Under the pieces are notes generated by a model. It was not told where the DNA came from. It ran no database searches and saw nothing but the letters and a program-made list of their open reading frames with translations. A stretch of 54,470 bases of DNA from a virus, in the IMG/VR virus record IMGVR_UViG_3300030107_005947, positions 1-54,470 of that record. The stretch is one strand, 5' to 3'. Below, piece by piece: positions 1 through 54,470 of the stretch. Position 1 is the first letter of the stretch, and each line of letters begins with the position of its first letter. Made by a program: the position numbers and the translations under genes.

Positions 1-23
1 AAAGAAAATATTATGTTTTTCAT
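1..23 (-). CDS. 5' end of a minus-strand gene cut by the window edge
   Basis: Only the first seven codons (MKNIIFS) are inside the window. The ATG at 23-21 has no Shine-Dalgarno sequence, but a TATAAT core (34-29) lies 5 bases upstream, the same arrangement seen before the genes starting at 7451 and 43551. It follows the prohead protease gene and would be the next late gene. Seven codons are too few to infer a function, and the start is inferred mainly from the promoter spacing. Confidence 0.4.
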
Positions 24-38
24 TAGTAATTATACTTA
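24..38 (-). promoter_or_regulatory. Putative phage late promoter (-10-only motif)
   Basis: On the minus strand the sequence reads TAAGTATAATTACTA directly before an ATG. It matches the repeated (T/A)AGTATAATA motif found before other virion genes. No TTGACA-like box was seen 17 bases upstream. Transcription would start at or next to the ATG. Confidence 0.45.
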
Positions 39-44
39 TTACCT

Positions 45-1211
45 CTAGCTTTTTTTCTTAAACTTTTTTAATGCTTCAGCGATTTTATCTCGTTTTTTAT
101 CACCAGGAGAACCTTCTTTAAAGTTCTTGTATCCCATTCGTTTTGCTTGTGCAGTCGCTACTGCAAAAGGATTTGTTACTTGTTTTTTTAACCATTTAGT
201 AAGTTCTTTTGATTTAGAAACATCTTCATAATCTTCCCATTCAAAAACAACTTTCTCCTTGTTTCTCATTAATCCAGTAGCATACTCTATGGCTTCTTGA
301 AGTCCTGCATCTGAGTAATCAAAATCTTCACCATTTACACTACCTTTATTAATCCATTTATTAAAAGAAGTTAAATAGTCTACTTTTCCATCTTTATAAA
401 GCAATTTTATTGGAGTATAGGAAACTACTTCTTTTTCGATAGTACAATCACAAGTTTCTTCTTTTTCTATAAGGCAACTACCATCAATACAGGAAGTTGT
501 TGCTGGTTCATCTGCTTTTAATATTTCAAAAGATGCTTCTTGATTTACACCTTTTTGACATATAGTAACCTCAGCTAATTCCAGTTTATTTACTTGCATA
601 ACATCTAATAAACCTTTTTTAACTGTTTCAGTTTCTATGGCACTACCAGCAATGCTATATGATTGCATTTCGCCTTTTGCTATTTGATCTCTAACCCTTT
701 CAGAAATTTTTGTATCATTCCTTAATTCAGTTATAAAGAATAAACCCTCATTATTAACACCAGACTTAAACACATTCCCAGATTTTGATATGTAGGCAGG
801 TAATGCCCAACCAATCTGAACGTCAGAATGTAAAACCATAGCGTTTCTTGTTCGTATATTTGACATATATTTCTCGAAAGCTGGTTCCAATGCTGAGGTT
901 AAAATTAAGTGTCCTTCTCTATCAATTATTTCAACAGAAGCTGGACCACCTATAACTAAATCATCATTATCTTCTAAATTTAAATTCTGCATTGCTTTTT
1001 GATATTTTTTGTTGTCGGGATATGCCCTAGCTAAAGTTAAAACTTCAGCAGGAGTAGAAAATCCACCCATAAACAATCTTTCGTATTCATCTAACGCTTC
1101 ACTAATATCTCCATAAGACGCTTTACCATCAATCGCTTTTTCTAGAAAAACAATCTCTGCTTCTGTATCTATATCTTGTATGTATGTTGATACTTTGATA
1201 TCGGTAGTCAT
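45..1211 (-). CDS. Prohead (capsid maturation) protease, XkdF-like
   Basis: This is probably the serine protease that cleaves scaffold and capsid protein in the procapsid. In the 388-residue product a His (H128, context VLHSDVQIGW) is followed by a Ser (S186, context YSIAGS) and then by ELAEVTICQKGVNQEA, the end-of-domain signature typical of prohead proteases of the XkdF and HK97 type. After about residue 240 come a Cys-rich linker (CIDGSC, CDC) and a basic C-terminal region resembling a DNA- or virion-binding tail. I chose the ATG at 1211, which overlaps the upstream stop (TAATG) and has GGGGAGGA about 12 bases before it. An in-frame TTG at 1232 is less likely. The gene lies downstream of the capsid gene, whereas in most phages the protease precedes it. 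Confidence 0.75.
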   Translation of the reverse strand: MTTDIKVSTYIQDIDTEAEIVFLEKAIDGKASYGDISEALDEYERLFMGGFSTPAEVLTLARAYPDNKKYQKAMQNLNLEDNDDLVIGGPASVEIIDREGHLILTSALEPAFEKYMSNIRTRNAMVLHSDVQIGWALPAYISKSGNVFKSGVNNEGLFFITELRNDTKISERVRDQIAKGEMQSYSIAGSAIETETVKKGLLDVMQVNKLELAEVTICQKGVNQEASFEILKADEPATTSCIDGSCLIEKEETCDCTIEKEVVSYTPIKLLYKDGKVDYLTSFNKWINKGSVNGEDFDYSDAGLQEAIEYATGLMRNKEKVVFEWEDYEDVSKSKELTKWLKKQVTNPFAVATAQAKRMGYKNFKEGSPGDKKRDKIAEALKKFKKKS

Positions 1212-2140
1212 TAGAACGAACTTCCTCCCCAAATAACGCCACTAACTGTCGGAGTATTTTGTGCCGCTATTAATGTAATTTTTTGCGTAAAGTGTAGTGG
1301 GAAATTAGTCTGGAATGTATCGCCACCGACAATTGGTATCCCACTATCCTCATCAGCGGCATCATTATCAAATCCTACATAAACAATATCGGCTGCTGTA
1401 CCACTTTCATTCTTGATAGTTATACCTCGAATAATGCTCATAGCGTGTCTTTTATAGGATTCAGAAGCATTTGCTGTCCCAGTCCAGAAATGATTGATTC
1501 CGAATGATCCATCAGTGTAATCCGATACTGCTGTGGTATCATGTCGTAATTCAAATTGAAATTTATCTAAATACCAGTTGATATTATGTTGAGTATTGGA
1601 TACTACATATAATCGATAAGTTGTAGCTGCTGTTAGTGGTGGGATAGTGTATTGTGCTGTTATTCTTCTCCAACTAGTTGCTAAGTTATCACTACCTGAG
1701 GTAGCGTGTATTGTTGTACCTGATGAATCTCTAATATCAATTTTTACGTTGCCAGAAGCTGATGCTCCTCTATGTTCAACGGCTACTGTTAAGAATTGAG
1801 GCTTTGTGCTTATTGGTATAGTAGTGCTTTCCCAGTACATACCTTCACCAGCTGCTGAGTTTGCTGGATTAACAAGCAACGATGCTGCACCAACAGATTG
1901 TTGACCAGTATCTCTTGATATCGCTGAACCTGTAGCAGTAAACATTGATATTGTAGAGCTTTCAACTCTTGGATTTGTAACAAGGTTAGTCGCAGTTTCA
2001 CCTCTAGCAACTGTAAACAAAGTACTTAGGGTGGTAGAAGTTGCCTCTCTAAAAGGTTGGTACTTTGTGTGTGGGTGCGTAGAGGTTCTTGTAGAGCCAT
2101 CGAACTCAAACTGTTTAACTGTTGTATGATCGAATAACAT
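1211..2140 (-). CDS. Putative virion decoration protein with jelly-roll-like domain
   Basis: The 309-residue protein is rich in Ser, Thr, Gly and Ala, as expected of a beta-structured virion protein. Residues ~50-205 resemble carbohydrate-binding-module or jelly-roll domains (TNLVTNPRVE near the start, TSWRRITAQYTIP later). The last ~75 residues (YVGFDNDAADE ... VSGVIWGG) resemble the whole 107-residue product encoded at 41883-41560 (YIAFDETATSS ... IRGIIWGR), so a small domain seems shared between head and fibre regions. ATG with GGAG 7 bases upstream. It lies between the membrane protein and the protease in the head block. Head decoration or surface adhesion is inferred. Confidence 0.5.
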   Translation of the reverse strand: MLFDHTTVKQFEFDGSTRTSTHPHTKYQPFREATSTTLSTLFTVARGETATNLVTNPRVESSTISMFTATGSAISRDTGQQSVGAASLLVNPANSAAGEGMYWESTTIPISTKPQFLTVAVEHRGASASGNVKIDIRDSSGTTIHATSGSDNLATSWRRITAQYTIPPLTAATTYRLYVVSNTQHNINWYLDKFQFELRHDTTAVSDYTDGSFGINHFWTGTANASESYKRHAMSIIRGITIKNESGTAADIVYVGFDNDAADEDSGIPIVGGDTFQTNFPLHFTQKITLIAAQNTPTVSGVIWGGSSF

Positions 2141-2152
2141 TAAATTCTCCTC

Positions 2153-2416
2153 TTATTTATTCATTAGATTTATCATCGCGGCTATACTCCCTAAGATTGC
2201 TGTGGTATGAAGTGCAATAACCCCTAAGGCTATCATTAAGACTCTGGCTCCATAAATCTTAGTTCTCCAAGCATTTATATCGCTTATTTGTTCGTTAGCA
2301 TTATCCAAACTCTCTTTTAATGAAGTATTTATGTCTGTTTGTTTATCTATATAAGAATCTAAACGTTCCATATAAACTGCAAGATTTACTTCTGTTTGGA
2401 TAGCATCACGAGCCAT
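2153..2416 (-). CDS. Small coiled-coil membrane protein, possibly holin-like
   Basis: The 87-residue product has a polar helical N-terminal half likely to form a coiled coil (residues ~8-48). A strongly hydrophobic stretch follows (~57-83, VLMIALGVIALHTTAILGSI) that could be one long or two short membrane segments. This layout resembles XhlA-type lysis accessory proteins, but no lysin gene is nearby, so a virion or membrane-anchoring role is equally possible. The ATG has AAGGAAG in front. A hairpin separates it from the decoration gene upstream. Confidence 0.5.
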   Translation of the reverse strand: MARDAIQTEVNLAVYMERLDSYIDKQTDINTSLKESLDNANEQISDINAWRTKIYGARVLMIALGVIALHTTAILGSIAAMINLMNK

Positions 2417-2453
2417 TTCACTTCCTTATATAATTAAAATTTATCATAAATAG

Positions 2454-2479
2454 TAGCCACCCCTTAATAGAGGTGGCTA
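2454..2479 (-). terminator. Stem-loop after decoration gene
   Basis: TAGCCACC (2454-2461) pairs with GGTGGCTA (2472-2479), an 8 bp stem with a 10-base loop between the stop at 2495 and the next start at 2416. The minus-strand flank is AT-rich but has no clean T run. It may act as a partial terminator or an mRNA-stabilising hairpin behind an abundant virion message. Confidence 0.5.
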
Positions 2480-2494
2480 TCTAAAATTACTTAA

Positions 2495-3151
2495 TTATGC
2501 TGGATAACCATAAAGGGTAATCCTAAATATTCCAGCTGTATAATCAGCATCAGTAGTTCCACCACCACCGACTAAATACAAGTATTCGTCAGCAGCTGGG
2601 GACGCTGTTAATCCAGCACTGTTATACTGATTAGCTGAAAGTCCTGCTATCCAATCTTGACCAGCAGTTAATAGGGCTGTTTCTGTAAGGGAACTAATTG
2701 CTCCATCTTCAACTCCAGTACCTTCATCAGCTGAATATAAATCGATATCAGGCTCACCACCTGCAGGAGTTTCTAAACAAGTCATTTCTCCAGCAAATAT
2801 TGTTCCATTAAGGGCTGCTGTTATTTGTCCTATATGACAAACATTGGAAGTACCATTTACACCAATTATATCTCCAGCTGCTGTATTTCTTAGACCTGTT
2901 AAATCTATCAGAATAGTTGTGGTTATCAAATCTCCAGCAACTTCTACATTAGCCTTATAAACAGTTCCAGTGCCGCCAGTAATCCCAGTACCAGCAGACA
3001 TATTTTGCATTCTAAATGCAGTTTCATCTGTGCTACCGAAAAGCAAAGTTTCAGCATCAGCCAGATAATTCCAGTCATACCCCAACGCACTTCGGGCTAT
3101 AACCCTTGTGTCGCCAGTGATATCACTTTGTTTAAAAGTATGTTTTACCAT
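2495..3151 (-). CDS. Putative capsid-associated structural protein
   Basis: The 218-residue protein has few charged residues and is rich in Gly, Ala and Thr, typical of beta-rich virion components. It lies two genes downstream of the major capsid gene. The N-terminus (MVKHTFKQSDITGDTRV) and the acidic patch DIDLYSADEGTGVED are the most distinctive parts. Similar short proteins next to capsid genes in marine phages are annotated as virion structural or head fibre proteins, but I see no motif that proves a role. The ATG has GGAG 8 bases upstream. A stem-loop follows the gene. Confidence 0.5.
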   Translation of the reverse strand: MVKHTFKQSDITGDTRVIARSALGYDWNYLADAETLLFGSTDETAFRMQNMSAGTGITGGTGTVYKANVEVAGDLITTTILIDLTGLRNTAAGDIIGVNGTSNVCHIGQITAALNGTIFAGEMTCLETPAGGEPDIDLYSADEGTGVEDGAISSLTETALLTAGQDWIAGLSANQYNSAGLTASPAADEYLYLVGGGGTTDADYTAGIFRITLYGYPA

Positions 3152-3165
3152 TTTTTATTCTCCAT

Positions 3166-3366
3166 TCATTCTATGATCGTACTATTCATATCATTTTGAA
3201 TATTTCTACTGGATCTCCATATAGCTTGTTTTATAGACTTTTTCAGTGCTATCGTTGAAGAAGTATCTTCTAATGATGCCTCCATCAAATTCATCACTTC
3301 TCCTACTAATCGTTTGCTATGAATGTCTACGCTTTGAAAAACATTTTCTAGATATACAGTTTTCAT
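3166..3366 (-). CDS. Small helical protein, paralogue of the 6952-6740 product
   Basis: The 66-residue product has no known function. Its middle (HSKRLVGEVMNLMEASL) matches HSRMVGKVLDLVEASL in the product at 6952-6740, followed in both by a Lys-rich helix. The two small genes flank the scaffold-capsid pair on either side. They could be capsid-assembly or minor head proteins. The start ATG has only a weak GGGAAT in front, directly after the hairpin behind the capsid gene. Confidence 0.55.
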   Translation of the reverse strand: MKTVYLENVFQSVDIHSKRLVGEVMNLMEASLEDTSSTIALKKSIKQAIWRSSRNIQNDMNSTIIE

Positions 3367-3395
3367 ATTCCCATTACATTACATAAATAATTAAT

Positions 3396-3421
3396 GGGTG
3401 GAGGATAGAATCGCTCCACCC
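3396..3421 (-). terminator. Stem-loop behind the major capsid gene
   Basis: GGGTGGAG (3396-3403) and CTCCACCC (3414-3421) form a perfect 8 bp GC-rich stem with a 10-base loop, 14 bases after the capsid stop codon. No T run follows on the minus strand (ATTAATTATTT). It is likely a leaky terminator or a 3' stabiliser giving high capsid mRNA relative to the downstream genes. Confidence 0.55.
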
Positions 3422-3434
3422 TTTAAAGTCAATT

Positions 3435-4775
3435 CTAGGTATTAAGATCAGCAATTTTTGCCTGATGTGTAAATGTCTTACAACGTAATTCAGCCATTGT
3501 ATAGATTAAACCTCTAACAACTAAGCTGTTAGCTGCAAAGTAATCTCTATTTTCAATAGCTTGTGTTGGACTTGCAATTGCAACTTCCAAACTATTTGTC
3601 GAAAGTACATATACATTTGATCCTAACACTGCATCAGCACTTGATACGGATTTAGCAGTGTCTGCATCTGGTAGAATTGGTATACCCATATAAGTAGCAA
3701 GTACCATACCAGTTCTTGTTCCTGGGTAAGTTCTTTCATCACCAATACCTACGCTGAATTCTTCTTGCCCTAAATATCTTTGTTGGGAATTTAGGAGCCT
3801 CTCGAGTTTAAAGTATTGGTCATGGCCCATCAGGATAAGATCAGGTTCACCACCATTTTCTCGAATCTTTTGAATTGCTGTGTCGATAAGGTTAAGAGAT
3901 AAATCTCTACCAGTACCACTATTATAGGAAGTGTTTGCTGCTGCATTCCAACCACCTGCTGTTCTACCACCAAGTGTTAAGTCGTATGCTCGAACTCTTG
4001 AACTACCTCCACCTCCGACAGCATCACCATCTTCAGCAACGATATCATCAATAGAAGTTAAACCAGCCCTTTCATAAATGAAAACTACGTCTCCGTCTGC
4101 ATAAGTTGTTCCAGATGCTACAGTCATAGCACCAGTGGAAGTGTTTATTGCTGAAATTGCCGAACCAGAAGTTCTATCAAAACCAGTAGCTGAAGCATCA
4201 TATTGTGATACTTTGTCACCAATTCTAAAGGAACTGGTAGCTATTGCTGCTGGGATTGTTACTGATGTTGAACCACCAGCACTTGCCAAATAGGCACTAC
4301 CAGCGTTAAGTTGCTGTCCAACCTCTTTGATGTGGTCAGTTTCAGCATTTTCAGTTTCCATTCCCAGAACATCTCCGACACCACCTTCAAGTCCTGCTGA
4401 AAATATTGCTTTTACAGAAGCACCGAATGTAGTACCGACAATTCTAGGTAATGAACTAACTGTTTGAATAGCACTTACGTCTACAGTTGGGAGACTTCCA
4501 GTTTCAGTTATTGGTAAACTTCTATTGGAACCACGATCGGATCGTATTCTCCAACCTGCTGTGCTTCCCCAAACTGTTTTAGGTAGTGCGTTAAAAAATC
4601 GTGTTTTATTGTTTAATGAGTCAAATACCTTTTTGCCAAAGGTTGCAGTAAAAATACCAGTATCCGTGTCCACAGTAAAGTATGTCTGCTTTTGCAAATA
4701 ATCTTCACCAAATACGGATTGATATATTCCTTTTTTCGATTGGGCAAGGAACTCACTTAAAGATGGATTAGCCAT
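3435..4775 (-). CDS. Major capsid protein, HK97 fold
   Basis: The 446-residue protein lies directly after a scaffold-like gene and in the head block. The C-terminal half has features of HK97-type capsids: a spine-helix region (NLIDTAIQKIRENGGEPDLILMG), a late hydrophobic strand (GMVLATYMGIPILPD) and a C-terminal P-domain segment (FAANSLVVRGLIYTMAEL). Residues ~165-235 (SVTIPAAIATSSFRIGDKV ... YADGDVVFIYE) look like an inserted small beta module. This resembles the repeat modules in the fibre gene at 31634-28011 and in the major tail protein. The ATG has AAGGGGA upstream. Transcription probably starts at the late promoter near 5610. Confidence 0.8.
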   Translation of the reverse strand: MANPSLSEFLAQSKKGIYQSVFGEDYLQKQTYFTVDTDTGIFTATFGKKVFDSLNNKTRFFNALPKTVWGSTAGWRIRSDRGSNRSLPITETGSLPTVDVSAIQTVSSLPRIVGTTFGASVKAIFSAGLEGGVGDVLGMETENAETDHIKEVGQQLNAGSAYLASAGGSTSVTIPAAIATSSFRIGDKVSQYDASATGFDRTSGSAISAINTSTGAMTVASGTTYADGDVVFIYERAGLTSIDDIVAEDGDAVGGGGSSRVRAYDLTLGGRTAGGWNAAANTSYNSGTGRDLSLNLIDTAIQKIRENGGEPDLILMGHDQYFKLERLLNSQQRYLGQEEFSVGIGDERTYPGTRTGMVLATYMGIPILPDADTAKSVSSADAVLGSNVYVLSTNSLEVAIASPTQAIENRDYFAANSLVVRGLIYTMAELRCKTFTHQAKIADLNT

Positions 4776-4801
4776 TATATATTTCCCCTTTTAGCTTGTG
4801 A

Positions 4802-5500
4802 TTACTGACGCATAAGTTCGTTAGGAACTCCGTCAGTATCTCCTACTTGAATTTTATATTGTAAATTTCTTAACTCTCGATATGAAAGTTTAGATAGTTG
4901 ATCTATCACACCATCATTTGTATCTTCAGATTTTTTGATAGGAGTTTCTTCATCAACACCAATAGTAGAATCATATTTAATTAACTCTGGTGCTTGAAGT
5001 CCACTTTCCTCTCTAAATCCTAATTGACGTAATCGAGTAGTAGCTTCTTTTTCTATTTTCTCATCAATTCCTTTTTGAAGTTCATCGAGTTGATTTTTCA
5101 AAAAAGCAATCTCATCTTCTTGAGATTTCTTATAGCCCATTCCACCCTTTTCAGCTTCTTCTTCCTCTTCTTCTTCTTCATCTTCTTTAGTATCATGACC
5201 TTCAACGTGGTCTTTCTCTAAAGTAACCTTAACGTGATCCTCATCTTTTTCCAATACTACTTCCTCTTCAGAAGTTTCTTCTTTCGCAAGATTAAGTCCT
5301 GCAAGTGCTTCGGAGACTGCTTTTGAAATCATTTCTTGGATTTCAGTGCGTTGAACTTCGGCTTCTTCCTGAGCCTTAGCTATTTCAACAGCTTCTTCCT
5401 CTTTAGCAAGTCTTTCGTCCATTTTAGAAAGGACTTCAGCAACGGCTTGTAGGGCTAAAGTTACTCCTTCATTGGAACTTTGTACATTTTCATCAGACAT
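4802..5500 (-). CDS. Capsid scaffolding protein
   Basis: The 232-residue product is highly charged, low in hydrophobic residues and largely coiled-coil. It contains a run of ten glutamates and acidic repeats (VTLEKDHVEGHDTKEDEEEE) around residues 100-120. This composition, together with its place immediately upstream of the major capsid gene, fits a scaffold that is later removed by the protease. I chose the ATG at 5500 because GGAGG lies 5 bases before it. A GTG at 5530 would add ten residues but lacks a good site. It is the first gene of the head operon, behind a ~105-base leader. Confidence 0.7.
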   Translation of the reverse strand: MSDENVQSSNEGVTLALQAVAEVLSKMDERLAKEEEAVEIAKAQEEAEVQRTEIQEMISKAVSEALAGLNLAKEETSEEEVVLEKDEDHVKVTLEKDHVEGHDTKEDEEEEEEEEAEKGGMGYKKSQEDEIAFLKNQLDELQKGIDEKIEKEATTRLRQLGFREESGLQAPELIKYDSTIGVDEETPIKKSEDTNDGVIDQLSKLSYRELRNLQYKIQVGDTDGVPNELMRQ

Positions 5501-5532
5501 TTTAACCTCCAGATGATGTATGTTTTTCACAT

Positions 5533-5564
5533 AGAAGAATGGTCTTAGCCACTTCCGTTCTTCT
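5533..5564 (-). promoter_or_regulatory. Hairpin in the 5' leader of the scaffold-capsid operon
   Basis: AGAAGAA (5533-5539) pairs with TTCTTCT (5558-5564), with further pairing possible inside (TGG/CCA). It falls within the untranslated leader between the late promoter and the scaffold start. It may protect the 5' end of an abundant late mRNA. Confidence 0.4.
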
Positions 5565-5602
5565 AAAAATAAATAAATATAAACGCTTGTATAAAAACGT
5601 CT

Positions 5603-5618
5603 ATACTTATTATACTAA
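5603..5618 (-). promoter_or_regulatory. Putative late promoter for scaffold and capsid
   Basis: The minus strand reads TTAGTATAATAAGTA, matching the repeated (T/A)AGTATAATAWT motif. The hexamer 17 bases upstream is AATAGA, so there is no -35 box. The site is ~105 bases before the scaffold ATG. Confidence 0.5.
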
Positions 5619-5660
5619 AAAGCTAAAATTTTCTATTCAAAATGTAAAAAATTATACAAA

Positions 5661-5693
5661 AAGGTTGACATATTGCGAATAATAAAGTACCTT
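5661..5693 (+). promoter_or_regulatory. Early sigma70-type promoter
   Basis: TTGACA (5665-5670) is preceded by AAAAAGG and followed after exactly 17 bases by TACCTT (5688-5693). It belongs to the GGTTGACA-N17-TACCAT family found five more times on this strand. It drives the small genes at 5773 and 5888. Confidence 0.75.
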
Positions 5694-5772
5694 TTACTTT
5701 AATTATGTATAAAATTCTACAGGAGGTTAGACACTACAGCTAAATAAAATTACAGTAAAAGGAGTTTTAATT

Positions 5773-5886
5773 ATGTGGGATAAATGGGCAGTAATAGAAC
5801 AAGCCACAGAAAAATTAGAAGATGAGTTAGGACGTGAGCCAACCCAAGAAGAACTATTGCAAGAAATAAAAAGAAGGAGCGTATAA
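5773..5886 (+). CDS. 37-residue protein resembling sigma70 region 3
   Basis: This tiny gene encodes a helical 37-residue product. Its core (EDELGREPTQEELLQEI) closely resembles the ELGREPT-x-EE motif of sigma70 region 3. The ATG has AAAAGGAG about 8 bases upstream, and the gene follows an early sigma70-type promoter. The next gene starts 1 base after its stop. As an early protein that mimics part of a sigma factor it could bind host RNA polymerase or an anti-sigma factor, but that is inference. The motif is short and could be chance similarity in a helical peptide. Confidence 0.55.
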   Translation: MWDKWAVIEQATEKLEDELGREPTQEELLQEIKRRSV

Positions 5887-5887
5887 A

Positions 5888-6091
5888 GTGCGAACAGCGA
5901 CAAGACAAGAACGGGAACATTTTAGACCAGATGAACTTGACTATGAAACAAAAGAGCTTATAATAATATCTATGTGTAATGAGTTCGAAATGACCCGAAA
6001 GCAAGTTTTACAATCTTGGAAAGATGATAAAATGCAAATGAAACGAGATTGGCATTATGTAATAGATAATTATGTACCAGATTTTTCGTAA
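5888..6091 (+). CDS. Small early protein of unknown function
   Basis: The 67-residue product is charged and helical, with MCNEFEMTRKQVLQSWKDD reminiscent of a helix-turn-helix segment. The GTG start has AAGGAG 8 bases before it, inside the end of the preceding gene, so the two are cotranscribed and probably translationally coupled. A strong terminator follows. I do not recognise the family. Position in a short early cassette suggests a host-takeover or regulatory role. Confidence 0.55.
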   Translation: MRTATRQEREHFRPDELDYETKELIIISMCNEFEMTRKQVLQSWKDDKMQMKRDWHYVIDNYVPDFS

Positions 6092-6114
6092 GGTTTCACC
6101 TCCCTTATGAGTAT

Positions 6115-6152
6115 AAAACTCCCCTGAAAATGGGGAGTTTTTTATTTCTTTT
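6115..6152 (+). terminator. Intrinsic terminator
   Basis: AAAACTCCCC (6115-6124) and GGGGAGTTTT (6132-6141) form a 10 bp stem with a 7-base loop, followed by TTATTTCTTTTT. It closes the 5773-6091 early unit. The next early promoter begins right behind it. Confidence 0.85.
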
Positions 6153-6160
6153 TAAAAAAA

Positions 6161-6191
6161 GGTTGACAAATATTATTTTATGTTGTACCAT
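6161..6191 (+). promoter_or_regulatory. Early sigma70-type promoter
   Basis: AAAAGGTTGACA has its TTGACA at 6163-6168 and is followed after 17 bases by TACCAT (6186-6191). It is one of the best copies of the family. It drives the gene starting at 6228. Confidence 0.8.
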
Positions 6192-6227
6192 GTATTCATA
6201 TTAAATAAATTATACAAGGAGTATAAC

Positions 6228-6683
6228 ATGAGTAAGCATATGATATTAATTAGTCCAGACACAAACCGACGTGAAGAACACACACAAATTGATCTTGCCA
6301 ACGGATGGAATGCCAACGATGAATTTTTTAACAACTTCATTAAAGATGAACCAAGATACCATACCTGTACTTGCAAGAACGCTAACCACACCATAATAGA
6401 GAGAATTGAATGTGAAGAAGTACTTGTTGAAGGGTTAGAAGCATTACACCGAAAGACTGGCTTAGAAGCATCAATTTTAATTGAAGATGCTATAGCTAAG
6501 ATTAAGAGATACCTTGCACCACACCAGTTTGAGAATCGAAAGAGTGGAGATTTAAACGACTTTGATACTAGAAGACAACCAATGGGAGATATTAACCACG
6601 GGCAATGGGCAATGTTACGATTAATGGAACTTTATGTAGCTTGTGTAAACAACCCAACCTACACAGTGTGGTACAGTTGCTAG
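6228..6683 (+). CDS. Early protein of unknown function
   Basis: The 151-residue product has a Cys pair (HTCTCKN, residues ~46-51) and a helical middle. Near the end is a conserved-looking HGQWAMLRLMELYVACVNNPTY. I do not recognise the family. The start is the ATG at 6228, which has AAGGAG 6 bases upstream. An in-frame ATG at 6180 would overlap the promoter's -10 region and can be excluded. The gene is monocistronic between an early promoter and a bidirectional terminator, in opposite orientation to the surrounding head genes. Confidence 0.7.
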   Translation: MSKHMILISPDTNRREEHTQIDLANGWNANDEFFNNFIKDEPRYHTCTCKNANHTIIERIECEEVLVEGLEALHRKTGLEASILIEDAIAKIKRYLAPHQFENRKSGDLNDFDTRRQPMGDINHGQWAMLRLMELYVACVNNPTYTVWYSC

Positions 6684-6708
6684 ACATAACATAGCTAAGG
6701 TAAATAAA

Positions 6709-6745
6709 ATAACTCCTCCGAAATATGGGGAGTTATTTTTTATTT
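6709..6745. terminator. Bidirectional intrinsic terminator
   Basis: ATAACTCC (6709-6716) pairs with GGAGTTAT (6729-6736), followed by TTTTTATTT on the plus strand and AT-rich sequence on the minus strand. It separates the convergent early gene (6228-6683) from the head gene ending at 6740. Confidence 0.8.
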
Positions 6746-6952
6746 GTCGTCTGGAGGAGAACCCTTGGCTTCTAGAATTAATATCTCATTTCTATAATCA
6801 TACATCGGTTGTTGTACTAACTTTTTTAATTTCTCTAATTGATTGCCTTCAGGTAAACTAGCCTCAACGAGGTCTAATACTTTACCTACCATTCGGCTAT
6901 GCTTTGCAATTATATATTCTTGATTTGGTGAAACTTTATTCATATCAACCAT
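6740..6952 (-). CDS. Small helical protein, paralogue of the 3366-3166 product
   Basis: The 70-residue product shares HSRMVGKVLDLVEASL and a following Lys-rich helix with the 66-residue product at 3366-3166. The function is unknown. The ATG has GGAGGG 5 bases upstream. It follows the gp10-like gene and is the last gene before the inverted early cassette, so the minus-strand transcript likely ends at the bidirectional terminator just beyond it. A minor head role is inferred from position only. Confidence 0.6.
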   Translation of the reverse strand: MVDMNKVSPNQEYIIAKHSRMVGKVLDLVEASLPEGNQLEKLKKLVQQPMYDYRNEILILEAKGSPPDDK

Positions 6953-6962
6953 TACTACCCTC

Positions 6963-7451
6963 CTAGGTTACTATACTTTTTGGCATATTATCTTGTATTA
7001 TTTGAGGTTGTCTGCTTTTGATTTTTTGAAATGCTCTTTCCAACCATGGGTTTGCTTTTATAGGTTGGCTCATATCAAAATTTCTCCAGCCGACACCTGA
7101 TATTTTTATAGGTTTAACATTACGCTGTTGTACTCTTCGGTGTTGTCTTACTGTATGCAGTTTTCTGGAATCATCTCTTTGATGTTCTCTAACAACTGAT
7201 ATCCAAGGATTTGGTCTTAGTGCTTCTCTTGTACCTTTATGAACTTCCATGGCATAAGGTGCATGGTACTTAATATTCCAACCATACGGGGTTACAACAA
7301 ACTCTGCTGAATTTTTTAGTCTACCAGAACTTACTGGGCAAGTTGCTTGTGCCTCGGCAAATACTTGTCTACCAACATCTATGAGATATTTTTTCATATC
7401 TCTATCTAGGTATTTAGAAACTCTTTTAAGTTTTCGAAATTGTCTAACCAT
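6963..7451 (-). CDS. HK97 gp10-like head-tail/tail completion protein
   Basis: The 162-residue protein has the signature of the HK97 gp10 family: CPVSSGRLKNSAEF near residue 39, then KYHAPYAMEVHKGTR, the 'YA-x-x-x-E-x-GT' element. The C-terminal half is basic and may contact DNA or the head. Members act at the head-tail junction or complete the tail. The ATG at 7451 has no ribosome binding site, and a TATAAT core lies exactly 6 bases upstream, so a leaderless mRNA is possible. The upstream stop codon overlaps this motif. Confidence 0.65.
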   Translation of the reverse strand: MVRQFRKLKRVSKYLDRDMKKYLIDVGRQVFAEAQATCPVSSGRLKNSAEFVVTPYGWNIKYHAPYAMEVHKGTREALRPNPWISVVREHQRDDSRKLHTVRQHRRVQQRNVKPIKISGVGWRNFDMSQPIKANPWLERAFQKIKSRQPQIIQDNMPKSIVT

Positions 7452-7467
7452 AACTATATTATACTAA
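7452..7467 (-). promoter_or_regulatory. Putative leaderless late promoter
   Basis: The minus strand reads TTAGTATAATATAGTT immediately before ATG. The TATAAT core (7463-7458) is 6 bases from the start codon and there is no Shine-Dalgarno site. It overlaps the TAG stop of the metallophosphatase gene. Confidence 0.5.
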
Positions 7468-8774
7468 TGAATCATGTTTGCCCACGTCGAATTTATAGAA
7501 TCATCAAATTTTTCATCGGACTTGTCATATTTAGAAAGATAAATAACTTCTTTACCTAGATATCCGTGCAGAGGATGCCAGTAGGTCGCTATTTGCTTAG
7601 GTTTTGTTGATACATGAAGTCTTTGGAGTGCAAACTCATCGACTCCTTTAACACAACCACAAATATGTAATTCACCAGTACCTATATCAGTTTCGTCAAC
7701 TCTATGGAAATGTCCAATCATCACAGAATCAAAATAATTAACCTTTCTTAATTCTTCTAATTCGATATTTAAATTATTTTTAGTTTGTAAGGCACTTCTA
7801 AGATTATTTACTGACCTAGAAACGGAAGTACTTGATCCCCCACCAGAAATGCTATCTCCGTGCATTATTAATATTCTATTATCATATACATTAAACACAT
7901 GGAGAAACGATTGTGGTATTTCAAATGTTATATTACTTTGATTCTTTAGCATAACAGAAATCCACTGATATAACATATAATCCCAATCGGTTGTTACTTT
8001 ATTTTTCATAGGAGGTTTAGCACTCATTCTCCCATGGTTGCCTACAACGCAAGGTATTCGTATCTTTTTGACGTGTGGTGCTAGTAGTAATATAGCTTGA
8101 CTTATTAAATAAGCGCCTTTAATCATTTGACCCATATTGTTTTCTATATTAGTTCTAGCCAATTCATCGTGAATATCCCCAGAAATCATATCGCCTAACA
8201 TAGGTATAACCAATTCTTCTATCTCAGTAATGTTTCTACGATAAGTGATTAAAGCGAGTAATTGATTTGCCCAACCATACAAACGCTTATTAAATAATTC
8301 CATATCATATGAATTTAAACCGACCATTTGTGCTGAATCAATATATTCGCCTATGTGAGTATCAGTTAAAGGGGCTACTACTGTTTGTGGGTGTTGTGTT
8401 TTTGAATCAAGAGGTTTTCTTTTTATTTGTGGCACTTCTTTGAAACTATTAGATACTTGTCTAATAACATCAGAAATTACTAAATTTTTAGTGGAGTTTT
8501 TTACAGTGGTGTTATAAAGTTTTCGGAAATATACTGCTTCTGCTTTCCATGCCTCAAGTTTTTTATCAGCTTTATTTAGTTTATCTCTAAGAGTTTCATC
8601 TGGACTTAAATAATCCGTAGGAGTTTGTTCCCAAAAAGCTCGATCGTGCCATCTTTTTACTGTTTTTCGACTGATTAGTATTCCATGTATCTCGTAAATT
8701 TTTCTCGATATTCTCTCCCAACTCAGCCCCTCTGCTCTCAAATCTATGATATCTGATATCGCCTCTGAACTCAT
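7464..8774 (-). CDS. HTH-metallophosphatase fusion protein
   Basis: The 436-residue protein joins an N-terminal helix-turn-helix domain to a calcineurin-like phosphoesterase domain. The HTH (residues ~1-47, LRAEGLSWERISRKIY ... ISRKTVKRWHDR) is of the resolvase/terminase-small type. The phosphoesterase motifs appear in order: DTHIG (~139), GDMISGDIH (~193), GNHGR (~245), HGDS (~304) and GHFHR (~354). These are the metal-binding Asp, His and Asn residues of the family, so a phosphodiesterase or nuclease activity on nucleic acid is likely. It lies downstream of the portal in the head block. The ATG has AAGGAG 6 bases upstream. The DNA-binding domain suggests a substrate tied to packaging or DNA processing. 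Confidence 0.8.
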   Translation of the reverse strand: MSSEAISDIIDLRAEGLSWERISRKIYEIHGILISRKTVKRWHDRAFWEQTPTDYLSPDETLRDKLNKADKKLEAWKAEAVYFRKLYNTTVKNSTKNLVISDVIRQVSNSFKEVPQIKRKPLDSKTQHPQTVVAPLTDTHIGEYIDSAQMVGLNSYDMELFNKRLYGWANQLLALITYRRNITEIEELVIPMLGDMISGDIHDELARTNIENNMGQMIKGAYLISQAILLLAPHVKKIRIPCVVGNHGRMSAKPPMKNKVTTDWDYMLYQWISVMLKNQSNITFEIPQSFLHVFNVYDNRILIMHGDSISGGGSSTSVSRSVNNLRSALQTKNNLNIELEELRKVNYFDSVMIGHFHRVDETDIGTGELHICGCVKGVDEFALQRLHVSTKPKQIATYWHPLHGYLGKEVIYLSKYDKSDEKFDDSINSTWANMIH

Positions 8775-8886
8775 CGTAACTCCTTCTTATCGTTAGCACC
8801 ACAATCTTTCCACATATCCTGCATTGCAAATCCTTATCTTCATTCAAATACATAGTACCAGAACATTTTGAGCAAACATTATTCAT
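8596..8886 (-). CDS. Small zinc-ribbon protein overlapping the metallophosphatase gene
   Basis: The first ~40 of 96 residues form a clear zinc ribbon: CSKC at residues 5-8 and CRIC at 22-25. This part occupies the otherwise non-coding stretch between the neighbouring genes. The remainder overlaps the metallophosphatase gene in another frame for ~180 bases and looks unstructured, so the true C-terminus is uncertain. The ATG overlaps the upstream stop, which implies coupling, but no strong binding site is visible. Either the long overlap is real or the ribbon is a relic that lost its own stop. Confidence 0.5.
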   Translation of the reverse strand: MNNVCSKCSGTMYLNEDKDLQCRICGKIVVLTIRRSYDEFRGDIRYHRFESRGAELGENIEKNLRDTWNTNQSKNSKKMARSSFLGTNSYGLFKSR

Positions 8887-9217
8887 CTTTTAATATCGGC
8901 TCTACCAATGATACTATATCGGTAAATGGAACATTTTCGGAAGTATCTTGTTCAGTTTGTTCCTGCTCATCTCTTTTTCTTTTCTTGTTTTTCATTTCCT
9001 CAATAATATCTTCTTTTCTCATATCAGATTTTATCCAATTCATTAAATTGGCTATTGATTTAGAATTTAATTTCATCGTAGGCGTACCATCATTTAAAAA
9101 TCTTTTTAAATTATCGATACCATCTTTTCGTTTCTTTTTATATTTTCCATGGGTAGGAGTAAAAGTTCCTGAATCGGTTGAAGTAAAAACTTCTTTTTCA
9201 AAATCATTATTCATCAT
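8879..9217 (-). CDS. Charged coiled-coil protein following the portal
   Basis: The 112-residue product is strongly charged (EEMKNKKRKRDEQEQ) and mostly helical or disordered. The family is not recognised. The start (ATGATG at 9217/9214) overlaps the portal stop, indicating translational coupling. A small scaffold-like, neck or portal-chaperone role is possible by position only. Confidence 0.5.
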   Translation of the reverse strand: MMNNDFEKEVFTSTDSGTFTPTHGKYKKKRKDGIDNLKRFLNDGTPTMKLNSKSIANLMNWIKSDMRKEDIIEEMKNKKRKRDEQEQTEQDTSENVPFTDIVSLVEPILKDE

Positions 9218-11045
9218 CGTCAGACTCTACTGGCTTTTCATGATGTTCAGTTGTTTTGGGAGTTTGTATTATAGGATTAAAAGTACCCTTCTCTATCATT
9301 GATATTCCCTCCGAATTTAAATACGCAATATAATCCGTGTTGTCTTGTATAAACCACATTTTAGTAAAATCTGGACTAACTTGTTTAATTAATGGGTGCG
9401 TAAAACCCTTTTCCACTAAATCATCTATGAAACTTTTTGAAGTTTGTATAATGTCACCAGATCTAGCTTCAGCATAACTATCTAAATCCCGTTCTTCATT
9501 AGGTGCTTTATCGGCACTATTTGGCGTTACTCCACCTGTTCTACCTTGGAACTTTCTTTCAGAATCTGGTTTAATATTATCTACATCAGACTGGTCTAAC
9601 TCTTTCTTCTTAGATTCTATATTTAAAGCAGCTTGTTCTGCTACAAGTTTTGCTGTTTCAACAGGTTCTCCAGTAACAACAAATTCCGCTTCAGTTACGT
9701 CAGCATTTTGTTCCTTTAATCTGACATTAAAACCAAGTTTAGCGAACTGCGATGCTATATTAATTTTTTGCATGGCAAATGCTAGTTTGGTATTTTCAGC
9801 TTTTTCTTCAGGTTGCGGTAAAACAATATCAAAATCTGTAATAGCTAAACACTCTAGCAAGTGTGGAAAAACAGCTTCCATAAATAATCGTTGATCAGAT
9901 TCAACAACCCTACTCATAACTGTTAATTGTTGCGTCTGACTTGATAAACCACCAAATGCCTCTGGTGCACCTTGCCAAGCAGGGCTAACTCCCCATATGG
10001 CTGCAACTCTTTCACGAATTTCTTGCCTAACTGGTAAATAATCCATTTCTTGTAAGGTATGGAATAATCTTACTAAATCAACTCTACCACGCTGATTTCT
10101 AGAAGAAACAGCAATCATAGGAACATAGTTGGGGTCGGCTCGTGTTTGTGCCACTATATGTTCTCGTTCTCTACGCAATGATTCAGGATCATCAGTGGTT
10201 ACCATCAACATACTTGCAGGCATTCTTCTTTGATAGAAATAATTAAATAAGTTTCTATCCATTCCTACTAAAGTCATGGCTTTTTCAAAAATAGTTAGAA
10301 CAGGAGACCAACCATAAGTTTCAGAAGGTGAAAATTTACTTAAATGAATAACTTCCGAGTCTAATAAAAATATATCTTTTGTTCTATGACGCATTTTAAA
10401 CATTGCAGGCACGCATTTTAATTCGCAGTTAGTGTCTAAGCACGCACCAGCCTCGGATCGCACTTCCTCGCGATGGATAGGACAAATAAAGTGAAGATTC
10501 TTAGGTAATCCATTCTCATCAAGATCAAATTCAATAACAGATGGATTAATTCTTCTTATTTCTAATAATCTTGAGGATACTTTCCCATTTCCTAAATCTT
10601 TATATTGTTTAGATATATGCAAAAAGCCATCATCGAGGGAAATAACGTCATGATGAAATTGACGTAATACTTCCTCTAAAGATTGACCAAAAACATTACA
10701 ACTGGCTCTTATATCCTCTAATTTTTGTTTTTGTATAGGATCAGGATTTTCTACTGTTGCTTGAAAATCTAATCCTCTCCTAAAAACTTCGGAAGTTATG
10801 TGGTTTAGTGGTCCACGTATTTCTTCTACAGTCATAACAATAGTTTGAACATCTCGGATTAATTGATTTCGATGTGTTATGTTGTTTCTAACCATTGGGT
10901 TAACAACACCATCAATACCTAAGGTAGGAGTACCACCCGTTTCTCCAGCTGCTTTTAATAAGTCCAACTGATTTATTTTTCTATTAACTTCAGTTAGCTT
11001 TTCATTTAAAAACGGGAGTTGTGGTACATACTCGCTTAATTTCAT
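9207..11045 (-). CDS. Portal protein
   Basis: The 612-residue protein forms the dodecameric DNA channel at one capsid vertex and docks the terminase. The middle is portal-like: EVIHLSKFSPSETYGWSPV (~225-245), then FNYFYQRRMPASMLMV, and VRQEIRERVAAIWGVSPAW with SSQTQQL, as in phage portals with a long stem helix. Between ~190 and 215 is a Cys/His cluster (CPIH ... C ... C ... C) that could be a metal-binding insertion, which is unusual in portals. The ATG has AAGGA upstream. The gene follows a 150-residue coiled-coil protein and is separated from the terminase by nrdJ. Confidence 0.75.
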   Translation of the reverse strand: MKLSEYVPQLPFLNEKLTEVNRKINQLDLLKAAGETGGTPTLGIDGVVNPMVRNNITHRNQLIRDVQTIVMTVEEIRGPLNHITSEVFRRGLDFQATVENPDPIQKQKLEDIRASCNVFGQSLEEVLRQFHHDVISLDDGFLHISKQYKDLGNGKVSSRLLEIRRINPSVIEFDLDENGLPKNLHFICPIHREEVRSEAGACLDTNCELKCVPAMFKMRHRTKDIFLLDSEVIHLSKFSPSETYGWSPVLTIFEKAMTLVGMDRNLFNYFYQRRMPASMLMVTTDDPESLRREREHIVAQTRADPNYVPMIAVSSRNQRGRVDLVRLFHTLQEMDYLPVRQEIRERVAAIWGVSPAWQGAPEAFGGLSSQTQQLTVMSRVVESDQRLFMEAVFPHLLECLAITDFDIVLPQPEEKAENTKLAFAMQKINIASQFAKLGFNVRLKEQNADVTEAEFVVTGEPVETAKLVAEQAALNIESKKKELDQSDVDNIKPDSERKFQGRTGGVTPNSADKAPNEERDLDSYAEARSGDIIQTSKSFIDDLVEKGFTHPLIKQVSPDFTKMWFIQDNTDYIAYLNSEGISMIEKGTFNPIIQTPKTTEHHEKPVESDDDE

Positions 11046-11047
11046 TT

Positions 11048-11500
11048 TTATTCCTTACTTTGTTCCGACAAATATTGCATTGAAGCTAGTTTTAGTATAC
11101 TGTCCATAGCTTGTACATTTAGATCATATTTTTCTGATCGTTTAGGTTTACTTTGAACAGTTGTTACTTCTTTATTAGCTTTTTCTAATTCTTCAGTTAA
11201 ACTTTCTATTTTTTTATACGCATTATTTAATTCATCTTCAAACTGTTGTATATCAATATCTTGATATGATGGATTAGGCAATTCCCCTTGCAAAGATGCT
11301 TCTTTTAATAAAGCAGTAAACTGACCATCAGATAGTATTGTTACAGCTGGGTTATCATCTGCTATATCATCATCTGCTGTTAATGTTCTAATAGCATCAT
11401 TCCATTGATCTAGTATTCTCCAAGTTTTTGTAATGGAATCAAATTTTGCTGCATAACGAACATTTTCTTCCTGATTACTGAGTATGTTTCCTAAAGTCAT
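11048..11500 (-). CDS. Coiled-coil protein upstream of the portal
   Basis: The 150-residue product begins with a compact region (YAAKFDSITKTWRILDQW) reminiscent of short DUF-type phage proteins. It continues into a coiled coil (IQQFEDELNNAYKKIESLTEELEKANKEV, ~85-115). The ATG has GGGGGA upstream, ~30 bases after a late promoter motif at 11540-11531, so it opens the portal operon. The function is unknown. A portal-assembly or minor head role is inferred from position. Confidence 0.5.
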   Translation of the reverse strand: MTLGNILSNQEENVRYAAKFDSITKTWRILDQWNDAIRTLTADDDIADDNPAVTILSDGQFTALLKEASLQGELPNPSYQDIDIQQFEDELNNAYKKIESLTEELEKANKEVTTVQSKPKRSEKYDLNVQAMDSILKLASMQYLSEQSKE

Positions 11501-11526
11501 AAATCCCCCAAACTTATCTAATCTTC

Positions 11527-11540
11527 TAATTATTATACTA
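11527..11540 (-). promoter_or_regulatory. Putative late promoter of the portal operon
   Basis: The minus strand reads TAGTATAATAATTAG (core 11537-11532). No -35 hexamer is present (AACGAA at that position). It lies between nrdJ and the coiled-coil gene, followed by a ~25-base leader with a good ribosome binding site. Confidence 0.55.
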
Positions 11541-11563
11541 GTATTATTGTTATATTCGTTTCA

Positions 11564-13438
11564 TTACGCAACTAAACAAGCTGACCAACCACAGGATTTA
11601 CAAGTCTGGCATCCAGCTTCCTCAATAATGATAGGAGATTCGCAACAGGGTTTAATTGTAGATTCTTCTGAACCTTTTACTAACACTTCTTTATCCCTGC
11701 TCCCTGCCCTATAGACAGTGATTCCTTTACAACCAGTGTGATAAGCTAATAAATAAGCATCTTTAACTTCTTGCATGGATGCCTCATTAGGCATATTAAT
11801 TGTTTTACTAACACCGCTATCAATATGCTGTTGAAAAACTGATTGCATTAATACATGATCTTTTGCAGAAATGTCTGGAGAAGTAGTGTAAACTTCTTTT
11901 ACCCAGTCGGGCATTTTAAATTTTGCATCTTGTAAAGAACCACCCTCTGCTAAATAGTTCATAAGTTCTTCAGAATAAAAATCATATTTTTTAGCATCAG
12001 ATTCAAAATATTTATTGATGTAGTTTAAAGTTTTACCTTCAAGAATATTTTGTTTTTTCCATGCTAAAGCAAATGTAGGTTCGATGCCACTTGAAGTGTC
12101 AGCTATCATGGATATTGTTCCTGTTGGAGCAACTGTTAATCTACAATGATTTCTAAAACGTTCGTTTTCTTTGTCATAAGTACTATCATTAAAAGCTGGA
12201 AATACTCCTCGTATTTTTGCTAACTCTATAGATTCCTTATCAGCTTCAGAACGTATTTCTTGCATTACTTGATCGGCAACTTGTCTAGCCAATTCTGAAT
12301 TATAAGGAATACGCAACTGAATTAATAGATCAGCAAATCCCATAATACCTAAACCTATTTTTCGAGTTGCCTTTGTCATTTCCTCTATTTCTGGAGTAGC
12401 GTACTTATTAGCATCAATGACATTATCTAAAAATCTAGTGGCTATTCGAACTACCTCTTTTAACCTATTCCAATTTATCTGGGCGTGCCATCTATTAGGA
12501 ACATCTTTAAATTCCCCATCATAAGGAATAAAAAACTGTGATAAATTTATAGACCCTAGGTTACAACTTTCATTAGGCAATAAAGGTTGCTCGCCACATG
12601 GGTTGGTTGCAATCATATTGCCATATTTTTCTATTACATGGTTATCTTTATTTATTGTATCAAGAAATACCATACCAGGCTCACCATTAGTCCAAGCACC
12701 CATAATAATTCTGTCAAGAACTTCTTGAGCATTTAGCTGACCTGCAACAGTATTATCTTTAGGATTAATTAGCTTATAAGGCAAACCTTTGATTGCTGCT
12801 TCCATAAAATTAGAATCTACTCCTACAGAAATATTAAAGTTGTGAATATCTCCTTCAATAGATTTACAATTAATAAATTCAAGAATATCTGGGTGGTATA
12901 CTGACATAACTGCCATGTTCGCACCATCTCGTTTTCCCCCTTGAGTAATCATGGAACTTACCCTACTTAAAGTTTTCAAAACTTCTATAGGACCACAAGC
13001 AATACCATGGGTACTTTTAATATCATCTCCTCGTGGTCGTAATTTAGACAAGGCAAATCCAGTACCTCCACCAAACTTTTGTACCATAGCACTATCGGTA
13101 GACGCTTTCATTATTTCTTGCATGGAATCTTCTAATGGTAGAACAAAACACGCTGACAGCGTACCTTGGTCAGTTCCTGCGTTCATTAAAGTTGGACTAT
13201 TAGGTATGAATTCCAGATTTTTCATAATTGTATAGAAGTCCATAGCGATTAAATTTTTCTCGACTGATAACGTATAATAGGAATCTTCTATACTGGCTAT
13301 AGCTTTCGCAACTCGTTGAAACATTGCAGTAACATCTTCAATTACTTCGTTATGGGAATTTTTTAAATAGTATCGATGGTTTAAAATAACCTCTGCTTGT
13401 TCGGATACTTTTGCATTAGTATCAATAACGGTTGCCAT
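11564..13438 (-). CDS. nrdJ: Adenosylcobalamin-dependent (class II) ribonucleotide reductase
   Basis: This enzyme reduces ribonucleotides to deoxyribonucleotides using a cobalamin radical, so the phage can supply its own dNTP synthesis with or without oxygen. In the 624-residue protein the substrate-site Cys is C97 ([11 protein letters not shown]), and the catalytic NPCGE has N279, C281 and E283, followed by [10 protein letters not shown]. The KFGGGTGF and RGANMAV-like [10 protein letters not shown] elements are intact. The C-terminus carries the Cys cluster needed for re-reduction (CCESP ... [12 protein letters not shown]). Length is in the short class II range. The ATG has AAGGAG 9 bases upstream. 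It is inserted between the large terminase and portal operons. Host cobalamin or its uptake would be needed. Confidence 0.92.
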
Positions 13439-13453
13439 ATTTTTTCTTCTCCT

Positions 13454-15070
13454 TTAGTTGGTATTTCTATGTCCACAATATAAGCACAAACCTCTCTCAG
13501 GAATCCAGAAATTAGAATTACACACTATTTCAGTACAATTAGGATTTGGTGCACCTTTAGGTGTTTCTGGTTCATTAACAGGCTTTAGTTTACTTTCCAA
13601 ATCTAGTTTCTGAGAGTCTTGTCCGTCTGCTAGCCATTCCGTTACTGATCCCATACTACTAAAGCTATATCTATTTTGATCATGCAAAGCTAAAGCTGCT
13701 AAAGCAACTGAGAAAAAAGCATCTCCATGTCCTGTAACGGTATCAGGTGCTTTTAAATCATTAGTTACTGCTAACATAGATTCAGTTTGCATCGAGTCAT
13801 CAATTAATTTAAATCTGCCTGAATGAACAAGTTGTTCTAAGGCTGATGCCATTTGATTTTTTGATTTAGAAGTAAAATTTAGTGGTCTCCAACGATTATC
13901 TAAACCTCTATCTTCTAATTCACCTCTGGTATTATCTAAATATCCTGATGTGATATCGAAATTTTCAGCAGCTTCATTTAAATACTCTATTTGGTCAGAA
14001 TACGACCAGCCTCTTAAAAAAGATTGGTGTATTTGCTCTATAGTATCTCCTCGTTTTCTAAACAAAACGAGATGAGAGGGATGCCGTCTTTTACCGACAT
14101 CAAACCCTGCATATATTTCTTCGTCATTATACTCTTGATGATATCTTTTTTCTACTGCAAAAGAACGTAAATTAACATTTATACATTTTTCAATATCTTC
14201 CCTACTAAAGAAACTTTCCGTTGCCGAGTGTGGTGTTAATAAAAACTCAGAAGCGAAAGATTTTGGTCTTGCCCTTTGTTGATCTAATAACCATTCCTCA
14301 CTATACAATTCAGGCATCAAAACTCTTCTCCCAGGTAAGGGATCTAAGGCAGGCAATATCCTGCATTTAAAACGATCATCGTCCTGCAATTTAGCTATCA
14401 AATCATTAGGCGACATAGGAGTACCGAGTACAATTACTGGAGTACCCTTTAAAGGAATAAATAATGATTCAGTCATAAAATGATCTTCAGCTTTTTCTAA
14501 CTGAGAATGATTAAGGGGATTTTCTGGATCACGCAATAGGTCATCAGCAATAAGTCCCCCGTTAACGTGTAATCCTCTTTTAAAACTAAATAGTCCTCCG
14601 TGCATAACTTCGGTAGGTTTATTGTTTATTAAATATCTGCCAGTATATTCAGCTTGTGAGTTTCTTTTTTTAATCAATTCTTTTAGAATAGGATTTCGCA
14701 TAATAGCTTTATTTATTTCTTGAACATGGTATCTAGCCATTGTGTCTGAATATGATAAATATAAAATAGAACAATCCCTTTTAGAAGTTAACATTCTCCA
14801 AGCAGAAAAACCATGTCCTAATATTGTTGATTTAAAATGGAATCTAGGCAAAACTGCCATATAATGTTTTCCAGTTTCTAAACATTCTTGAATATCATCA
14901 GCTAGTATACCGACGTGCCATGCTTTAAAATATTCTGGATTATCGTAACTATAGCACCAAATATTTCGTAAAAATTCTTTAAATGTTCCCACTTCATATT
15001 TATTCTGTTCCACTAAGGCATCAGAAATCATACTAAAAGCAGCTTCAATAGATACTAAATCTTTACTCAT
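13454..15070 (-). CDS. terL: Terminase large subunit
   Basis: This is the ATPase-nuclease that packages DNA. The 538-residue protein has a deviant Walker A (LPRFHFKSTI, K80) and a Walker B-like GGLIADD (~175). The RNase H-like nuclease domain starts with YAGFDVGKRRH (~320), followed by GYLDNTRGELED (~375) and a C-terminal acidic GHGDAFFSVALA (~470). The last 35 residues hold four cysteines in two pairs (C-x5-C ... CLYC), an apparent zinc-binding tail. The ATG overlaps the TerS stop. nrdJ follows 15 bases later. Confidence 0.88.
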   Translation of the reverse strand: MSKDLVSIEAAFSMISDALVEQNKYEVGTFKEFLRNIWCYSYDNPEYFKAWHVGILADDIQECLETGKHYMAVLPRFHFKSTILGHGFSAWRMLTSKRDCSILYLSYSDTMARYHVQEINKAIMRNPILKELIKKRNSQAEYTGRYLINNKPTEVMHGGLFSFKRGLHVNGGLIADDLLRDPENPLNHSQLEKAEDHFMTESLFIPLKGTPVIVLGTPMSPNDLIAKLQDDDRFKCRILPALDPLPGRRVLMPELYSEEWLLDQQRARPKSFASEFLLTPHSATESFFSREDIEKCINVNLRSFAVEKRYHQEYNDEEIYAGFDVGKRRHPSHLVLFRKRGDTIEQIHQSFLRGWSYSDQIEYLNEAAENFDITSGYLDNTRGELEDRGLDNRWRPLNFTSKSKNQMASALEQLVHSGRFKLIDDSMQTESMLAVTNDLKAPDTVTGHGDAFFSVALAALALHDQNRYSFSSMGSVTEWLADGQDSQKLDLESKLKPVNEPETPKGAPNPNCTEIVCNSNFWIPERGLCLYCGHRNTN

Positions 15071-15566
15071 TGTTACCTTGTTGTTGTATTAATGATTTAA
15101 ATTTTATAGAAATTCTATTTAACATCTCAGAATCATTAACTTCTTCAATAATTACAGCTAAAACATCTTGGACAAACTGAAGGTTTACCATTCCCTGCAT
15201 AACTTCCCGTTGCCCCTTAATTCCCATGTCCATTGCTCTGGCGGCTTCGAACGGTCTTTCAAACTCCATAGAGTCTAAGGAGATTTCCGCTTTTTCAGCC
15301 AATTTTGTATATGAGTTTAGCTGTCTTTCTTGTATACGGGCAAATCTTTGTCCGTCATTTTTTATAATTTTTTGTTGTTGATCGGATCGTTCAACTGCTG
15401 ATCTTTCCGACCAATTACCTCGTTTTGCCCAGGCATATATTGTTACTGGTTTTACGTTATGTTCTTTAGTAGATACAATTTCAGCAATTTCTCTGGCTGT
15501 CATATCTCCTTTTATAAATAAAGACATAGCGTGGTCTTTTATTGTTTGAGGAATTGCTTTTCCCAT
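15063..15566 (-). CDS. Terminase small subunit
   Basis: The 167-residue protein begins with a helix-turn-helix (KDHAMSLFIKGDMTAREIAEIV ... VTIYAWAKRGNW, ~10-52), the usual DNA-recognition part of TerS. A long helical oligomerisation region and a C-terminal segment that would contact TerL follow. Its stop overlaps the terL start. Packaging-site recognition is inferred from domain plus neighbour. Confidence 0.75.
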   Translation of the reverse strand: MGKAIPQTIKDHAMSLFIKGDMTAREIAEIVSTKEHNVKPVTIYAWAKRGNWSERSAVERSDQQQKIIKNDGQRFARIQERQLNSYTKLAEKAEISLDSMEFERPFEAARAMDMGIKGQREVMQGMVNLQFVQDVLAVIIEEVNDSEMLNRISIKFKSLIQQQGNNE

Positions 15567-16055
15567 TTAAACTCCCCATACATTGTTACCTTGCATAATA
15601 TCATATCCAGACAGATCTGGTGCCCTACTTTCAATACTACCTCCATAAGGTGTGCCATCACTTTGTAAGAATTTAGCAAAATCCAAATGACCAGTTTTAG
15701 TTGTTGATGAAGTGAAACAATGTGGAATTTTTTGTTTATTGCCACTAGCTGTAATAACCTGATCAAACTGTATGGCAATTTCACCTCTAGTACATATACC
15801 AGTCCAAATGTGTTCTTGTTCTCCTATTGGTTTGTACGACCTATTCCTTAAAATTGTTCCTGATGTTCTTTGTAATTTTTCAACTGCTTGATTGTGTAAG
15901 CATTCGAAATATTTACACCAGACAACAGTTCCGTATTTTTCTTTTACTTCTTCTATGGACTTAGCGTCTTTAGGAAAAGTATCTTTATACTTCAACTTCT
16001 GTTTTTTTGGTGGTTCATAAAAATCTACCCTTATCTCTGGTCCAAGTTTTTTCAA
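15567..16055 (-). CDS. Conserved phage protein of unknown function
   Basis: The product is 162 residues if started at the TTG at 16055. AAAGGAG lies 7 bases before this TTG, which overlaps the resolvase stop (TTGA). The GTG at 16076 would place the binding site inside the gene. Features are YGTVVWCKYFECLHN (~45-60), GICTRGEIAIQFDQV and an aromatic-Gly C-terminus (SGYDIMQGNNVWGV). I do not recognise the family. It sits between recombination and packaging genes. Confidence 0.6.
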   Translation of the reverse strand: MKKLGPEIRVDFYEPPKKQKLKYKDTFPKDAKSIEEVKEKYGTVVWCKYFECLHNQAVEKLQRTSGTILRNRSYKPIGEQEHIWTGICTRGEIAIQFDQVITASGNKQKIPHCFTSSTTKTGHLDFAKFLQSDGTPYGGSIESRAPDLSGYDIMQGNNVWGV

Positions 16056-16513
16056 ATTATTTCTCCTTTTGCCCACTTAGCTATGCAAGAAGCATCTGCA
16101 AAGTCTTGTTCTTTGAAGATATCTCCCCATATATCTATGCTAAAATTTTTAATATCTACCTTAGTAGCATTACCTTTTCCTACAACTACTTTTTTCCAAC
16201 TTTTATTATCTACTAATAAAGGTTTATAACCATTTAATAGTAAAATAGTAAAAACTGCACCAACAACTAAAGATATCCTGATAGTAGTCATAGCATTTTG
16301 AATAAATATGGGTTTTTCTATTGCTACTATTCTTGGTCGTATATTTATTTTACTAACAAAATCAGAAAAATTAGTCGTAATTTCAGGAAAACGTTCTTCA
16401 AAAGTTTTTCCTTTTCCTAAAGATTTTTCTAATTTAAGTAATTTTTCTTTTTTATTTATAATTGCTGTGTGAACTGCTAACGTAGAGCAGTCAATTCCCA
16501 TATAAGTAATCAT
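16052..16513 (-). CDS. RuvC-like Holliday junction resolvase
   Basis: The 153-residue RNase H-fold protein has acidic residues at the RuvC positions: D8 (MGIDCST), E66 (VAIEKP) and D137/D140 (DFADASCIAKW). KSWKKVVVGKGNATK resembles the RuvC region ahead of the last catalytic helix. It likely cuts branched replication and recombination intermediates before packaging. The start overlaps the preceding stop (ATGA). Confidence 0.75.
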   Translation of the reverse strand: MITYMGIDCSTLAVHTAIINKKEKLLKLEKSLGKGKTFEERFPEITTNFSDFVSKINIRPRIVAIEKPIFIQNAMTTIRISLVVGAVFTILLLNGYKPLLVDNKSWKKVVVGKGNATKVDIKNFSIDIWGDIFKEQDFADASCIAKWAKGEII

Positions 16514-17013
16514 GAAGTTTGTGCAGTATAAGTTCGTAAAGATATTATTCTAGAAACGGAATTATATAGTGATGTGTGCATCGATAACGAACCAGTAACT
16601 TTTCTATGGAGGGCTTTTCTTTCTATTATATCTTTTACTGAATCAGATAAAGTCGTGTACCTATTTAGAATTACTCCTCGAAACTCATCACGGGTAGGTT
16701 TTCTTCTTTCTTCTTGTTCATATTCTTGGGCAATTTTATACAAAGCGGCACTATAGTTTTCATCAAAACTTGATTGAAGAATACCTAGCACTGATTCTAT
16801 TTCAGCTACCTTTATTTCCAAATATGCTTTCCAACCACCATGAAATGCCAATAATTTTTGCAAATCAATATCAGAAGAATTCATAATATCGTTAAAATCA
16901 ACATCTATTTCATCGGACTTTGGAGTAAATGAGGGAACTCCGTAAGATTCAATTTCATTGTTAACTTTTTCTAAGGCTACTTTTGGACTCCATTTTCTTC
17001 CATCAGTTGACAT
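16510..17013 (-). CDS. Phage protein of unknown function in the recombination cluster
   Basis: The 167-residue product has HGGWKAYLEIKVAEIESVLGIL (~62-85) and an Arg-rich C-terminal half (RFRGVILNRYTTLSDSVKDIIERKALH-like). It is mostly helical. The ATG at 17013 has AGGAGGT 4 bases upstream. A farther ATG at 17040 has no such site. It starts inside the 3' end of the Cas4-like nuclease gene (~37 base overlap) and runs into the resolvase gene, suggesting a linked role in DNA processing. The family is not recognised. Confidence 0.6.
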   Translation of the reverse strand: MSTDGRKWSPKVALEKVNNEIESYGVPSFTPKSDEIDVDFNDIMNSSDIDLQKLLAFHGGWKAYLEIKVAEIESVLGILQSSFDENYSAALYKIAQEYEQEERRKPTRDEFRGVILNRYTTLSDSVKDIIERKALHRKVTGSLSMHTSLYNSVSRIISLRTYTAQTS

Positions 17014-17696
17014 ATTACCTCCTGTGTTATTTTCATACATTCACAATATCGATTTCCAGTACAATCTTTAGGAACTTCTTTCATGTCTTGTATTCTCAAA
17101 CATCTTTCAATTATTTGATTCCACTCAAAGTCGTTTTTTTCTAATGTGAACGCTTTTATTTTTTGATCATTTTTGCATTCGTATAATACAGTGCCTTGAT
17201 CATAATTACCAAGATTTAAATATGTTTGCAGTTGTATTCTATGTTCTGGCTTAGGTCTACGCAATGCAGCAAAACCACGCTGATTAATAGATTTTAATTC
17301 TATGGGATAAATGTGACCATCTTGATGTTTTATAAGAAAATCTATTCTACCAGAAATAGGAGGGTTTTCATTTTTTACAGATACTTCCCTATCTAGTAAT
17401 AGATTTAATTCCTCAAACCATTTAGCAAATCTTTCTTCAAGGTACGAACCATTTTCAAAAATTCTTCTCAAGTTTGGGGGCATTGGAGATGGAGGCATTA
17501 AACCATTATATGATAACCATATAACTCTATCGCAAGTATTGGATATTGCTGAAGGATAAAAAACTCCTTTTCTAGGAGAATCCATTTCCCCTTCAAGATG
17601 ATTATCTATTGTTTCCATTAACCAAGAATCTTCTCTACTAGGAGATTCCCTTAAATCTCTTCCAGAATTTTTTACTATGTCGACAAGGCTTCCCAT
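16977..17696 (-). CDS. Cas4/RecB-like PD-(D/E)XK exonuclease
   Basis: The 239-residue product is probably an iron-sulfur nuclease of the Cas4/AddB type. A first Cys in FYPSAISNTCDR (~47-58) and a late cluster CTGNRYCECMK (~212-222) would bind the Fe-S cluster. In between lie the catalytic motifs GRIDFLI (~115) and IELKSIN (~131) and the QLQTYL helix. It would degrade or resect DNA ends for recombination with the RecA-like protein encoded just upstream. The start overlaps the small endonuclease gene. Confidence 0.75.
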   Translation of the reverse strand: MGSLVDIVKNSGRDLRESPSREDSWLMETIDNHLEGEMDSPRKGVFYPSAISNTCDRVIWLSYNGLMPPSPMPPNLRRIFENGSYLEERFAKWFEELNLLLDREVSVKNENPPISGRIDFLIKHQDGHIYPIELKSINQRGFAALRRPKPEHRIQLQTYLNLGNYDQGTVLYECKNDQKIKAFTLEKNDFEWNQIIERCLRIQDMKEVPKDCTGNRYCECMKITQEVICQLMEENGVQK

Positions 17697-17971
17697 ATTT
17701 TTACCTTCATTTCTTTTTCAGTTTTTTCTGTTATATGTAATATAGAGTCTACATCTTCACTTTCCAATAAAAAAGAATCCCTTTTTTTATCCCTTTTTGA
17801 TAAATGCCCATAAGTACCATCAGCTTCAATTACCATTTTTATATCTGGTATATAAAAATCAACAGTATATGGATAAATTTCAAACTGCTCAACATAGCGT
17901 AATCCTATATTTTCTATAGCTAGAGCCAATTGTTTTTCTTGTGGTGTATAATCTCTAGGTAGATACCTCAT
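17675..17971 (-). CDS. DUF559/Vsr-like endonuclease fold protein
   Basis: The 98-residue protein has VDFYIPDIKMVIEADGTYGH (~42-61), the D-x(n)-E-x-D-G core of the DUF559 and very-short-patch-repair endonuclease superfamily. KRDSFL follows, an RD-x-x-L motif usual in that fold. It likely nicks or cuts DNA. It overlaps the RecA-like gene on one side and the Cas4-like gene on the other, forming a compact recombination set. Confidence 0.65.
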   Translation of the reverse strand: MRYLPRDYTPQEKQLALAIENIGLRYVEQFEIYPYTVDFYIPDIKMVIEADGTYGHLSKRDKKRDSFLLESEDVDSILHITEKTEKEMKVKIWEALST

Positions 17972-18932
17972 TAGTTAATTTCTCCATATCCTCTTTATTA
18001 TTTACAAAATGTTCTTTTAAATTATGCAAACCCATAAATTTGTTTTCATTATAAGTATACCAAGCACCAGTTTGAATAATTAAATCTTTTTCAATACCTT
18101 CACGAATAAAGGATTCAATAACATCGATACCACCCTCTTGTCTAAAAGGAACTATTGCTGATTGCCAGTTATCTCCACCAACTTTAGATTTTCTTAATCT
18201 AACTTCTATGTTAAAACCTACATTAGCGTTATTTTCTTTTATCCAATCTTTTCTTCTTACTTGTAATATAGAATGGGAGAAAAATGTTTGCCCAATTCCT
18301 CCAGGCATAGCATCTAGAGCAGTGGGTCCCATACTCGATCTAACTTGATTTATAGCAACAAAGGCTGTTTCTTTTCCTATATTCGGTAGCAGTTTAGGCA
18401 AAGCACTATTAACAAATCTGGCTTGCCATGCCATAGGATTGTAACCAAAACTTTCATCAGATACAGAAGCTGGTACAAGACCTGCTATAGAATCTAAAAC
18501 AATTATAGAAACTCCATGCTTCATTAAAGTTCTAATGTGGTCAAATGCTTCTTCTCCTGAGTTTGGAGTATGTACTAATAATCTACGGGTATCTACTCCA
18601 CAAGTTTCGAACCAATCTTTATCATACGAAATCTCAGTGTCCACCCACGCGGCTATAGCGTTTTTATCCTTTAGAGCATTAGATACTATTTGAGAGGCTA
18701 AATAAGACTTTCCTACGTTTGTTGCACCATATAATAATGTCATACGTCTTTTTGGTATACCCCCACCTGTCAATTTGTCCAATGCAGGAATACCAAATTT
18801 TATTCTTTCATATTCAAAAGAACTATTACTACCTAATTCCACATTAGTAATTGCTTTATCATTGAAAATTTCTTTTAACTTATCAGTAGCACTGGTTAAA
18901 TTTTCATCGGACTTCTTTTTACTTTTTATCAT
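17955..18932 (-). CDS. RecA/UvsX-like recombinase
   Basis: The 325-residue ATPase would pair homologous DNA during phage recombination and replication restart. It has Walker A GATNVGKS (69-76), Walker B SIIVLDSIAGLVP (~140-152) and an AINQVRSSMG element (~205) typical of RecA loop L1. A glycine-rich loop (AMPGGIG) follows. It lacks a RecA-sized C-terminal domain. The ATG has AAAGGA about 13 bases upstream, longer than usual. Confidence 0.82.
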   Translation of the reverse strand: MIKSKKKSDENLTSATDKLKEIFNDKAITNVELGSNSSFEYERIKFGIPALDKLTGGGIPKRRMTLLYGATNVGKSYLASQIVSNALKDKNAIAAWVDTEISYDKDWFETCGVDTRRLLVHTPNSGEEAFDHIRTLMKHGVSIIVLDSIAGLVPASVSDESFGYNPMAWQARFVNSALPKLLPNIGKETAFVAINQVRSSMGPTALDAMPGGIGQTFFSHSILQVRRKDWIKENNANVGFNIEVRLRKSKVGGDNWQSAIVPFRQEGGIDVIESFIREGIEKDLIIQTGAWYTYNENKFMGLHNLKEHFVNNKEDMEKLTNEVST

Positions 18933-18940
18933 TAATTGTT

Positions 18941-19138
18941 TTATCCTTTATCTTTGTAATCTTCATTTATAAAATTAGAAAGCCAGTTAGAAAGTGTAGT
19001 GATATATTCTTTGGCAACTTCTATCTGAGGTTCTATAGGCAAATCAGTATCCACATTATCAATTCTAAAATCTACCCTCTTTGAATTAAAATCCCCTAAA
19101 TTTTTTGTATAACCTTTTCCTATGCTAATTAAACTCAT
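18941..19138 (-). CDS. Small protein upstream of the RecA-like gene
   Basis: The 65-residue product has a basic N-terminus and an amphipathic C-terminal helix (EYITTLSNWLSNFINEDY). The family is not recognised. The ATG has AAGGAG 6 bases upstream. It is cotranscribed with the recombinase, to which it may be an accessory. Confidence 0.5.
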   Translation of the reverse strand: MSLISIGKGYTKNLGDFNSKRVDFRIDNVDTDLPIEPQIEVAKEYITTLSNWLSNFINEDYKDKG

Positions 19139-19393
19139 CTATTTCTCCTTTTCACTAAAAAATAATAATAACATTGCATAATGTATTATCTTAAATATAT
19201 CATTTCTTGGGCTTCCCTTTTTATCATATCTAGAAGCATATTTAATAATGTTTGCCCTACAAAAAGGTAAAACATCTCCACAGGCTTCAATGAAATCAAG
19301 CGTTTGAATATTACCTTCGCTATAATGCTCATCATAGGTGTTTTTCACATATTCAGAAATTTCTTCTATAGTCTTATCTTCATTATATTTCAT
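19139..19393 (-). CDS. DUF3310-like protein
   Basis: The 84-residue product shows the DUF3310 pattern: YSEGNIQTLDFIEACGD, then FCRANIIKYASRYDKKGSPRNDIFKIIHYAMLLL, matching 'N-x-x-KY-x-x-R-x-x-x-KG' followed by a hydrophobic helix. Such small proteins are common in phages and sometimes described as nucleotide-kinase-like, but their activity is not established. I start at the ATG at 19393 rather than an upstream TTG at 19405. Confidence 0.65.
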   Translation of the reverse strand: MKYNEDKTIEEISEYVKNTYDEHYSEGNIQTLDFIEACGDVLPFCRANIIKYASRYDKKGSPRNDIFKIIHYAMLLLFFSEKEK

Positions 19394-19398
19394 AAGTA

Positions 19399-19623
19399 TT
19401 ACCAACCAAAATCTAATTGTTTTTCATTATGTGTATAATAGACATATTTACCACGCATCTCTCTAGTAAGAATACCTTTTTCAGCTAATTTCCTAGCTGT
19501 TCTATCGGCAGAAGTTCCTAGCCAACCCCACTCGGTATTAACTTTTTGTAAATTCCATGATGGTACGGGCTCTCTTGAATGGTAAACCACATTTTCTACT
19601 ATCTTTGCTTGTGTCATTTTCAC
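19399..19623 (-). CDS. Small winged-helix DNA-binding protein
   Basis: The 74-residue product has a winged-helix pattern: VNTEWGWLGTSADRTARKLAEKGILTREMRGKYVYY, a recognition helix and a two-strand wing. I start at the GTG at 19623 because AAAGGAG lies 7 bases before it. An ATG six bases later is also possible, and the far ATG at 19665 overlaps the PLP gene. It probably regulates transcription of the replication block or the host. Confidence 0.6.
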   Translation of the reverse strand: MKMTQAKIVENVVYHSREPVPSWNLQKVNTEWGWLGTSADRTARKLAEKGILTREMRGKYVYYTHNEKQLDFGW

Positions 19624-19639
19624 AATATTGCTCCTTTGC

Positions 19640-20350
19640 TTAATAAACATTCCAAAATAATACATCGTTACTTTTTTTCAACTGCATACATAATTCCAAT
19701 GCTTTTAAATCATAATTAGGCATACACTGAAAAGGTGCTTTGTATTTACTACTATAATCAAAACTTTTAGGATATTTAATTAAACGTAATCGTTCATGTT
19801 CATAATTAAAATCTTTACCTACTATAATACCAGTTACTTGTGCATTATTACTACCTGATAATATCCCTTTGACTAAAGTTCCACTACCTACTGCACAAAA
19901 AATTTCAGCAGGTTCTTTTCCTAATTCCTTAATTATAGTTTTCATGGTATTTGCTATGCTATTTATAGCAATTGGGTGATTAGCACCAAATTCTAAATAC
20001 TGATAATTACTATTTACATTTACAAAGTCTTTGGCACGTTTTTGTACTACGTTTAAATACCCAGGAGTAATTTCTACTACTTCACTACCTAACTCACTAG
20101 CTAATAAAGTGTTTGGGTGTTTTTCCTTGCGTTTGGCACAAAATATGATGCTTTTTTTACCAACGTTTTTTGCTACCTCACTTAAGGCTATTTGAAAACC
20201 TCCATATACTGGACTTGCGTATACATAACCATTTTTATTTTCATTTAAAAGTAAAGGTAAAAAACGGCTTTTAGTACCACCAATTAATAAATCATCTCGT
20301 AATACTGTTATACCTTCATAACTTTCCAAAGTAATTGTATTATCCGACAT
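19640..20350 (-). CDS. PLP-dependent enzyme, fold type II (tryptophan synthase beta family)
   Basis: The 236-residue product resembles ACC deaminase and D-cysteine desulfhydrase. VLRDDLLIGGTKSRFLP near the N-terminus places the PLP lysine at K27 (family pattern REDLL..GNK.R). FCAVGSGTLVKGILSG (~150-165) is the glycine-rich loop holding the PLP phosphate, and EFGANHP lies before it. It is shorter than the cellular enzymes (about 300-340 residues), so part of the fold is trimmed. The ATG at 20350 is preceded by GGAAAGGAG inside the end of the polymerase gene. An upstream ATG at 20401 would overlap polA by ~40 bases. The substrate is unknown. A role in amino-acid metabolism or in making a DNA-modifying precursor is speculative. 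Confidence 0.7.
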   Translation of the reverse strand: MSDNTITLESYEGITVLRDDLLIGGTKSRFLPLLLNENKNGYVYASPVYGGFQIALSEVAKNVGKKSIIFCAKRKEKHPNTLLASELGSEVVEITPGYLNVVQKRAKDFVNVNSNYQYLEFGANHPIAINSIANTMKTIIKELGKEPAEIFCAVGSGTLVKGILSGSNNAQVTGIIVGKDFNYEHERLRLIKYPKSFDYSSKYKAPFQCMPNYDLKALELCMQLKKSNDVLFWNVY

Positions 20351-20358
20351 TACAGCAA

Positions 20359-22296
20359 CTACTCCTTTCCCGTTAACTGTAAATCCTTCTTGGTAGCCCA
20401 TGACGGACTACATATTTCAACATCTACTTCTAATGGTATACCTAAACTATTGTTTTGTAAAATTTCTTTAATTACTAAAGGTAAAGTTTCCATTTCCGAA
20501 TTATGTATTTCACATATAATTTCATCATGTACTTGTAATAAAATACTGCTTTTAGTATCGGAAAGTCGCTTTTCTACTTCTATCATTCGTTCGGATAATA
20601 AATCTGCTGATGTTCCTTGAACTAAATAGTTGACGCCTTTATAAGCAAAGTCGGAATCTATTTGATATCGTCTGCCATAACGATTTTTAATCCAACCTCG
20701 TTTCACAACTATCCTTACTACATGATCAAAGAAATCTCTACTACCTTTTAAACCTTCAAAATATTTCTTTTTGTATAAAGACGCTTCTTTAACTGTTGTA
20801 CTTAATTGATGTGCCAGATTCTTTGCTCCCATACCATATATTGTTCCAAAAGTTATACCTTTTGCCATTTGACGATAATATTTAAATTGTTCATCTTCTT
20901 CAGTAACATTAAAGGCTAATTTTGCAGCTTCGCCATGAAAATCCACATCATTTTTGTTTAGAAGTGCATCTATAACATCATTCCTAAAATATGACATAAA
21001 AACTCTAACTTCCATTTGGCTATAGTCAAAAGAAACCAAAGTATGTTCTGGTCTTGCCACAAATAAACGCCTAATTGATATTTGATTACTATCATTTTCA
21101 TCAAAATACTCATCACCAACAAAAAACCACGAATCTATCAACTCATTAGAAACATTAACAGCTATGTTTTCTCTTTTTTGTGCTGACATTTTATTTCTAA
21201 TATCTTCCCTATCTTTATCTGTTATATTTTCACTAGATAAACGAAAGCTATTTCTTGGTATATTTTGCAAATTAGGTTCTCTTGATGACAATCTACCTGT
21301 TGCAGTACCCCAATTACAAAAATTTGTTCTCATTAGAGTTGTATCTATATAAGGTACTACATATGTTGAGTTTAATTTTGCAAAACCTCTATATTGTTTA
21401 ACTAATCCAGCCAATTTGTGATCTATAGTCATTAAAGCTGCTTCATTCCAAGAAGGATTTCCTTTTTCAGTTTTTACAGGAGATTCTATTCCAAGATATT
21501 CAAACACTTTTCCGAGTTGTTGTGTACTTAAAATATCAAATTCTTGCTTTGCAATATCATAAATTTCTGCTTGTAATTCAAGTAATTTATTATCAATCAA
21601 TTTTTTACACTTTATAGCATAGCCTTGATCAATAGTAATTCCACGCTTTTCTATTTTATGCAAAACTTCCGTTAATTCACATTGCAGTTCATAAATTTCA
21701 TTCTGCTGTGTGTTTTCTATTTGCTGAAGTGCATCTTCATAAACTCTAGCTGTTAACTCCACATCTTTTTTACAGTATTCTCCTAAAAATGTTGCTGGAG
21801 AAACAGAAAAATCCTTATGCCATTTATAGGACTTTAATGCTTTTTTTGTATCAATATCATATTGTACGGACTCTTTTCCGTACCATCTGGAACCAGTAGG
21901 AGTTAATCCAAAATCCCTAACTGAAGAAGATTCAACCAATCTTACCATAACAATGACATCAATTAGCTTTTTATCTTCTGAAATAAAACCATCATTTTCA
22001 AGAAAACGCAAATCAAATTTCAAATTGTAACCAATAACTGCTTTGCTTTGGTTTAATACTTCCATTAATTCTGGTAACTTATCGTAATCAAGGTTTTCTC
22101 CTTGATGATGCCTAAAGGGGAAATAGAAAGATTTTCCTTTAAAGGTAGCTTCTCCAACACCAATACCACATGATTGATTTATATCAGAATTTAAGCCGTT
22201 TGTTTCTACGTCAACAACAATTTTTTCAGTTCTTGCAATAATGTCCCTAACGTGCTGTAAATTTTCTCCGAAAGTTGCGTTTGTTACAACTGACAT
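20359..22296 (-). CDS. polA: Family A DNA polymerase with 3'-5' exonuclease
   Basis: The 645-residue replicative polymerase lacks the 5'-3' exonuclease domain. The proofreading domain shows VVDVETNGLN (D29, E31), GYNLKFDLRFL and a late YCKKDVELTAR. The polymerase domain shows motif A LVSFDYSQMEVRVF (~405), motif B RQMAKGITFGTIYGMG (~475) and motif C LLQVHDEIICEI (~595). The position equal to E. coli Phe762 is Phe, as reported for many virulent phages. The start overlaps the stop of the SSB-like gene. Confidence 0.92.
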   Translation of the reverse strand: MSVVTNATFGENLQHVRDIIARTEKIVVDVETNGLNSDINQSCGIGVGEATFKGKSFYFPFRHHQGENLDYDKLPELMEVLNQSKAVIGYNLKFDLRFLENDGFISEDKKLIDVIVMVRLVESSSVRDFGLTPTGSRWYGKESVQYDIDTKKALKSYKWHKDFSVSPATFLGEYCKKDVELTARVYEDALQQIENTQQNEIYELQCELTEVLHKIEKRGITIDQGYAIKCKKLIDNKLLELQAEIYDIAKQEFDILSTQQLGKVFEYLGIESPVKTEKGNPSWNEAALMTIDHKLAGLVKQYRGFAKLNSTYVVPYIDTTLMRTNFCNWGTATGRLSSREPNLQNIPRNSFRLSSENITDKDREDIRNKMSAQKRENIAVNVSNELIDSWFFVGDEYFDENDSNQISIRRLFVARPEHTLVSFDYSQMEVRVFMSYFRNDVIDALLNKNDVDFHGEAAKLAFNVTEEDEQFKYYRQMAKGITFGTIYGMGAKNLAHQLSTTVKEASLYKKKYFEGLKGSRDFFDHVVRIVVKRGWIKNRYGRRYQIDSDFAYKGVNYLVQGTSADLLSERMIEVEKRLSDTKSSILLQVHDEIICEIHNSEMETLPLVIKEILQNNSLGIPLEVDVEICSPSWATKKDLQLTGKE

Positions 22297-23039
22297 TAAA
22301 ACAACTCGTCAATGGCTTCTTGTTGTTCTTCATTACTTTCAAAAGGGTTACTAAAGTCAAATTGTGAATCTTGTTTGGGTAATGTAACTCCACTTTTCTC
22401 TAAGAAATATTCTTCAAGAGATGGTAAAGAACTTTGTTCTTTAAGTTTGTCCGATGGAATTTGCATATCTTTTCTAGTTATATTGAAATTATAGCGTGTA
22501 TCACGTTCTTCCCCAGTTCTACTAAGTTTAAATACTGCTGTATCAAGTCTGGAATCATTTTCCATTACTGCATCTATAATCGCATCTTTTAAAGAGTATG
22601 GTAATTCAACAATTTTATAATCATTTATTTGTTCTCTATAAATATAGCTTTTTGTTTGGTGTACTGGTATCTTTTCCCAAGAATCAGCTCCGTATCTCCA
22701 AGAACCATCTTTGTTTTGTGCTGTCTTATGTTCTACATAATGAACATATACCCACAATAAAAGTCTGGAGCGTGTATTTGCTTCTAAAGGTACATCGGAC
22801 ATATCGATGCTTTCATGATTAAAACGTGAAGTCCATCTACCTCCATCAGCTCTCCAAGTAGTCATTTTACAATCTAAAAGGTATCGTTCTTGTTCTGTAT
22901 CATCTTGAATACCTGTAACATATAAAGAATCACCATCTTTTAAATAAAATTCACGTCTAACCTGTGTAGGAGTATTTCTTTGAACACTTTGTGTAGGTTT
23001 CTCTAAATTCTTGGACAACAATGTATCTAAATTTGCCAT
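22296..23039 (-). CDS. Putative single-stranded DNA-binding replication protein
   Basis: The 247-residue protein lies between primase and polymerase. Aromatic and basic residues in the first two thirds (YLLDCKMTTWRADGGRWTSRF, RRYGADSWEK-like) fit an OB-fold nucleic-acid binder. The acidic tail ends in a hydrophobic residue (EEQQEAIDELF), as in SSB proteins that recruit replication partners. I do not see a diagnostic motif, so the call rests on context and tail. The ATG has AAAGGAG upstream. Confidence 0.5.
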   Translation of the reverse strand: MANLDTLLSKNLEKPTQSVQRNTPTQVRREFYLKDGDSLYVTGIQDDTEQERYLLDCKMTTWRADGGRWTSRFNHESIDMSDVPLEANTRSRLLLWVYVHYVEHKTAQNKDGSWRYGADSWEKIPVHQTKSYIYREQINDYKIVELPYSLKDAIIDAVMENDSRLDTAVFKLSRTGEERDTRYNFNITRKDMQIPSDKLKEQSSLPSLEEYFLEKSGVTLPKQDSQFDFSNPFESNEEQQEAIDELF

Positions 23040-23051
23040 TTTTTTTCTCCT

Positions 23052-23912
23052 TTACCAATAATGGGTATTTTCTAAAATGTTTTCTAATTCTATTTTACTT
23101 CTAACTTCTTGAATATCTTTATATTTTTCAGGTAAGTCTATATATGATAACAAAAATCTATTTTTCATGTCAAAGGTAGCTTTTTTTATACCCTTTTGTC
23201 CTGCTTCATCGTTATCAAGGCACAAAACAACTTCACTAGGTGCTAGAGAACTAACCATATTTACTTGAGAAACGCTTATTATCGCCCCTAGTATAGCTAA
23301 CGCTGAATATCCGTTTTGATTAAGCCATATAGTGTCTAATGCACCCTCTGTAATGTAAATTTTTTCATAATCAGTTATATGATTAATTCCAAACAAACAT
23401 AAAGATTTTTTAAATCCTTTGCTGTACAAGTATTTCGGTTCTTCGTGTAATCTTCTTTTTATCCAACCAATTGATTCGGACAATTCGTTTTCAACTGGTA
23501 TAACTAAATCGCCGAATAAATTTTGTCTACAATTCCATTCCAATAAAGTTTGCTTTGTAAAACCTCTTTCATAAATCCAATGATCATCTTCTAAATCATA
23601 CAAAATATATGGACTACTTACTTCTTGATTGACTTGTTGTATTGATTCATTTGTATTAAAAAAAGTAAAATTCACATCTTCTTTATAAGGCATTAATTCT
23701 TTGCTTACATCTTGCCAACTTTTACCAGTAAGCATCTGAATAAACAATGCTAACGATCCAGAACCACAACCAGCAAAACAAATCCAAAGTCCTTTATCAA
23801 GATTAATTGAACAAGATGAAATATTATCGACATGAAACGGACACTGAATTGAGTATTCGTCTTCCAGTGAGGTATCTATACCATATTCTTCAAGAACTGA
23901 ACGCCAATCCAT
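23052..23912 (-). CDS. DnaG-like DNA primase
   Basis: The 286-residue primase makes RNA primers for the phage fork. The N-terminal CHC2-type zinc finger uses C24, H27, C45 and C49 (QCPFH ... CFAGC). The TOPRIM domain has IYITEGALDTIW (~172-183) and VVLCLDNDEAGQKGIK (~213-230), the Glu and DxD metal ligands. It is shorter than cellular DnaG because the helicase-binding C-terminal domain is absent or minimal. A separate DnaB-like helicase is encoded just upstream. Confidence 0.85.
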   Translation of the reverse strand: MDWRSVLEEYGIDTSLEDEYSIQCPFHVDNISSCSINLDKGLWICFAGCGSGSLALFIQMLTGKSWQDVSKELMPYKEDVNFTFFNTNESIQQVNQEVSSPYILYDLEDDHWIYERGFTKQTLLEWNCRQNLFGDLVIPVENELSESIGWIKRRLHEEPKYLYSKGFKKSLCLFGINHITDYEKIYITEGALDTIWLNQNGYSALAILGAIISVSQVNMVSSLAPSEVVLCLDNDEAGQKGIKKATFDMKNRFLLSYIDLPEKYKDIQEVRSKIELENILENTHYW

Positions 23913-23916
23913 TTTT

Positions 23917-24105
23917 TTACTTTCTCGTTTTTTTAGGATTTCTTACATAAGCAACAATCTGCTGAATATTACCATCAGTATCTAGACCATAACCTCGTTT
24001 GAAATCTTCAGCAGTTACCGAAAAAAGTTTTTTATTCTTTTTGCTTTTAAACTTTCGTATAACTTCTTCTTCTTTGCTAGAAGTGAACCATTCTAATAAA
24101 CCCAT
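23917..24105 (-). CDS. Small basic protein between helicase and primase
   Basis: The 62-residue product is Lys-rich (RKFKSKKNKKLFS). Its middle, FKRGYGLDTDGNIQQIVAYVRN, might form a small beta hairpin. The function is unknown. The gene lies 4 bases from the primase start and 15 from the helicase stop, so an accessory replication role is plausible. Confidence 0.5.
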   Translation of the reverse strand: MGLLEWFTSSKEEEVIRKFKSKKNKKLFSVTAEDFKRGYGLDTDGNIQQIVAYVRNPKKTRK

Positions 24106-24120
24106 AATCTTATCCTTTCT

Positions 24121-25392
24121 TTAATAATTATTAGTTTCATATCCTTCTAATTCTTCAATATGTCCAACGTCAACATTCCATTGTAAATACATTGTATCAA
24201 TATTAAGGCTACCATTTCTATATTTTTGTACTTGAACTGCTCGTTTGTTTAATGAATTTTCTACTGCTGACATAGACAAAGCAACATCAGAAGCCCGTAA
24301 CAAAGCATCGCCAAAAGCTACTTGACCAGCTTGTGGTGGTTTGTATATATCTGAAGCATCTCTATTAGCTTGTGTGGTAACAAATACAGGTGTTTTAGTT
24401 GCAACTGCTAGATTTTTTAAATTATAGAATAGTGTGTGAGATTGCTCCCAAGTTGCTTTGTTTTTTTCTCCAGTTTGAACAAGATAAGCACCATCAATTA
24501 CTAAAAATTCTGGGGAATGTTTTCGCACTAATGAAGCTATTGAATCCGTTGATATTGCTGTATCTCCACTTATATGATCGCATATTAATAAATTTTTATC
24601 TGTAATGCTTTCGAGAAAATCTGCGTATTTCAATGAATCGATAGATTCTCCTCTACGCAAAGAATTATGAGAAAACGAATAACCTTGTAGATTGGCAACA
24701 ACTACATCTAATCGCATTTTTATATCTAATACAGGAGTTTCTGTAGATATTAACAAAGTTCGAACACCATTCATTGCGGCTATTGCAGCGGCACTGACGC
24801 ATATCCAAGTTTTACCTACAGCAGGTCTGGCATATAAAGAAACTAAATCCCCTGGCATCCAACCTACTCCAGTTTTGTTTATTGATTTAAATGATGTGAC
24901 AATACCTAAAAGACCATCACCTTTTTGTCTTAATTCTACCCGTTCATTCCATTCATCTAATCTATCTAAAGAACCATCATCATAAGTTACAACATCTTCA
25001 TCATATTTAATCTCAATATCTGTTAAACCATTCATTATGGCTGATAGAGCTTTTTGTGGCTCTAGAACAATTTCTTTTTCATGTTTTTGAATAACACTAA
25101 TCATATTTCTACTTTGTAACTGTTTAGTAAATTGGTCTATTGCATAATCATAGGTTACGGATATAGCTGTTTTATCTAAAGTTTCATATTCATTAAGTAT
25201 TGTTTCAGCACTAGGTATTTCACCATATTTTATGAAATGTTCTCGTATAAATATTAAAACTTCTCCGTGTCTGGAAAAATCTTTTGAGGTATAGCGAAAA
25301 GATTTAAATCTCTTAGTATCTAAATTTAATAAAATCGCACTCTCTATAAATTCATAACTATAGCGGCGATCTTCAACCCTTTTATTATCCAA
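24121..25392 (-). CDS. DnaB-like replicative helicase
   Basis: The 423-residue RecA-fold hexameric helicase unwinds the replication fork. A helical N-terminal domain (~1-130) precedes Walker A ARPAVGKT (188-195). TLLISTETP follows, then Walker B FLVIDGAYLV (~275-285) and a VFVTTQANRDA sensor segment (~330). The apparent start is a TTG at 25392 with AAGG 8 bases upstream. No in-frame ATG lies near, so a rare start may limit its level. Confidence 0.85.
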   Translation of the reverse strand: MDNKRVEDRRYSYEFIESAILLNLDTKRFKSFRYTSKDFSRHGEVLIFIREHFIKYGEIPSAETILNEYETLDKTAISVTYDYAIDQFTKQLQSRNMISVIQKHEKEIVLEPQKALSAIMNGLTDIEIKYDEDVVTYDDGSLDRLDEWNERVELRQKGDGLLGIVTSFKSINKTGVGWMPGDLVSLYARPAVGKTWICVSAAAIAAMNGVRTLLISTETPVLDIKMRLDVVVANLQGYSFSHNSLRRGESIDSLKYADFLESITDKNLLICDHISGDTAISTDSIASLVRKHSPEFLVIDGAYLVQTGEKNKATWEQSHTLFYNLKNLAVATKTPVFVTTQANRDASDIYKPPQAGQVAFGDALLRASDVALSMSAVENSLNKRAVQVQKYRNGSLNIDTMYLQWNVDVGHIEELEGYETNNY

Positions 25393-25397
25393 TTTTT

Positions 25398-25622
25398 TTA
25401 CCTTGTATAGACTATTCTATTACTGTTCTTATTTTGTATATATAACCTTACATTATCTTGTGTATACTTGTCAATTTCTTGTTTGGCTAAATCCAATTCA
25501 GTAAATTCATCAGCTACCCAAATATCTAAAGTTTTATGATTTACGCACAAAATCCTATAAATAGGATCATCATCTATAACTTGTTTTCTTAGTAATTGAT
25601 TTCGTATTTTTTTCTTCTTCAT
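25398..25622 (-). CDS. Small protein of unknown function
   Basis: The 74-residue product has a very basic N-terminus (MKKKKIRNQLLRKQ). A small alpha-beta region follows (YRILCVNHKTLDIWVADEFTELDLAKQEIDKYT). The family is not recognised. It lies between the methyltransferase and helicase genes with 5-8 base gaps, so it is part of the replication transcript. Confidence 0.5.
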   Translation of the reverse strand: MKKKKIRNQLLRKQVIDDDPIYRILCVNHKTLDIWVADEFTELDLAKQEIDKYTQDNVRLYIQNKNSNRIVYTR

Positions 25623-25630
25623 TGGTTATT

Positions 25631-26806
25631 TCAATATTTTTTCAAAATATAACAAAATTCGAATTTATTGGAATTGCCTTCTTCATCAACCTGATTACTA
25701 GTTCGGGTAGATTCCGTTGGAGGTAATATACGATAGGTATCTACTAAGGTAAATTTTTCTTCTGCTATTTTTAACATATCAGAAGCTAGAGGTATTCCTG
25801 AAATTAATGCACCCATTACAAATGAAAATACTCCATCTTTTTTAAGTACATTATCGCTTTCTATAACTGTCTGTCTCCAGTATTTATCTAACCAAGTATC
25901 ATAATCATTATACAAAGCAGTAGATTGATTTTCACCAGCATAAACTTCTAAATCAAAATATGGTGGGCAGAAAAAAATCTTGTCATATTTTTCAGGCAAA
26001 ACACTGGACATTTTCTCAGAAGGAATACAAAAAGTTTCTAATTTATATGGGGCATCGAATAGCATTCGTGAATGAATATAATCAAATAATTCTTTTGTAA
26101 CATCTAATACCTTACACTGAACATCAACAATATGAATATCTGAATAATTATCACTCGTAACAGTGGCTAATACTGGACTTGACCAACTAGCTGAAGGAAT
26201 TAATAGCTTTTGTTTTTCCACATTAATATATTTATCAGTTTCTTGGAGTAGTGTTTTATATATTGCTGGACTAAATACTGAAACTTGTCCTGATTTTGTT
26301 TTTGCAGTAACAACAAAAGATATATAATCTTTATAATAAACAGTTTCAAAAACAGATGGTACAGTAACAAAATCTGGAACCTTTCCAGTTTCTAATGCTA
26401 ATTTATAAGCTGTTTTAAGATTTCCTCCATGTGCTGGTGCACAATCTAACATACTATCAAGATGAATATTTCTAATAACCCTTGTGTTGTTTGCAGAATG
26501 TTGTATAGCTTTATCAACTATTGGTAAAAATGGAACACTTCTAATATCTTTATAGGTATTTCCACTAATTTTATATTCTAATCTTTTTTTAAAGTATTCA
26601 ATTAACGGCTCATCATCGAGTAAAAAATTATAGCAGTATTCATAAAAAGTTTCTTTGGTTTTTAAGGTAGTAACACGAATATCATCAGGCTGTAATTTAT
26701 CCCACAATCTACTAAGCTGTTTAGTTTTGAGAAATTCATCTAATGATAAAGGAACAATATCTTCTCGAATAAGTTTTACAAAATCAGTTGAGGTAAATGT
26801 TTTCAT
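25631..26806 (-). CDS. DNA N4-cytosine/N6-adenine methyltransferase
   Basis: The 391-residue protein has an amino-methyltransferase motif IV variant CPPYFDLEVYAGENQS (~283-298). It is followed by W-x(n)-LKKDGVFSFVMG, the layout of phage DNA modification methylases that usually read SPPYFDLE. An upstream SAM-binding candidate is LDCAPAHGGNLKTA (~118-131). It may protect phage DNA from restriction or help build modified bases. The Cys in place of Ser, Asp or Asn in the PPY motif is a small oddity. No Shine-Dalgarno site precedes the ATG, and a sigma70-type promoter ends 8 bases upstream, so its mRNA may be nearly leaderless. Confidence 0.72.
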   Translation of the reverse strand: MKTFTSTDFVKLIREDIVPLSLDEFLKTKQLSRLWDKLQPDDIRVTTLKTKETFYEYCYNFLLDDEPLIEYFKKRLEYKISGNTYKDIRSVPFLPIVDKAIQHSANNTRVIRNIHLDSMLDCAPAHGGNLKTAYKLALETGKVPDFVTVPSVFETVYYKDYISFVVTAKTKSGQVSVFSPAIYKTLLQETDKYINVEKQKLLIPSASWSSPVLATVTSDNYSDIHIVDVQCKVLDVTKELFDYIHSRMLFDAPYKLETFCIPSEKMSSVLPEKYDKIFFCPPYFDLEVYAGENQSTALYNDYDTWLDKYWRQTVIESDNVLKKDGVFSFVMGALISGIPLASDMLKIAEEKFTLVDTYRILPPTESTRTSNQVDEEGNSNKFEFCYILKKY

Positions 26807-26814
26807 AGATAATA

Positions 26815-26843
26815 AATATAATATTTATACCGATAGTTGTCAA
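26815..26843 (-). promoter_or_regulatory. Sigma70-type promoter abutting the methyltransferase start
   Basis: On the minus strand TTGACA (26843-26838), 17 bases, TATATT (26820-26815). The predicted start of transcription is within ~3 bases of the ATG at 26806. It fills the only gap between the sigma factor and methyltransferase genes. Confidence 0.65.
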
Positions 26844-26845
26844 AA

Positions 26846-27373
26846 TTACTCATTTAACTCAAAAGCAATATCAGAAAATTTATCTCTGAGTGTTTGTCGA
26901 ACGTTGTAAGCATTTTCTCCTAAATCTTCGGTTATTTCTTGCATTGTTAAACCTTCAATTTTTAACTGTATAAATTGTTTTTCTAAAGATGTTAATCCTT
27001 TGGAATTAATAAAATTGTTTAATTCAACGTCAGCTAAAACCTCACTATCTTCTTTTAAGGCACTATTTAATTCTGTAGGCATCGTATTAAAATCATCAAA
27101 AGTAAAATCCAGACTTTTTGTAAATACTTTTCGTTCTGATTTGCTAACTAGTGTTCTAATAGTGTTTACCATAGAGGTATGTAGATATGTGTGGAATAAT
27201 GTACCTTTTGTTTCATCGAACGATTTTGCTGCTTTTACAATACAAATCCTTAATTCTTGTGCTAAATCTTCTTTCTCCATGTCGGCAATATACTGATTTT
27301 GTCGGTACATATTTGAAATCATTCGTTGTATCTTTGGCTCCCATTGTAGTATTAAATCATTATCTATTAACAT
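26846..27373 (-). CDS. Phage-encoded sigma factor
   Basis: The 175-residue product has a sigma region 2-like part (EDLAQELRICIVKAAKSFDETKGTLFHTYL, ~35-70). A region 4-like helix-turn-helix lies at the end (TSLEKQFIQLKIEGLTMQEITEDLGENAYNVRQTL, ~125-165). It would redirect host RNA polymerase to phage promoters, probably the -10-only late motif found before virion genes. The ATG at 27373 has AAGGGA 6 bases upstream. An upstream TTG is not needed. Its size resembles T4 gp55-type late sigma factors rather than full sigma70. Confidence 0.75.
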   Translation of the reverse strand: MLIDNDLILQWEPKIQRMISNMYRQNQYIADMEKEDLAQELRICIVKAAKSFDETKGTLFHTYLHTSMVNTIRTLVSKSERKVFTKSLDFTFDDFNTMPTELNSALKEDSEVLADVELNNFINSKGLTSLEKQFIQLKIEGLTMQEITEDLGENAYNVRQTLRDKFSDIAFELNE

Positions 27374-27383
27374 CGGCAATCCC

Positions 27384-27809
27384 TTAAAATATATAATCTG
27401 AAACCTTGCGTTTACTGCTTATTCCGTCGGCTCTTCCTTTATAATAACATTGGCGACTACAATACATATATTTATAGTCTATTTTATATAAAAATCTGAT
27501 ATCTTTTTTCTTTTTCCAAAAGGGAACATGACAAAAAGCACAGTTCACTTTTATATTATAATTAATAAATCTACATTTCGCACACACAACAGGATTATAG
27601 TAATTTTTAGATTTAGGAGTTGGATTTCCACACACTGGACAATAACGTATTGGTTTACTATCTTTCCTTCTCTTTGTAGGACCTTGCTTTATATCATTAT
27701 CTTTAAGATATTTATAAATGTATTGCCTACTTGTTTTAAAATGTATTCCTATTTCTTGTAATGTTGCTAATGGGTGTAATTCTTTATATTGTAAAATATC
27801 TTTTCGCAT
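27384..27809 (-). CDS. HTH and zinc-finger DNA-binding protein
   Basis: The 141-residue product begins with a helix-turn-helix (ATLQEIGIHFKTSRQYIYKYLKDNDI, ~15-40). Two Cys pairs CPVC/CAKC (~57-80) and a second set CAFC ... CSRQC (~89-121) follow, consistent with two zinc sites. The layout resembles DNA-binding parts of homing endonucleases without a visible nuclease motif, or a regulator. It lies directly upstream of the sigma factor, so control of late genes is a reasonable guess. Confidence 0.65.
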   Translation of the reverse strand: MRKDILQYKELHPLATLQEIGIHFKTSRQYIYKYLKDNDIKQGPTKRRKDSKPIRYCPVCGNPTPKSKNYYNPVVCAKCRFINYNIKVNCAFCHVPFWKKKKDIRFLYKIDYKYMYCSRQCYYKGRADGISSKRKVSDYIF

Positions 27810-28009
27810 TAAAAGGTTGCTTTTAAATCATTCATTTTCTTTTTTTGTATTGAACTTTCTAATCTTGAAGTTACAACCATTGATAAATAAGTATTCATTC
27901 TAGTTACAGTAAGTTCTTCTTCACCTTTATCAGTAGCAATAGCTTGTAAATCAGCCTGAACTCTTGTCCATAAATCATCTGTTATACTGACTGTAAATGA
28001 TTGTGCCAT
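27809..28009 (-). CDS. Small protein of unknown function
   Basis: The 66-residue product has a strand-helix beginning (FTVSITDDLWTRVQADLQAI) and a C-terminal helix (MNTYLSMVVTSRLES), vaguely like ribbon-helix-helix proteins. No clear family. The start lies 1 base after the tail fibre stop and the stop overlaps the next gene's start. Confidence 0.45.
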   Translation of the reverse strand: MAQSFTVSITDDLWTRVQADLQAIATDKGEEELTVTRMNTYLSMVVTSRLESSIQKKKMNDLKATF

Positions 28010-28010
28010 A

Positions 28011-31000
28011 TTATTCTCCTTCTAAAGCATCTAATCTATCTTTTAATTTCTTGACTTCTTCTAATAATAAAACCGACAACAATTGATAGTGTAACGCATC
28101 TGGTTTTCCATCTTTATCTGGTATGACAATCTCTGGTAAAACTTTTTGCACATCTTCAGCTAAATATCCAAAAGTTGATCCATTTAACAATGATTGATGT
28201 CCATCTTTATAGTTAAAGTTTTTAGCTTTTAGATCAAATATTCTTGAAGTGTCCATGTCTAATGGTTTTATATTTTCTTTGTAATCAACGCTTGATGATG
28301 TTGAAACAAAAGTTAAAACACCAGCACTATCCGTCTGCAAAAGTCTATCTCCACCAGGTGCAGTTGTCGGTAAATACAAAACATATCTAGCACTTGAGGT
28401 ACTATCACTACTTGAATAGTTTGTTGGTCCTGCTATTGTGGCAAATTCTTCATAAGAGTTATTACCTGATTGGAAATTTACTGCTTCCGTATTAACGTTA
28501 TTATAATTTGACCCAATAGTGTTTCCTATATCAGTAGAACCATCATTATTACCAATAATATCGTTCGGAGATACTATATCTAATGCGTATGCACCAGCAG
28601 CATTAGGATTGTGAATAATCATTGTGCCTTTTGCATAAGTAACACCAGCAAGTGTTGTATCTGCTTGTAATCTGTACATTTGAGCATTAAATAATCCGGG
28701 GGCTGTCCATGTTCTTATACCAACGGGATTTACTGTATCTCCAGCTTGGTCTTTACTAGTTCCCTGAATTTCTGAAGTAGTAGGAATATTCGTAATTGAT
28801 TGGATAGTGTCTAGTATTGCAGCACTTTGAGAAAGTTTTTGTACTGGTATATCAGCATTAGAATCTTCTTTTGAAACAATATCATACTCTGTATAAGAAA
28901 TTCCCGGTTGTTCTGTATAGACAGCTTTTGTTATTAAATAGTTTTTATTTTCATCAACTAAATCATTTCTATATCTTACAAAATCTCCTGCTCGTATTGG
29001 TATAAAGTATCTGACAATAGAACTGGTTGATATTTGACCAGTATCCCAAGTGCCTGTTACTTGTGTTGAGCTTACAGCAGAAGCATAACCATAAGTTGTA
29101 GTTGGAGCATTGTTGGAATCCAGTTCTGATAAAGTTGTTCCAACTCTAATACCAAAATTTAAGGGATTTGAACTAATATCATATATTTGTGTACCAGTAG
29201 TATGTTCAGCAGCTGAGGTACTACTTTGAGCCCTATTTGCTGAAATATTAGTTGAACTATTTATGGCTGTTACAGCAAATTTCTCATTATCTATTTGAAA
29301 TGTCTGTCCAACGTACATTTCATCGCTTGATGTAACATCTATGGCTGTTTCAGAATCATCTAAAGCCTCATTAAGAGTAGTTACAAGTACTTTGCCGAAG
29401 GTAAGTGTTTCTGTATACTTAGTTGTTCCTTCTACAGTTGCCGAAGAACTACTACCTACAGCAGTCGGCACTGCATCAACATAAAAGCGAGGTTTTTCAT
29501 ATGTTGTTACTGTACCTCTAGTTATTTCGTGGGTACTTTTCATTAATTTAGCCACAATATCTTCTTTTATGTTTAATGGAGCTGTTTGTGATGGTGCTAT
29601 TAAGGATAATGTGCGTTTTATTTTATGTGTATCCTTAGGTCTACTTAAAATGGTAAATGTTGCATTTCTATTATAATGCCCTCTACAAACTGTACCTACT
29701 GTTAATGTTGCTTCAGGAGTTGATGTAGCCGCTGTACCTCGCAAAACGCTGGAAAGAAGAACAAATGCTGGAGCGTTTGCTGTAATATCAGAACCACCAC
29801 TTGTATCTGTTCTACTAACATACTGCATAGTAGCTACTGCATAAGCATAAACATATGAATTGTCAACATGAGTTACTGCTGAAAAACCTAATTGAGCCCT
29901 GGTGGCAGTAATTTCTGTACCATTCGCATTAACTGCTGTAACTTTTATATATTCCCTAGCACCAGCGTTAATACTGGGCGTTATGTAAAGCATTTGATTT
30001 ACATATATACCAGCGTTTGAATCCACTGTAAATGTTGTACTACTTGTATTAGTATGGGCACCATTTAATTGAGTAAGTCTAGTATCTATTTTTTCTGGAG
30101 CTGTAATTGATGCTGCTGAACCGAAAAAGTTATCATCTATCTGATGTTCTGGATTTCCCCATGTAAAACAAGATTTAATTGCCGTTCCGTTATCGTGTTC
30201 TGCAGCAGTAGTATAGTTAACACCTCTTACAACTGTTAAATCATTACTAGATACGGATTCTACCCACATGGCTTCGTCATCAATTTGTATTGTCATACCT
30301 GCTATTATTGCCTGAGAAGCTGTATTTCCACTAGAAGCATCACTGACTGTAACTACAGTTTCGGTAGCATCTAATGCCTCATTTACTGTGGTTAAAGTAG
30401 TATTAGCGTATTCAGATATTTGGATTAATTCAAAGTCAATGGTTTTTTCTGGGCGTATTAAATCTGTTCGGTTTGAATGTGATGCCATTGTTACTTTTGC
30501 ATCTGTATACAATTCATCTTTAGGTCTATCTACAGAAAAACTAGTTGTTGGTGTACTTCTACCCGTTATATTAAATCCAGAATAAGGTTGTATTAATCTA
30601 GCTCCATATTTTTCTGGTTCTGTTGTTGGTCTATTACCTCTTTTAAAATAATTTAAAAACATCGCAGGTTTATGTGATGTGGCTGTTGATGTAAAGTTGG
30701 GATCTCCGTAATAATCATATCCAAAATTTCCACCAGAAGCATCGATTGGGTCTGAATTAGATAAATCTCTAATGTGTGATAATACGGATTTTTTGTTTCT
30801 TTCTCCCAACTGATAAGTAAAGTTTGCAGGAAATTTTCTTACCGATTCTGTAAATCTATTAGTATCACCTGTGAAAGTTAAATCCAAAGGATTAGTTACT
30901 GAAGCTGCTAAAGATTTTATTAATCCCCCTCTAGTTGAAGCTGTTGATGTAAAAACTAATTGGTCGTCTGTAGAAGTGGCAGTAATATCAGCAGAATCAT

Positions 31001-31634
31001 CTACATCTAAAGTAATATCCACATCGAAAGCAAATTCTCCAGAAGTCGTGTTATCCCGTAGTTCTTGAAGAAAATCATGGCATCTTAATTGAATCATCAT
31101 ACCTACACCAAAATGATATTCTTCTTTTATGTCATACACCATACCATAAAACATGATTTCTTTTGTTTCATCATCTCTTAATCTAACAGCTGTAAAACTA
31201 CCAAAAGTTGGACTATATGGTCCAGTAGATGCTCCACTTTCTCCACCATAAGCGTTTGAAGTCTGATTTAATATCTGTACCTTTAATGCTTTTGGAGAAC
31301 CTAAATTATCTGTTAATACTAGGCTTTGTATTGCACTAGCTGTTGTTCCGGGTATAACAACATCTTGCCAAATTTCAGCGTTATAGACAATATCTCCGTT
31401 TTCGTGAGCTTCAGCACCTGTTCCTTTAGTTTGTCGTGTAACTGTTATAGTATTGTGGGCAGTTATTGCCGTTACAGTAACATATTCGCTTTCTATTAAA
31501 AGTATTTGACCAACTCTCATGTTGTTAGAACCATTGGTAGCTAGGGTTAATGAAGTTGCGCCTGTAGTCGCATCTGCTGCCAAAGTGGTTATTTGTTTTT
31601 TATTGTAATACGATAATATTGACCTACTAGGCAT
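28011..31634 (-). CDS. Tail fibre/tip protein with S74 intramolecular chaperone
   Basis: The 1207-residue virion protein ends in a peptidase S74 (endosialidase-type) chaperone domain: SSVDYKENIKPLD (~1110), then NGSTFGYLAEDVQKVLPEIV and a trimeric coiled coil (LLLEEVKKLKDRLDAL). This domain folds the trimer and then cuts itself off at the Ser. The N-terminal two thirds carry four copies of a ~65-residue beta module (~15-85, ~415-490, ~525-600, ~755-830) with the pattern VGQ-x-x-x-I-D-x-E ... TR ... H-x-x-G. It lies after the tape measure and a small tail gene, as expected for a tip or receptor-binding fibre. Confidence 0.72.
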   Translation of the reverse strand: MPSRSILSYYNKKQITTLAADATTGATSLTLATNGSNNMRVGQILLIESEYVTVTAITAHNTITVTRQTKGTGAEAHENGDIVYNAEIWQDVVIPGTTASAIQSLVLTDNLGSPKALKVQILNQTSNAYGGESGASTGPYSPTFGSFTAVRLRDDETKEIMFYGMVYDIKEEYHFGVGMMIQLRCHDFLQELRDNTTSGEFAFDVDITLDVDDSADITATSTDDQLVFTSTASTRGGLIKSLAASVTNPLDLTFTGDTNRFTESVRKFPANFTYQLGERNKKSVLSHIRDLSNSDPIDASGGNFGYDYYGDPNFTSTATSHKPAMFLNYFKRGNRPTTEPEKYGARLIQPYSGFNITGRSTPTTSFSVDRPKDELYTDAKVTMASHSNRTDLIRPEKTIDFELIQISEYANTTLTTVNEALDATETVVTVSDASSGNTASQAIIAGMTIQIDDEAMWVESVSSNDLTVVRGVNYTTAAEHDNGTAIKSCFTWGNPEHQIDDNFFGSAASITAPEKIDTRLTQLNGAHTNTSSTTFTVDSNAGIYVNQMLYITPSINAGAREYIKVTAVNANGTEITATRAQLGFSAVTHVDNSYVYAYAVATMQYVSRTDTSGGSDITANAPAFVLLSSVLRGTAATSTPEATLTVGTVCRGHYNRNATFTILSRPKDTHKIKRTLSLIAPSQTAPLNIKEDIVAKLMKSTHEITRGTVTTYEKPRFYVDAVPTAVGSSSSATVEGTTKYTETLTFGKVLVTTLNEALDDSETAIDVTSSDEMYVGQTFQIDNEKFAVTAINSSTNISANRAQSSTSAAEHTTGTQIYDISSNPLNFGIRVGTTLSELDSNNAPTTTYGYASAVSSTQVTGTWDTGQISTSSIVRYFIPIRAGDFVRYRNDLVDENKNYLITKAVYTEQPGISYTEYDIVSKEDSNADIPVQKLSQSAAILDTIQSITNIPTTSEIQGTSKDQAGDTVNPVGIRTWTAPGLFNAQMYRLQADTTLAGVTYAKGTMIIHNPNAAGAYALDIVSPNDIIGNNDGSTDIGNTIGSNYNNVNTEAVNFQSGNNSYEEFATIAGPTNYSSSDSTSSARYVLYLPTTAPGGDRLLQTDSAGVLTFVSTSSSVDYKENIKPLDMDTSRIFDLKAKNFNYKDGHQSLLNGSTFGYLAEDVQKVLPEIVIPDKDGKPDALHYQLLSVLLLEEVKKLKDRLDALEGE

Positions 31635-32185
31635 TAAAAAGATACTCCTTCACGCAATTTAGCCATAAACTGTATTGTAAAAGTCCATCTATCTTCTATA
31701 CCCGGTGCTTGTGTAAACTGAACTTGTGTAACAGCAACTTTATATATAGAACCTCCTGTGGCTAAATTACTTCCATTTGTTGCTACTGGTCTAGTTGCAT
31801 CTCCAATTTCTATTTGTAAATCCGTTGAATCCGAAGTAACCCAAGTTATTAGTTTATCTTCTAAATAGTTTTTATAGGGAATTACATAATCTTTAGATGT
31901 ACTTCCATCAGATATCGCAATTTTTTCCATACCCCAAGTTTCATCAGCATCAAAATCCGAACCTGTATTAGCTGGGTCTTGACCAATAGTATCAACAACA
32001 CCCGATATAGTAATAGTTGGTTTAGCAATGCCTAAATCTAGTAATATAGGTGTACCTCTTGGCACTGGCACTTGAATTGGAGATTTTGCGACAGCTATAG
32101 AAACTTGATTTACTTTCAAAGCTAGGTGACTAGAAGCTCCGCTATGTGTTCCATCTCGTAGTAATACTGATAATGGTGAATCCAT
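31634..32185 (-). CDS. Tail tip/baseplate-like protein
   Basis: The 183-residue protein is beta-rich with no signal sequence. PRGTPILLDLGIAKPTITISGVVDT (~45-70) and the C-terminal FTQAPGIEDRWTFTIQFMAKLREG resemble small distal tail proteins that follow the tape measure. Its stop overlaps the start of the large fibre gene (TAATG), so the two are coupled. Role inferred mostly from gene order. Confidence 0.5.
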   Translation of the reverse strand: MDSPLSVLLRDGTHSGASSHLALKVNQVSIAVAKSPIQVPVPRGTPILLDLGIAKPTITISGVVDTIGQDPANTGSDFDADETWGMEKIAISDGSTSKDYVIPYKNYLEDKLITWVTSDSTDLQIEIGDATRPVATNGSNLATGGSIYKVAVTQVQFTQAPGIEDRWTFTIQFMAKLREGVSF

Positions 32186-32200
32186 TTTTAATTTCCTTTG

Positions 32201-33193
32201 TTACTCAATGTAAATAAAACCATTACTTTGTTGATTGAACATCTCAACCATTTCTGCATCTTGTTGTTCTTCTGATAGCCATATTTTATTCGAATATGCT
32301 TCACTTAAAGTAGCGTAGACATTTCCATTTAATCTAAAGTTAACAGCTGCAGCAGTTTGAGGCGTTGGATCACCCTGAGCTGCTGGCCCAGCTGCCATCT
32401 GATTACCACCAAAATTACTTGCCTGTGTTGTATTAGCCAATTCTTTTGCTAGGTCTTGTTGACTTCTTTCTAGTTCAGAAATTTTATTATCTAAATCTAC
32501 ACCTGGTATTAGATTTAATGCTTTAACTATTTCTATTTGTAAATTACTGAATATTGTTTGCAAAGTAGTCCAAATTCCCTCAGCCCAACCTTTTACTGTT
32601 TCCCAAGCATTTTTTAAAGCACCTTTTGCTCCACCAAAAACAGCACCTTGTATAGCGTCTTTTGATGAGTTTATAAATTCAATTAACAATGCTTTACCAT
32701 CATTTTTTGCCCAAGTAAAAAATACGTCCCATAATGGTTTAAGAATATTATCTACTAAAGCAGTTATCGCCTCTTTAATTACAAAAAGTCCTTTGTCTAA
32801 CCAAGTACCTTCCATAGTTGATACTTTATCAAAAAGTCCTTGAGTCCAAGTTTGAACTTTCGGTATAAATGAAGCTAATTTCCCTAAACCTTTAAAAATT
32901 AAAGGTAAAAAGGGTGCCACAAGAACATCTACAAATGCTCCAATAATTTGAAAAAAACTACCTACTAAAGCAGTAAATCCTTTGGACATTTTTAAAATAC
33001 TCGTAACTCCAAGTCCTATTGCAAGTTTTTTTATAAAACCACCAGACACCATTTTCTCTTGATTTTTTGCCATGTCTTTTATATCTTTATTTGCGCCTCC
33101 ACCTGCTGTTGCTCCACGACTAGCGCCACGAGCCATGGTGCCAGCTGTTCTCGCTGCTCCCATCATAAGACCTGCTATTAAAGGTATTGCCAT
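32201..33193 (-). CDS. Tape measure protein (short)
   Basis: The 330-residue product lies right after the frameshifted chaperone genes, the standard place of the tape measure. It has an Ala/Gly-rich basic N-terminus, hydrophobic helices (FTALVGSFFQIIGAFVDVLVAPFLPLIF, ~73-100) and repeated amphipathic helices up to ~250. This fits a protein that fills the tail and reaches the membrane. At 330 residues it is short for the family, implying a short tail if it is the sole tape measure. Confidence 0.65.
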   Translation of the reverse strand: MAIPLIAGLMMGAARTAGTMARGASRGATAGGGANKDIKDMAKNQEKMVSGGFIKKLAIGLGVTSILKMSKGFTALVGSFFQIIGAFVDVLVAPFLPLIFKGLGKLASFIPKVQTWTQGLFDKVSTMEGTWLDKGLFVIKEAITALVDNILKPLWDVFFTWAKNDGKALLIEFINSSKDAIQGAVFGGAKGALKNAWETVKGWAEGIWTTLQTIFSNLQIEIVKALNLIPGVDLDNKISELERSQQDLAKELANTTQASNFGGNQMAAGPAAQGDPTPQTAAAVNFRLNGNVYATLSEAYSNKIWLSEEQQDAEMVEMFNQQSNGFIYIE

Positions 33194-33195
33194 AT

Positions 33196-33423
33196 TTATC
33201 TCCTAAAATTATTCATGGACATAGCACTAGCTTCTTTTTCTGCTTGATTTTCTTTTATTGCCATATCAACTCCTAATATTAAATTAATTTCTTGTTCAGT
33301 AAAATTATTAATGGCGTCATAAGGAATTCCCAGTTCTAAAAGATATAACATAGTTGTCCAGTAGGAATATGCCATCTTTTCTTGTGGGTGTTGTTCTCCA
33401 ACCCCCCTCATGAACGCCCTCAT
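33196..33423 (-). CDS. Tail assembly chaperone T part (made by -1 frameshift)
   Basis: This reading frame encodes MRAFMRGVGEQ and continues for 75 residues (YWTTMLYLLELGIPYDAINNFTEQEINLILG). It overlaps the end of the G gene and is in the -1 frame. A slippery run of seven A lies 2 bases before its ATG, so it is probably expressed mainly as the C-terminal part of a ~199-residue G-T fusion (33794-33196), as in lambda. The T part recruits the major tail protein to the tape measure. Confidence 0.7.
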   Translation of the reverse strand: MRAFMRGVGEQHPQEKMAYSYWTTMLYLLELGIPYDAINNFTEQEINLILGVDMAIKENQAEKEASAMSMNNFRR

Positions 33424-33434
33424 TCTTTTTTTAC
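33386..33434 (-). promoter_or_regulatory. Programmed -1 frameshift site (slippery A7 plus stem-loop)
   Basis: On the minus strand seven A (33432-33426) follow GT and precede GAATGA. A -1 slip rereads AGA ATG AGG, joining G to T. About 20 bases downstream GGGGTTG (33405-33399) can pair with CAACACCC (33393-33386) around a GAGAA loop with one bulged A, a plausible stimulatory stem. The same arrangement is known for lambda G/GT. Confidence 0.7.
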
Positions 33435-33794
33435 TATTTTAGGATCTAGTTTATTTTCTGCACTAAATGCCTGTGGCACGAGTGTTTCTAAAGCTGTTCC
33501 TAATCGTTCATCTATAGAAACTAAAAACGCCTCTGTGGTTTTACCCCAAGGCGCTTCAACAATCATTTCTTTTAAACATTCTCTAATATATTTATCTCCA
33601 TCAAAGCTAGTGTCCCCTGAATCAGACCATTTTAAACAACTACTAACTAATTGATTTCTTTTAGACCAACTTAGTTGTTTAATAGTAACGTCAAACCCAT
33701 CTTCTGTTCCATCTATTTTTAAAGAAACAACCTGTGTATTAGGTGCTATTTGATATTTAGATAAATCAAAACTGCTTACACTTTCCTTAACCAT
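33420..33794 (-). CDS. Tail assembly chaperone G
   Basis: The 124-residue protein lies between the major tail protein and tape measure genes. Its content (VVSLKIDGTEDGFDVTIKQLSWSKRNQLVSSCL) fits chaperones that coat the tape measure during tail assembly. It ends GTA AAA AAA GAA TGA, where a run of A next to the stop permits a -1 slip into the T frame. No other family motif is evident. Confidence 0.65.
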   Translation of the reverse strand: MVKESVSSFDLSKYQIAPNTQVVSLKIDGTEDGFDVTIKQLSWSKRNQLVSSCLKWSDSGDTSFDGDKYIRECLKEMIVEAPWGKTTEAFLVSIDERLGTALETLVPQAFSAENKLDPKIVKKE

Positions 33795-33813
33795 CTTAAT
33801 CTCCTATCTATTT

Positions 33814-35625
33814 TTATGGATATACTGGTACTGAATCTTGTATTGTTATCTTTAAACTCCTAAATATACAATCTATATCTACTTGTAATGGATTGTCTGT
33901 TGTTATATTGTGAGGCGCTGTATTAATAAACATTCCTTGACTATTAAGTGCGTTTGAACCAGCTGTTGGTGTACCTGCTGTGCTACTGGTTGGGATATCT
34001 ATATAGATATGGTCATTTGTCCCTCTGGTAAATTGTAGGGTAGCAGTCATACCAGTCATAGCTGTTGCTTGAGTACTACCACCATAATTACCTTCTAGTA
34101 GAAGCTGTTTAAACAACTCCGTTGCCCCTGTTTGTAGGTTTGAAACATTATAAGCTGCGTTAGCATCAAAGTCAGCGTCTGGCAACACAACTGTGGCAGA
34201 CATGGTATAATCCCTTGCTCCTTCAACTATTTCAGAAGGTCCTCTTGATCTAGCCCCTTGCCTACTCAAATAATATCTAGGTTCTTCATTGTTACTGATT
34301 GAAATACTAAAATTTCTAATTCTAGCAAACTCAACACCGAAATACTTAATTGTTCCTTGACTAAAGTAGTAGGGCGATGTGCTAGGATATCCACTACCAT
34401 CATTGCCACTTCCTACAGCCTGAGAACCCATATTAATATCATCACTATCTATCTGTTGCATAAGTGCGTATCTGGGCATATTTGCTTGAATACTCGCACC
34501 ATTATAAAGATTAGTTCCGACTGTAGTTTGTTCTTGTTGATTATGAACCATATTGAGAAAATTCACACTATCCCAACTCATCATAACCATACCACCTTCT
34601 TCTGCTGATATAGTTGAAGTTCCAATCATACCACCTAAATATCTTCTATTGAAGTCTTTTGCAGCGGTTTCTGAACTATCTTTCATATGAACATGCCAAG
34701 AAACGGTATCCAAATCGTTTGTTTCTGTAATAACATGAGTATAATAAGCACTGGTGCTAACTTCATCTATGGAAACGTCATCATCATGATCAAACTGCAA
34801 AGGATAATCTAATTTAAAAGTATCTGAGGCTGGTTCTGCAATTATTCTTCTAACCTCAGATAAAGTTGAGGAACCATCATCAATATTTATATAATCACCT
34901 ACAGCCAAATTACTTACATTTGCCCCATCTGCTGATATATATACATCGCCTTTTTTAGTTGCTCCGTTTAATAATATGGTAGAACCTTCTAATGCAGAAG
35001 GCGTTGTTACAACTTTTCCTATAGGGAATCGTAAGGGCCAACCATTCAATAAGACAAAATCGGCTACTGAACCAACCAATGTTTGTTGACCAGCATACGC
35101 AACTGAAAAATTTCGTTTACTTTGTGTTGATAAAAACCTTTTACCCTCTATAGACATTTCTGGATCAGGAGTATCTAGTGTTTCATAAACACCTGGTATA
35201 AAAGTTATATATTTTGCTTTATCATTTCTAGTAGCATCACCACCTATTGCTGTAGCTTCTTTTACTTCTTCATTGTTAGCATGATAAAAAGCTGTCGGTC
35301 TATCTAATAATACTGTTATTACATTACCCGGGCTTGTGCCAACTTGCTGAGTTCCTGTCAGTGCTTCAATTCTTCGAACCTCGTGTTCATTAACTGTGGC
35401 AGAGGCAGTTCCAGCAACAGTGCCAATTCGAATAAAATCTCCAACTACAAGAGAAGCTGTAGCAATTGTATCTATTGTTATTGTTTTTGATCCAGCATTA
35501 ACCGCTGCTGCTAACAATGCAGTTGAACCACTAACTGTAGCTTCAATCATTTCAGCATCAGCGCCTTGTCCACCAAATTCTGATGCAAATGTTAGCTGTG
35601 CTTGATCGCTTCTATATACTGCCAT
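33814..35625 (-). CDS. Major tail (tube) protein
   Basis: The 603-residue protein lies immediately upstream of the chaperones, the usual place of the tube subunit. The C-terminal third (SEIVEGARDYTMSATVVLPD, TELFKQLLLEGNYGG, MTATLQFTRGTNDHIYIDIP) resembles tube subunits of siphoviruses. It is longer than usual. Two small beta modules (~35-125 and ~215-290, with VGDFIRIGT / VGDYINIDDG and EVRRI) are inserted, similar to those in the large fibre and capsid. A late promoter motif with a 23-base leader and GGAG site precedes it. Being the only such gene, it points to a non-contractile tail. Confidence 0.65.
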   Translation of the reverse strand: MAVYRSDQAQLTFASEFGGQGADAEMIEATVSGSTALLAAAVNAGSKTITIDTIATASLVVGDFIRIGTVAGTASATVNEHEVRRIEALTGTQQVGTSPGNVITVLLDRPTAFYHANNEEVKEATAIGGDATRNDKAKYITFIPGVYETLDTPDPEMSIEGKRFLSTQSKRNFSVAYAGQQTLVGSVADFVLLNGWPLRFPIGKVVTTPSALEGSTILLNGATKKGDVYISADGANVSNLAVGDYINIDDGSSTLSEVRRIIAEPASDTFKLDYPLQFDHDDDVSIDEVSTSAYYTHVITETNDLDTVSWHVHMKDSSETAAKDFNRRYLGGMIGTSTISAEEGGMVMMSWDSVNFLNMVHNQQEQTTVGTNLYNGASIQANMPRYALMQQIDSDDINMGSQAVGSGNDGSGYPSTSPYYFSQGTIKYFGVEFARIRNFSISISNNEEPRYYLSRQGARSRGPSEIVEGARDYTMSATVVLPDADFDANAAYNVSNLQTGATELFKQLLLEGNYGGSTQATAMTGMTATLQFTRGTNDHIYIDIPTSSTAGTPTAGSNALNSQGMFINTAPHNITTDNPLQVDIDCIFRSLKITIQDSVPVYP

Positions 35626-35653
35626 TTTGTATTCTCCATTTTTGTTTCATATT

Positions 35654-35666
35654 AATATTATACTAA
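35654..35666 (-). promoter_or_regulatory. Putative late promoter of the major tail gene
   Basis: TTAGTATAATATTAA on the minus strand (core 35662-35657). No -35 box (ACGCAG at that place). It overlaps the stop of the upstream gene. The start of transcription would lie ~23 bases before the ATG. Confidence 0.5.
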
Positions 35667-36100
35667 GTGTCTAATAAAACTGCGTTATTTACCAACTCTA
35701 TCTCAATAGTTCCAGTCCATATGTTTACTTGATCACTTACCTCTTCGTTAAAGTCTATAAATTCTTGGCGTTGAAAATTTGTTAATGAGTGCATTCGATT
35801 ATGTGTAATTCTTCTAATTTCTTGCATTAGGTTATACAATCTTTGCCTACTATTTAATGTCCATAGTTCAATTTCAACACTATAGATTCTATCTCCATAT
35901 TTCCAGTTTCCTATAGGAATTTCATCAAATGCTGGAGAACCCGTTCTCCCTATAATATGATCACCTACGTTTAAATCATATCTAATAGGTTCATTTGCTT
36001 TGTTAACTGTTATCATGGAAGGCTTTGTAACGTTAGAGGCATTCCATTGACTATCTAAGTCAGTCATTATTGCATCTATGGGTATCGGTTCATCAGCCAT
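35663..36100 (-). CDS. Tail terminator-like protein
   Basis: The 145-residue product follows the connector gene and precedes the major tail gene, the place of tail terminator proteins. WKYGDRIYSVEIELWTLNSRQRLYNLMQEIRRI (~68-100) and the closing strand (VNIWTGTIEIELVN) are compatible with that alpha-beta fold. No definitive motif. The start overlaps the preceding stop (TAATG). Confidence 0.5.
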   Translation of the reverse strand: MADEPIPIDAIMTDLDSQWNASNVTKPSMITVNKANEPIRYDLNVGDHIIGRTGSPAFDEIPIGNWKYGDRIYSVEIELWTLNSRQRLYNLMQEIRRITHNRMHSLTNFQRQEFIDFNEEVSDQVNIWTGTIEIELVNNAVLLDT

Positions 36101-37209
36101 TAAAACACCTCAAATGCTTTTAGGTTATCTAAATTGTTTGCAGTTTCTTGTTCCCAAGAACTAACTCTATCAGCTAACCCTATTCGATCTAAACCACTAA
36201 CTACAGCACCACCAAAGTCTGCTGTACGCACAACCTCGATTGCTGATAGTTTAGTACAAATATCAGATATAATATTTCCTTGCCGTATATCTAAAGCAAT
36301 ATCATTACCTGCTAGATATCTAATTTTTACAGGAAAATTATATTCTCCTCCACCCCATCTCCAAACTGGAGAATTATAGACTGTAAATTTTGCTGGTAAA
36401 GTGAACACCCTTGCAAAGTGAACCATGCCTGTATCTGGTACTAAAAAGTAATCGCTTGCTCTACCTTGAGTTTTAGATTCCCAACTATTACCATTCCATA
36501 TTTTTAAAGATATTAATTTATAAGGATAATTGTGTGTTAACTTTATTCCGTTAATATTAAAACCATGTAGCTCATTAGCTACATAATTAGGTCTCCAACT
36601 TTTTCTCGTGTAAGAATCAATATAACTTTGAGAATTTAGTATAGCTGTTTCTACTGTAGAAAGTGAAGGTACTGTTGAAGACGTAAAGTCTGTCCCACTA
36701 GTTACGTTTTTTAATTGTAAAAGTTCATATACATCTTTGGTAGTACAATAAGAGGCTATTGCTCTCATTTGTATCCTTTTAATTGTCGGAGCTGTAGTAA
36801 CACTAGCAGGGGTTACTCGAACCCAATATTTGGTAGCACTATTTATCGTTTCTGTTGACCAATCGCTTAATATGTTTTGTGGAAATATTTCTACGCCATC
36901 TGCTGAAAAATCATAGGCTGTACCTTCTCCATCATCAGGATCAGTTTCATATCTAGCTGAAGCAGGAACAAACGTGGTCCAAGTACTACCATTATAATAT
37001 TGCCATGTTAACGCACCTAAACTACCTGCGGTATCTACATCAAATACAGCCATATCAAATTTGGTAGCGTGTCCTAAATATAAATAATGGCTACTCCCAC
37101 TGAGAATGGAAAAAGAAGTTCCTGCAGGAGATTGAGCCTCTAGGGTTACGTTTGTATAACTACTTCCATTGTATGTAAAAACTGTATCAAATTCTGAACC
37201 AGCTGACAT
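36100..37209 (-). CDS. Head-tail connector with N-terminal beta domain
   Basis: The 369-residue product has a C-terminal portion like gp6-type head-tail connectors: SYCTTKDVYELLQL (~155), ILNSQSYIDSYTRKSW (~190-205) and a terminal helix. The N-terminal ~150 residues are a beta-rich, aromatic domain (LTWQYYNGSTWTTFVPAS) resembling decoration or sugar-binding modules, an unusual fusion. The stop overlaps the next start. It likely seats the tail on the portal. Confidence 0.55.
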   Translation of the reverse strand: MSAGSEFDTVFTYNGSSYTNVTLEAQSPAGTSFSILSGSSHYLYLGHATKFDMAVFDVDTAGSLGALTWQYYNGSTWTTFVPASARYETDPDDGEGTAYDFSADGVEIFPQNILSDWSTETINSATKYWVRVTPASVTTAPTIKRIQMRAIASYCTTKDVYELLQLKNVTSGTDFTSSTVPSLSTVETAILNSQSYIDSYTRKSWRPNYVANELHGFNINGIKLTHNYPYKLISLKIWNGNSWESKTQGRASDYFLVPDTGMVHFARVFTLPAKFTVYNSPVWRWGGGEYNFPVKIRYLAGNDIALDIRQGNIISDICTKLSAIEVVRTADFGGAVVSGLDRIGLADRVSSWEQETANNLDNLKAFEVF

Positions 37210-37448
37210 TATTCTCCTTCGGTATTATCCTCATTTTCTTCAATAGTAACTTGTTCTATTTCTGGTTCAACTTGTTGAGGATTTAGTTTTCCCCTAATCC
37301 AAGCTGCAGCCCCTTGTAAATGTGCTACTCTAGTATCTATTTCTCGTATTTCTTTTATTTTTTCATCACGTTGTTGCGCCATTCTAGTGTAATCTTTTTC
37401 AATAAGTCCTAAATCATTTTGATATTCTGCTATCTGTTCTTCTGTCAT
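37209..37448 (-). CDS. Short coiled-coil protein
   Basis: The 79-residue product is almost entirely a predicted coiled coil (IEKDYTRMAQQRDEKIKEIREIDTRVAHLQGAA) with an acidic C-terminus. The stop is adjacent to the connector start. Probably a virion or assembly component. No family recognised. Confidence 0.5.
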   Translation of the reverse strand: MTEEQIAEYQNDLGLIEKDYTRMAQQRDEKIKEIREIDTRVAHLQGAAAWIRGKLNPQQVEPEIEQVTIEENEDNTEGE

Positions 37449-37466
37449 TGCTATATCCTTTCTTTT

Positions 37467-37826
37467 TTATACTGATACATGATATACAAGTTGCCCTGTA
37501 TATAAATTAATTTTAAAAATTTTATTTGCTGTGTTTACTCCATAAATATAATCGTTTTTAATAGTAAAATTCCCAAATAATGCTCCACTAGTATCGCAAG
37601 TCCATAAAACTTCACCATCTTCAAAATTTATAGCTAATATTTTTCCGTTTTCTAATGCTAAATAAAAACATTGGCTTTTCTCTAAAATAACAAAATCAAA
37701 AGCAACTGGAGATTCTAAAGTTTTTTCCCAATAAACATTGGCAGTAATATTATCTCTAAGAGAAATTTTATTGCTATCTTCTCCAATAAGTAATTTATTA
37801 TTTATACAAACTAAATTTACCTTCAT
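37467..37826 (-). CDS. Small PQQ/WD-like repeat protein
   Basis: The 119-residue product has about three beta-propeller-blade-like repeats (CFYLALENGKILAINFEDGEVLW, YIYGVNTANKIFKINLYTGQLVYHV) of the PQQ-repeat type. That is too few for a closed propeller unless it oligomerises. The ATG is preceded by a weak AGGAT. It sits directly after the giant fibre gene, so an accessory fibre role is possible. Confidence 0.5.
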   Translation of the reverse strand: MKVNLVCINNKLLIGEDSNKISLRDNITANVYWEKTLESPVAFDFVILEKSQCFYLALENGKILAINFEDGEVLWTCDTSGALFGNFTIKNDYIYGVNTANKIFKINLYTGQLVYHVSV

Positions 37827-37839
37827 ATTATTATCCTAT

Positions 37840-40800
37840 CTAACTTGAAACATCAGTTGAAATATATGCCCCATTTACTAATAATTTAGTCGCTGCTGTG
37901 GCAACTCCTGCATAAATAGGTCTAGCAATACCTGAGTTTGTAGTGTGTAAATTCCCACCACCATCTGCGTAGTATCTTGTTCCTACAGTTAGCCCTGTCT
38001 GGTTTTCGTTTACCCCTCCAGCAACTGTTATTGTTGCAGTAGCCCCATCAGAAACTGCTGAGGTATTATATCCAATAAAACCATTACTTGAATCGTCTAA
38101 ATCTCCAGCAGTATATGGTTCTGTAAAAACAATGGTTGTAAATCTGTTAGAATTTTCTCCATCTCTATAAACAAAAATTATTTTATTATGTTCTTCTGAC
38201 CAACAAGCTGCAAGTTGCCCATACTGTTCAGGATATGGGTCTGTTGAAGTCCAAGTTGCAACTGTTCCCGCAGCACTAGGGTTGCCACTAGGAATGGTAA
38301 AGGTAAATATACCACCACTATCAGGTTTATACGCAATACACATCATTTTATTTTCTTCGGTGTCATAAGCCAATGACGCATAATTATAAGCTAAGTTAGT
38401 ATCTCTTTCAGTCCCTAAATCTAAGGTGTTCCCTGAAGCTGCGTGGTCTAGTGTGTTAAGAAAAATCTCGTTACCAACATTGTAAGCCACAACCATATAG
38501 TTTCCAGATGTGTCTGGGTCATATTCTAAATCCATTATTCCATTTATACTCGCTTTAATTTCTACAGCCCCTCCAGTTGTACAAGCACCTGTCCCAGATG
38601 GCATGGCAAATGTTGCCCCCCATGCTGTTTCGACACTGCCTCCATCTTTTTGCTGTCTCCATGTCACAACATTTTGTTGGCTACTAGGATTGTATGCGGC
38701 AACAATATAATAAGCATTAGAATCATCTTTAACACCTGTGCTACTACCACCAGTATTGGAATTTTGCATAAACAAAACAGTTCCAGTAAATCCATTATCT
38801 GGATCAAATGAACGAACTTTCATTCTTCTATAACTGGTATTACCAGCACCACCAAGGTTTACATCATTGTAGGCAACAAACACTTTATTTCTATTATCGT
38901 CCCAACAAGCAGAATAACCATTATAATTATTTTCACCAGTATCACCTGTTGTTCGTTCTGTACCTACAGAAAAGGTATTGTCACTATTATCCACAGTAAC
39001 AATTACACCTTTTGGCACACTTGAAACAGTATATCCACAAAAAACTTTTGTGAAATCGTCAGATGCTTGGCACACTGGCCCAAGGTCACTAGCTGCTTCC
39101 TTTACAGCCGCTGGTGTTCCCCAAGTAACGGAATTGTTACTTTGGACAGTTCCAACGCAACCCCAGATATATCCGTTACTGCTTTGTTTCCAATAAGCAA
39201 AAACTCTTGAATTTCCAGAACCAGATATATTAAGGTCTATTACATACCCACCATTCGAAGCTATACCTTGTGCATTTTCGCTATCCATTACTTGTGGCAG
39301 ACCTATACCAGATGTTGCCTGTTTGGCTTTTCCGTCTGTGTGTACATAGACTGGCGCTCCTGCGGCAATGGCTCCATCAGCTACCAAAGTAGTTGTACCA
39401 CCTCCACCACCAGCATCTTCCCAAGCTGGAGCAGCACCAGCTCCACCAGAAGTTAAGACTTGACCATCAGTACCATAGTTAGCACCACCAATACCAATCT
39501 CACCTTGTGAAGTAAATCTGAATTTTTCTGTAGCAGCTTCGGAATGTCCTGTATAAAATACTAAGTCTGTAGCATTTACTGAAGAACTAAAAGTACCTTG
39601 AGCAATTGCTTGAATGGAAGCAGCAACTGTAATAGCGTCTGTTCCACCACCTTCATGTGGTGCTTGAAAGTCTATCTTACCAATTACATCGTTTGCATTA
39701 ATGTCTGTTAAACTTGTGGCAAGAAGTAATTTACCTGTACTTGTGGTTGCATCTGCTGATGCTCCCATAACTACAAGCTGATCTTCGGATTGATCGTATA
39801 ACATATATGCACCAGCTGATGCTCCAAAGAATTTAACATCATGCCCAGTATCATCTACGCCTATAACAAAATCACCACCTGTAAGCGTTAGCGTATTAGA
39901 AGCATGAGTAAGCAAAACATCGCCATTGTTAAAATTAACAACAGCCCCTGAAGCTACAAATAAGTCTGACCACATTAATGAGCCTGTACCTAATGCAACA
40001 CCATCACTTGTTACTGGTGATAGGGCATTTTCTACCAACTCTACTTCATCAACATTGTTAACTCTAAGGATAATTTTATTATCAGTAGTTGCGAAATCTA
40101 TTAGATTTTCTGAATCTCTACCCATTTTAAGAGATGTGTTATATATTGATGTTAGTGCTGTGTTAGCACCTGACGCTGATTCAATGTCAGTACCATTTAA
40201 AGCAACAGTCATACCTGATGCCATATCAATACCACCATCGTCAATATCTAGTATTTCAGCACCATCAATATATATTGCGATCTTACCATGATTTGCAGTA
40301 CCAGAAGCTGTAGCAGTTGTTATTCGTATTTCTTCAGCAGTTTTATTAGCCCCACCATTTAATACTTCTATGCTTAAAGATTCTGTGGCTGAAGTACCCA
40401 TTTTCAATGACACATCAGCATTATTGGCATCCTCGTAGATAGTTAAATCCCCACCAGTTAAAGCTGTTATTGCCTGGGAAGCATCTACTCCTATAACTGA
40501 ACTAGATGCAGTAAGACCAGTCCCTGCAAATAGCGTAGCCAAAGAGGCAACTGTTGTTAATTGTTCAGTGGAACCATCAGAATCTATTGTGGCTAATTTA
40601 TCTCCATTAGCTGGTGTAACATCGCTTAACTCACTTAAATCTAAGGTAAGGGTTACTCCACCAGTAGTGCCACCTCCTGACAAACCAACCCCGGCAGTTA
40701 CTCCAGTTATGTCGCCAGTAGTCGGTGTTGCCCATGAAGGTACACCAGAAGCTAAAGTAAGAACTTGATCATCAGAACCTCTAGCCAGTCGTACATAAGC

Positions 40801-41556
40801 CGAGCCATTAGAATATAAAATATCGCCTTCTGCGTCAGAACCTCTAGCAAATCCTGATGAAAATGTTTTAACCCCACTAAAGGTTTGCGTACCAGTTAAA
40901 TGTGCTGTATCTGAATCAAGATATGCTGAAGCAATTGCAGTACCTTGCCATGTTCCTGTGGATATAGTGCCAACACCAGTAATATTCGTTTGTGATGCAA
41001 CCTGAATTACACCAGAACTATTAACAAAGGAAGTGGAACCAGTAGTAAGTCCTCCAGCAATTATTACATTTCCAGAAGTATCTATGGAAAGTTTTGTAGC
41101 ACCACCTACAGTTCCCCCTGTATCGATTTTAAAAATATCTGAATCTGAATCGTCTACTCCAATAGTAAACTCATCAGTACCACCTATTTGGAAACTTAGA
41201 TGTGGGTCACCAGAACTAATATCGATATCAATTTCACCCCCATCGTTGGTGAGTATAGTTCCATCAAATAATAAGTTGGCTTCACCAGCTATTGCATTGG
41301 CACCAGTTACAGTTACCAAGGTATTATCAGTGGATCCAGTTAATGCTGTGAGTCCAGCAATAAGATTGGATTTGGTCATATATTTTATTTCATCAGGATC
41401 TTCACTAACATCTAATAACAACACTAAGTCATCATCTGCTATGGAAGTTAGTACTTCCTGATCTGTAAATATATCCCTATCAATTTGAGTGGCTTTTACG
41501 TTCGTATCAAAAAGATTAGCTTTTCCTAATCCTCCCGATCTATAGCGGCTAGGCAT
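37840..41556 (-). CDS. Large tail fibre/adhesin protein
   Basis: The 1238-residue product is low in charge and rich in Gly, Ser, Thr and Ala. The N-terminal ~780 residues have fibre-like repeats (FKIDTGGTVGGATKLSIDTSGNVIIAGG, LTLTGGDFVIGVDD). The ~800-1130 region has recurring aromatic-Asp strands (FVAYNDVN, MVVAYNVGNEIFLNT, FVYRDGEN) suggesting a beta-propeller or sialidase-like head. The C-terminus (AGVATAATKLLVNGAYIS) is a typical fibre end. The ATG has GGGGGAGG upstream. Likely a receptor-binding or side-fibre protein. Confidence 0.6.
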   Translation of the reverse strand: MPSRYRSGGLGKANLFDTNVKATQIDRDIFTDQEVLTSIADDDLVLLLDVSEDPDEIKYMTKSNLIAGLTALTGSTDNTLVTVTGANAIAGEANLLFDGTILTNDGGEIDIDISSGDPHLSFQIGGTDEFTIGVDDSDSDIFKIDTGGTVGGATKLSIDTSGNVIIAGGLTTGSTSFVNSSGVIQVASQTNITGVGTISTGTWQGTAIASAYLDSDTAHLTGTQTFSGVKTFSSGFARGSDAEGDILYSNGSAYVRLARGSDDQVLTLASGVPSWATPTTGDITGVTAGVGLSGGGTTGGVTLTLDLSELSDVTPANGDKLATIDSDGSTEQLTTVASLATLFAGTGLTASSSVIGVDASQAITALTGGDLTIYEDANNADVSLKMGTSATESLSIEVLNGGANKTAEEIRITTATASGTANHGKIAIYIDGAEILDIDDGGIDMASGMTVALNGTDIESASGANTALTSIYNTSLKMGRDSENLIDFATTDNKIILRVNNVDEVELVENALSPVTSDGVALGTGSLMWSDLFVASGAVVNFNNGDVLLTHASNTLTLTGGDFVIGVDDTGHDVKFFGASAGAYMLYDQSEDQLVVMGASADATTSTGKLLLATSLTDINANDVIGKIDFQAPHEGGGTDAITVAASIQAIAQGTFSSSVNATDLVFYTGHSEAATEKFRFTSQGEIGIGGANYGTDGQVLTSGGAGAAPAWEDAGGGGGTTTLVADGAIAAGAPVYVHTDGKAKQATSGIGLPQVMDSENAQGIASNGGYVIDLNISGSGNSRVFAYWKQSSNGYIWGCVGTVQSNNSVTWGTPAAVKEAASDLGPVCQASDDFTKVFCGYTVSSVPKGVIVTVDNSDNTFSVGTERTTGDTGENNYNGYSACWDDNRNKVFVAYNDVNLGGAGNTSYRRMKVRSFDPDNGFTGTVLFMQNSNTGGSSTGVKDDSNAYYIVAAYNPSSQQNVVTWRQQKDGGSVETAWGATFAMPSGTGACTTGGAVEIKASINGIMDLEYDPDTSGNYMVVAYNVGNEIFLNTLDHAASGNTLDLGTERDTNLAYNYASLAYDTEENKMMCIAYKPDSGGIFTFTIPSGNPSAAGTVATWTSTDPYPEQYGQLAACWSEEHNKIIFVYRDGENSNRFTTIVFTEPYTAGDLDDSSNGFIGYNTSAVSDGATATITVAGGVNENQTGLTVGTRYYADGGGNLHTTNSGIARPIYAGVATAATKLLVNGAYISTDVSS

Positions 41557-41559
41557 TTT

Positions 41560-41883
41560 TTACCTCCCCCATATAATTCCACGAATTCTAGCGTTCGTTG
41601 AACTAGATCGTATTATAGATATTTTAGTCCCAATATAAATTCCTTCGTCAGAATATCCTTCACCAGCAGGTATTAGCATATTACTAGAAGTAGCCGTTTC
41701 ATCAAAAGCGATATAGGCATCACCAAGTTCTACTACAAAAGAAACTTTGTTTGCTTCTTCCATAGTTCCTGCTAAAGTAACAGCATCTTCGGCTGAACCA
41801 CTTGAGGTAGTCATAGTAAAAGTTTTTACTTTGCCGTAATTCTGTTTTAATTCTATATCTTGCCTAAATGGTCTAGTTGTCAT
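41560..41883 (-). CDS. Small beta-rich virion protein
   Basis: The 107-residue product resembles the C-terminal part of the 309-residue protein at 2140-1211 (YIAFDETATSSNMLIPAGEGY ... RIRGIIWG versus YVGFDNDA ... IPIVGGDTF ... VSGVIWGG). It probably forms a small jelly-roll used for decoration or fibre attachment. It lies between a coiled-coil protein and the giant fibre. Confidence 0.5.
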   Translation of the reverse strand: MTTRPFRQDIELKQNYGKVKTFTMTTSSGSAEDAVTLAGTMEEANKVSFVVELGDAYIAFDETATSSNMLIPAGEGYSDEGIYIGTKISIIRSSSTNARIRGIIWGR

Positions 41884-42880
41884 CGGTTTTCTCCTGTTTA
41901 AACTTAATCAATGGTTGAGATGCGTTACCAACGCTTCGTCTAAATACAGTTTCCGTTGGCATATTTAATTTTTCTTTCCTTGATATTGTTGCCATAGACA
42001 TATATCTCGGTTTATTCAATTCTTCTCGATATTGTTTATTCAATGCTCGTATATAAGAATTTTCTTCCATAATTTGCTCTATAGTAGTAGCCATATCTTT
42101 TACGGTTTTTTCAAAAGTTTCAAGTTTTTTATTCAAAGTTGTGTTTTTTCCTTTTGTTTTTGCTGTATTAGATTCTAAGTCATTAACCCAAACCCGCAAT
42201 TTAGACTCTACCATCTTGGATTCATCAAGGGCAATTAATCTTTCCTGTGCTTCTTTTCTATGAAGATTAACTTCATCTCGTAAAGTTTTATTATCTTCTT
42301 TTACCCTTTTATTAATTATACTAAGCTCGTTAGCAGTATTTTTTAATTGTAAATTTTCAGACTGTGCCATATTTCTTTCTTCTTCTGCTGAAAATTTATC
42401 AGCCTCTGCTTGTAGCGAATTAATCCTATATTGTTCGTTTTCTTTAACAAGGGCATCTTTTTGTTTTGTTATTAATTCCAAATCGTTTGATACTTTTGCG
42501 TTTTGAGAAATAATTCTAGTGTGATCATTATTAAGGCTAGAAAATTTAGAAGCAATTTCTTTTAATTCTTCTTCAGCACGGACTTTTTCTTTCATTTTTT
42601 CTTTATAAAATGAAACATCTTTTAATAAAAACAAATTTTCTTCTTTTGTTTTTTCATAAAGAATTCTGGTCTCGGTAGCTTTTGCTTTTTCAGAAGATAG
42701 GCTTGAAATTGCATCATCTCGCTGTTTTTGGAGATTAGAATATTTTTGTATTTCAGAATTTAATTTTTCAATTTCTTGAAGCAAGGAATTTTCGTATTTT
42801 GTGTTTCCAAGAATATATTTTGTAGTTGTGGGAGAATTAAATTTTCTGTTCGATTTTAAAGTAAAGTCTTTTAGTTTCAT
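41873..42880 (-). CDS. Long coiled-coil protein
   Basis: The 335-residue product is almost continuous coiled coil from ~30 to ~285 (for example NSLLQEIEKLNSEIQKY, KVRAEEELKEIASKF). Short basic ends flank it (FTLKSNRKF, RRSVGNASQPLIKFK). The function is unknown. A structural rod, scaffold or cytoskeleton-like role is possible. It overlaps the next gene by 11 bases. Confidence 0.55.
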   Translation of the reverse strand: MKLKDFTLKSNRKFNSPTTTKYILGNTKYENSLLQEIEKLNSEIQKYSNLQKQRDDAISSLSSEKAKATETRILYEKTKEENLFLLKDVSFYKEKMKEKVRAEEELKEIASKFSSLNNDHTRIISQNAKVSNDLELITKQKDALVKENEQYRINSLQAEADKFSAEEERNMAQSENLQLKNTANELSIINKRVKEDNKTLRDEVNLHRKEAQERLIALDESKMVESKLRVWVNDLESNTAKTKGKNTTLNKKLETFEKTVKDMATTIEQIMEENSYIRALNKQYREELNKPRYMSMATISRKEKLNMPTETVFRRSVGNASQPLIKFKQEKTDDN

Positions 42881-43363
42881 TTACTCTATTTCTTGGGCAC
42901 TAGTCGCAATAAATGGATTTGCTTGAAATTCTAAGGAATAACAAAGATTTCTAACCCATTTTTCTGGTTCTTCTTCTCGGGATATCATAGTTATTTGCCC
43001 TGTTTTTTCATCTCGTATAGAAGCATCACCCAAAATAGCGCCTTCAACTTGTGCTTCATAATTTTGTGCATATGTTTTAAGATGTATTTCTTTTAAAGCA
43101 TATCTATAAATTAAATCAGCAACGTGTAATCTGTTTTGATCGCTATCAATGGTAATAAATAAAGGAACAAGTAAATCCGTATTTTTTGTCGCTTCCTCTA
43201 AGTCGCTTTTTATTTCTTCAGTGTCTTCTACTACTACTCCTATTACAGAAGTTGTTTCCTGTTGATCCTCGTGCGTTATATCAGCAACGGAAATTGAATC
43301 TTCTACTTTGTCTGGCGTTATGGAAGTGTTTTTGCCTTTTGTTGTTTTTCTTCTTTGTGTCAT
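42881..43363 (-). CDS. Unknown protein in the left part of the fibre operon
   Basis: The 160-residue product has a polar, probably disordered N-terminus (~1-60). A folded C-terminal half follows (LVPLFITIDSDQNRLHVADLIYRYALKEIHLKTYAQNYEAQVEGAILG). The family is not recognised. It is cotranscribed with the coiled-coil gene (1 base gap). Confidence 0.5.
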   Translation of the reverse strand: MTQRRKTTKGKNTSITPDKVEDSISVADITHEDQQETTSVIGVVVEDTEEIKSDLEEATKNTDLLVPLFITIDSDQNRLHVADLIYRYALKEIHLKTYAQNYEAQVEGAILGDASIRDEKTGQITMISREEEPEKWVRNLCYSLEFQANPFIATSAQEIE

Positions 43364-43551
43364 TTCTTATCCTTTCTATTAAATACATATTTTTTAAATT
43401 TTTTCAAAGCGAGGGATTTTTGTTTTTCCCTAACCTCTTTTACTTGTCTTTTCAAATCTTTTTTTTCTTTATCGGATAAATCTTGTATGTTAATTTGTCT
43501 ACCGACAACCCATTGTGTTAATTTATCTAAAACTTCTTTATAAACATTCAT
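43360..43551 (-). CDS. Small basic protein with a leaderless-type start
   Basis: The 63-residue product is very Lys-rich at its C-terminus (DLKRQVKEVREKQKSLALKKFKKY) and may bind nucleic acid. The ATG at 43551 has no ribosome binding site. A TATAAT core is 6 bases upstream, exactly as for the gene at 7451. It overlaps the next gene by 4 bases. Confidence 0.5.
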   Translation of the reverse strand: MNVYKEVLDKLTQWVVGRQINIQDLSDKEKKDLKRQVKEVREKQKSLALKKFKKYVFNRKDKK

Positions 43552-43567
43552 TTAATTATTATACTAT
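43552..43567 (-). promoter_or_regulatory. Putative leaderless late promoter
   Basis: ATAGTATAATAATTAA on the minus strand ends at the ATG (core 43563-43558, 6-base gap). It overlaps the stop codon of the 33-residue zinc-ribbon gene. No -35 box visible. Confidence 0.5.
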
Positions 43568-43665
43568 TTCAAGTTTTTTTTCGTACAAACATAACAAACT
43601 CGAACCTTTTTTTTAGCGTGTAGCTTTACCCCACATTTACATCTAATCCATGTTCTTTTAGCCAT
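43564..43665 (-). CDS. 33-residue zinc-ribbon protein
   Basis: This tiny basic gene encodes two Cys pairs (CKC at residues 9-11 and CYVC at 24-27). The ATG overlaps the stop of the upstream nuclease gene (TAATG). Ten Lys and several Arg suggest nucleic-acid binding. It is one of several small zinc ribbons in the window. The ribosome binding site is weak (AAAGG ~12 bases away). Confidence 0.55.
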   Translation of the reverse strand: MAKRTWIRCKCGVKLHAKKKVRVCYVCTKKNLK

Positions 43666-44078
43666 TATGTTAATATACCTTTTTCAATTAATTTTTGTTT
43701 ATTTGCCTCGTGTAAAGCATCTAATTCATCTTTATTTCCACCAGTATAAGGAACTGCGTAGCCATCTTCAATCATTTTTTGATTTATACTTATATCGGAA
43801 TCAATTTCGTATATATCTCCTAATATCCTTCCGAATTTTCCTCGATCATAACTCCGTAATCTAATAAAACTATCAACTGGACATCTGTCCTGAACATATT
43901 TTTTAGAAAGTAGCCCACGAACTTTTTCCTCTTTATTCCGAGTTCTGGATTCAGGTGTATCGATTCCATATAAACGAACCCTTTGGTTGTACAAAACAAC
44001 ATCGAAACCTAAAAAGATATTAACATCTATGGTATCTCCGTCTACTATTTTTGTTACTTGCGATTTATATTCATACAT
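43665..44078 (-). CDS. Staphylococcal nuclease-like (thermonuclease) protein
   Basis: The 137-residue protein has the thermonuclease motifs in order: IVDGDTIDV (~11-19), RVRLYGIDTPESR (~33-45, catalytic Arg and Asp) and RSYDRGKFGRILGDIY (~75-90). It ends with QKMIEDGYAV. It has no signal peptide, so it acts inside the cell or as part of the virion, perhaps in degrading host DNA or trimming DNA. A short TNase family member. Confidence 0.8.
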   Translation of the reverse strand: MYEYKSQVTKIVDGDTIDVNIFLGFDVVLYNQRVRLYGIDTPESRTRNKEEKVRGLLSKKYVQDRCPVDSFIRLRSYDRGKFGRILGDIYEIDSDISINQKMIEDGYAVPYTGGNKDELDALHEANKQKLIEKGILT

Positions 44079-44405
44079 TTACCACTTCACCTTATCTGCC
44101 CAATAGGCTGCCGACATTTTTCCACGTTTAATGTTTTTGGCGTGTCGAGCCTTAAACGCTTTTCGTCTTGCCTTTTCTGCTTTAGAATCCCACTTAGATG
44201 GATCACCTTCACCTTTCACGCCTTGAGAACCAAATCTAATTAATTTAACTTTATCTCCTACTTTAGCCAATACGGCATGACTTTTTGTAGGGTGGTTAGG
44301 AGTTCTTTTAGGTTTGTTGTATCCTCTAAAAGTTTCTCCTGATTGAGTAATTTTCTTTTTTAAAATTCTTTTAAATAATCCTATTGAGTAATCAATACTT
44401 TCCAT
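44079..44405 (-). CDS. Conserved basic phage protein
   Basis: The 108-residue product has FRGYNKPKRTPNHPTKSHAV, a central KVGDKVKLIRFGSQGVKG and the C-terminal FKARHAKNIKRGKMSAAYWADKVKW. This C-terminal ending recurs in many phage proteins of unknown function. It is highly basic and may bind DNA or RNA. It lies immediately before the nuclease. Confidence 0.6.
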   Translation of the reverse strand: MESIDYSIGLFKRILKKKITQSGETFRGYNKPKRTPNHPTKSHAVLAKVGDKVKLIRFGSQGVKGEGDPSKWDSKAEKARRKAFKARHAKNIKRGKMSAAYWADKVKW

Positions 44406-44408
44406 ATT

Positions 44409-45800
44409 TTATCCTATAGTTGCTGGTTCTGATATACTAACCTCAACATTATCATTAATTGTCATATTAGCCGCTGTAACTGTAGTGGCTATGGTAAAAT
44501 CTTTTGTAGCAAACCCATCGCCATTACCGATTTCATTAAGTTTAATTCTTGCTGTACCTACGTCCATTTTACTAAGAACGCAATTACCACCTTTGGTATA
44601 TAAGTTTGAAAGTTTTAATGTCCCAATTTTTCCATTTACACCACTAGAAGGTGCTTGAATCCATATTCGGTCATAAGTACCACCAGATGTGGTCATCTCG
44701 TCTGCTTGGTGATGCCCACCCCCTATAGCTCTCATTCTAGCAGTCCCAGGAGATGGTGCTATTGATTGACCATCAGAAGCATTACCAATAACATTAAGGG
44801 TATGTATATTCATTTCGGAAAGTGTTAGGGTTTTGCATCTATTTTTTTCAAATATTAATTCACCAACCTCTAATCTTGTTGGGTTAAAGTTTTCTGCGTT
44901 TGGGTTCCCTGATATCTGAACAACGTTAGCTTCCCCTTGTGGTAAGGTTGAGTTTGCAAAAACAGTACCTACTGAAACATTTTCAATTGTTATGTTTCTT
45001 ACTGGTGTTACTCCTAAATCAATTCGAAGCGTGTTTTCTTTTTCCGAATAACTAGTTGGTACATCTAAAGGTAAATCTTCTCCAATTAATGAAGCGGCAT
45101 AAACACCAGAATCACCTCCAGAAAAAGACCTTTCAGCTAAGATAGTTTCATTGACCACAACACCAGTGGTTGCAGTCGAGCCTACTGTCAATAATGCGAC
45201 TGCCATTTGTGGACTAAAGCCTAATGTTCTTAGCAAACTATATGGAGATTTCATCACCATAAATGCTTTGTGCCACTTAGCAGATTCGGCATTTAAATAT
45301 TCTATTTTAGCTAATAACCAATCTCTAAATTTCTTCAGTTTTCGATAAAATGACATCGGAAAATTTAGTATTGCTCTTGGCATTGCTTTTATGTTTTTTG
45401 CCCAAGTTTTAAAATTGGTAATGTGCATTAATAAACCAACTACTATTAAAGCAACTGATGTTCCAACAACTGTTTGTAAGTTATTGTATATCAGAACAAC
45501 TTGCTGGTTAACTAACTCACTGGTTGTATAGTACTGATTTATAAATGGTAAAGGATTAATATAGGAAACTAATAAACCAATGGAACCAGAAACAATCAAT
45601 GCGGTAGAAACTAAATCTCTAAGTACAAGACCTATTTTTCTAAAAGGTATGTTTGTTTGTGGTATTGTTATTTTTAAACGAGGTTTTTTTATAGTGATTT
45701 TTGGTATCGAGAATGACGGAATAGAAAACTTCCGTCTAGTGAAGATTTTATTTAAAATCCTTTTAAACACGTTTGGCTTCTTTCCGTTATTTTCAAACAC
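44409..45800 (-). CDS. Membrane-associated virion/ejection-type protein
   Basis: The 463-residue product has a very basic N-terminus (~1-55) and two strong hydrophobic segments (~60-85, LVSTALIVSGSIGLLVSY; ~110-128, VGTSVALIVVGLLMHI). A third follows around 205-222 (MAVALLTVGSTATTGVVV). The C-terminal half (~230-463) is a polar beta-rich domain resembling right-handed parallel beta structure. It starts with GTG and AAGGAG 7 bases away. It could be a membrane-penetrating ejection or fibre protein, but this is not proven. Confidence 0.5.
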   Translation of the reverse strand: MFENNGKKPNVFKRILNKIFTRRKFSIPSFSIPKITIKKPRLKITIPQTNIPFRKIGLVLRDLVSTALIVSGSIGLLVSYINPLPFINQYYTTSELVNQQVVLIYNNLQTVVGTSVALIVVGLLMHITNFKTWAKNIKAMPRAILNFPMSFYRKLKKFRDWLLAKIEYLNAESAKWHKAFMVMKSPYSLLRTLGFSPQMAVALLTVGSTATTGVVVNETILAERSFSGGDSGVYAASLIGEDLPLDVPTSYSEKENTLRIDLGVTPVRNITIENVSVGTVFANSTLPQGEANVVQISGNPNAENFNPTRLEVGELIFEKNRCKTLTLSEMNIHTLNVIGNASDGQSIAPSPGTARMRAIGGGHHQADEMTTSGGTYDRIWIQAPSSGVNGKIGTLKLSNLYTKGGNCVLSKMDVGTARIKLNEIGNGDGFATKDFTIATTVTAANMTINDNVEVSISEPATIG

Positions 45801-45960
45801 TTCTTCGCTCCTTTGAAAAAAATAATTTGCTTTTTTAAAAATCCTATTATAATATCTTAAAATTATAATTAGATTAACTATAATATTATTATACTTATAA
45901 TATTAGAAATAATTATATTAATATAATATATATAATATATATATATATAAGGGAGGAAAA
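45801..45960. promoter_or_regulatory. Divergent AT-only intergenic region
   Basis: This 160-base region is almost pure A/T and separates the minus-strand operon from the nadA operon. It holds a late-type motif on the minus strand (45897-45885, AAGTATAATAAT) ~85 bases before the GTG start. Several TATAAT-like stretches on the plus strand precede AGGGAGGA in front of 45961. A -35 box cannot be assigned confidently. Confidence 0.4.
45885..45897 (-). promoter_or_regulatory. Putative late promoter of the membrane/fibre operon
   Basis: AAGTATAATAAT on the minus strand, core TATAAT. It belongs to the repeated motif family and lies ~85 bases before the GTG start at 45800. AT-rich context lowers specificity. 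Confidence 0.4.
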
Positions 45961-46146
45961 ATGATCCAGTCCATAGAAGAAGACCAAGTAATAGAACTTT
46001 TCAAAAAATATTACGCAAAAGTTCCAGATCTTATTTCGGAATTAGGAATGGACGTGTATGGTACAGACGCTAGAGCTGATTTGGCAAAAACATTTTTACT
46101 GGCACACTGCATAAACGAAAACACGAAAGCTGTTCGTGATTACTAA
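45961..46146 (+). CDS. Small protein heading the nadA operon
   Basis: The 61-residue product is acidic and helical (LFKKYYAKVPDLISELGMDVYG). The ATG has AGGGAGG 5 bases upstream. The stop overlaps the nadA start (TAATG). No recognised family. It is translationally coupled to nadA and may be an accessory. Confidence 0.55.
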   Translation: MIQSIEEDQVIELFKKYYAKVPDLISELGMDVYGTDARADLAKTFLLAHCINENTKAVRDY

Positions 46147-47330
46147 TGGTAAATAAATTACCAACAACGGAATTAGAACAATCTGCTTTTTGTCAAGAAG
46201 ATGCTTTAATTACCAAACCTCTAATTGAAGAATTAAAAATACCTGTTAACTGGCAAGAAGTACCTCAAGAATATCTTCACTTAGCTCCTGAAATTATTTC
46301 GGACAGAATTTTTACTGCAAAAAGAAAACTATCTACAGCAGTAACTATTTTAGGACACCATTACCAAAGAGAAGAAGTAATTCAGTTCGCTGATACTATT
46401 GGAGATTCTTATTTATTATCCGTACAAGCATCTAAACAACAAGCAAAATATATCATTTTTTGTGGTGTACAGTTTATGGCTGAAACTGCTGATATAGTTT
46501 GTCAAGATTGGCAAAAAGTTATACTACCAAATTTAGCAGCTGGGTGTTCTATGGCTGACATGGCTCCAACCGAGCAAGTTCAAGATGCTTGGTTAGAAAT
46601 TTTGACTAATGTTGGATCGTGGTTTGATGTTATACCTGTAGCATATATGAACTCCACTGCTGAGATTAAATCACTATGTGGTAGAAATAAAGGAATTATA
46701 TGTACCAGTTCAAATGTAACCAAGGCGTTTAAATGGGCTTTAGATAGAGGAAACAAAATATTTTTTCTACCCGATCAACACCTTGGAAAAAACACAGCTA
46801 AAAAATGGGATATTCCAGATAACGAAATAATTATTTGGGATCCATATAAACCTTTAGGTGGTAACACCTTAGAGGATTTAACAAGAGCAACAGTAATATT
46901 ATGGAAAGCCCATTGTTCGGTACATACCAGATTCACAACAAAACAAATAGAGTCAGCCAGACAAAAATTCCCTAAGGTTAAAGTTATTGTTCACCCAGAA
47001 TGTACTTCTGAAGTTGTCGATATGGCTGATATGAATGGTAGTACAGAAATGATTATAAATAGAGTTAACAATAGTAAATCAGGTAGTATTTTTGCAATTG
47101 GTACAGAAATAAATCTTGTTAATAGGTTAGCTAAGAATAATCCAGATAAAACAATATTTTGCTTGGACTCTATTGTGTGTCCTTGTTCTACGATGTATAG
47201 GATACACCCTGCTTATTTATTGTGGGTATTAGAATCGATTATTTATAAAGATCCTGTTAATGTTATTGAAGTTTCAGAAGAAACTAAATTTTACGCAAAA
47301 CGGGCAATTAATAGAATGATGGTGTTATAA
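46146..47330 (+). CDS. nadA: Quinolinate synthase
   Basis: This enzyme condenses iminoaspartate and dihydroxyacetone phosphate to quinolinate, the precursor of NAD. The 394-residue protein has the expected 4Fe-4S cysteines: C106 (FCGVQFMAE), C257 (WKAHCSVH) and C345/C347 (SIVCPCSTMYRIHP). Other motifs are HHYQREEVIQ (70-80), AGCSMADMAP (~132), YMNSTAE (~167), CTSSNV (~186), FLPDQHLG and HPECTSEVVD (~283). Family residues are intact, so the enzyme should be active. No nadB or nadC lies in this window, so it would feed a host pathway. Rare in phages. Confidence 0.93.
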   Translation: MVNKLPTTELEQSAFCQEDALITKPLIEELKIPVNWQEVPQEYLHLAPEIISDRIFTAKRKLSTAVTILGHHYQREEVIQFADTIGDSYLLSVQASKQQAKYIIFCGVQFMAETADIVCQDWQKVILPNLAAGCSMADMAPTEQVQDAWLEILTNVGSWFDVIPVAYMNSTAEIKSLCGRNKGIICTSSNVTKAFKWALDRGNKIFFLPDQHLGKNTAKKWDIPDNEIIIWDPYKPLGGNTLEDLTRATVILWKAHCSVHTRFTTKQIESARQKFPKVKVIVHPECTSEVVDMADMNGSTEMIINRVNNSKSGSIFAIGTEINLVNRLAKNNPDKTIFCLDSIVCPCSTMYRIHPAYLLWVLESIIYKDPVNVIEVSEETKFYAKRAINRMMVL

Positions 47331-47630
47331 ATGGAAAATGATAACAAAGAAAATTCACAAACAGACGAATACTTTTTATTTAGATTAAAAAATCTAGATA
47401 AATACTTTAAAATATATAAAGATACCTACGCCAAATCGTTTGATTTTTTAACAAACTCGGAAAAAGAAATGTATCTATCCATGTTAGAATCAACGTTAAT
47501 ATTACGGGCAACACATATGAACATGATTGCTGCTTGGGAAAAATACCGAGAAAAAACATTTCCGAAAAAGACTGATGTTCCTAAAGCGTTTGAAGATGCT
47601 TTTGATGATGAAAGTAAGCCAAAACCTTAA
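47331..47630 (+). CDS. Small helical protein after nadA
   Basis: The 99-residue product starts with no gap after the nadA stop. It is mostly helical (YFLFRLKNLDKYFKIYKDTYAKSFDF, SEKEMYLSMLESTLILRATHMNMIAAWEKY). The family is not recognised. The tail is polar. It probably belongs to the nadA operon, with no clear job. Confidence 0.55.
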   Translation: MENDNKENSQTDEYFLFRLKNLDKYFKIYKDTYAKSFDFLTNSEKEMYLSMLESTLILRATHMNMIAAWEKYREKTFPKKTDVPKAFEDAFDDESKPKP

Positions 47631-47634
47631 ACAA

Positions 47635-47665
47635 GGTTGACAAACAAAATTCCTTAATATACTAT
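47635..47665 (+). promoter_or_regulatory. Early sigma70-type promoter
   Basis: CAAGGTTGACA, TTGACA at 47637-47642, 17 bases, TACTAT (47660-47665). A member of the GGTTGACA family, driving the zinc-ribbon gene at 47700. Confidence 0.75.
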
Positions 47666-47699
47666 GGCTTTCATAATATTTAATTATAGGAGTGTAAAT

Positions 47700-47846
47700 A
47701 TGGTAGAAATAGATAATGAAGAAAGACTTAGTTTTTGTTGTGAAGCTCCTCCATTAGGTGGAATAGAGGAATACGGATTTTGTGGACATTGTGAAGAACA
47801 CACAGAGTTCCTTACCGAACAAGAATTTGAAGAACGTATGAAATAA
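47700..47846 (+). CDS. 48-residue zinc-ribbon protein
   Basis: The Cys pairs CC (residues 13-14) and CGHC (28-31) suggest a zinc site, followed by an acidic tail (EEHTEFLTEQEFEE). Start is the ATG at 47700 with TAGGAG 7 bases upstream. An upstream in-frame ATG overlaps the -10 box. Small CC-APP ... CxxC proteins are common in phages. The role is unknown. Confidence 0.65.
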   Translation: MVEIDNEERLSFCCEAPPLGGIEEYGFCGHCEEHTEFLTEQEFEERMK

Positions 47847-47871
47847 AAACCTAAAAGCTAAATAAAGGAGA

Positions 47872-47925
47872 GGGGGCTACTTTCGTAACCCCCCATGCTA
47901 TAAACGTCCCCAAAAAGACATATAC
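47872..47925 (-). ncRNA. Candidate small RNA antisense to the end of the zinc-ribbon unit
   Basis: A sigma70-type promoter on the minus strand (47960-47932) starts a transcript that faces no minus-strand gene. Within it GGGGG/CCCCC with GTA/TAC (47893-47872 on the minus strand) forms a strong hairpin, followed by TCTCCTTTATTT. A short RNA of ~60-90 bases overlapping the 3' end of the plus-strand unit is plausible. A peptide of 12 codons is also possible. Confidence 0.3.
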
Positions 47926-47931
47926 AAATAT

Positions 47932-47960
47932 ATGATAAATAAAACGCCTACGTTTGTCAA
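47932..47960 (-). promoter_or_regulatory. Minus-strand sigma70-type promoter
   Basis: TTGACA (47960-47955), exactly 17 bases, TATCAT (47937-47932). Both hexamers are good. No gene lies directly downstream on this strand. Confidence 0.5.
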
Positions 47961-47982
47961 GCTACATAAACCAATATTAAAA

Positions 47983-48010
47983 AGAGGTTATTTGATAGCC
48001 TCTTTTTTTT
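47983..48010 (+). terminator. Intrinsic terminator
   Basis: AGAGGTTA (47983-47990) pairs with TAGCCTCT (47996-48003; one G-U pair), with a 5-base loop and a T run to 48010. It closes the zinc-ribbon unit before the next promoter motif. Confidence 0.75.
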
Positions 48011-48022
48011 ATAGTATAATAA
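48011..48022 (+). promoter_or_regulatory. Putative late-type promoter
   Basis: ATAGTATAATAAAA on the plus strand matches the AGTATAATA motif, here in the opposite direction from most copies. It would start transcription of the structured leader at 48031. Confidence 0.4.
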
Positions 48023-48030
48023 AAATATAT

Positions 48031-48158
48031 GGTACCTTGCTAGGGCGGGTGGAATTTTATTCTTCTTACTTGGTACCCTTATCGTAAGTAGAGTAAAGGG
48101 TAGTATAGGTGGCTAAATCCATATCGAGGGGAATTAATAGCCTAAGGTTCCCCGAAAA
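48031..48158 (+). ncRNA. Structured leader or non-coding RNA of unknown family
   Basis: This ~128-base stretch is more GC-rich than its surroundings, lacks an open frame, and has several pairings. GGTACC (48031-48036) can pair with GGTACC (48072-48077). ACCCTT can pair with AAGGGT around 48075-48101. GGGGAA (48128-48133) can pair with TTCCCC (48148-48153). GGCTA (48111-48115) can also pair with TAGCC (48138-48142), crossing the last helix to give a possible pseudoknot. It follows a promoter motif and precedes a TTG-started gene, so a cis-regulatory leader or a stand-alone RNA is possible. It is not a tRNA: no T-loop was seen. Confidence 0.45.
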
Positions 48159-48173
48159 GAAAAGAGGTTAATT

Positions 48174-48365
48174 TTGTATAGTAGAAGAAAAGAAGTTTTT
48201 AAGGACTACATAAGAGTGGACCTAACCAATTCAGAAGATGCAGAACTAGTACTAGAATATATTCGTTCGATGAAATCTAACTATAAAGGTAGAGTCGAGA
48301 TGAGAATTCAACAAGCTAGAAATTCCCAGATCTGGAGAGAACAATCAGAAATTGTGAGCGGTTAG
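48174..48365 (+). CDS. Small protein with TTG start behind the structured RNA
   Basis: The 63-residue product is charged and helical (DLTNSEDAELVLEYIRSMKSNYKGRVEMRIQQARN). The apparent start is TTG at 48174 with AAGAGG upstream. No ATG is available before residue 33. It overlaps the next gene's GTG by one base. Unknown function. Confidence 0.5.
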   Translation: MYSRRKEVFKDYIRVDLTNSEDAELVLEYIRSMKSNYKGRVEMRIQQARNSQIWREQSEIVSG

Positions 48366-48589
48366 TGGCAGCCCAAAAAGGAGTTCCTGTTATCAATAGG
48401 AAGAAAACTATTCTTCCTGTAACTCTTCCTGAAGAATCTTATGGAGTTTGTCTAAAGCACAATAGGTGTGGCAACCATGAACCACAACTTTTGGGAAACG
48501 GCTTATGTCTTGACTGCTGGGATTTGAAACAATACCAATTCGATCGCACCAGCAAAAAAGCAAAAGCTCGTGTTCGAGAAAAGTGGTAA
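48365..48589 (+). CDS. Small zinc-binding protein
   Basis: The 74-residue product has a Cys/His cluster (CLKHNRCGNHEPQLLGNGLCLDCWD, ~29-53) consistent with zinc binding and a basic tail (RTSKKAKARVREKW). The GTG start overlaps the previous stop, and the binding site is weak. Likely nucleic-acid binding. Unknown role. Confidence 0.55.
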   Translation: MAAQKGVPVINRKKTILPVTLPEESYGVCLKHNRCGNHEPQLLGNGLCLDCWDLKQYQFDRTSKKAKARVREKW

Positions 48590-48610
48590 AAGAAAACAGG
48601 AGTCAGAAAA

Positions 48611-48778
48611 ATGATACAGGATTTAGAGAATACTTTTTCTATAGTTATAGAAAAAAATAAAAGCGGTTTGTTATGTCAATTTTGCGATGGTGTTGCAATA
48701 GTTGAACAGACACCTTATATTGAAGGTGCGGCATACTGCGATTGTGATTTTATCCCCCCAACATTTATCCAAGAATAA
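48611..48778 (+). CDS. 55-residue zinc-ribbon-like protein
   Basis: The product carries Cys pairs CQFC (residues 22-25) and CDC (43-45). The ATG has AGGAG 8 bases upstream. It ends GAATAA at 48778. Third gene of the small zinc-protein cluster after the structured RNA. Unknown function. Confidence 0.6.
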   Translation: MIQDLENTFSIVIEKNKSGLLCQFCDGVAIVEQTPYIEGAAYCDCDFIPPTFIQE

Positions 48779-48988
48779 TACCGACTTGTAATGTTTTATA
48801 TAATGTACTATATTTAATTTATTATAGGACTTTTTTGTTTAACTTTATTTAAAGTCCAGATAATTTTTGTCTGGCATGAAAAAAGAGTGAACTGAATAAA
48901 CGCTACAGTCCTATAGTTAATTGTTGAGCTAATTGTGAAGGCTTATGTAGTTTTCATAATTAGCTCAATAAAAATATAGGAGCTTTAG
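48779..48988 (+). promoter_or_regulatory. Structured 5' leader of the glycosyltransferase operon
   Basis: This 210-base untranslated region begins with a possible promoter (TTGTAA, 17 bases, TATATT near 48787-48815). GGACTTT/AAAGTCC and CCAGA/TCTGG hairpins follow. A 16 bp hairpin (48924-48939 with 48953-48968, one G-U pair) sits 10 bases before the ribosome binding site. Its AGCTC (48962-48966) can instead pair with GAGCT (48980-48984) that contains the binding site, giving two exclusive states. This looks like a translation switch. Ligand unknown. Confidence 0.5.
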
Positions 48989-49843
48989 ATGATAGAACGA
49001 ATATATATACCGACAGTTAGACGTACAGACAAACAAATTACCTATGATAATCTTCCTGATGAATTAAAAAAGAAAGTTGTTATGGTAATTGAGCCAAACG
49101 AACGCCATCTTTATAATTATGATTGTGAGTATCTGGAAATACCTGAAAAATTAGTAGGCACATGGACACAACTGGCTGAAACCAGATTGTTTATTCATAA
49201 ACACGCAGGTAACATTAAATACTGCGTTTCTGATGACGATATAGTTATAGAAAGAAGAAATGCAAAATATTGGACTGGAAAATCCAACATGGAAAAAAGT
49301 AGGCAACGTGCCAATAATAGCGATATACTAGAAATGTTTTCAAAAATTGATACTTGGTTAGATGAACCTAATATCGGAATTATCGGACTTAGTGATGCAG
49401 GTATACCTCCACAAAGTGTTGAATATGTAGATACTGTTGGTGTATATTGTATGGTTTTTATTGATGGTACAATGTTATCAAAAATTATAGATGATATAGA
49501 TATAACATCAATTAGAATTGCTGAAGATGTTTTGTTTTTGTTTGAATGTCTATCAAGAGGCATTAATACCCGCAGAGTAACTGAGTGGATATACGATAAC
49601 AAAAGTCTTTATCAAAAAGATTTACAAAACAGTAGGGAAGTGTGGACTGGTATGTTTAAAGATGGAGAAATGCCACCAAATCATTATCAACATAATTTAC
49701 ATATTGAAGTTATGCAATATATTCAAAGTAAATATCCAGAGTGTATTGATATTTACGAAAAAAACGGAAAGTTTAAATTTCGAAAAAAATGGAAAAAGGC
49801 ATATAAAAGTAGGTTAGTTGAATCTCAAAAGCAATTATTATAA
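48989..49843 (+). CDS. GT-A-like glycosyltransferase family protein
   Basis: The 284-residue product begins RIYIPTVRRTDKQITYDNLP and has a DxD-like VSDDDIVIERR (~74-84). This resembles the MDDNI of the TAGT proteins encoded just downstream. The later part (AEDVLFLFECLSRGINTRRVTEWIYDN) fits the acceptor half of a GT-A fold. It is likely a nucleotide-sugar transferase related to, but distant from, the two TAGT copies. The target may be a modified base in phage DNA, or a protein. The ATG lies under the switch-like leader. Confidence 0.6.
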   Translation: MIERIYIPTVRRTDKQITYDNLPDELKKKVVMVIEPNERHLYNYDCEYLEIPEKLVGTWTQLAETRLFIHKHAGNIKYCVSDDDIVIERRNAKYWTGKSNMEKSRQRANNSDILEMFSKIDTWLDEPNIGIIGLSDAGIPPQSVEYVDTVGVYCMVFIDGTMLSKIIDDIDITSIRIAEDVLFLFECLSRGINTRRVTEWIYDNKSLYQKDLQNSREVWTGMFKDGEMPPNHYQHNLHIEVMQYIQSKYPECIDIYEKNGKFKFRKKWKKAYKSRLVESQKQLL

Positions 49844-49855
49844 GGAAAATTATTT

Positions 49856-50128
49856 ATGAATCAAGAAGATAATCAAGAACAATTGGAATTATTTGAAATG
49901 AAGGCTGATCCTAAGGAATGGGAAGTTGAGTGGCAAGGTATGCCAGAATTTATTCAGGAAAAACGTGATCCTTTTCACATGATCCAAATTCGTTTTGCAA
50001 GTGAAAAAGATTATAGGGAATTTGCTGAACTTATTGAACAAAACCTTACTAAAAAAACTCTAAGCATATGGTATCCAAAACTACAGATAGGTGCCAATGC
50101 TCATTTAAGGTATGCTGATGAATCCTAA
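49856..50128 (+). CDS. TAGT partner protein, copy 1
   Basis: The 90-residue product has WEVEWQGMPEFIQEKRDPFHMIQIRFASEKDYREFAELI (~22-62) and SIWYPK (~73). Its second half closely matches the product at 51096 (WWEEEWQDMPEF ... HFDEFAKLI ... SIWYPK). The fold is probably a small alpha-beta domain. The gene overlaps the TAGT start by 11 bases (ATGAATCCTAA), a feature shared with copy 2. Such domains travel with TAGT-like genes, and a helper or substrate-binding role is inferred. Confidence 0.65.
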   Translation: MNQEDNQEQLELFEMKADPKEWEVEWQGMPEFIQEKRDPFHMIQIRFASEKDYREFAELIEQNLTKKTLSIWYPKLQIGANAHLRYADES

Positions 50129-51077
50129 ATATCCCATATATATTATTTCCAAAGGACGTTGGGATTTGCCAAAAGGTACTCACGCACATTTAACCAGAAT
50201 GAATGTTGAATTTTTTATTGTCGTTGAAGAACAAGAATATGAACAATACGCAAAACACACCGACAAAGAAAAATTATTAATTTTGCCTAAAAAGTATTTA
50301 GAAGATTATGACACGTTTTGGGAAAAAGATATTAATCAATCTACTGGTCCAGGGGCTGCAAGAAATTTTTGTTGGGATCATGCGATTAGTTTAAATGCTT
50401 CCAGACATTGGGTCATGGACGATAATATTTATGGCTTTTTTAGATTTAATAGAAATAGTATTTACTTAGTTGAAACTGGTGCTATGTTTCGAGCAATGGA
50501 AGATTTTGTAGATCGATACGAAAACGTGGCTATTGCTGGACCAAACTACCAAAAATTTATTGTTACAAATGAAAAATATTTACCTTTTAGAAAAAACATT
50601 AGGATTTATTCGTGTTTATTAATTAAGAATGATTTACCATTTAGATGGCGAGGTAGATATAATGAGGATACTGATTTATGTCTTAATGCTTTAAAATTAA
50701 ATTATTGTACTATTCAGTTCAACGCCTTTTTGCAAGAAAAAATCACAACCCAAAGAATATCTGGTGGTAATACTGCTGAATTTTATGCTCAAGAAGGAAC
50801 ATATAATAAATCAAAAATGCTTGTCGATATGCACCCTGATGTTACTTCCCTTGTCTGGAGATTTGATAGATGGCACCACGAAGTTTATTATGAAGTTTTT
50901 AAAAAAATATCACTTATTAGAAAAAAAGATATTGAAGTTTTGGATAGAATAAATAATTACGGAATGACCTTAGTTGATAGTGAAACAAATGAGGTTATAG
51001 GACCTAGTTTAGAAAAATCACCACACAAACAAAATATAATTGAATTTAAAGAAAGTTTTCAAAAGTCGTTATTTTAA
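50118..51077 (+). CDS. TET-associated-type glycosyltransferase (TAGT), copy 1
   Basis: The 319-residue protein has the TAGT landmarks. They are YPIYIISKGRWD (~4-15), VVEEQEYEQYA (~37), GPGAARNFCWDHAI (~80-93), HWVMDDNIYGFFRFNRN (~101-118) with the catalytic DD, EDFVDRYENV (~133), IRIYSCLLI (~165) and RGRYNEDTDLCL (~183). QFNAFLQEKITTQ and SGGN follow. TAGT proteins of phages are thought to add sugars to hydroxymethylated cytosine in DNA. No TET enzyme lies in this window. I start at ATG 50118, which aligns with copy 2 (MNPKYPIYI), and not at 50112. Confidence 0.75.
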   Translation: MNPKYPIYIISKGRWDLPKGTHAHLTRMNVEFFIVVEEQEYEQYAKHTDKEKLLILPKKYLEDYDTFWEKDINQSTGPGAARNFCWDHAISLNASRHWVMDDNIYGFFRFNRNSIYLVETGAMFRAMEDFVDRYENVAIAGPNYQKFIVTNEKYLPFRKNIRIYSCLLIKNDLPFRWRGRYNEDTDLCLNALKLNYCTIQFNAFLQEKITTQRISGGNTAEFYAQEGTYNKSKMLVDMHPDVTSLVWRFDRWHHEVYYEVFKKISLIRKKDIEVLDRINNYGMTLVDSETNEVIGPSLEKSPHKQNIIEFKESFQKSLF

Positions 51078-51095
51078 AAGTATAGGAGTATTGCT

Positions 51096-51338
51096 ATGAG
51101 TGAAGATGGAATTTCTCAGCTTACTTGGTGGGAAGAAGAATGGCAAGATATGCCTGAGTTTATAAGCGAGGATATCCAACCTTATCAAAAAATTGTTATA
51201 CGTTTTGAAACCAAAGAACATTTTGATGAATTTGCAAAATTGATTGGACAAAATCTAACTTCAAGAACAAAAAGTATTTGGTATCCTAAATTAATTCACA
51301 AAGATTGGCAAAAGTTGAGGTATAGAGATGAATCCTAA
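51096..51338 (+). CDS. TAGT partner protein, copy 2
   Basis: This 80-residue paralogue of the product at 49856 is about half identical over ~60 residues by eye (EEWQDMPEFI, FETKEHFDEFAKLIGQNLTSRTKSIWYPK). The ATG has TAGGAG upstream. It overlaps the second TAGT gene by 11 bases in the same way as copy 1. Confidence 0.65.
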   Translation: MSEDGISQLTWWEEEWQDMPEFISEDIQPYQKIVIRFETKEHFDEFAKLIGQNLTSRTKSIWYPKLIHKDWQKLRYRDES

Positions 51339-52239
51339 ATACCCTATTTATATTGTATCCAAAGGTCGTTGGGAAAGTCGAATAACTAGTAAATCCCTAG
51401 AACTTATAAATGTGCCTTATTATATTGCTGTAGAACCACAAGAATACGAGCAGTACGCAAGTGTTATTGACCCTAAAAAAATACTGGTATTGCCTTTTAG
51501 CAACCACGGATTAGGACCAACACTTGCCCGTAATTGGTGTTGGGAACATTCTATTTCTTTAGGTGCAAAACGTCACTGGGTAATGGACGATAATATTTCG
51601 CATTTTTACAGGTTAAATAAAAATGTTCGAGTACAAGTAAGTTCTGGCACAATATTTCGTGCTGCTGAAGACTTTGTTGATAGATATGAAAATGTTCCAT
51701 TAGCTGGATTACAATATCGTTTTTTTGCTGTACCAGATGGTAAATTACCTGCATACGTCAAAAACACCAGAATATATTCATGTCTACTTATAGAAAACTC
51801 TACTCCTTATAGATGGCGTGGTAAATATAATGAAGATACGGATATATCTTTGAGGATATTAAAAGACGGATTATGTACAATTCAATTTAACGCTTTCCTC
51901 CAAGGCAAAGTGGCAACACAAACTGTTTCTGGTGGTAATTCCATGGAATTTTACGATCACGAAGGTACCTTAAATAAATCCCAGTATTTAGTAGATTTGC
52001 ACCCAGACGTTTCTAGTCTAGTTATGAGATATAATAGATGGCATCATTACGTTGATTATTCTCCGTTTAAAAAAAATAAATTAATTAAAAGAAAAGATTT
52101 AATAATTCCCGAAGGCGTTGACAATTACGGAATGATTTTAGTAGATGAAGAAGCAGTTCCAGAAATTAAAAAACCTGTTGATACTAATAAGTTTTTTCCT
52201 GATTCTGATATTGATTTTCAATACTCTCTTTTTTCTTGA
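51328..52239 (+). CDS. TET-associated-type glycosyltransferase (TAGT), copy 2
   Basis: The 303-residue protein carries the same landmarks as copy 1: YPIYIVSKGRWESRITS (~4-20), VEPQEYEQYASVIDPKKILVLPFS, GLGPTLARNWCWEHSI, HWVMDDNISHFYRLNKN (DD), EDFVDRYENVPLAG, TRIYSCLLIENS and RGKYNEDTDISLR. It is closer to the typical TAGT than copy 1 (PFSN-x-G-x-G-x-x-x-ARNW). Tandem duplication of the whole two-gene unit is clear. The last residues are polar. It probably glycosylates modified DNA bases. Confidence 0.8.
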   Translation: MNPKYPIYIVSKGRWESRITSKSLELINVPYYIAVEPQEYEQYASVIDPKKILVLPFSNHGLGPTLARNWCWEHSISLGAKRHWVMDDNISHFYRLNKNVRVQVSSGTIFRAAEDFVDRYENVPLAGLQYRFFAVPDGKLPAYVKNTRIYSCLLIENSTPYRWRGKYNEDTDISLRILKDGLCTIQFNAFLQGKVATQTVSGGNSMEFYDHEGTLNKSQYLVDLHPDVSSLVMRYNRWHHYVDYSPFKKNKLIKRKDLIIPEGVDNYGMILVDEEAVPEIKKPVDTNKFFPDSDIDFQYSLFS

Positions 52240-52264
52240 ACGAATAAAAACTTTGTTATATAAT
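52236..52264 (+). promoter_or_regulatory. Sigma70-type promoter
   Basis: TTGAAC (52236-52241), 17 bases, TATAAT (52259-52264). It overlaps the stop of the second TAGT gene and drives the 59-residue protein at 52285. Confidence 0.65.
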
Positions 52265-52284
52265 TACTTAGAAAGGTTAGAATA

Positions 52285-52464
52285 ATGACGCAGATTAATG
52301 ATTATAGATATTTTGAGATTACTGTTTTAATCGGGATTCCTGATTATACACCAGACCAAGATACAATGGATCCAACATTATATGTTACTGTTGATGGTGA
52401 TGCAGTAGAATTAGGAATGACCGAACCAAAGGAATTTGTATTGACTGAAAAGCATAAAATCTAG
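52285..52464 (+). CDS. 59-residue protein of unknown function
   Basis: The gene encodes an acidic protein (YFEITVLIGIPDYTPDQDTMDPTLYVTVDGDAVELGM) with a beta-like pattern. AAAGG lies ~8 bases before the ATG. A sigma70-type promoter precedes it and hairpins plus a terminator follow. No family recognised. Confidence 0.6.
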   Translation: MTQINDYRYFEITVLIGIPDYTPDQDTMDPTLYVTVDGDAVELGMTEPKEFVLTEKHKI

Positions 52465-52469
52465 AAAAA

Positions 52470-52494
52470 GATATCTTCACGCTCCAAGATATTC
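52470..52494 (+). other. Hairpin behind the 59-residue gene
   Basis: GATATCTT pairs with AAGATATT (8 bp including one G-U) around CACGCTCC. It lies between the stop and the terminator and may be an RNA processing or stability element. Confidence 0.35.
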
Positions 52495-52510
52495 TTTTAC
52501 TGTAAGAAGA

Positions 52511-52549
52511 AGCCCTGTTTTACCCTAGTTAGCAGGGCTTTTTCTTTTA
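52511..52549 (+). terminator. Intrinsic terminator
   Basis: AGCCCTG (52511-52517) and CAGGGCT (52533-52539) with a 15-base loop, then TTTTTCTTTT. It closes the plus-strand right arm. Confidence 0.8.
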
Positions 52550-52551
52550 CC

Positions 52552-52590
52552 AAAAAAAAGAGAGATACTTTTGTACCTCTCTTTTTATTT
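52552..52590. terminator. Bidirectional terminator
   Basis: AGAGAG (52559-52564) and CTCTCT (52577-52582) with TAC/GTA inside, an A run before and a T run after, so it can work on either strand. It separates the convergent genes at 52464 and 52619. Confidence 0.65.
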
Positions 52591-52618
52591 CTATATAACT
52601 AGTAATTAATTTAGGTAA

Positions 52619-52882
52619 TTAAAACTGTAACCCATTTTCACTTATTTCCTCAGCAGACATATTATCATATATCATAGATTCTAATATTACTATTGTACCC
52701 ACGGTGTTACCATTACTATCATGCAAAACATCTGAAATATGTTGGTGTACAGAACTACCCTTTACAAATTTACTCATGATATTTTTTACGTCTCCGTCAA
52801 AAATATTTTTTACTTCTGCATCTTTGCCATTGTCCTCAAAAGCGGCATTGTCTGTATTAATTACCATTTTTATATGTATCAT
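52619..52882 (-). CDS. Unknown protein of the minus-strand small-gene operon
   Basis: The 87-residue product has MVINTDNAAFEDNGKDAEVKNIFDGDVKNIMSKF and SNGNTVGTIVILESM, suggesting a small alpha-beta fold. The ATG has AAGGAG 8 bases upstream. It is the last of three cotranscribed genes from the promoter at 53543. No family recognised. Confidence 0.55.
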   Translation of the reverse strand: MIHIKMVINTDNAAFEDNGKDAEVKNIFDGDVKNIMSKFVKGSSVHQHISDVLHDSNGNTVGTIVILESMIYDNMSAEEISENGLQF

Positions 52883-52883
52883 C

Positions 52884-53258
52884 TTATTTACTCCTTTTGG
52901 CTGGTTTTTCTACTCCAAGAATATCATATATATTTGACATTGGTCTGCGTACCATTACTTTTTCAACTTCAGCTAGTTCTTCTCTAAGAGCATTGATCAT
53001 TATTATTGCCTCATTATTAGTGTAAAAGTAATTTCTTCTATTACCAATATTTCGTAATGATTCAATGGCATCAAAAGCAGCTTGGAATCTTTTAACGCCA
53101 ACTTCTACAAATCGTTCTCGCCCATTTTTTATTCTTGGCTTTGGCTTACTTTCGATTAGTGGTTCAACTGCAGTCATTACTTCATGAAATCGTTCTTCGG
53201 TAATATCGTATTTTGTGATAATATCTAGTTCTAAATCTTCAAATTTTTCATTTCTCAT
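52884..53258 (-). CDS. Unknown protein of the minus-strand small-gene operon
   Basis: The 124-residue product is charged and helical, with KRFQAAFDAIESLRNIGNRRNYFYTNNEAIIMINAL (~56-91). Its layout may be DNA- or protein-binding. AAGGAG precedes the ATG, and the stop lies 1 base before the next gene's start. Unknown family. Confidence 0.55.
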   Translation of the reverse strand: MRNEKFEDLELDIITKYDITEERFHEVMTAVEPLIESKPKPRIKNGRERFVEVGVKRFQAAFDAIESLRNIGNRRNYFYTNNEAIIMINALREELAEVEKVMVRRPMSNIYDILGVEKPAKRSK

Positions 53259-53279
53259 TTTATTCGCTCCTTTTTAAAA

Positions 53280-53477
53280 TTAAAAGTTTGGTCGATAGTT
53301 ATCGGCTCTAAGTATTTCTTCAACTCTTGCCCGTTGGATTTTGGATATTATATTTACGGTTTTTGGTGAAATATTTTTTCCAAAAATCTCAAACGCAAGG
53401 TCGGACATATCTCCCGAATCAACTAAACTGGATATTCGGAATTTAAAATCCTCTACTGCCTGTACTAATTTACTCAT
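53280..53477 (-). CDS. Small helical protein, first gene of the minus-strand operon
   Basis: The 65-residue product is helical with a possible helix-turn-helix (ISPKTVNIISKIQRARVEEIL, ~36-56). The ATG has AAGGAG upstream, and the promoter lies 36 bases away. It may regulate its own operon, but this is inference. Confidence 0.55.
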   Translation of the reverse strand: MSKLVQAVEDFKFRISSLVDSGDMSDLAFEIFGKNISPKTVNIISKIQRARVEEILRADNYRPNF

Positions 53478-53512
53478 TCTACGCTCCTTACTTTTATTTA
53501 AACTATGATACC

Positions 53513-53543
53513 ATCATACACCATAAGCAGATGCTTGTCAACC
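53513..53543 (-). promoter_or_regulatory. Minus-strand early promoter
   Basis: GGTTGACA on the minus strand (TTGACA 53541-53536), 17 bases, TATGAT (53518-53513). It drives 53477-52619. The conserved GG before TTGACA is the same as in the plus-strand family. Confidence 0.75.
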
Positions 53544-53563
53544 ATTTCATAAAATCTTTAGAA

Positions 53564-53595
53564 AGGTTGACATACTACTTCTATTAATATATTGT
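53564..53595 (+). promoter_or_regulatory. Plus-strand early promoter
   Basis: AAAGGTTGACA (TTGACA 53567-53572), 17 bases, TATTGT (53590-53595). It sits back-to-back with the minus-strand promoter, with the two -35 boxes 25 bases apart. Confidence 0.7.
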
Positions 53596-53630
53596 GGTGT
53601 TATTATATATATTAGTAGAAAGGAATTATT

Positions 53631-53846
53631 ATGACAGCGGAAATATTAACAGGACAACAGATACCGAAATTTAGACTCATAGTATTACGCAAAGGTATAG
53701 AAGTTGAATCCTCGGGTTTTAAAATGATGCGAGGTGCTAGAAGTTGTTTATCTATTGTTAAACAAGAGTTTGGTTGGAAAGGAAATAGAGAAAAAATCCT
53801 AGCCAAATTAACCGAACTTATTGACTCGATGCCTGACACACCTTAA
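53631..53846 (+). CDS. Small early protein
   Basis: The 71-residue product is basic (FRLIVLRKGIEVESSGFKMMRGARSCLSIVKQEFGW) with a probable beta-alpha fold. The ATG has AAAGGA upstream. Two hairpins follow its stop. Unknown family; early by promoter class. Confidence 0.6.
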   Translation: MTAEILTGQQIPKFRLIVLRKGIEVESSGFKMMRGARSCLSIVKQEFGWKGNREKILAKLTELIDSMPDTP

Positions 53847-53853
53847 CCATAGA

Positions 53854-53923
53854 AATGACTTTTCGGTAAAGTCATTAGGAACTAATAAGATTAATCCCAG
53901 TTTTTACTGGGATTTTTCTTTTG
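53854..53923 (+). terminator. Hairpin followed by intrinsic terminator
   Basis: AATGACTTT/AAAGTCATT (53854-53876, 5-base loop TCGGT) is followed by AATCCCAG/CTGGGATT (53893-53914) and TTTCTTTT. The second is a standard terminator. The first may stabilise the 3' end. Confidence 0.75.
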
Positions 53924-53935
53924 GCAAAACAAAAA

Positions 53936-53966
53936 GGTTGACAATTCCTATAAAATGTTTTACCAT
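53936..53966 (+). promoter_or_regulatory. Early sigma70-type promoter
   Basis: AAAAGGTTGACA (TTGACA 53938-53943), 17 bases, TACCAT (53961-53966). An exact match to the family consensus. Confidence 0.8.
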
Positions 53967-54003
53967 GCTTTTATTGTATTTAATTTTTTTTAAGGAGTGG
54001 GAA

Positions 54004-54369
54004 ATGGGAAATAGAGCAGTAATAGAATTAGAAGGATCAGGAAAAGGAATTTATATGCACTGGAACGGAGGAAAAGATACGATTGATCCACTGTTGGAAG
54101 TTGCTAAAGAATATGAAATCCAAAAAGAAGGAGGAAATGTTTTTTTAATGTTCAAATTAAGTCAGATTATATCAAACGCTTTTGGTGAAACTAAAGTAAG
54201 TTCTATTGATATGCTTGATTGTGATAATTATGATAATGGTGTCTATGTAATAAATTCTGATTTAGAAATAGTTGATAGAAAATTTACTAGACACCCAGAA
54301 CAAAACCACTGGGATTTTGATGGAATGAAAGAGTTTATTGAAAAAGCAAACTATGGTTTTTTTGTTTAA
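54004..54369 (+). CDS. Conserved early protein of the MGNRAV family
   Basis: The 121-residue product begins MGNRAVIELEGSGKGIYMHWNGGKDTIDPLLEVAKEY. This matches a small protein found in many phages and plasmids (MGNRAVI ... GIYLHWNGG ...), whose function is not known. The C-terminal part (HPEQNHWDFDGMKEFIEKANYGFF) is intact. The ATG has AAGGAG 6 bases upstream. It stands alone between two early promoters. Confidence 0.75.
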   Translation: MGNRAVIELEGSGKGIYMHWNGGKDTIDPLLEVAKEYEIQKEGGNVFLMFKLSQIISNAFGETKVSSIDMLDCDNYDNGVYVINSDLEIVDRKFTRHPEQNHWDFDGMKEFIEKANYGFFV

Positions 54370-54380
54370 AAAAATGAAAA

Positions 54381-54411
54381 GGTTGACAATAAATAATTAT
54401 TGTTGTACCAT
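54381..54411 (+). promoter_or_regulatory. Early sigma70-type promoter
   Basis: AAAGGTTGACA (TTGACA 54383-54388), 17 bases, TACCAT (54406-54411), for the gene starting at 54451. Exact consensus copy. Confidence 0.8.
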
Positions 54412-54450
54412 ATATTTATTAGTTTTAATTATAGTATAGGAGCGTGAATT

Positions 54451-54470
54451 ATGAGTATATTTTTAGATGA
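54451..54470 (+). CDS. 5' end of an early gene cut by the window edge
   Basis: ATG at 54451 with TAGGAG ~9 bases upstream. The visible start is MSIFLD. It follows an early promoter. Too short to identify. Confidence 0.6.

Follow-up and report, generated by a model that had tools for sequence, protein, structure and literature searches.

The TAGT glycosyltransferases (Pfam PF20691; PHROG 842) take their name from an association with TET/JBP dioxygenases. The TAGT of phages T2 and T6 adds a second glucose onto alpha-glucosyl-hydroxymethylcytosine in DNA, acting after the alpha-glucosyltransferase (alpha-GT) that works on hydroxymethylcytosine (PMC13216743, PMC13390438). In many phages a TAGT occurs although the first-sugar enzymes of T-even phages are missing; the first report places 288 of 753 phages with T-even-type glycosyltransferase homologues in a 'solitary TAGT' class, and describes the role of solitary TAGTs as an open question (PMC13216743). 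A further point of comparison is offered by RB69-like phages, in which paired DNA arabinosyltransferases, associated with 5-ara-dC and 5-ara-ara-dC, are proposed to modify the phage DNA one after the other (PMC13390438).

The window analysed here is a virus record of 54,470 bases in which end repeats were not found, and which is possibly an incomplete contig. Over positions 49856-52239 of its plus strand lie two consecutive units, each a small partner gene adjoining a TAGT gene, in the head-to-tail order partner 1, TAGT 1, partner 2, TAGT 2 (Table 1). A sequence-only reading of this stretch had described these four ORFs, and all of their coordinates were confirmed. Judging from the homologues, which begin MNPxYP, TAGT 1 would start at 50118 and not at the upstream ATG at 50112. 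The two partners share 55% identity over the aligned region and the two TAGTs 59%, and the units are therefore homologous beyond doubt.

Table 1 Features of the partner-TAGT locus and of the gene immediately upstream
Feature	Position	Strand	Length	Description
Third, divergent GT-A-like ORF	48989..49843	+	284 aa	SDDD motif; weak TAGT match (1.1e-5); PHROG 842 (1.3e-11)
Partner 1	49856..50128	+	90 aa	ORF of the partner family; W-x3-W-x-GMPEF ... SIWYP ... RYxDES
TAGT 1	50118..51077	+	319 aa	From ATG 50118; 'long-insert' clade in the tree; catalytic-type MDDN motif; PF20691 (E 7.4e-41); PHROG 842 (2.1e-50)
Overlap 1, ATGAATCCTAA	50118..50128	+	11 bases	TAGT 1 start codon within the end of partner 1; AGG (conserved Arg codon) 7 bases 5' of the ATG
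Partner 2	51096..51338	+	80 aa	ORF; 55% identity to partner 1; phrog_22103, of unknown function (4.5e-4)
TAGT 2	51328..52239	+	303 aa	'Short' clade; PF20691 (E 1.1e-44); GT-A fold in the predicted model
Overlap 2, ATGAATCCTAA	51328..51338	+	11 bases	AGG again 7 bases 5' of the ATG

By profile, both larger proteins are TAGT glycosyltransferases, scoring 140.8 and 153.3 bits against PF20691 (curated cut-off 27.5) and matching PHROG 842, annotated 'beta-glucosyl-HMC-alpha-glucosyltransferase'. This bears out the TAGT-type identity proposed from the letters alone, and the MDDNI motif named in that proposal is present in both copies. A structure search, suggested there as a check, returned GT-A enzymes: an AlphaFold2 model of TAGT 2 built from 46 relatives (mean pLDDT 87.8, pTM 0.85) matched COLGALT1 (2.5e-6), TarP and SpsA, among others, in a Foldseek search of the PDB. 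Residues D87-D88-N89 are invariant across the 46 relatives, as are all named residues of the HW-x2-DDN motif, and TAGT 2 is predicted to have a GT-A fold with an acidic metal-binding motif. In profile score, fold and DDN motif the window enzymes thus resemble the described family; they differ in that the family entries cover the catalytic domain only, whereas this clade comes with a partner absent from Pfam and NCBIfam and without an assigned function in PHROGs.

Profile searches of Pfam and NCBIfam found no family for the partner, and in PHROGs partner 2 has the weak match given in Table 1. A model of the partner (pLDDT 82, pTM 0.52) found no solved structural relative in the PDB, and a BFVD search with the same model matched only homologous, uncharacterised viral proteins. 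Weak sequence matches to eIF3J and BTG2 were taken as chance.

Relatives were gathered by three routes, namely TAGT protein similarity, the DNA pattern of the junction, and partner similarity; TAGT 2 served as the query against bacterial genomes, and the sampling is biased toward relatives of the query. Among 102 non-redundant TAGTs from loci picked by TAGT alone, the partner lies directly upstream in 75, is fused in 12, and is upstream with one or more genes between in 9. Setting aside four cases at contig edges, it is therefore upstream or fused in 96 of the 98 that could be tested; one of the other two has a partner downstream only, and the sole TAGT without any comes second in a tandem pair. 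In the reverse direction, partner similarity alone yielded 82 partner ORFs, and each is followed on its own strand, within 1.5 kb, by a TAGT, which is adjacent in 71 cases. Beyond this branch, no partner was seen for two divergent Bacteroidota-side TAGTs (L335, L336), and none was found for the T6 TAGT, which is more distant than the sampled relatives. By sequence search, the partner is thus a protein not previously described in Pfam or NCBIfam and, within one large branch of the phage TAGTs, a companion that is almost never missing. The near-universal linkage and the natural fusions point to a dedicated subunit of the enzyme, which supports the role suggested for it in the sequence-only reading. 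Given so close a companion, assays that include only the catalytic chain could be unsuccessful.

Three architectures are found. In the first, as in the window, partner and TAGT are separate, overlapping genes. In the second, the partner forms the N-terminus of the TAGT, as in Aeromonas phage Aeh1, Tenacibaculum phage PTm1, Pectobacterium phage POP12, Vibrio phages 1.124.O and 1.076.O, and both tandem enzymes of Vibrio phage Kuja. In the third, it forms the C-terminus of a ParB-like protein encoded just upstream of the TAGT, with prophages in Pantoea, Erwinia and Chryseobacterium among the carriers. Proteins found fused in both directions typically cooperate, and the fusions of the partner to TAGT and to ParB-like proteins therefore suggest joint action, the ParB-like domains pointing to DNA. 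Among the long N-terminal extensions, of which a sample was compared with ParB profiles, ParB-like proteins matched PF02195 (7.8e-20 and 1.2e-12) and phrog_620 (2e-56), and the ParB part of one also matched the DNA-methyltransferase family phrog_498. Fusion of ParB domains to DNA methyltransferases is frequent (PMC12783734). The ParB-like fusions thereby suggest, in concrete terms, a way in which the enzyme may be guided to DNA.

The fusions of Aeh1 (Aeh1p093), PTm1 and Kuja (gp033 and gp032, in tandem) combine the two domains in the order seen in the window, but within a single chain and not as a pair of overlapping genes. Such natural fusions in cultured phages (Aeh1, PTm1, Kuja and Vibrio 1.124.O) make the question of what solitary TAGTs do directly testable. 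A second small partner-domain ORF was observed directly 3' of the fused gene in Aeh1 (Aeh1p092; L242:4878-5091) and in POP12 (POP12_147; L245:4830-5028).

The overlap between partner and TAGT is the same 11 bases in both copies, as had been noticed from the sequence; within ATGAATCCTAA, the ATG is the TAGT start and the TAA the partner stop. It had been suggested that other phages be searched for it, and the 11-base overlap is not peculiar to this phage: of the 145 partner/TAGT junctions whose ATG could be mapped, 103 overlap by exactly 11 bases, as do 38 of 65 junctions from loci selected by TAGT alone. The remaining overlaps are mostly of 8, 4, 14 or 1 bases. The partner tail 'DES' accompanies the 11-base form, while the preceding R-[YW] pair is kept with other overlaps too. 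The conserved arginine is coded AGG in 39 of 68 11-base junctions, against 104 of 664 other arginines (Fisher p 3e-13), and the AGG usually stands 7 bases 5' of the ATG. The simplest reading would be translational coupling with an embedded ribosome-binding site.

Put together, the homology of the units, the GT-A fold, the linkage and fusions, the difference in clade and the conserved junction, all drawn from sequence, make it fairly probable in our view that the window encodes a phage glycosyltransferase of two subunits in two paralogous versions. In each, a GT-A catalytic chain of the TAGT family would be paired with a small partner dedicated to it, and a coupled start would link the translation of the two. 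The TAGT start codon lies 11 bases short of the partner gene's end, and the conserved partner arginine codon, usually AGG, would double as the TAGT Shine-Dalgarno sequence. The partner would most likely be a non-catalytic subunit that delivers the acceptor, probably phage DNA, to the glycosyltransferase; that it binds DNA itself is a guess, because its model has no solved structural relative. The two modules, most likely brought together by acquisition or by an old duplication, would transfer different sugars or act successively, together with the third glycosyltransferase upstream. Against this explanation, profile searches of the window found no enzyme that makes a hydroxyl on a base, and the T6 TAGT is active without a partner, which is therefore not required for the fold as such.

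DNA glycosylation would be the likeliest role, because the T6 enzyme sets a precedent and the partner is fused to ParB-like domains. A live but somewhat unlikely alternative is that the module acts on a target other than DNA, such as capsid or tail proteins of the phage or a glycan on the host surface. The best fold neighbours of TAGT 2, COLGALT1 and TarP, are protein and cell-wall glycosyltransferases, and the lack of a detected base-hydroxylating enzyme fits such a target as well. So does a Pantoea stewartii prophage (L302, 3196-6867), where ParB-partner and TAGT genes are clustered with sialyltransferase-like, GT9-like and methyltransferase genes, the cluster being flanked by lysis and terminase genes, a setting that also counts against our own explanation. 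The ParB-like fusions, one with its match to a DNA-methyltransferase family, speak for DNA instead, as does the T2/T6 TAGT, whose known activity is on DNA (PMC13216743).

If the acceptor is DNA, the module might follow the classical T-even route and glucosylate 5-hydroxymethylcytosine made through a dCMP hydroxymethylase, in the manner of the T2/T6 second-sugar enzyme. The T6 enzyme does belong to the same Pfam family, and thymidylate-synthase-family genes are present in the large fusion carriers Aeh1, PTm1, Kuja and POP12. However, that family (PF00303) was not found in the window by a search that found the T6 hydroxymethylase, nor in 26 of 27 sibling contigs (40-334 kb), nor in Vibrio phages 1.124.O and 1.076.O (47.6 and 47.9 kb); the window being possibly incomplete, the missing gene could sit outside it. 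The T-even alpha-GT (PF11440) was found neither in the window nor in any partner carrier tested (T6 positive control, 5.6e-260). Searches of 37 records for beta-GT (PF09198) and for TET/JBP dioxygenase (PF12851), neither of which gave a positive control, found none. The T6 TAGT, moreover, is a remote member (4.8e-11 to the Pfam model) as well as partnerless. We thus regard the T-even route as rather unlikely, and the case for hydroxymethylcytosine as the acceptor base as weak; the link to glycosylated hydroxymethylcytosine drawn in the sequence-only reading is weakened accordingly, with no hydroxymethylase of this family or alpha-GT in the window and almost none in its siblings.

Partner carriers, unlike T2 and T6, have no alpha-GT and mostly no hydroxymethylase family. 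They therefore fall among the 'solitary TAGT' phages, which like the window have a TAGT without alpha-GT; the accessible text on that class does not report the partner (PMC13216743). The window recalls the RB69-like pairs in placing two glycosyltransferases side by side that may act in sequence, but no TAGT (PF20691) was found in RB69, and the hydroxylated base of RB69-like phages is made by a thymidylate-synthase-family enzyme, which was not found in the window. A broader reading, possible but tentative, is that TAGT and partner, the latter also found on DNA-binding domains of the ParB-like kind, form a widespread two-subunit phage DNA glycosyltransferase. It would sugar DNA in the absence of a thymidylate-synthase-type hydroxymethylase and of the T-even alpha-GT, attaching the sugar through a different chemical handle or through none at all, and divergent modules that occur as a pair would assemble a compound sugar modification. 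A methyltransferase-like protein in the window (25631-26806, minus strand; CPPY motif, weak match to phrog_498) is a candidate maker of such a base handle; no relatives of it were found in phage records.

As to how the two modules came together, the sequence-only reading had proposed a tandem duplication. Two homologous units are indeed present, but a recent local duplication, with the copies later diverging in sequence and sugar, appears unlikely, and we give it a small probability. The head-to-tail order and the identical overlap would suit it, and genuine sister tandem copies do occur, in Kuja (75% identity, support 99; two tandem partner-TAGT fusion genes at 3581-6269 of L243) and in L073 (75%, support 98). 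Yet the identical overlap is not a mark of recent copying, because most relatives have it. Outside relatives reach 67-69% identity to TAGT 2 and 62% to TAGT 1, against 59% between the window copies, and for each partner the other window copy ranks only 37th and 33rd of 246. In trees, TAGT 1 and TAGT 2 fall in separate supported clades (bootstrap/SH-aLRT 97/97 and 100/99), and the window copies, unlike those of Kuja, are probably not sisters. An AU test on the full alignment rejected the sister pair (p 0.00015); with the insert region removed it no longer did so (p 0.104), a loss of significance that counts against our explanation too. The insert noted near residues 58-75 of copy 1 is real and begins after residue ~57, but it is shared by a whole large clade and would not be a change that followed duplication here. 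The two modules come from different clades, and were therefore most likely joined by acquisition or by an old duplication, the latter being possible on the sequence evidence. The arrangement of the window, in which a long-form TAGT preceded by a partner is followed by a second partner and a short-form TAGT of a different clade, recurs in IMGVR_UViG_3300027863_000020 (L192), and two further loci (L303 and L322) have two TAGTs each.

That the partner is merely a co-transcribed small protein with its own role is very improbable: short overlaps are common among phage genes whose products do not physically interact, and at some loci another gene separates partner from TAGT, but the linkage is near-universal in both directions and twelve non-redundant fusions in distant phages are strong evidence of joint action.

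The two-subunit enzyme that we favour may not stand alone in the window. The third GT-A-like ORF, overlooked in the earlier reading, ends 12 bases before partner 1 and probably belongs to the cassette. Its homologues adjoin partner and TAGT genes in other contigs and lie between the two in L020, L027 and L076; no relatives were found in cultured phage records. Comparison with TAGT gave no firm tie (probability 5.9%), and none to the T6 TAGT was obtained either.

Elsewhere in the window, a PLP-dependent, threonine-dehydratase-like enzyme (19640-20401, minus strand; phrog_7093) is encoded in a gene overlapping that of DNA polymerase A. A quinolinate synthase NadA (46146-47330, plus strand; Pfam 8e-97) is also present, an NAD-synthesis gene that is unusual for a phage contig.
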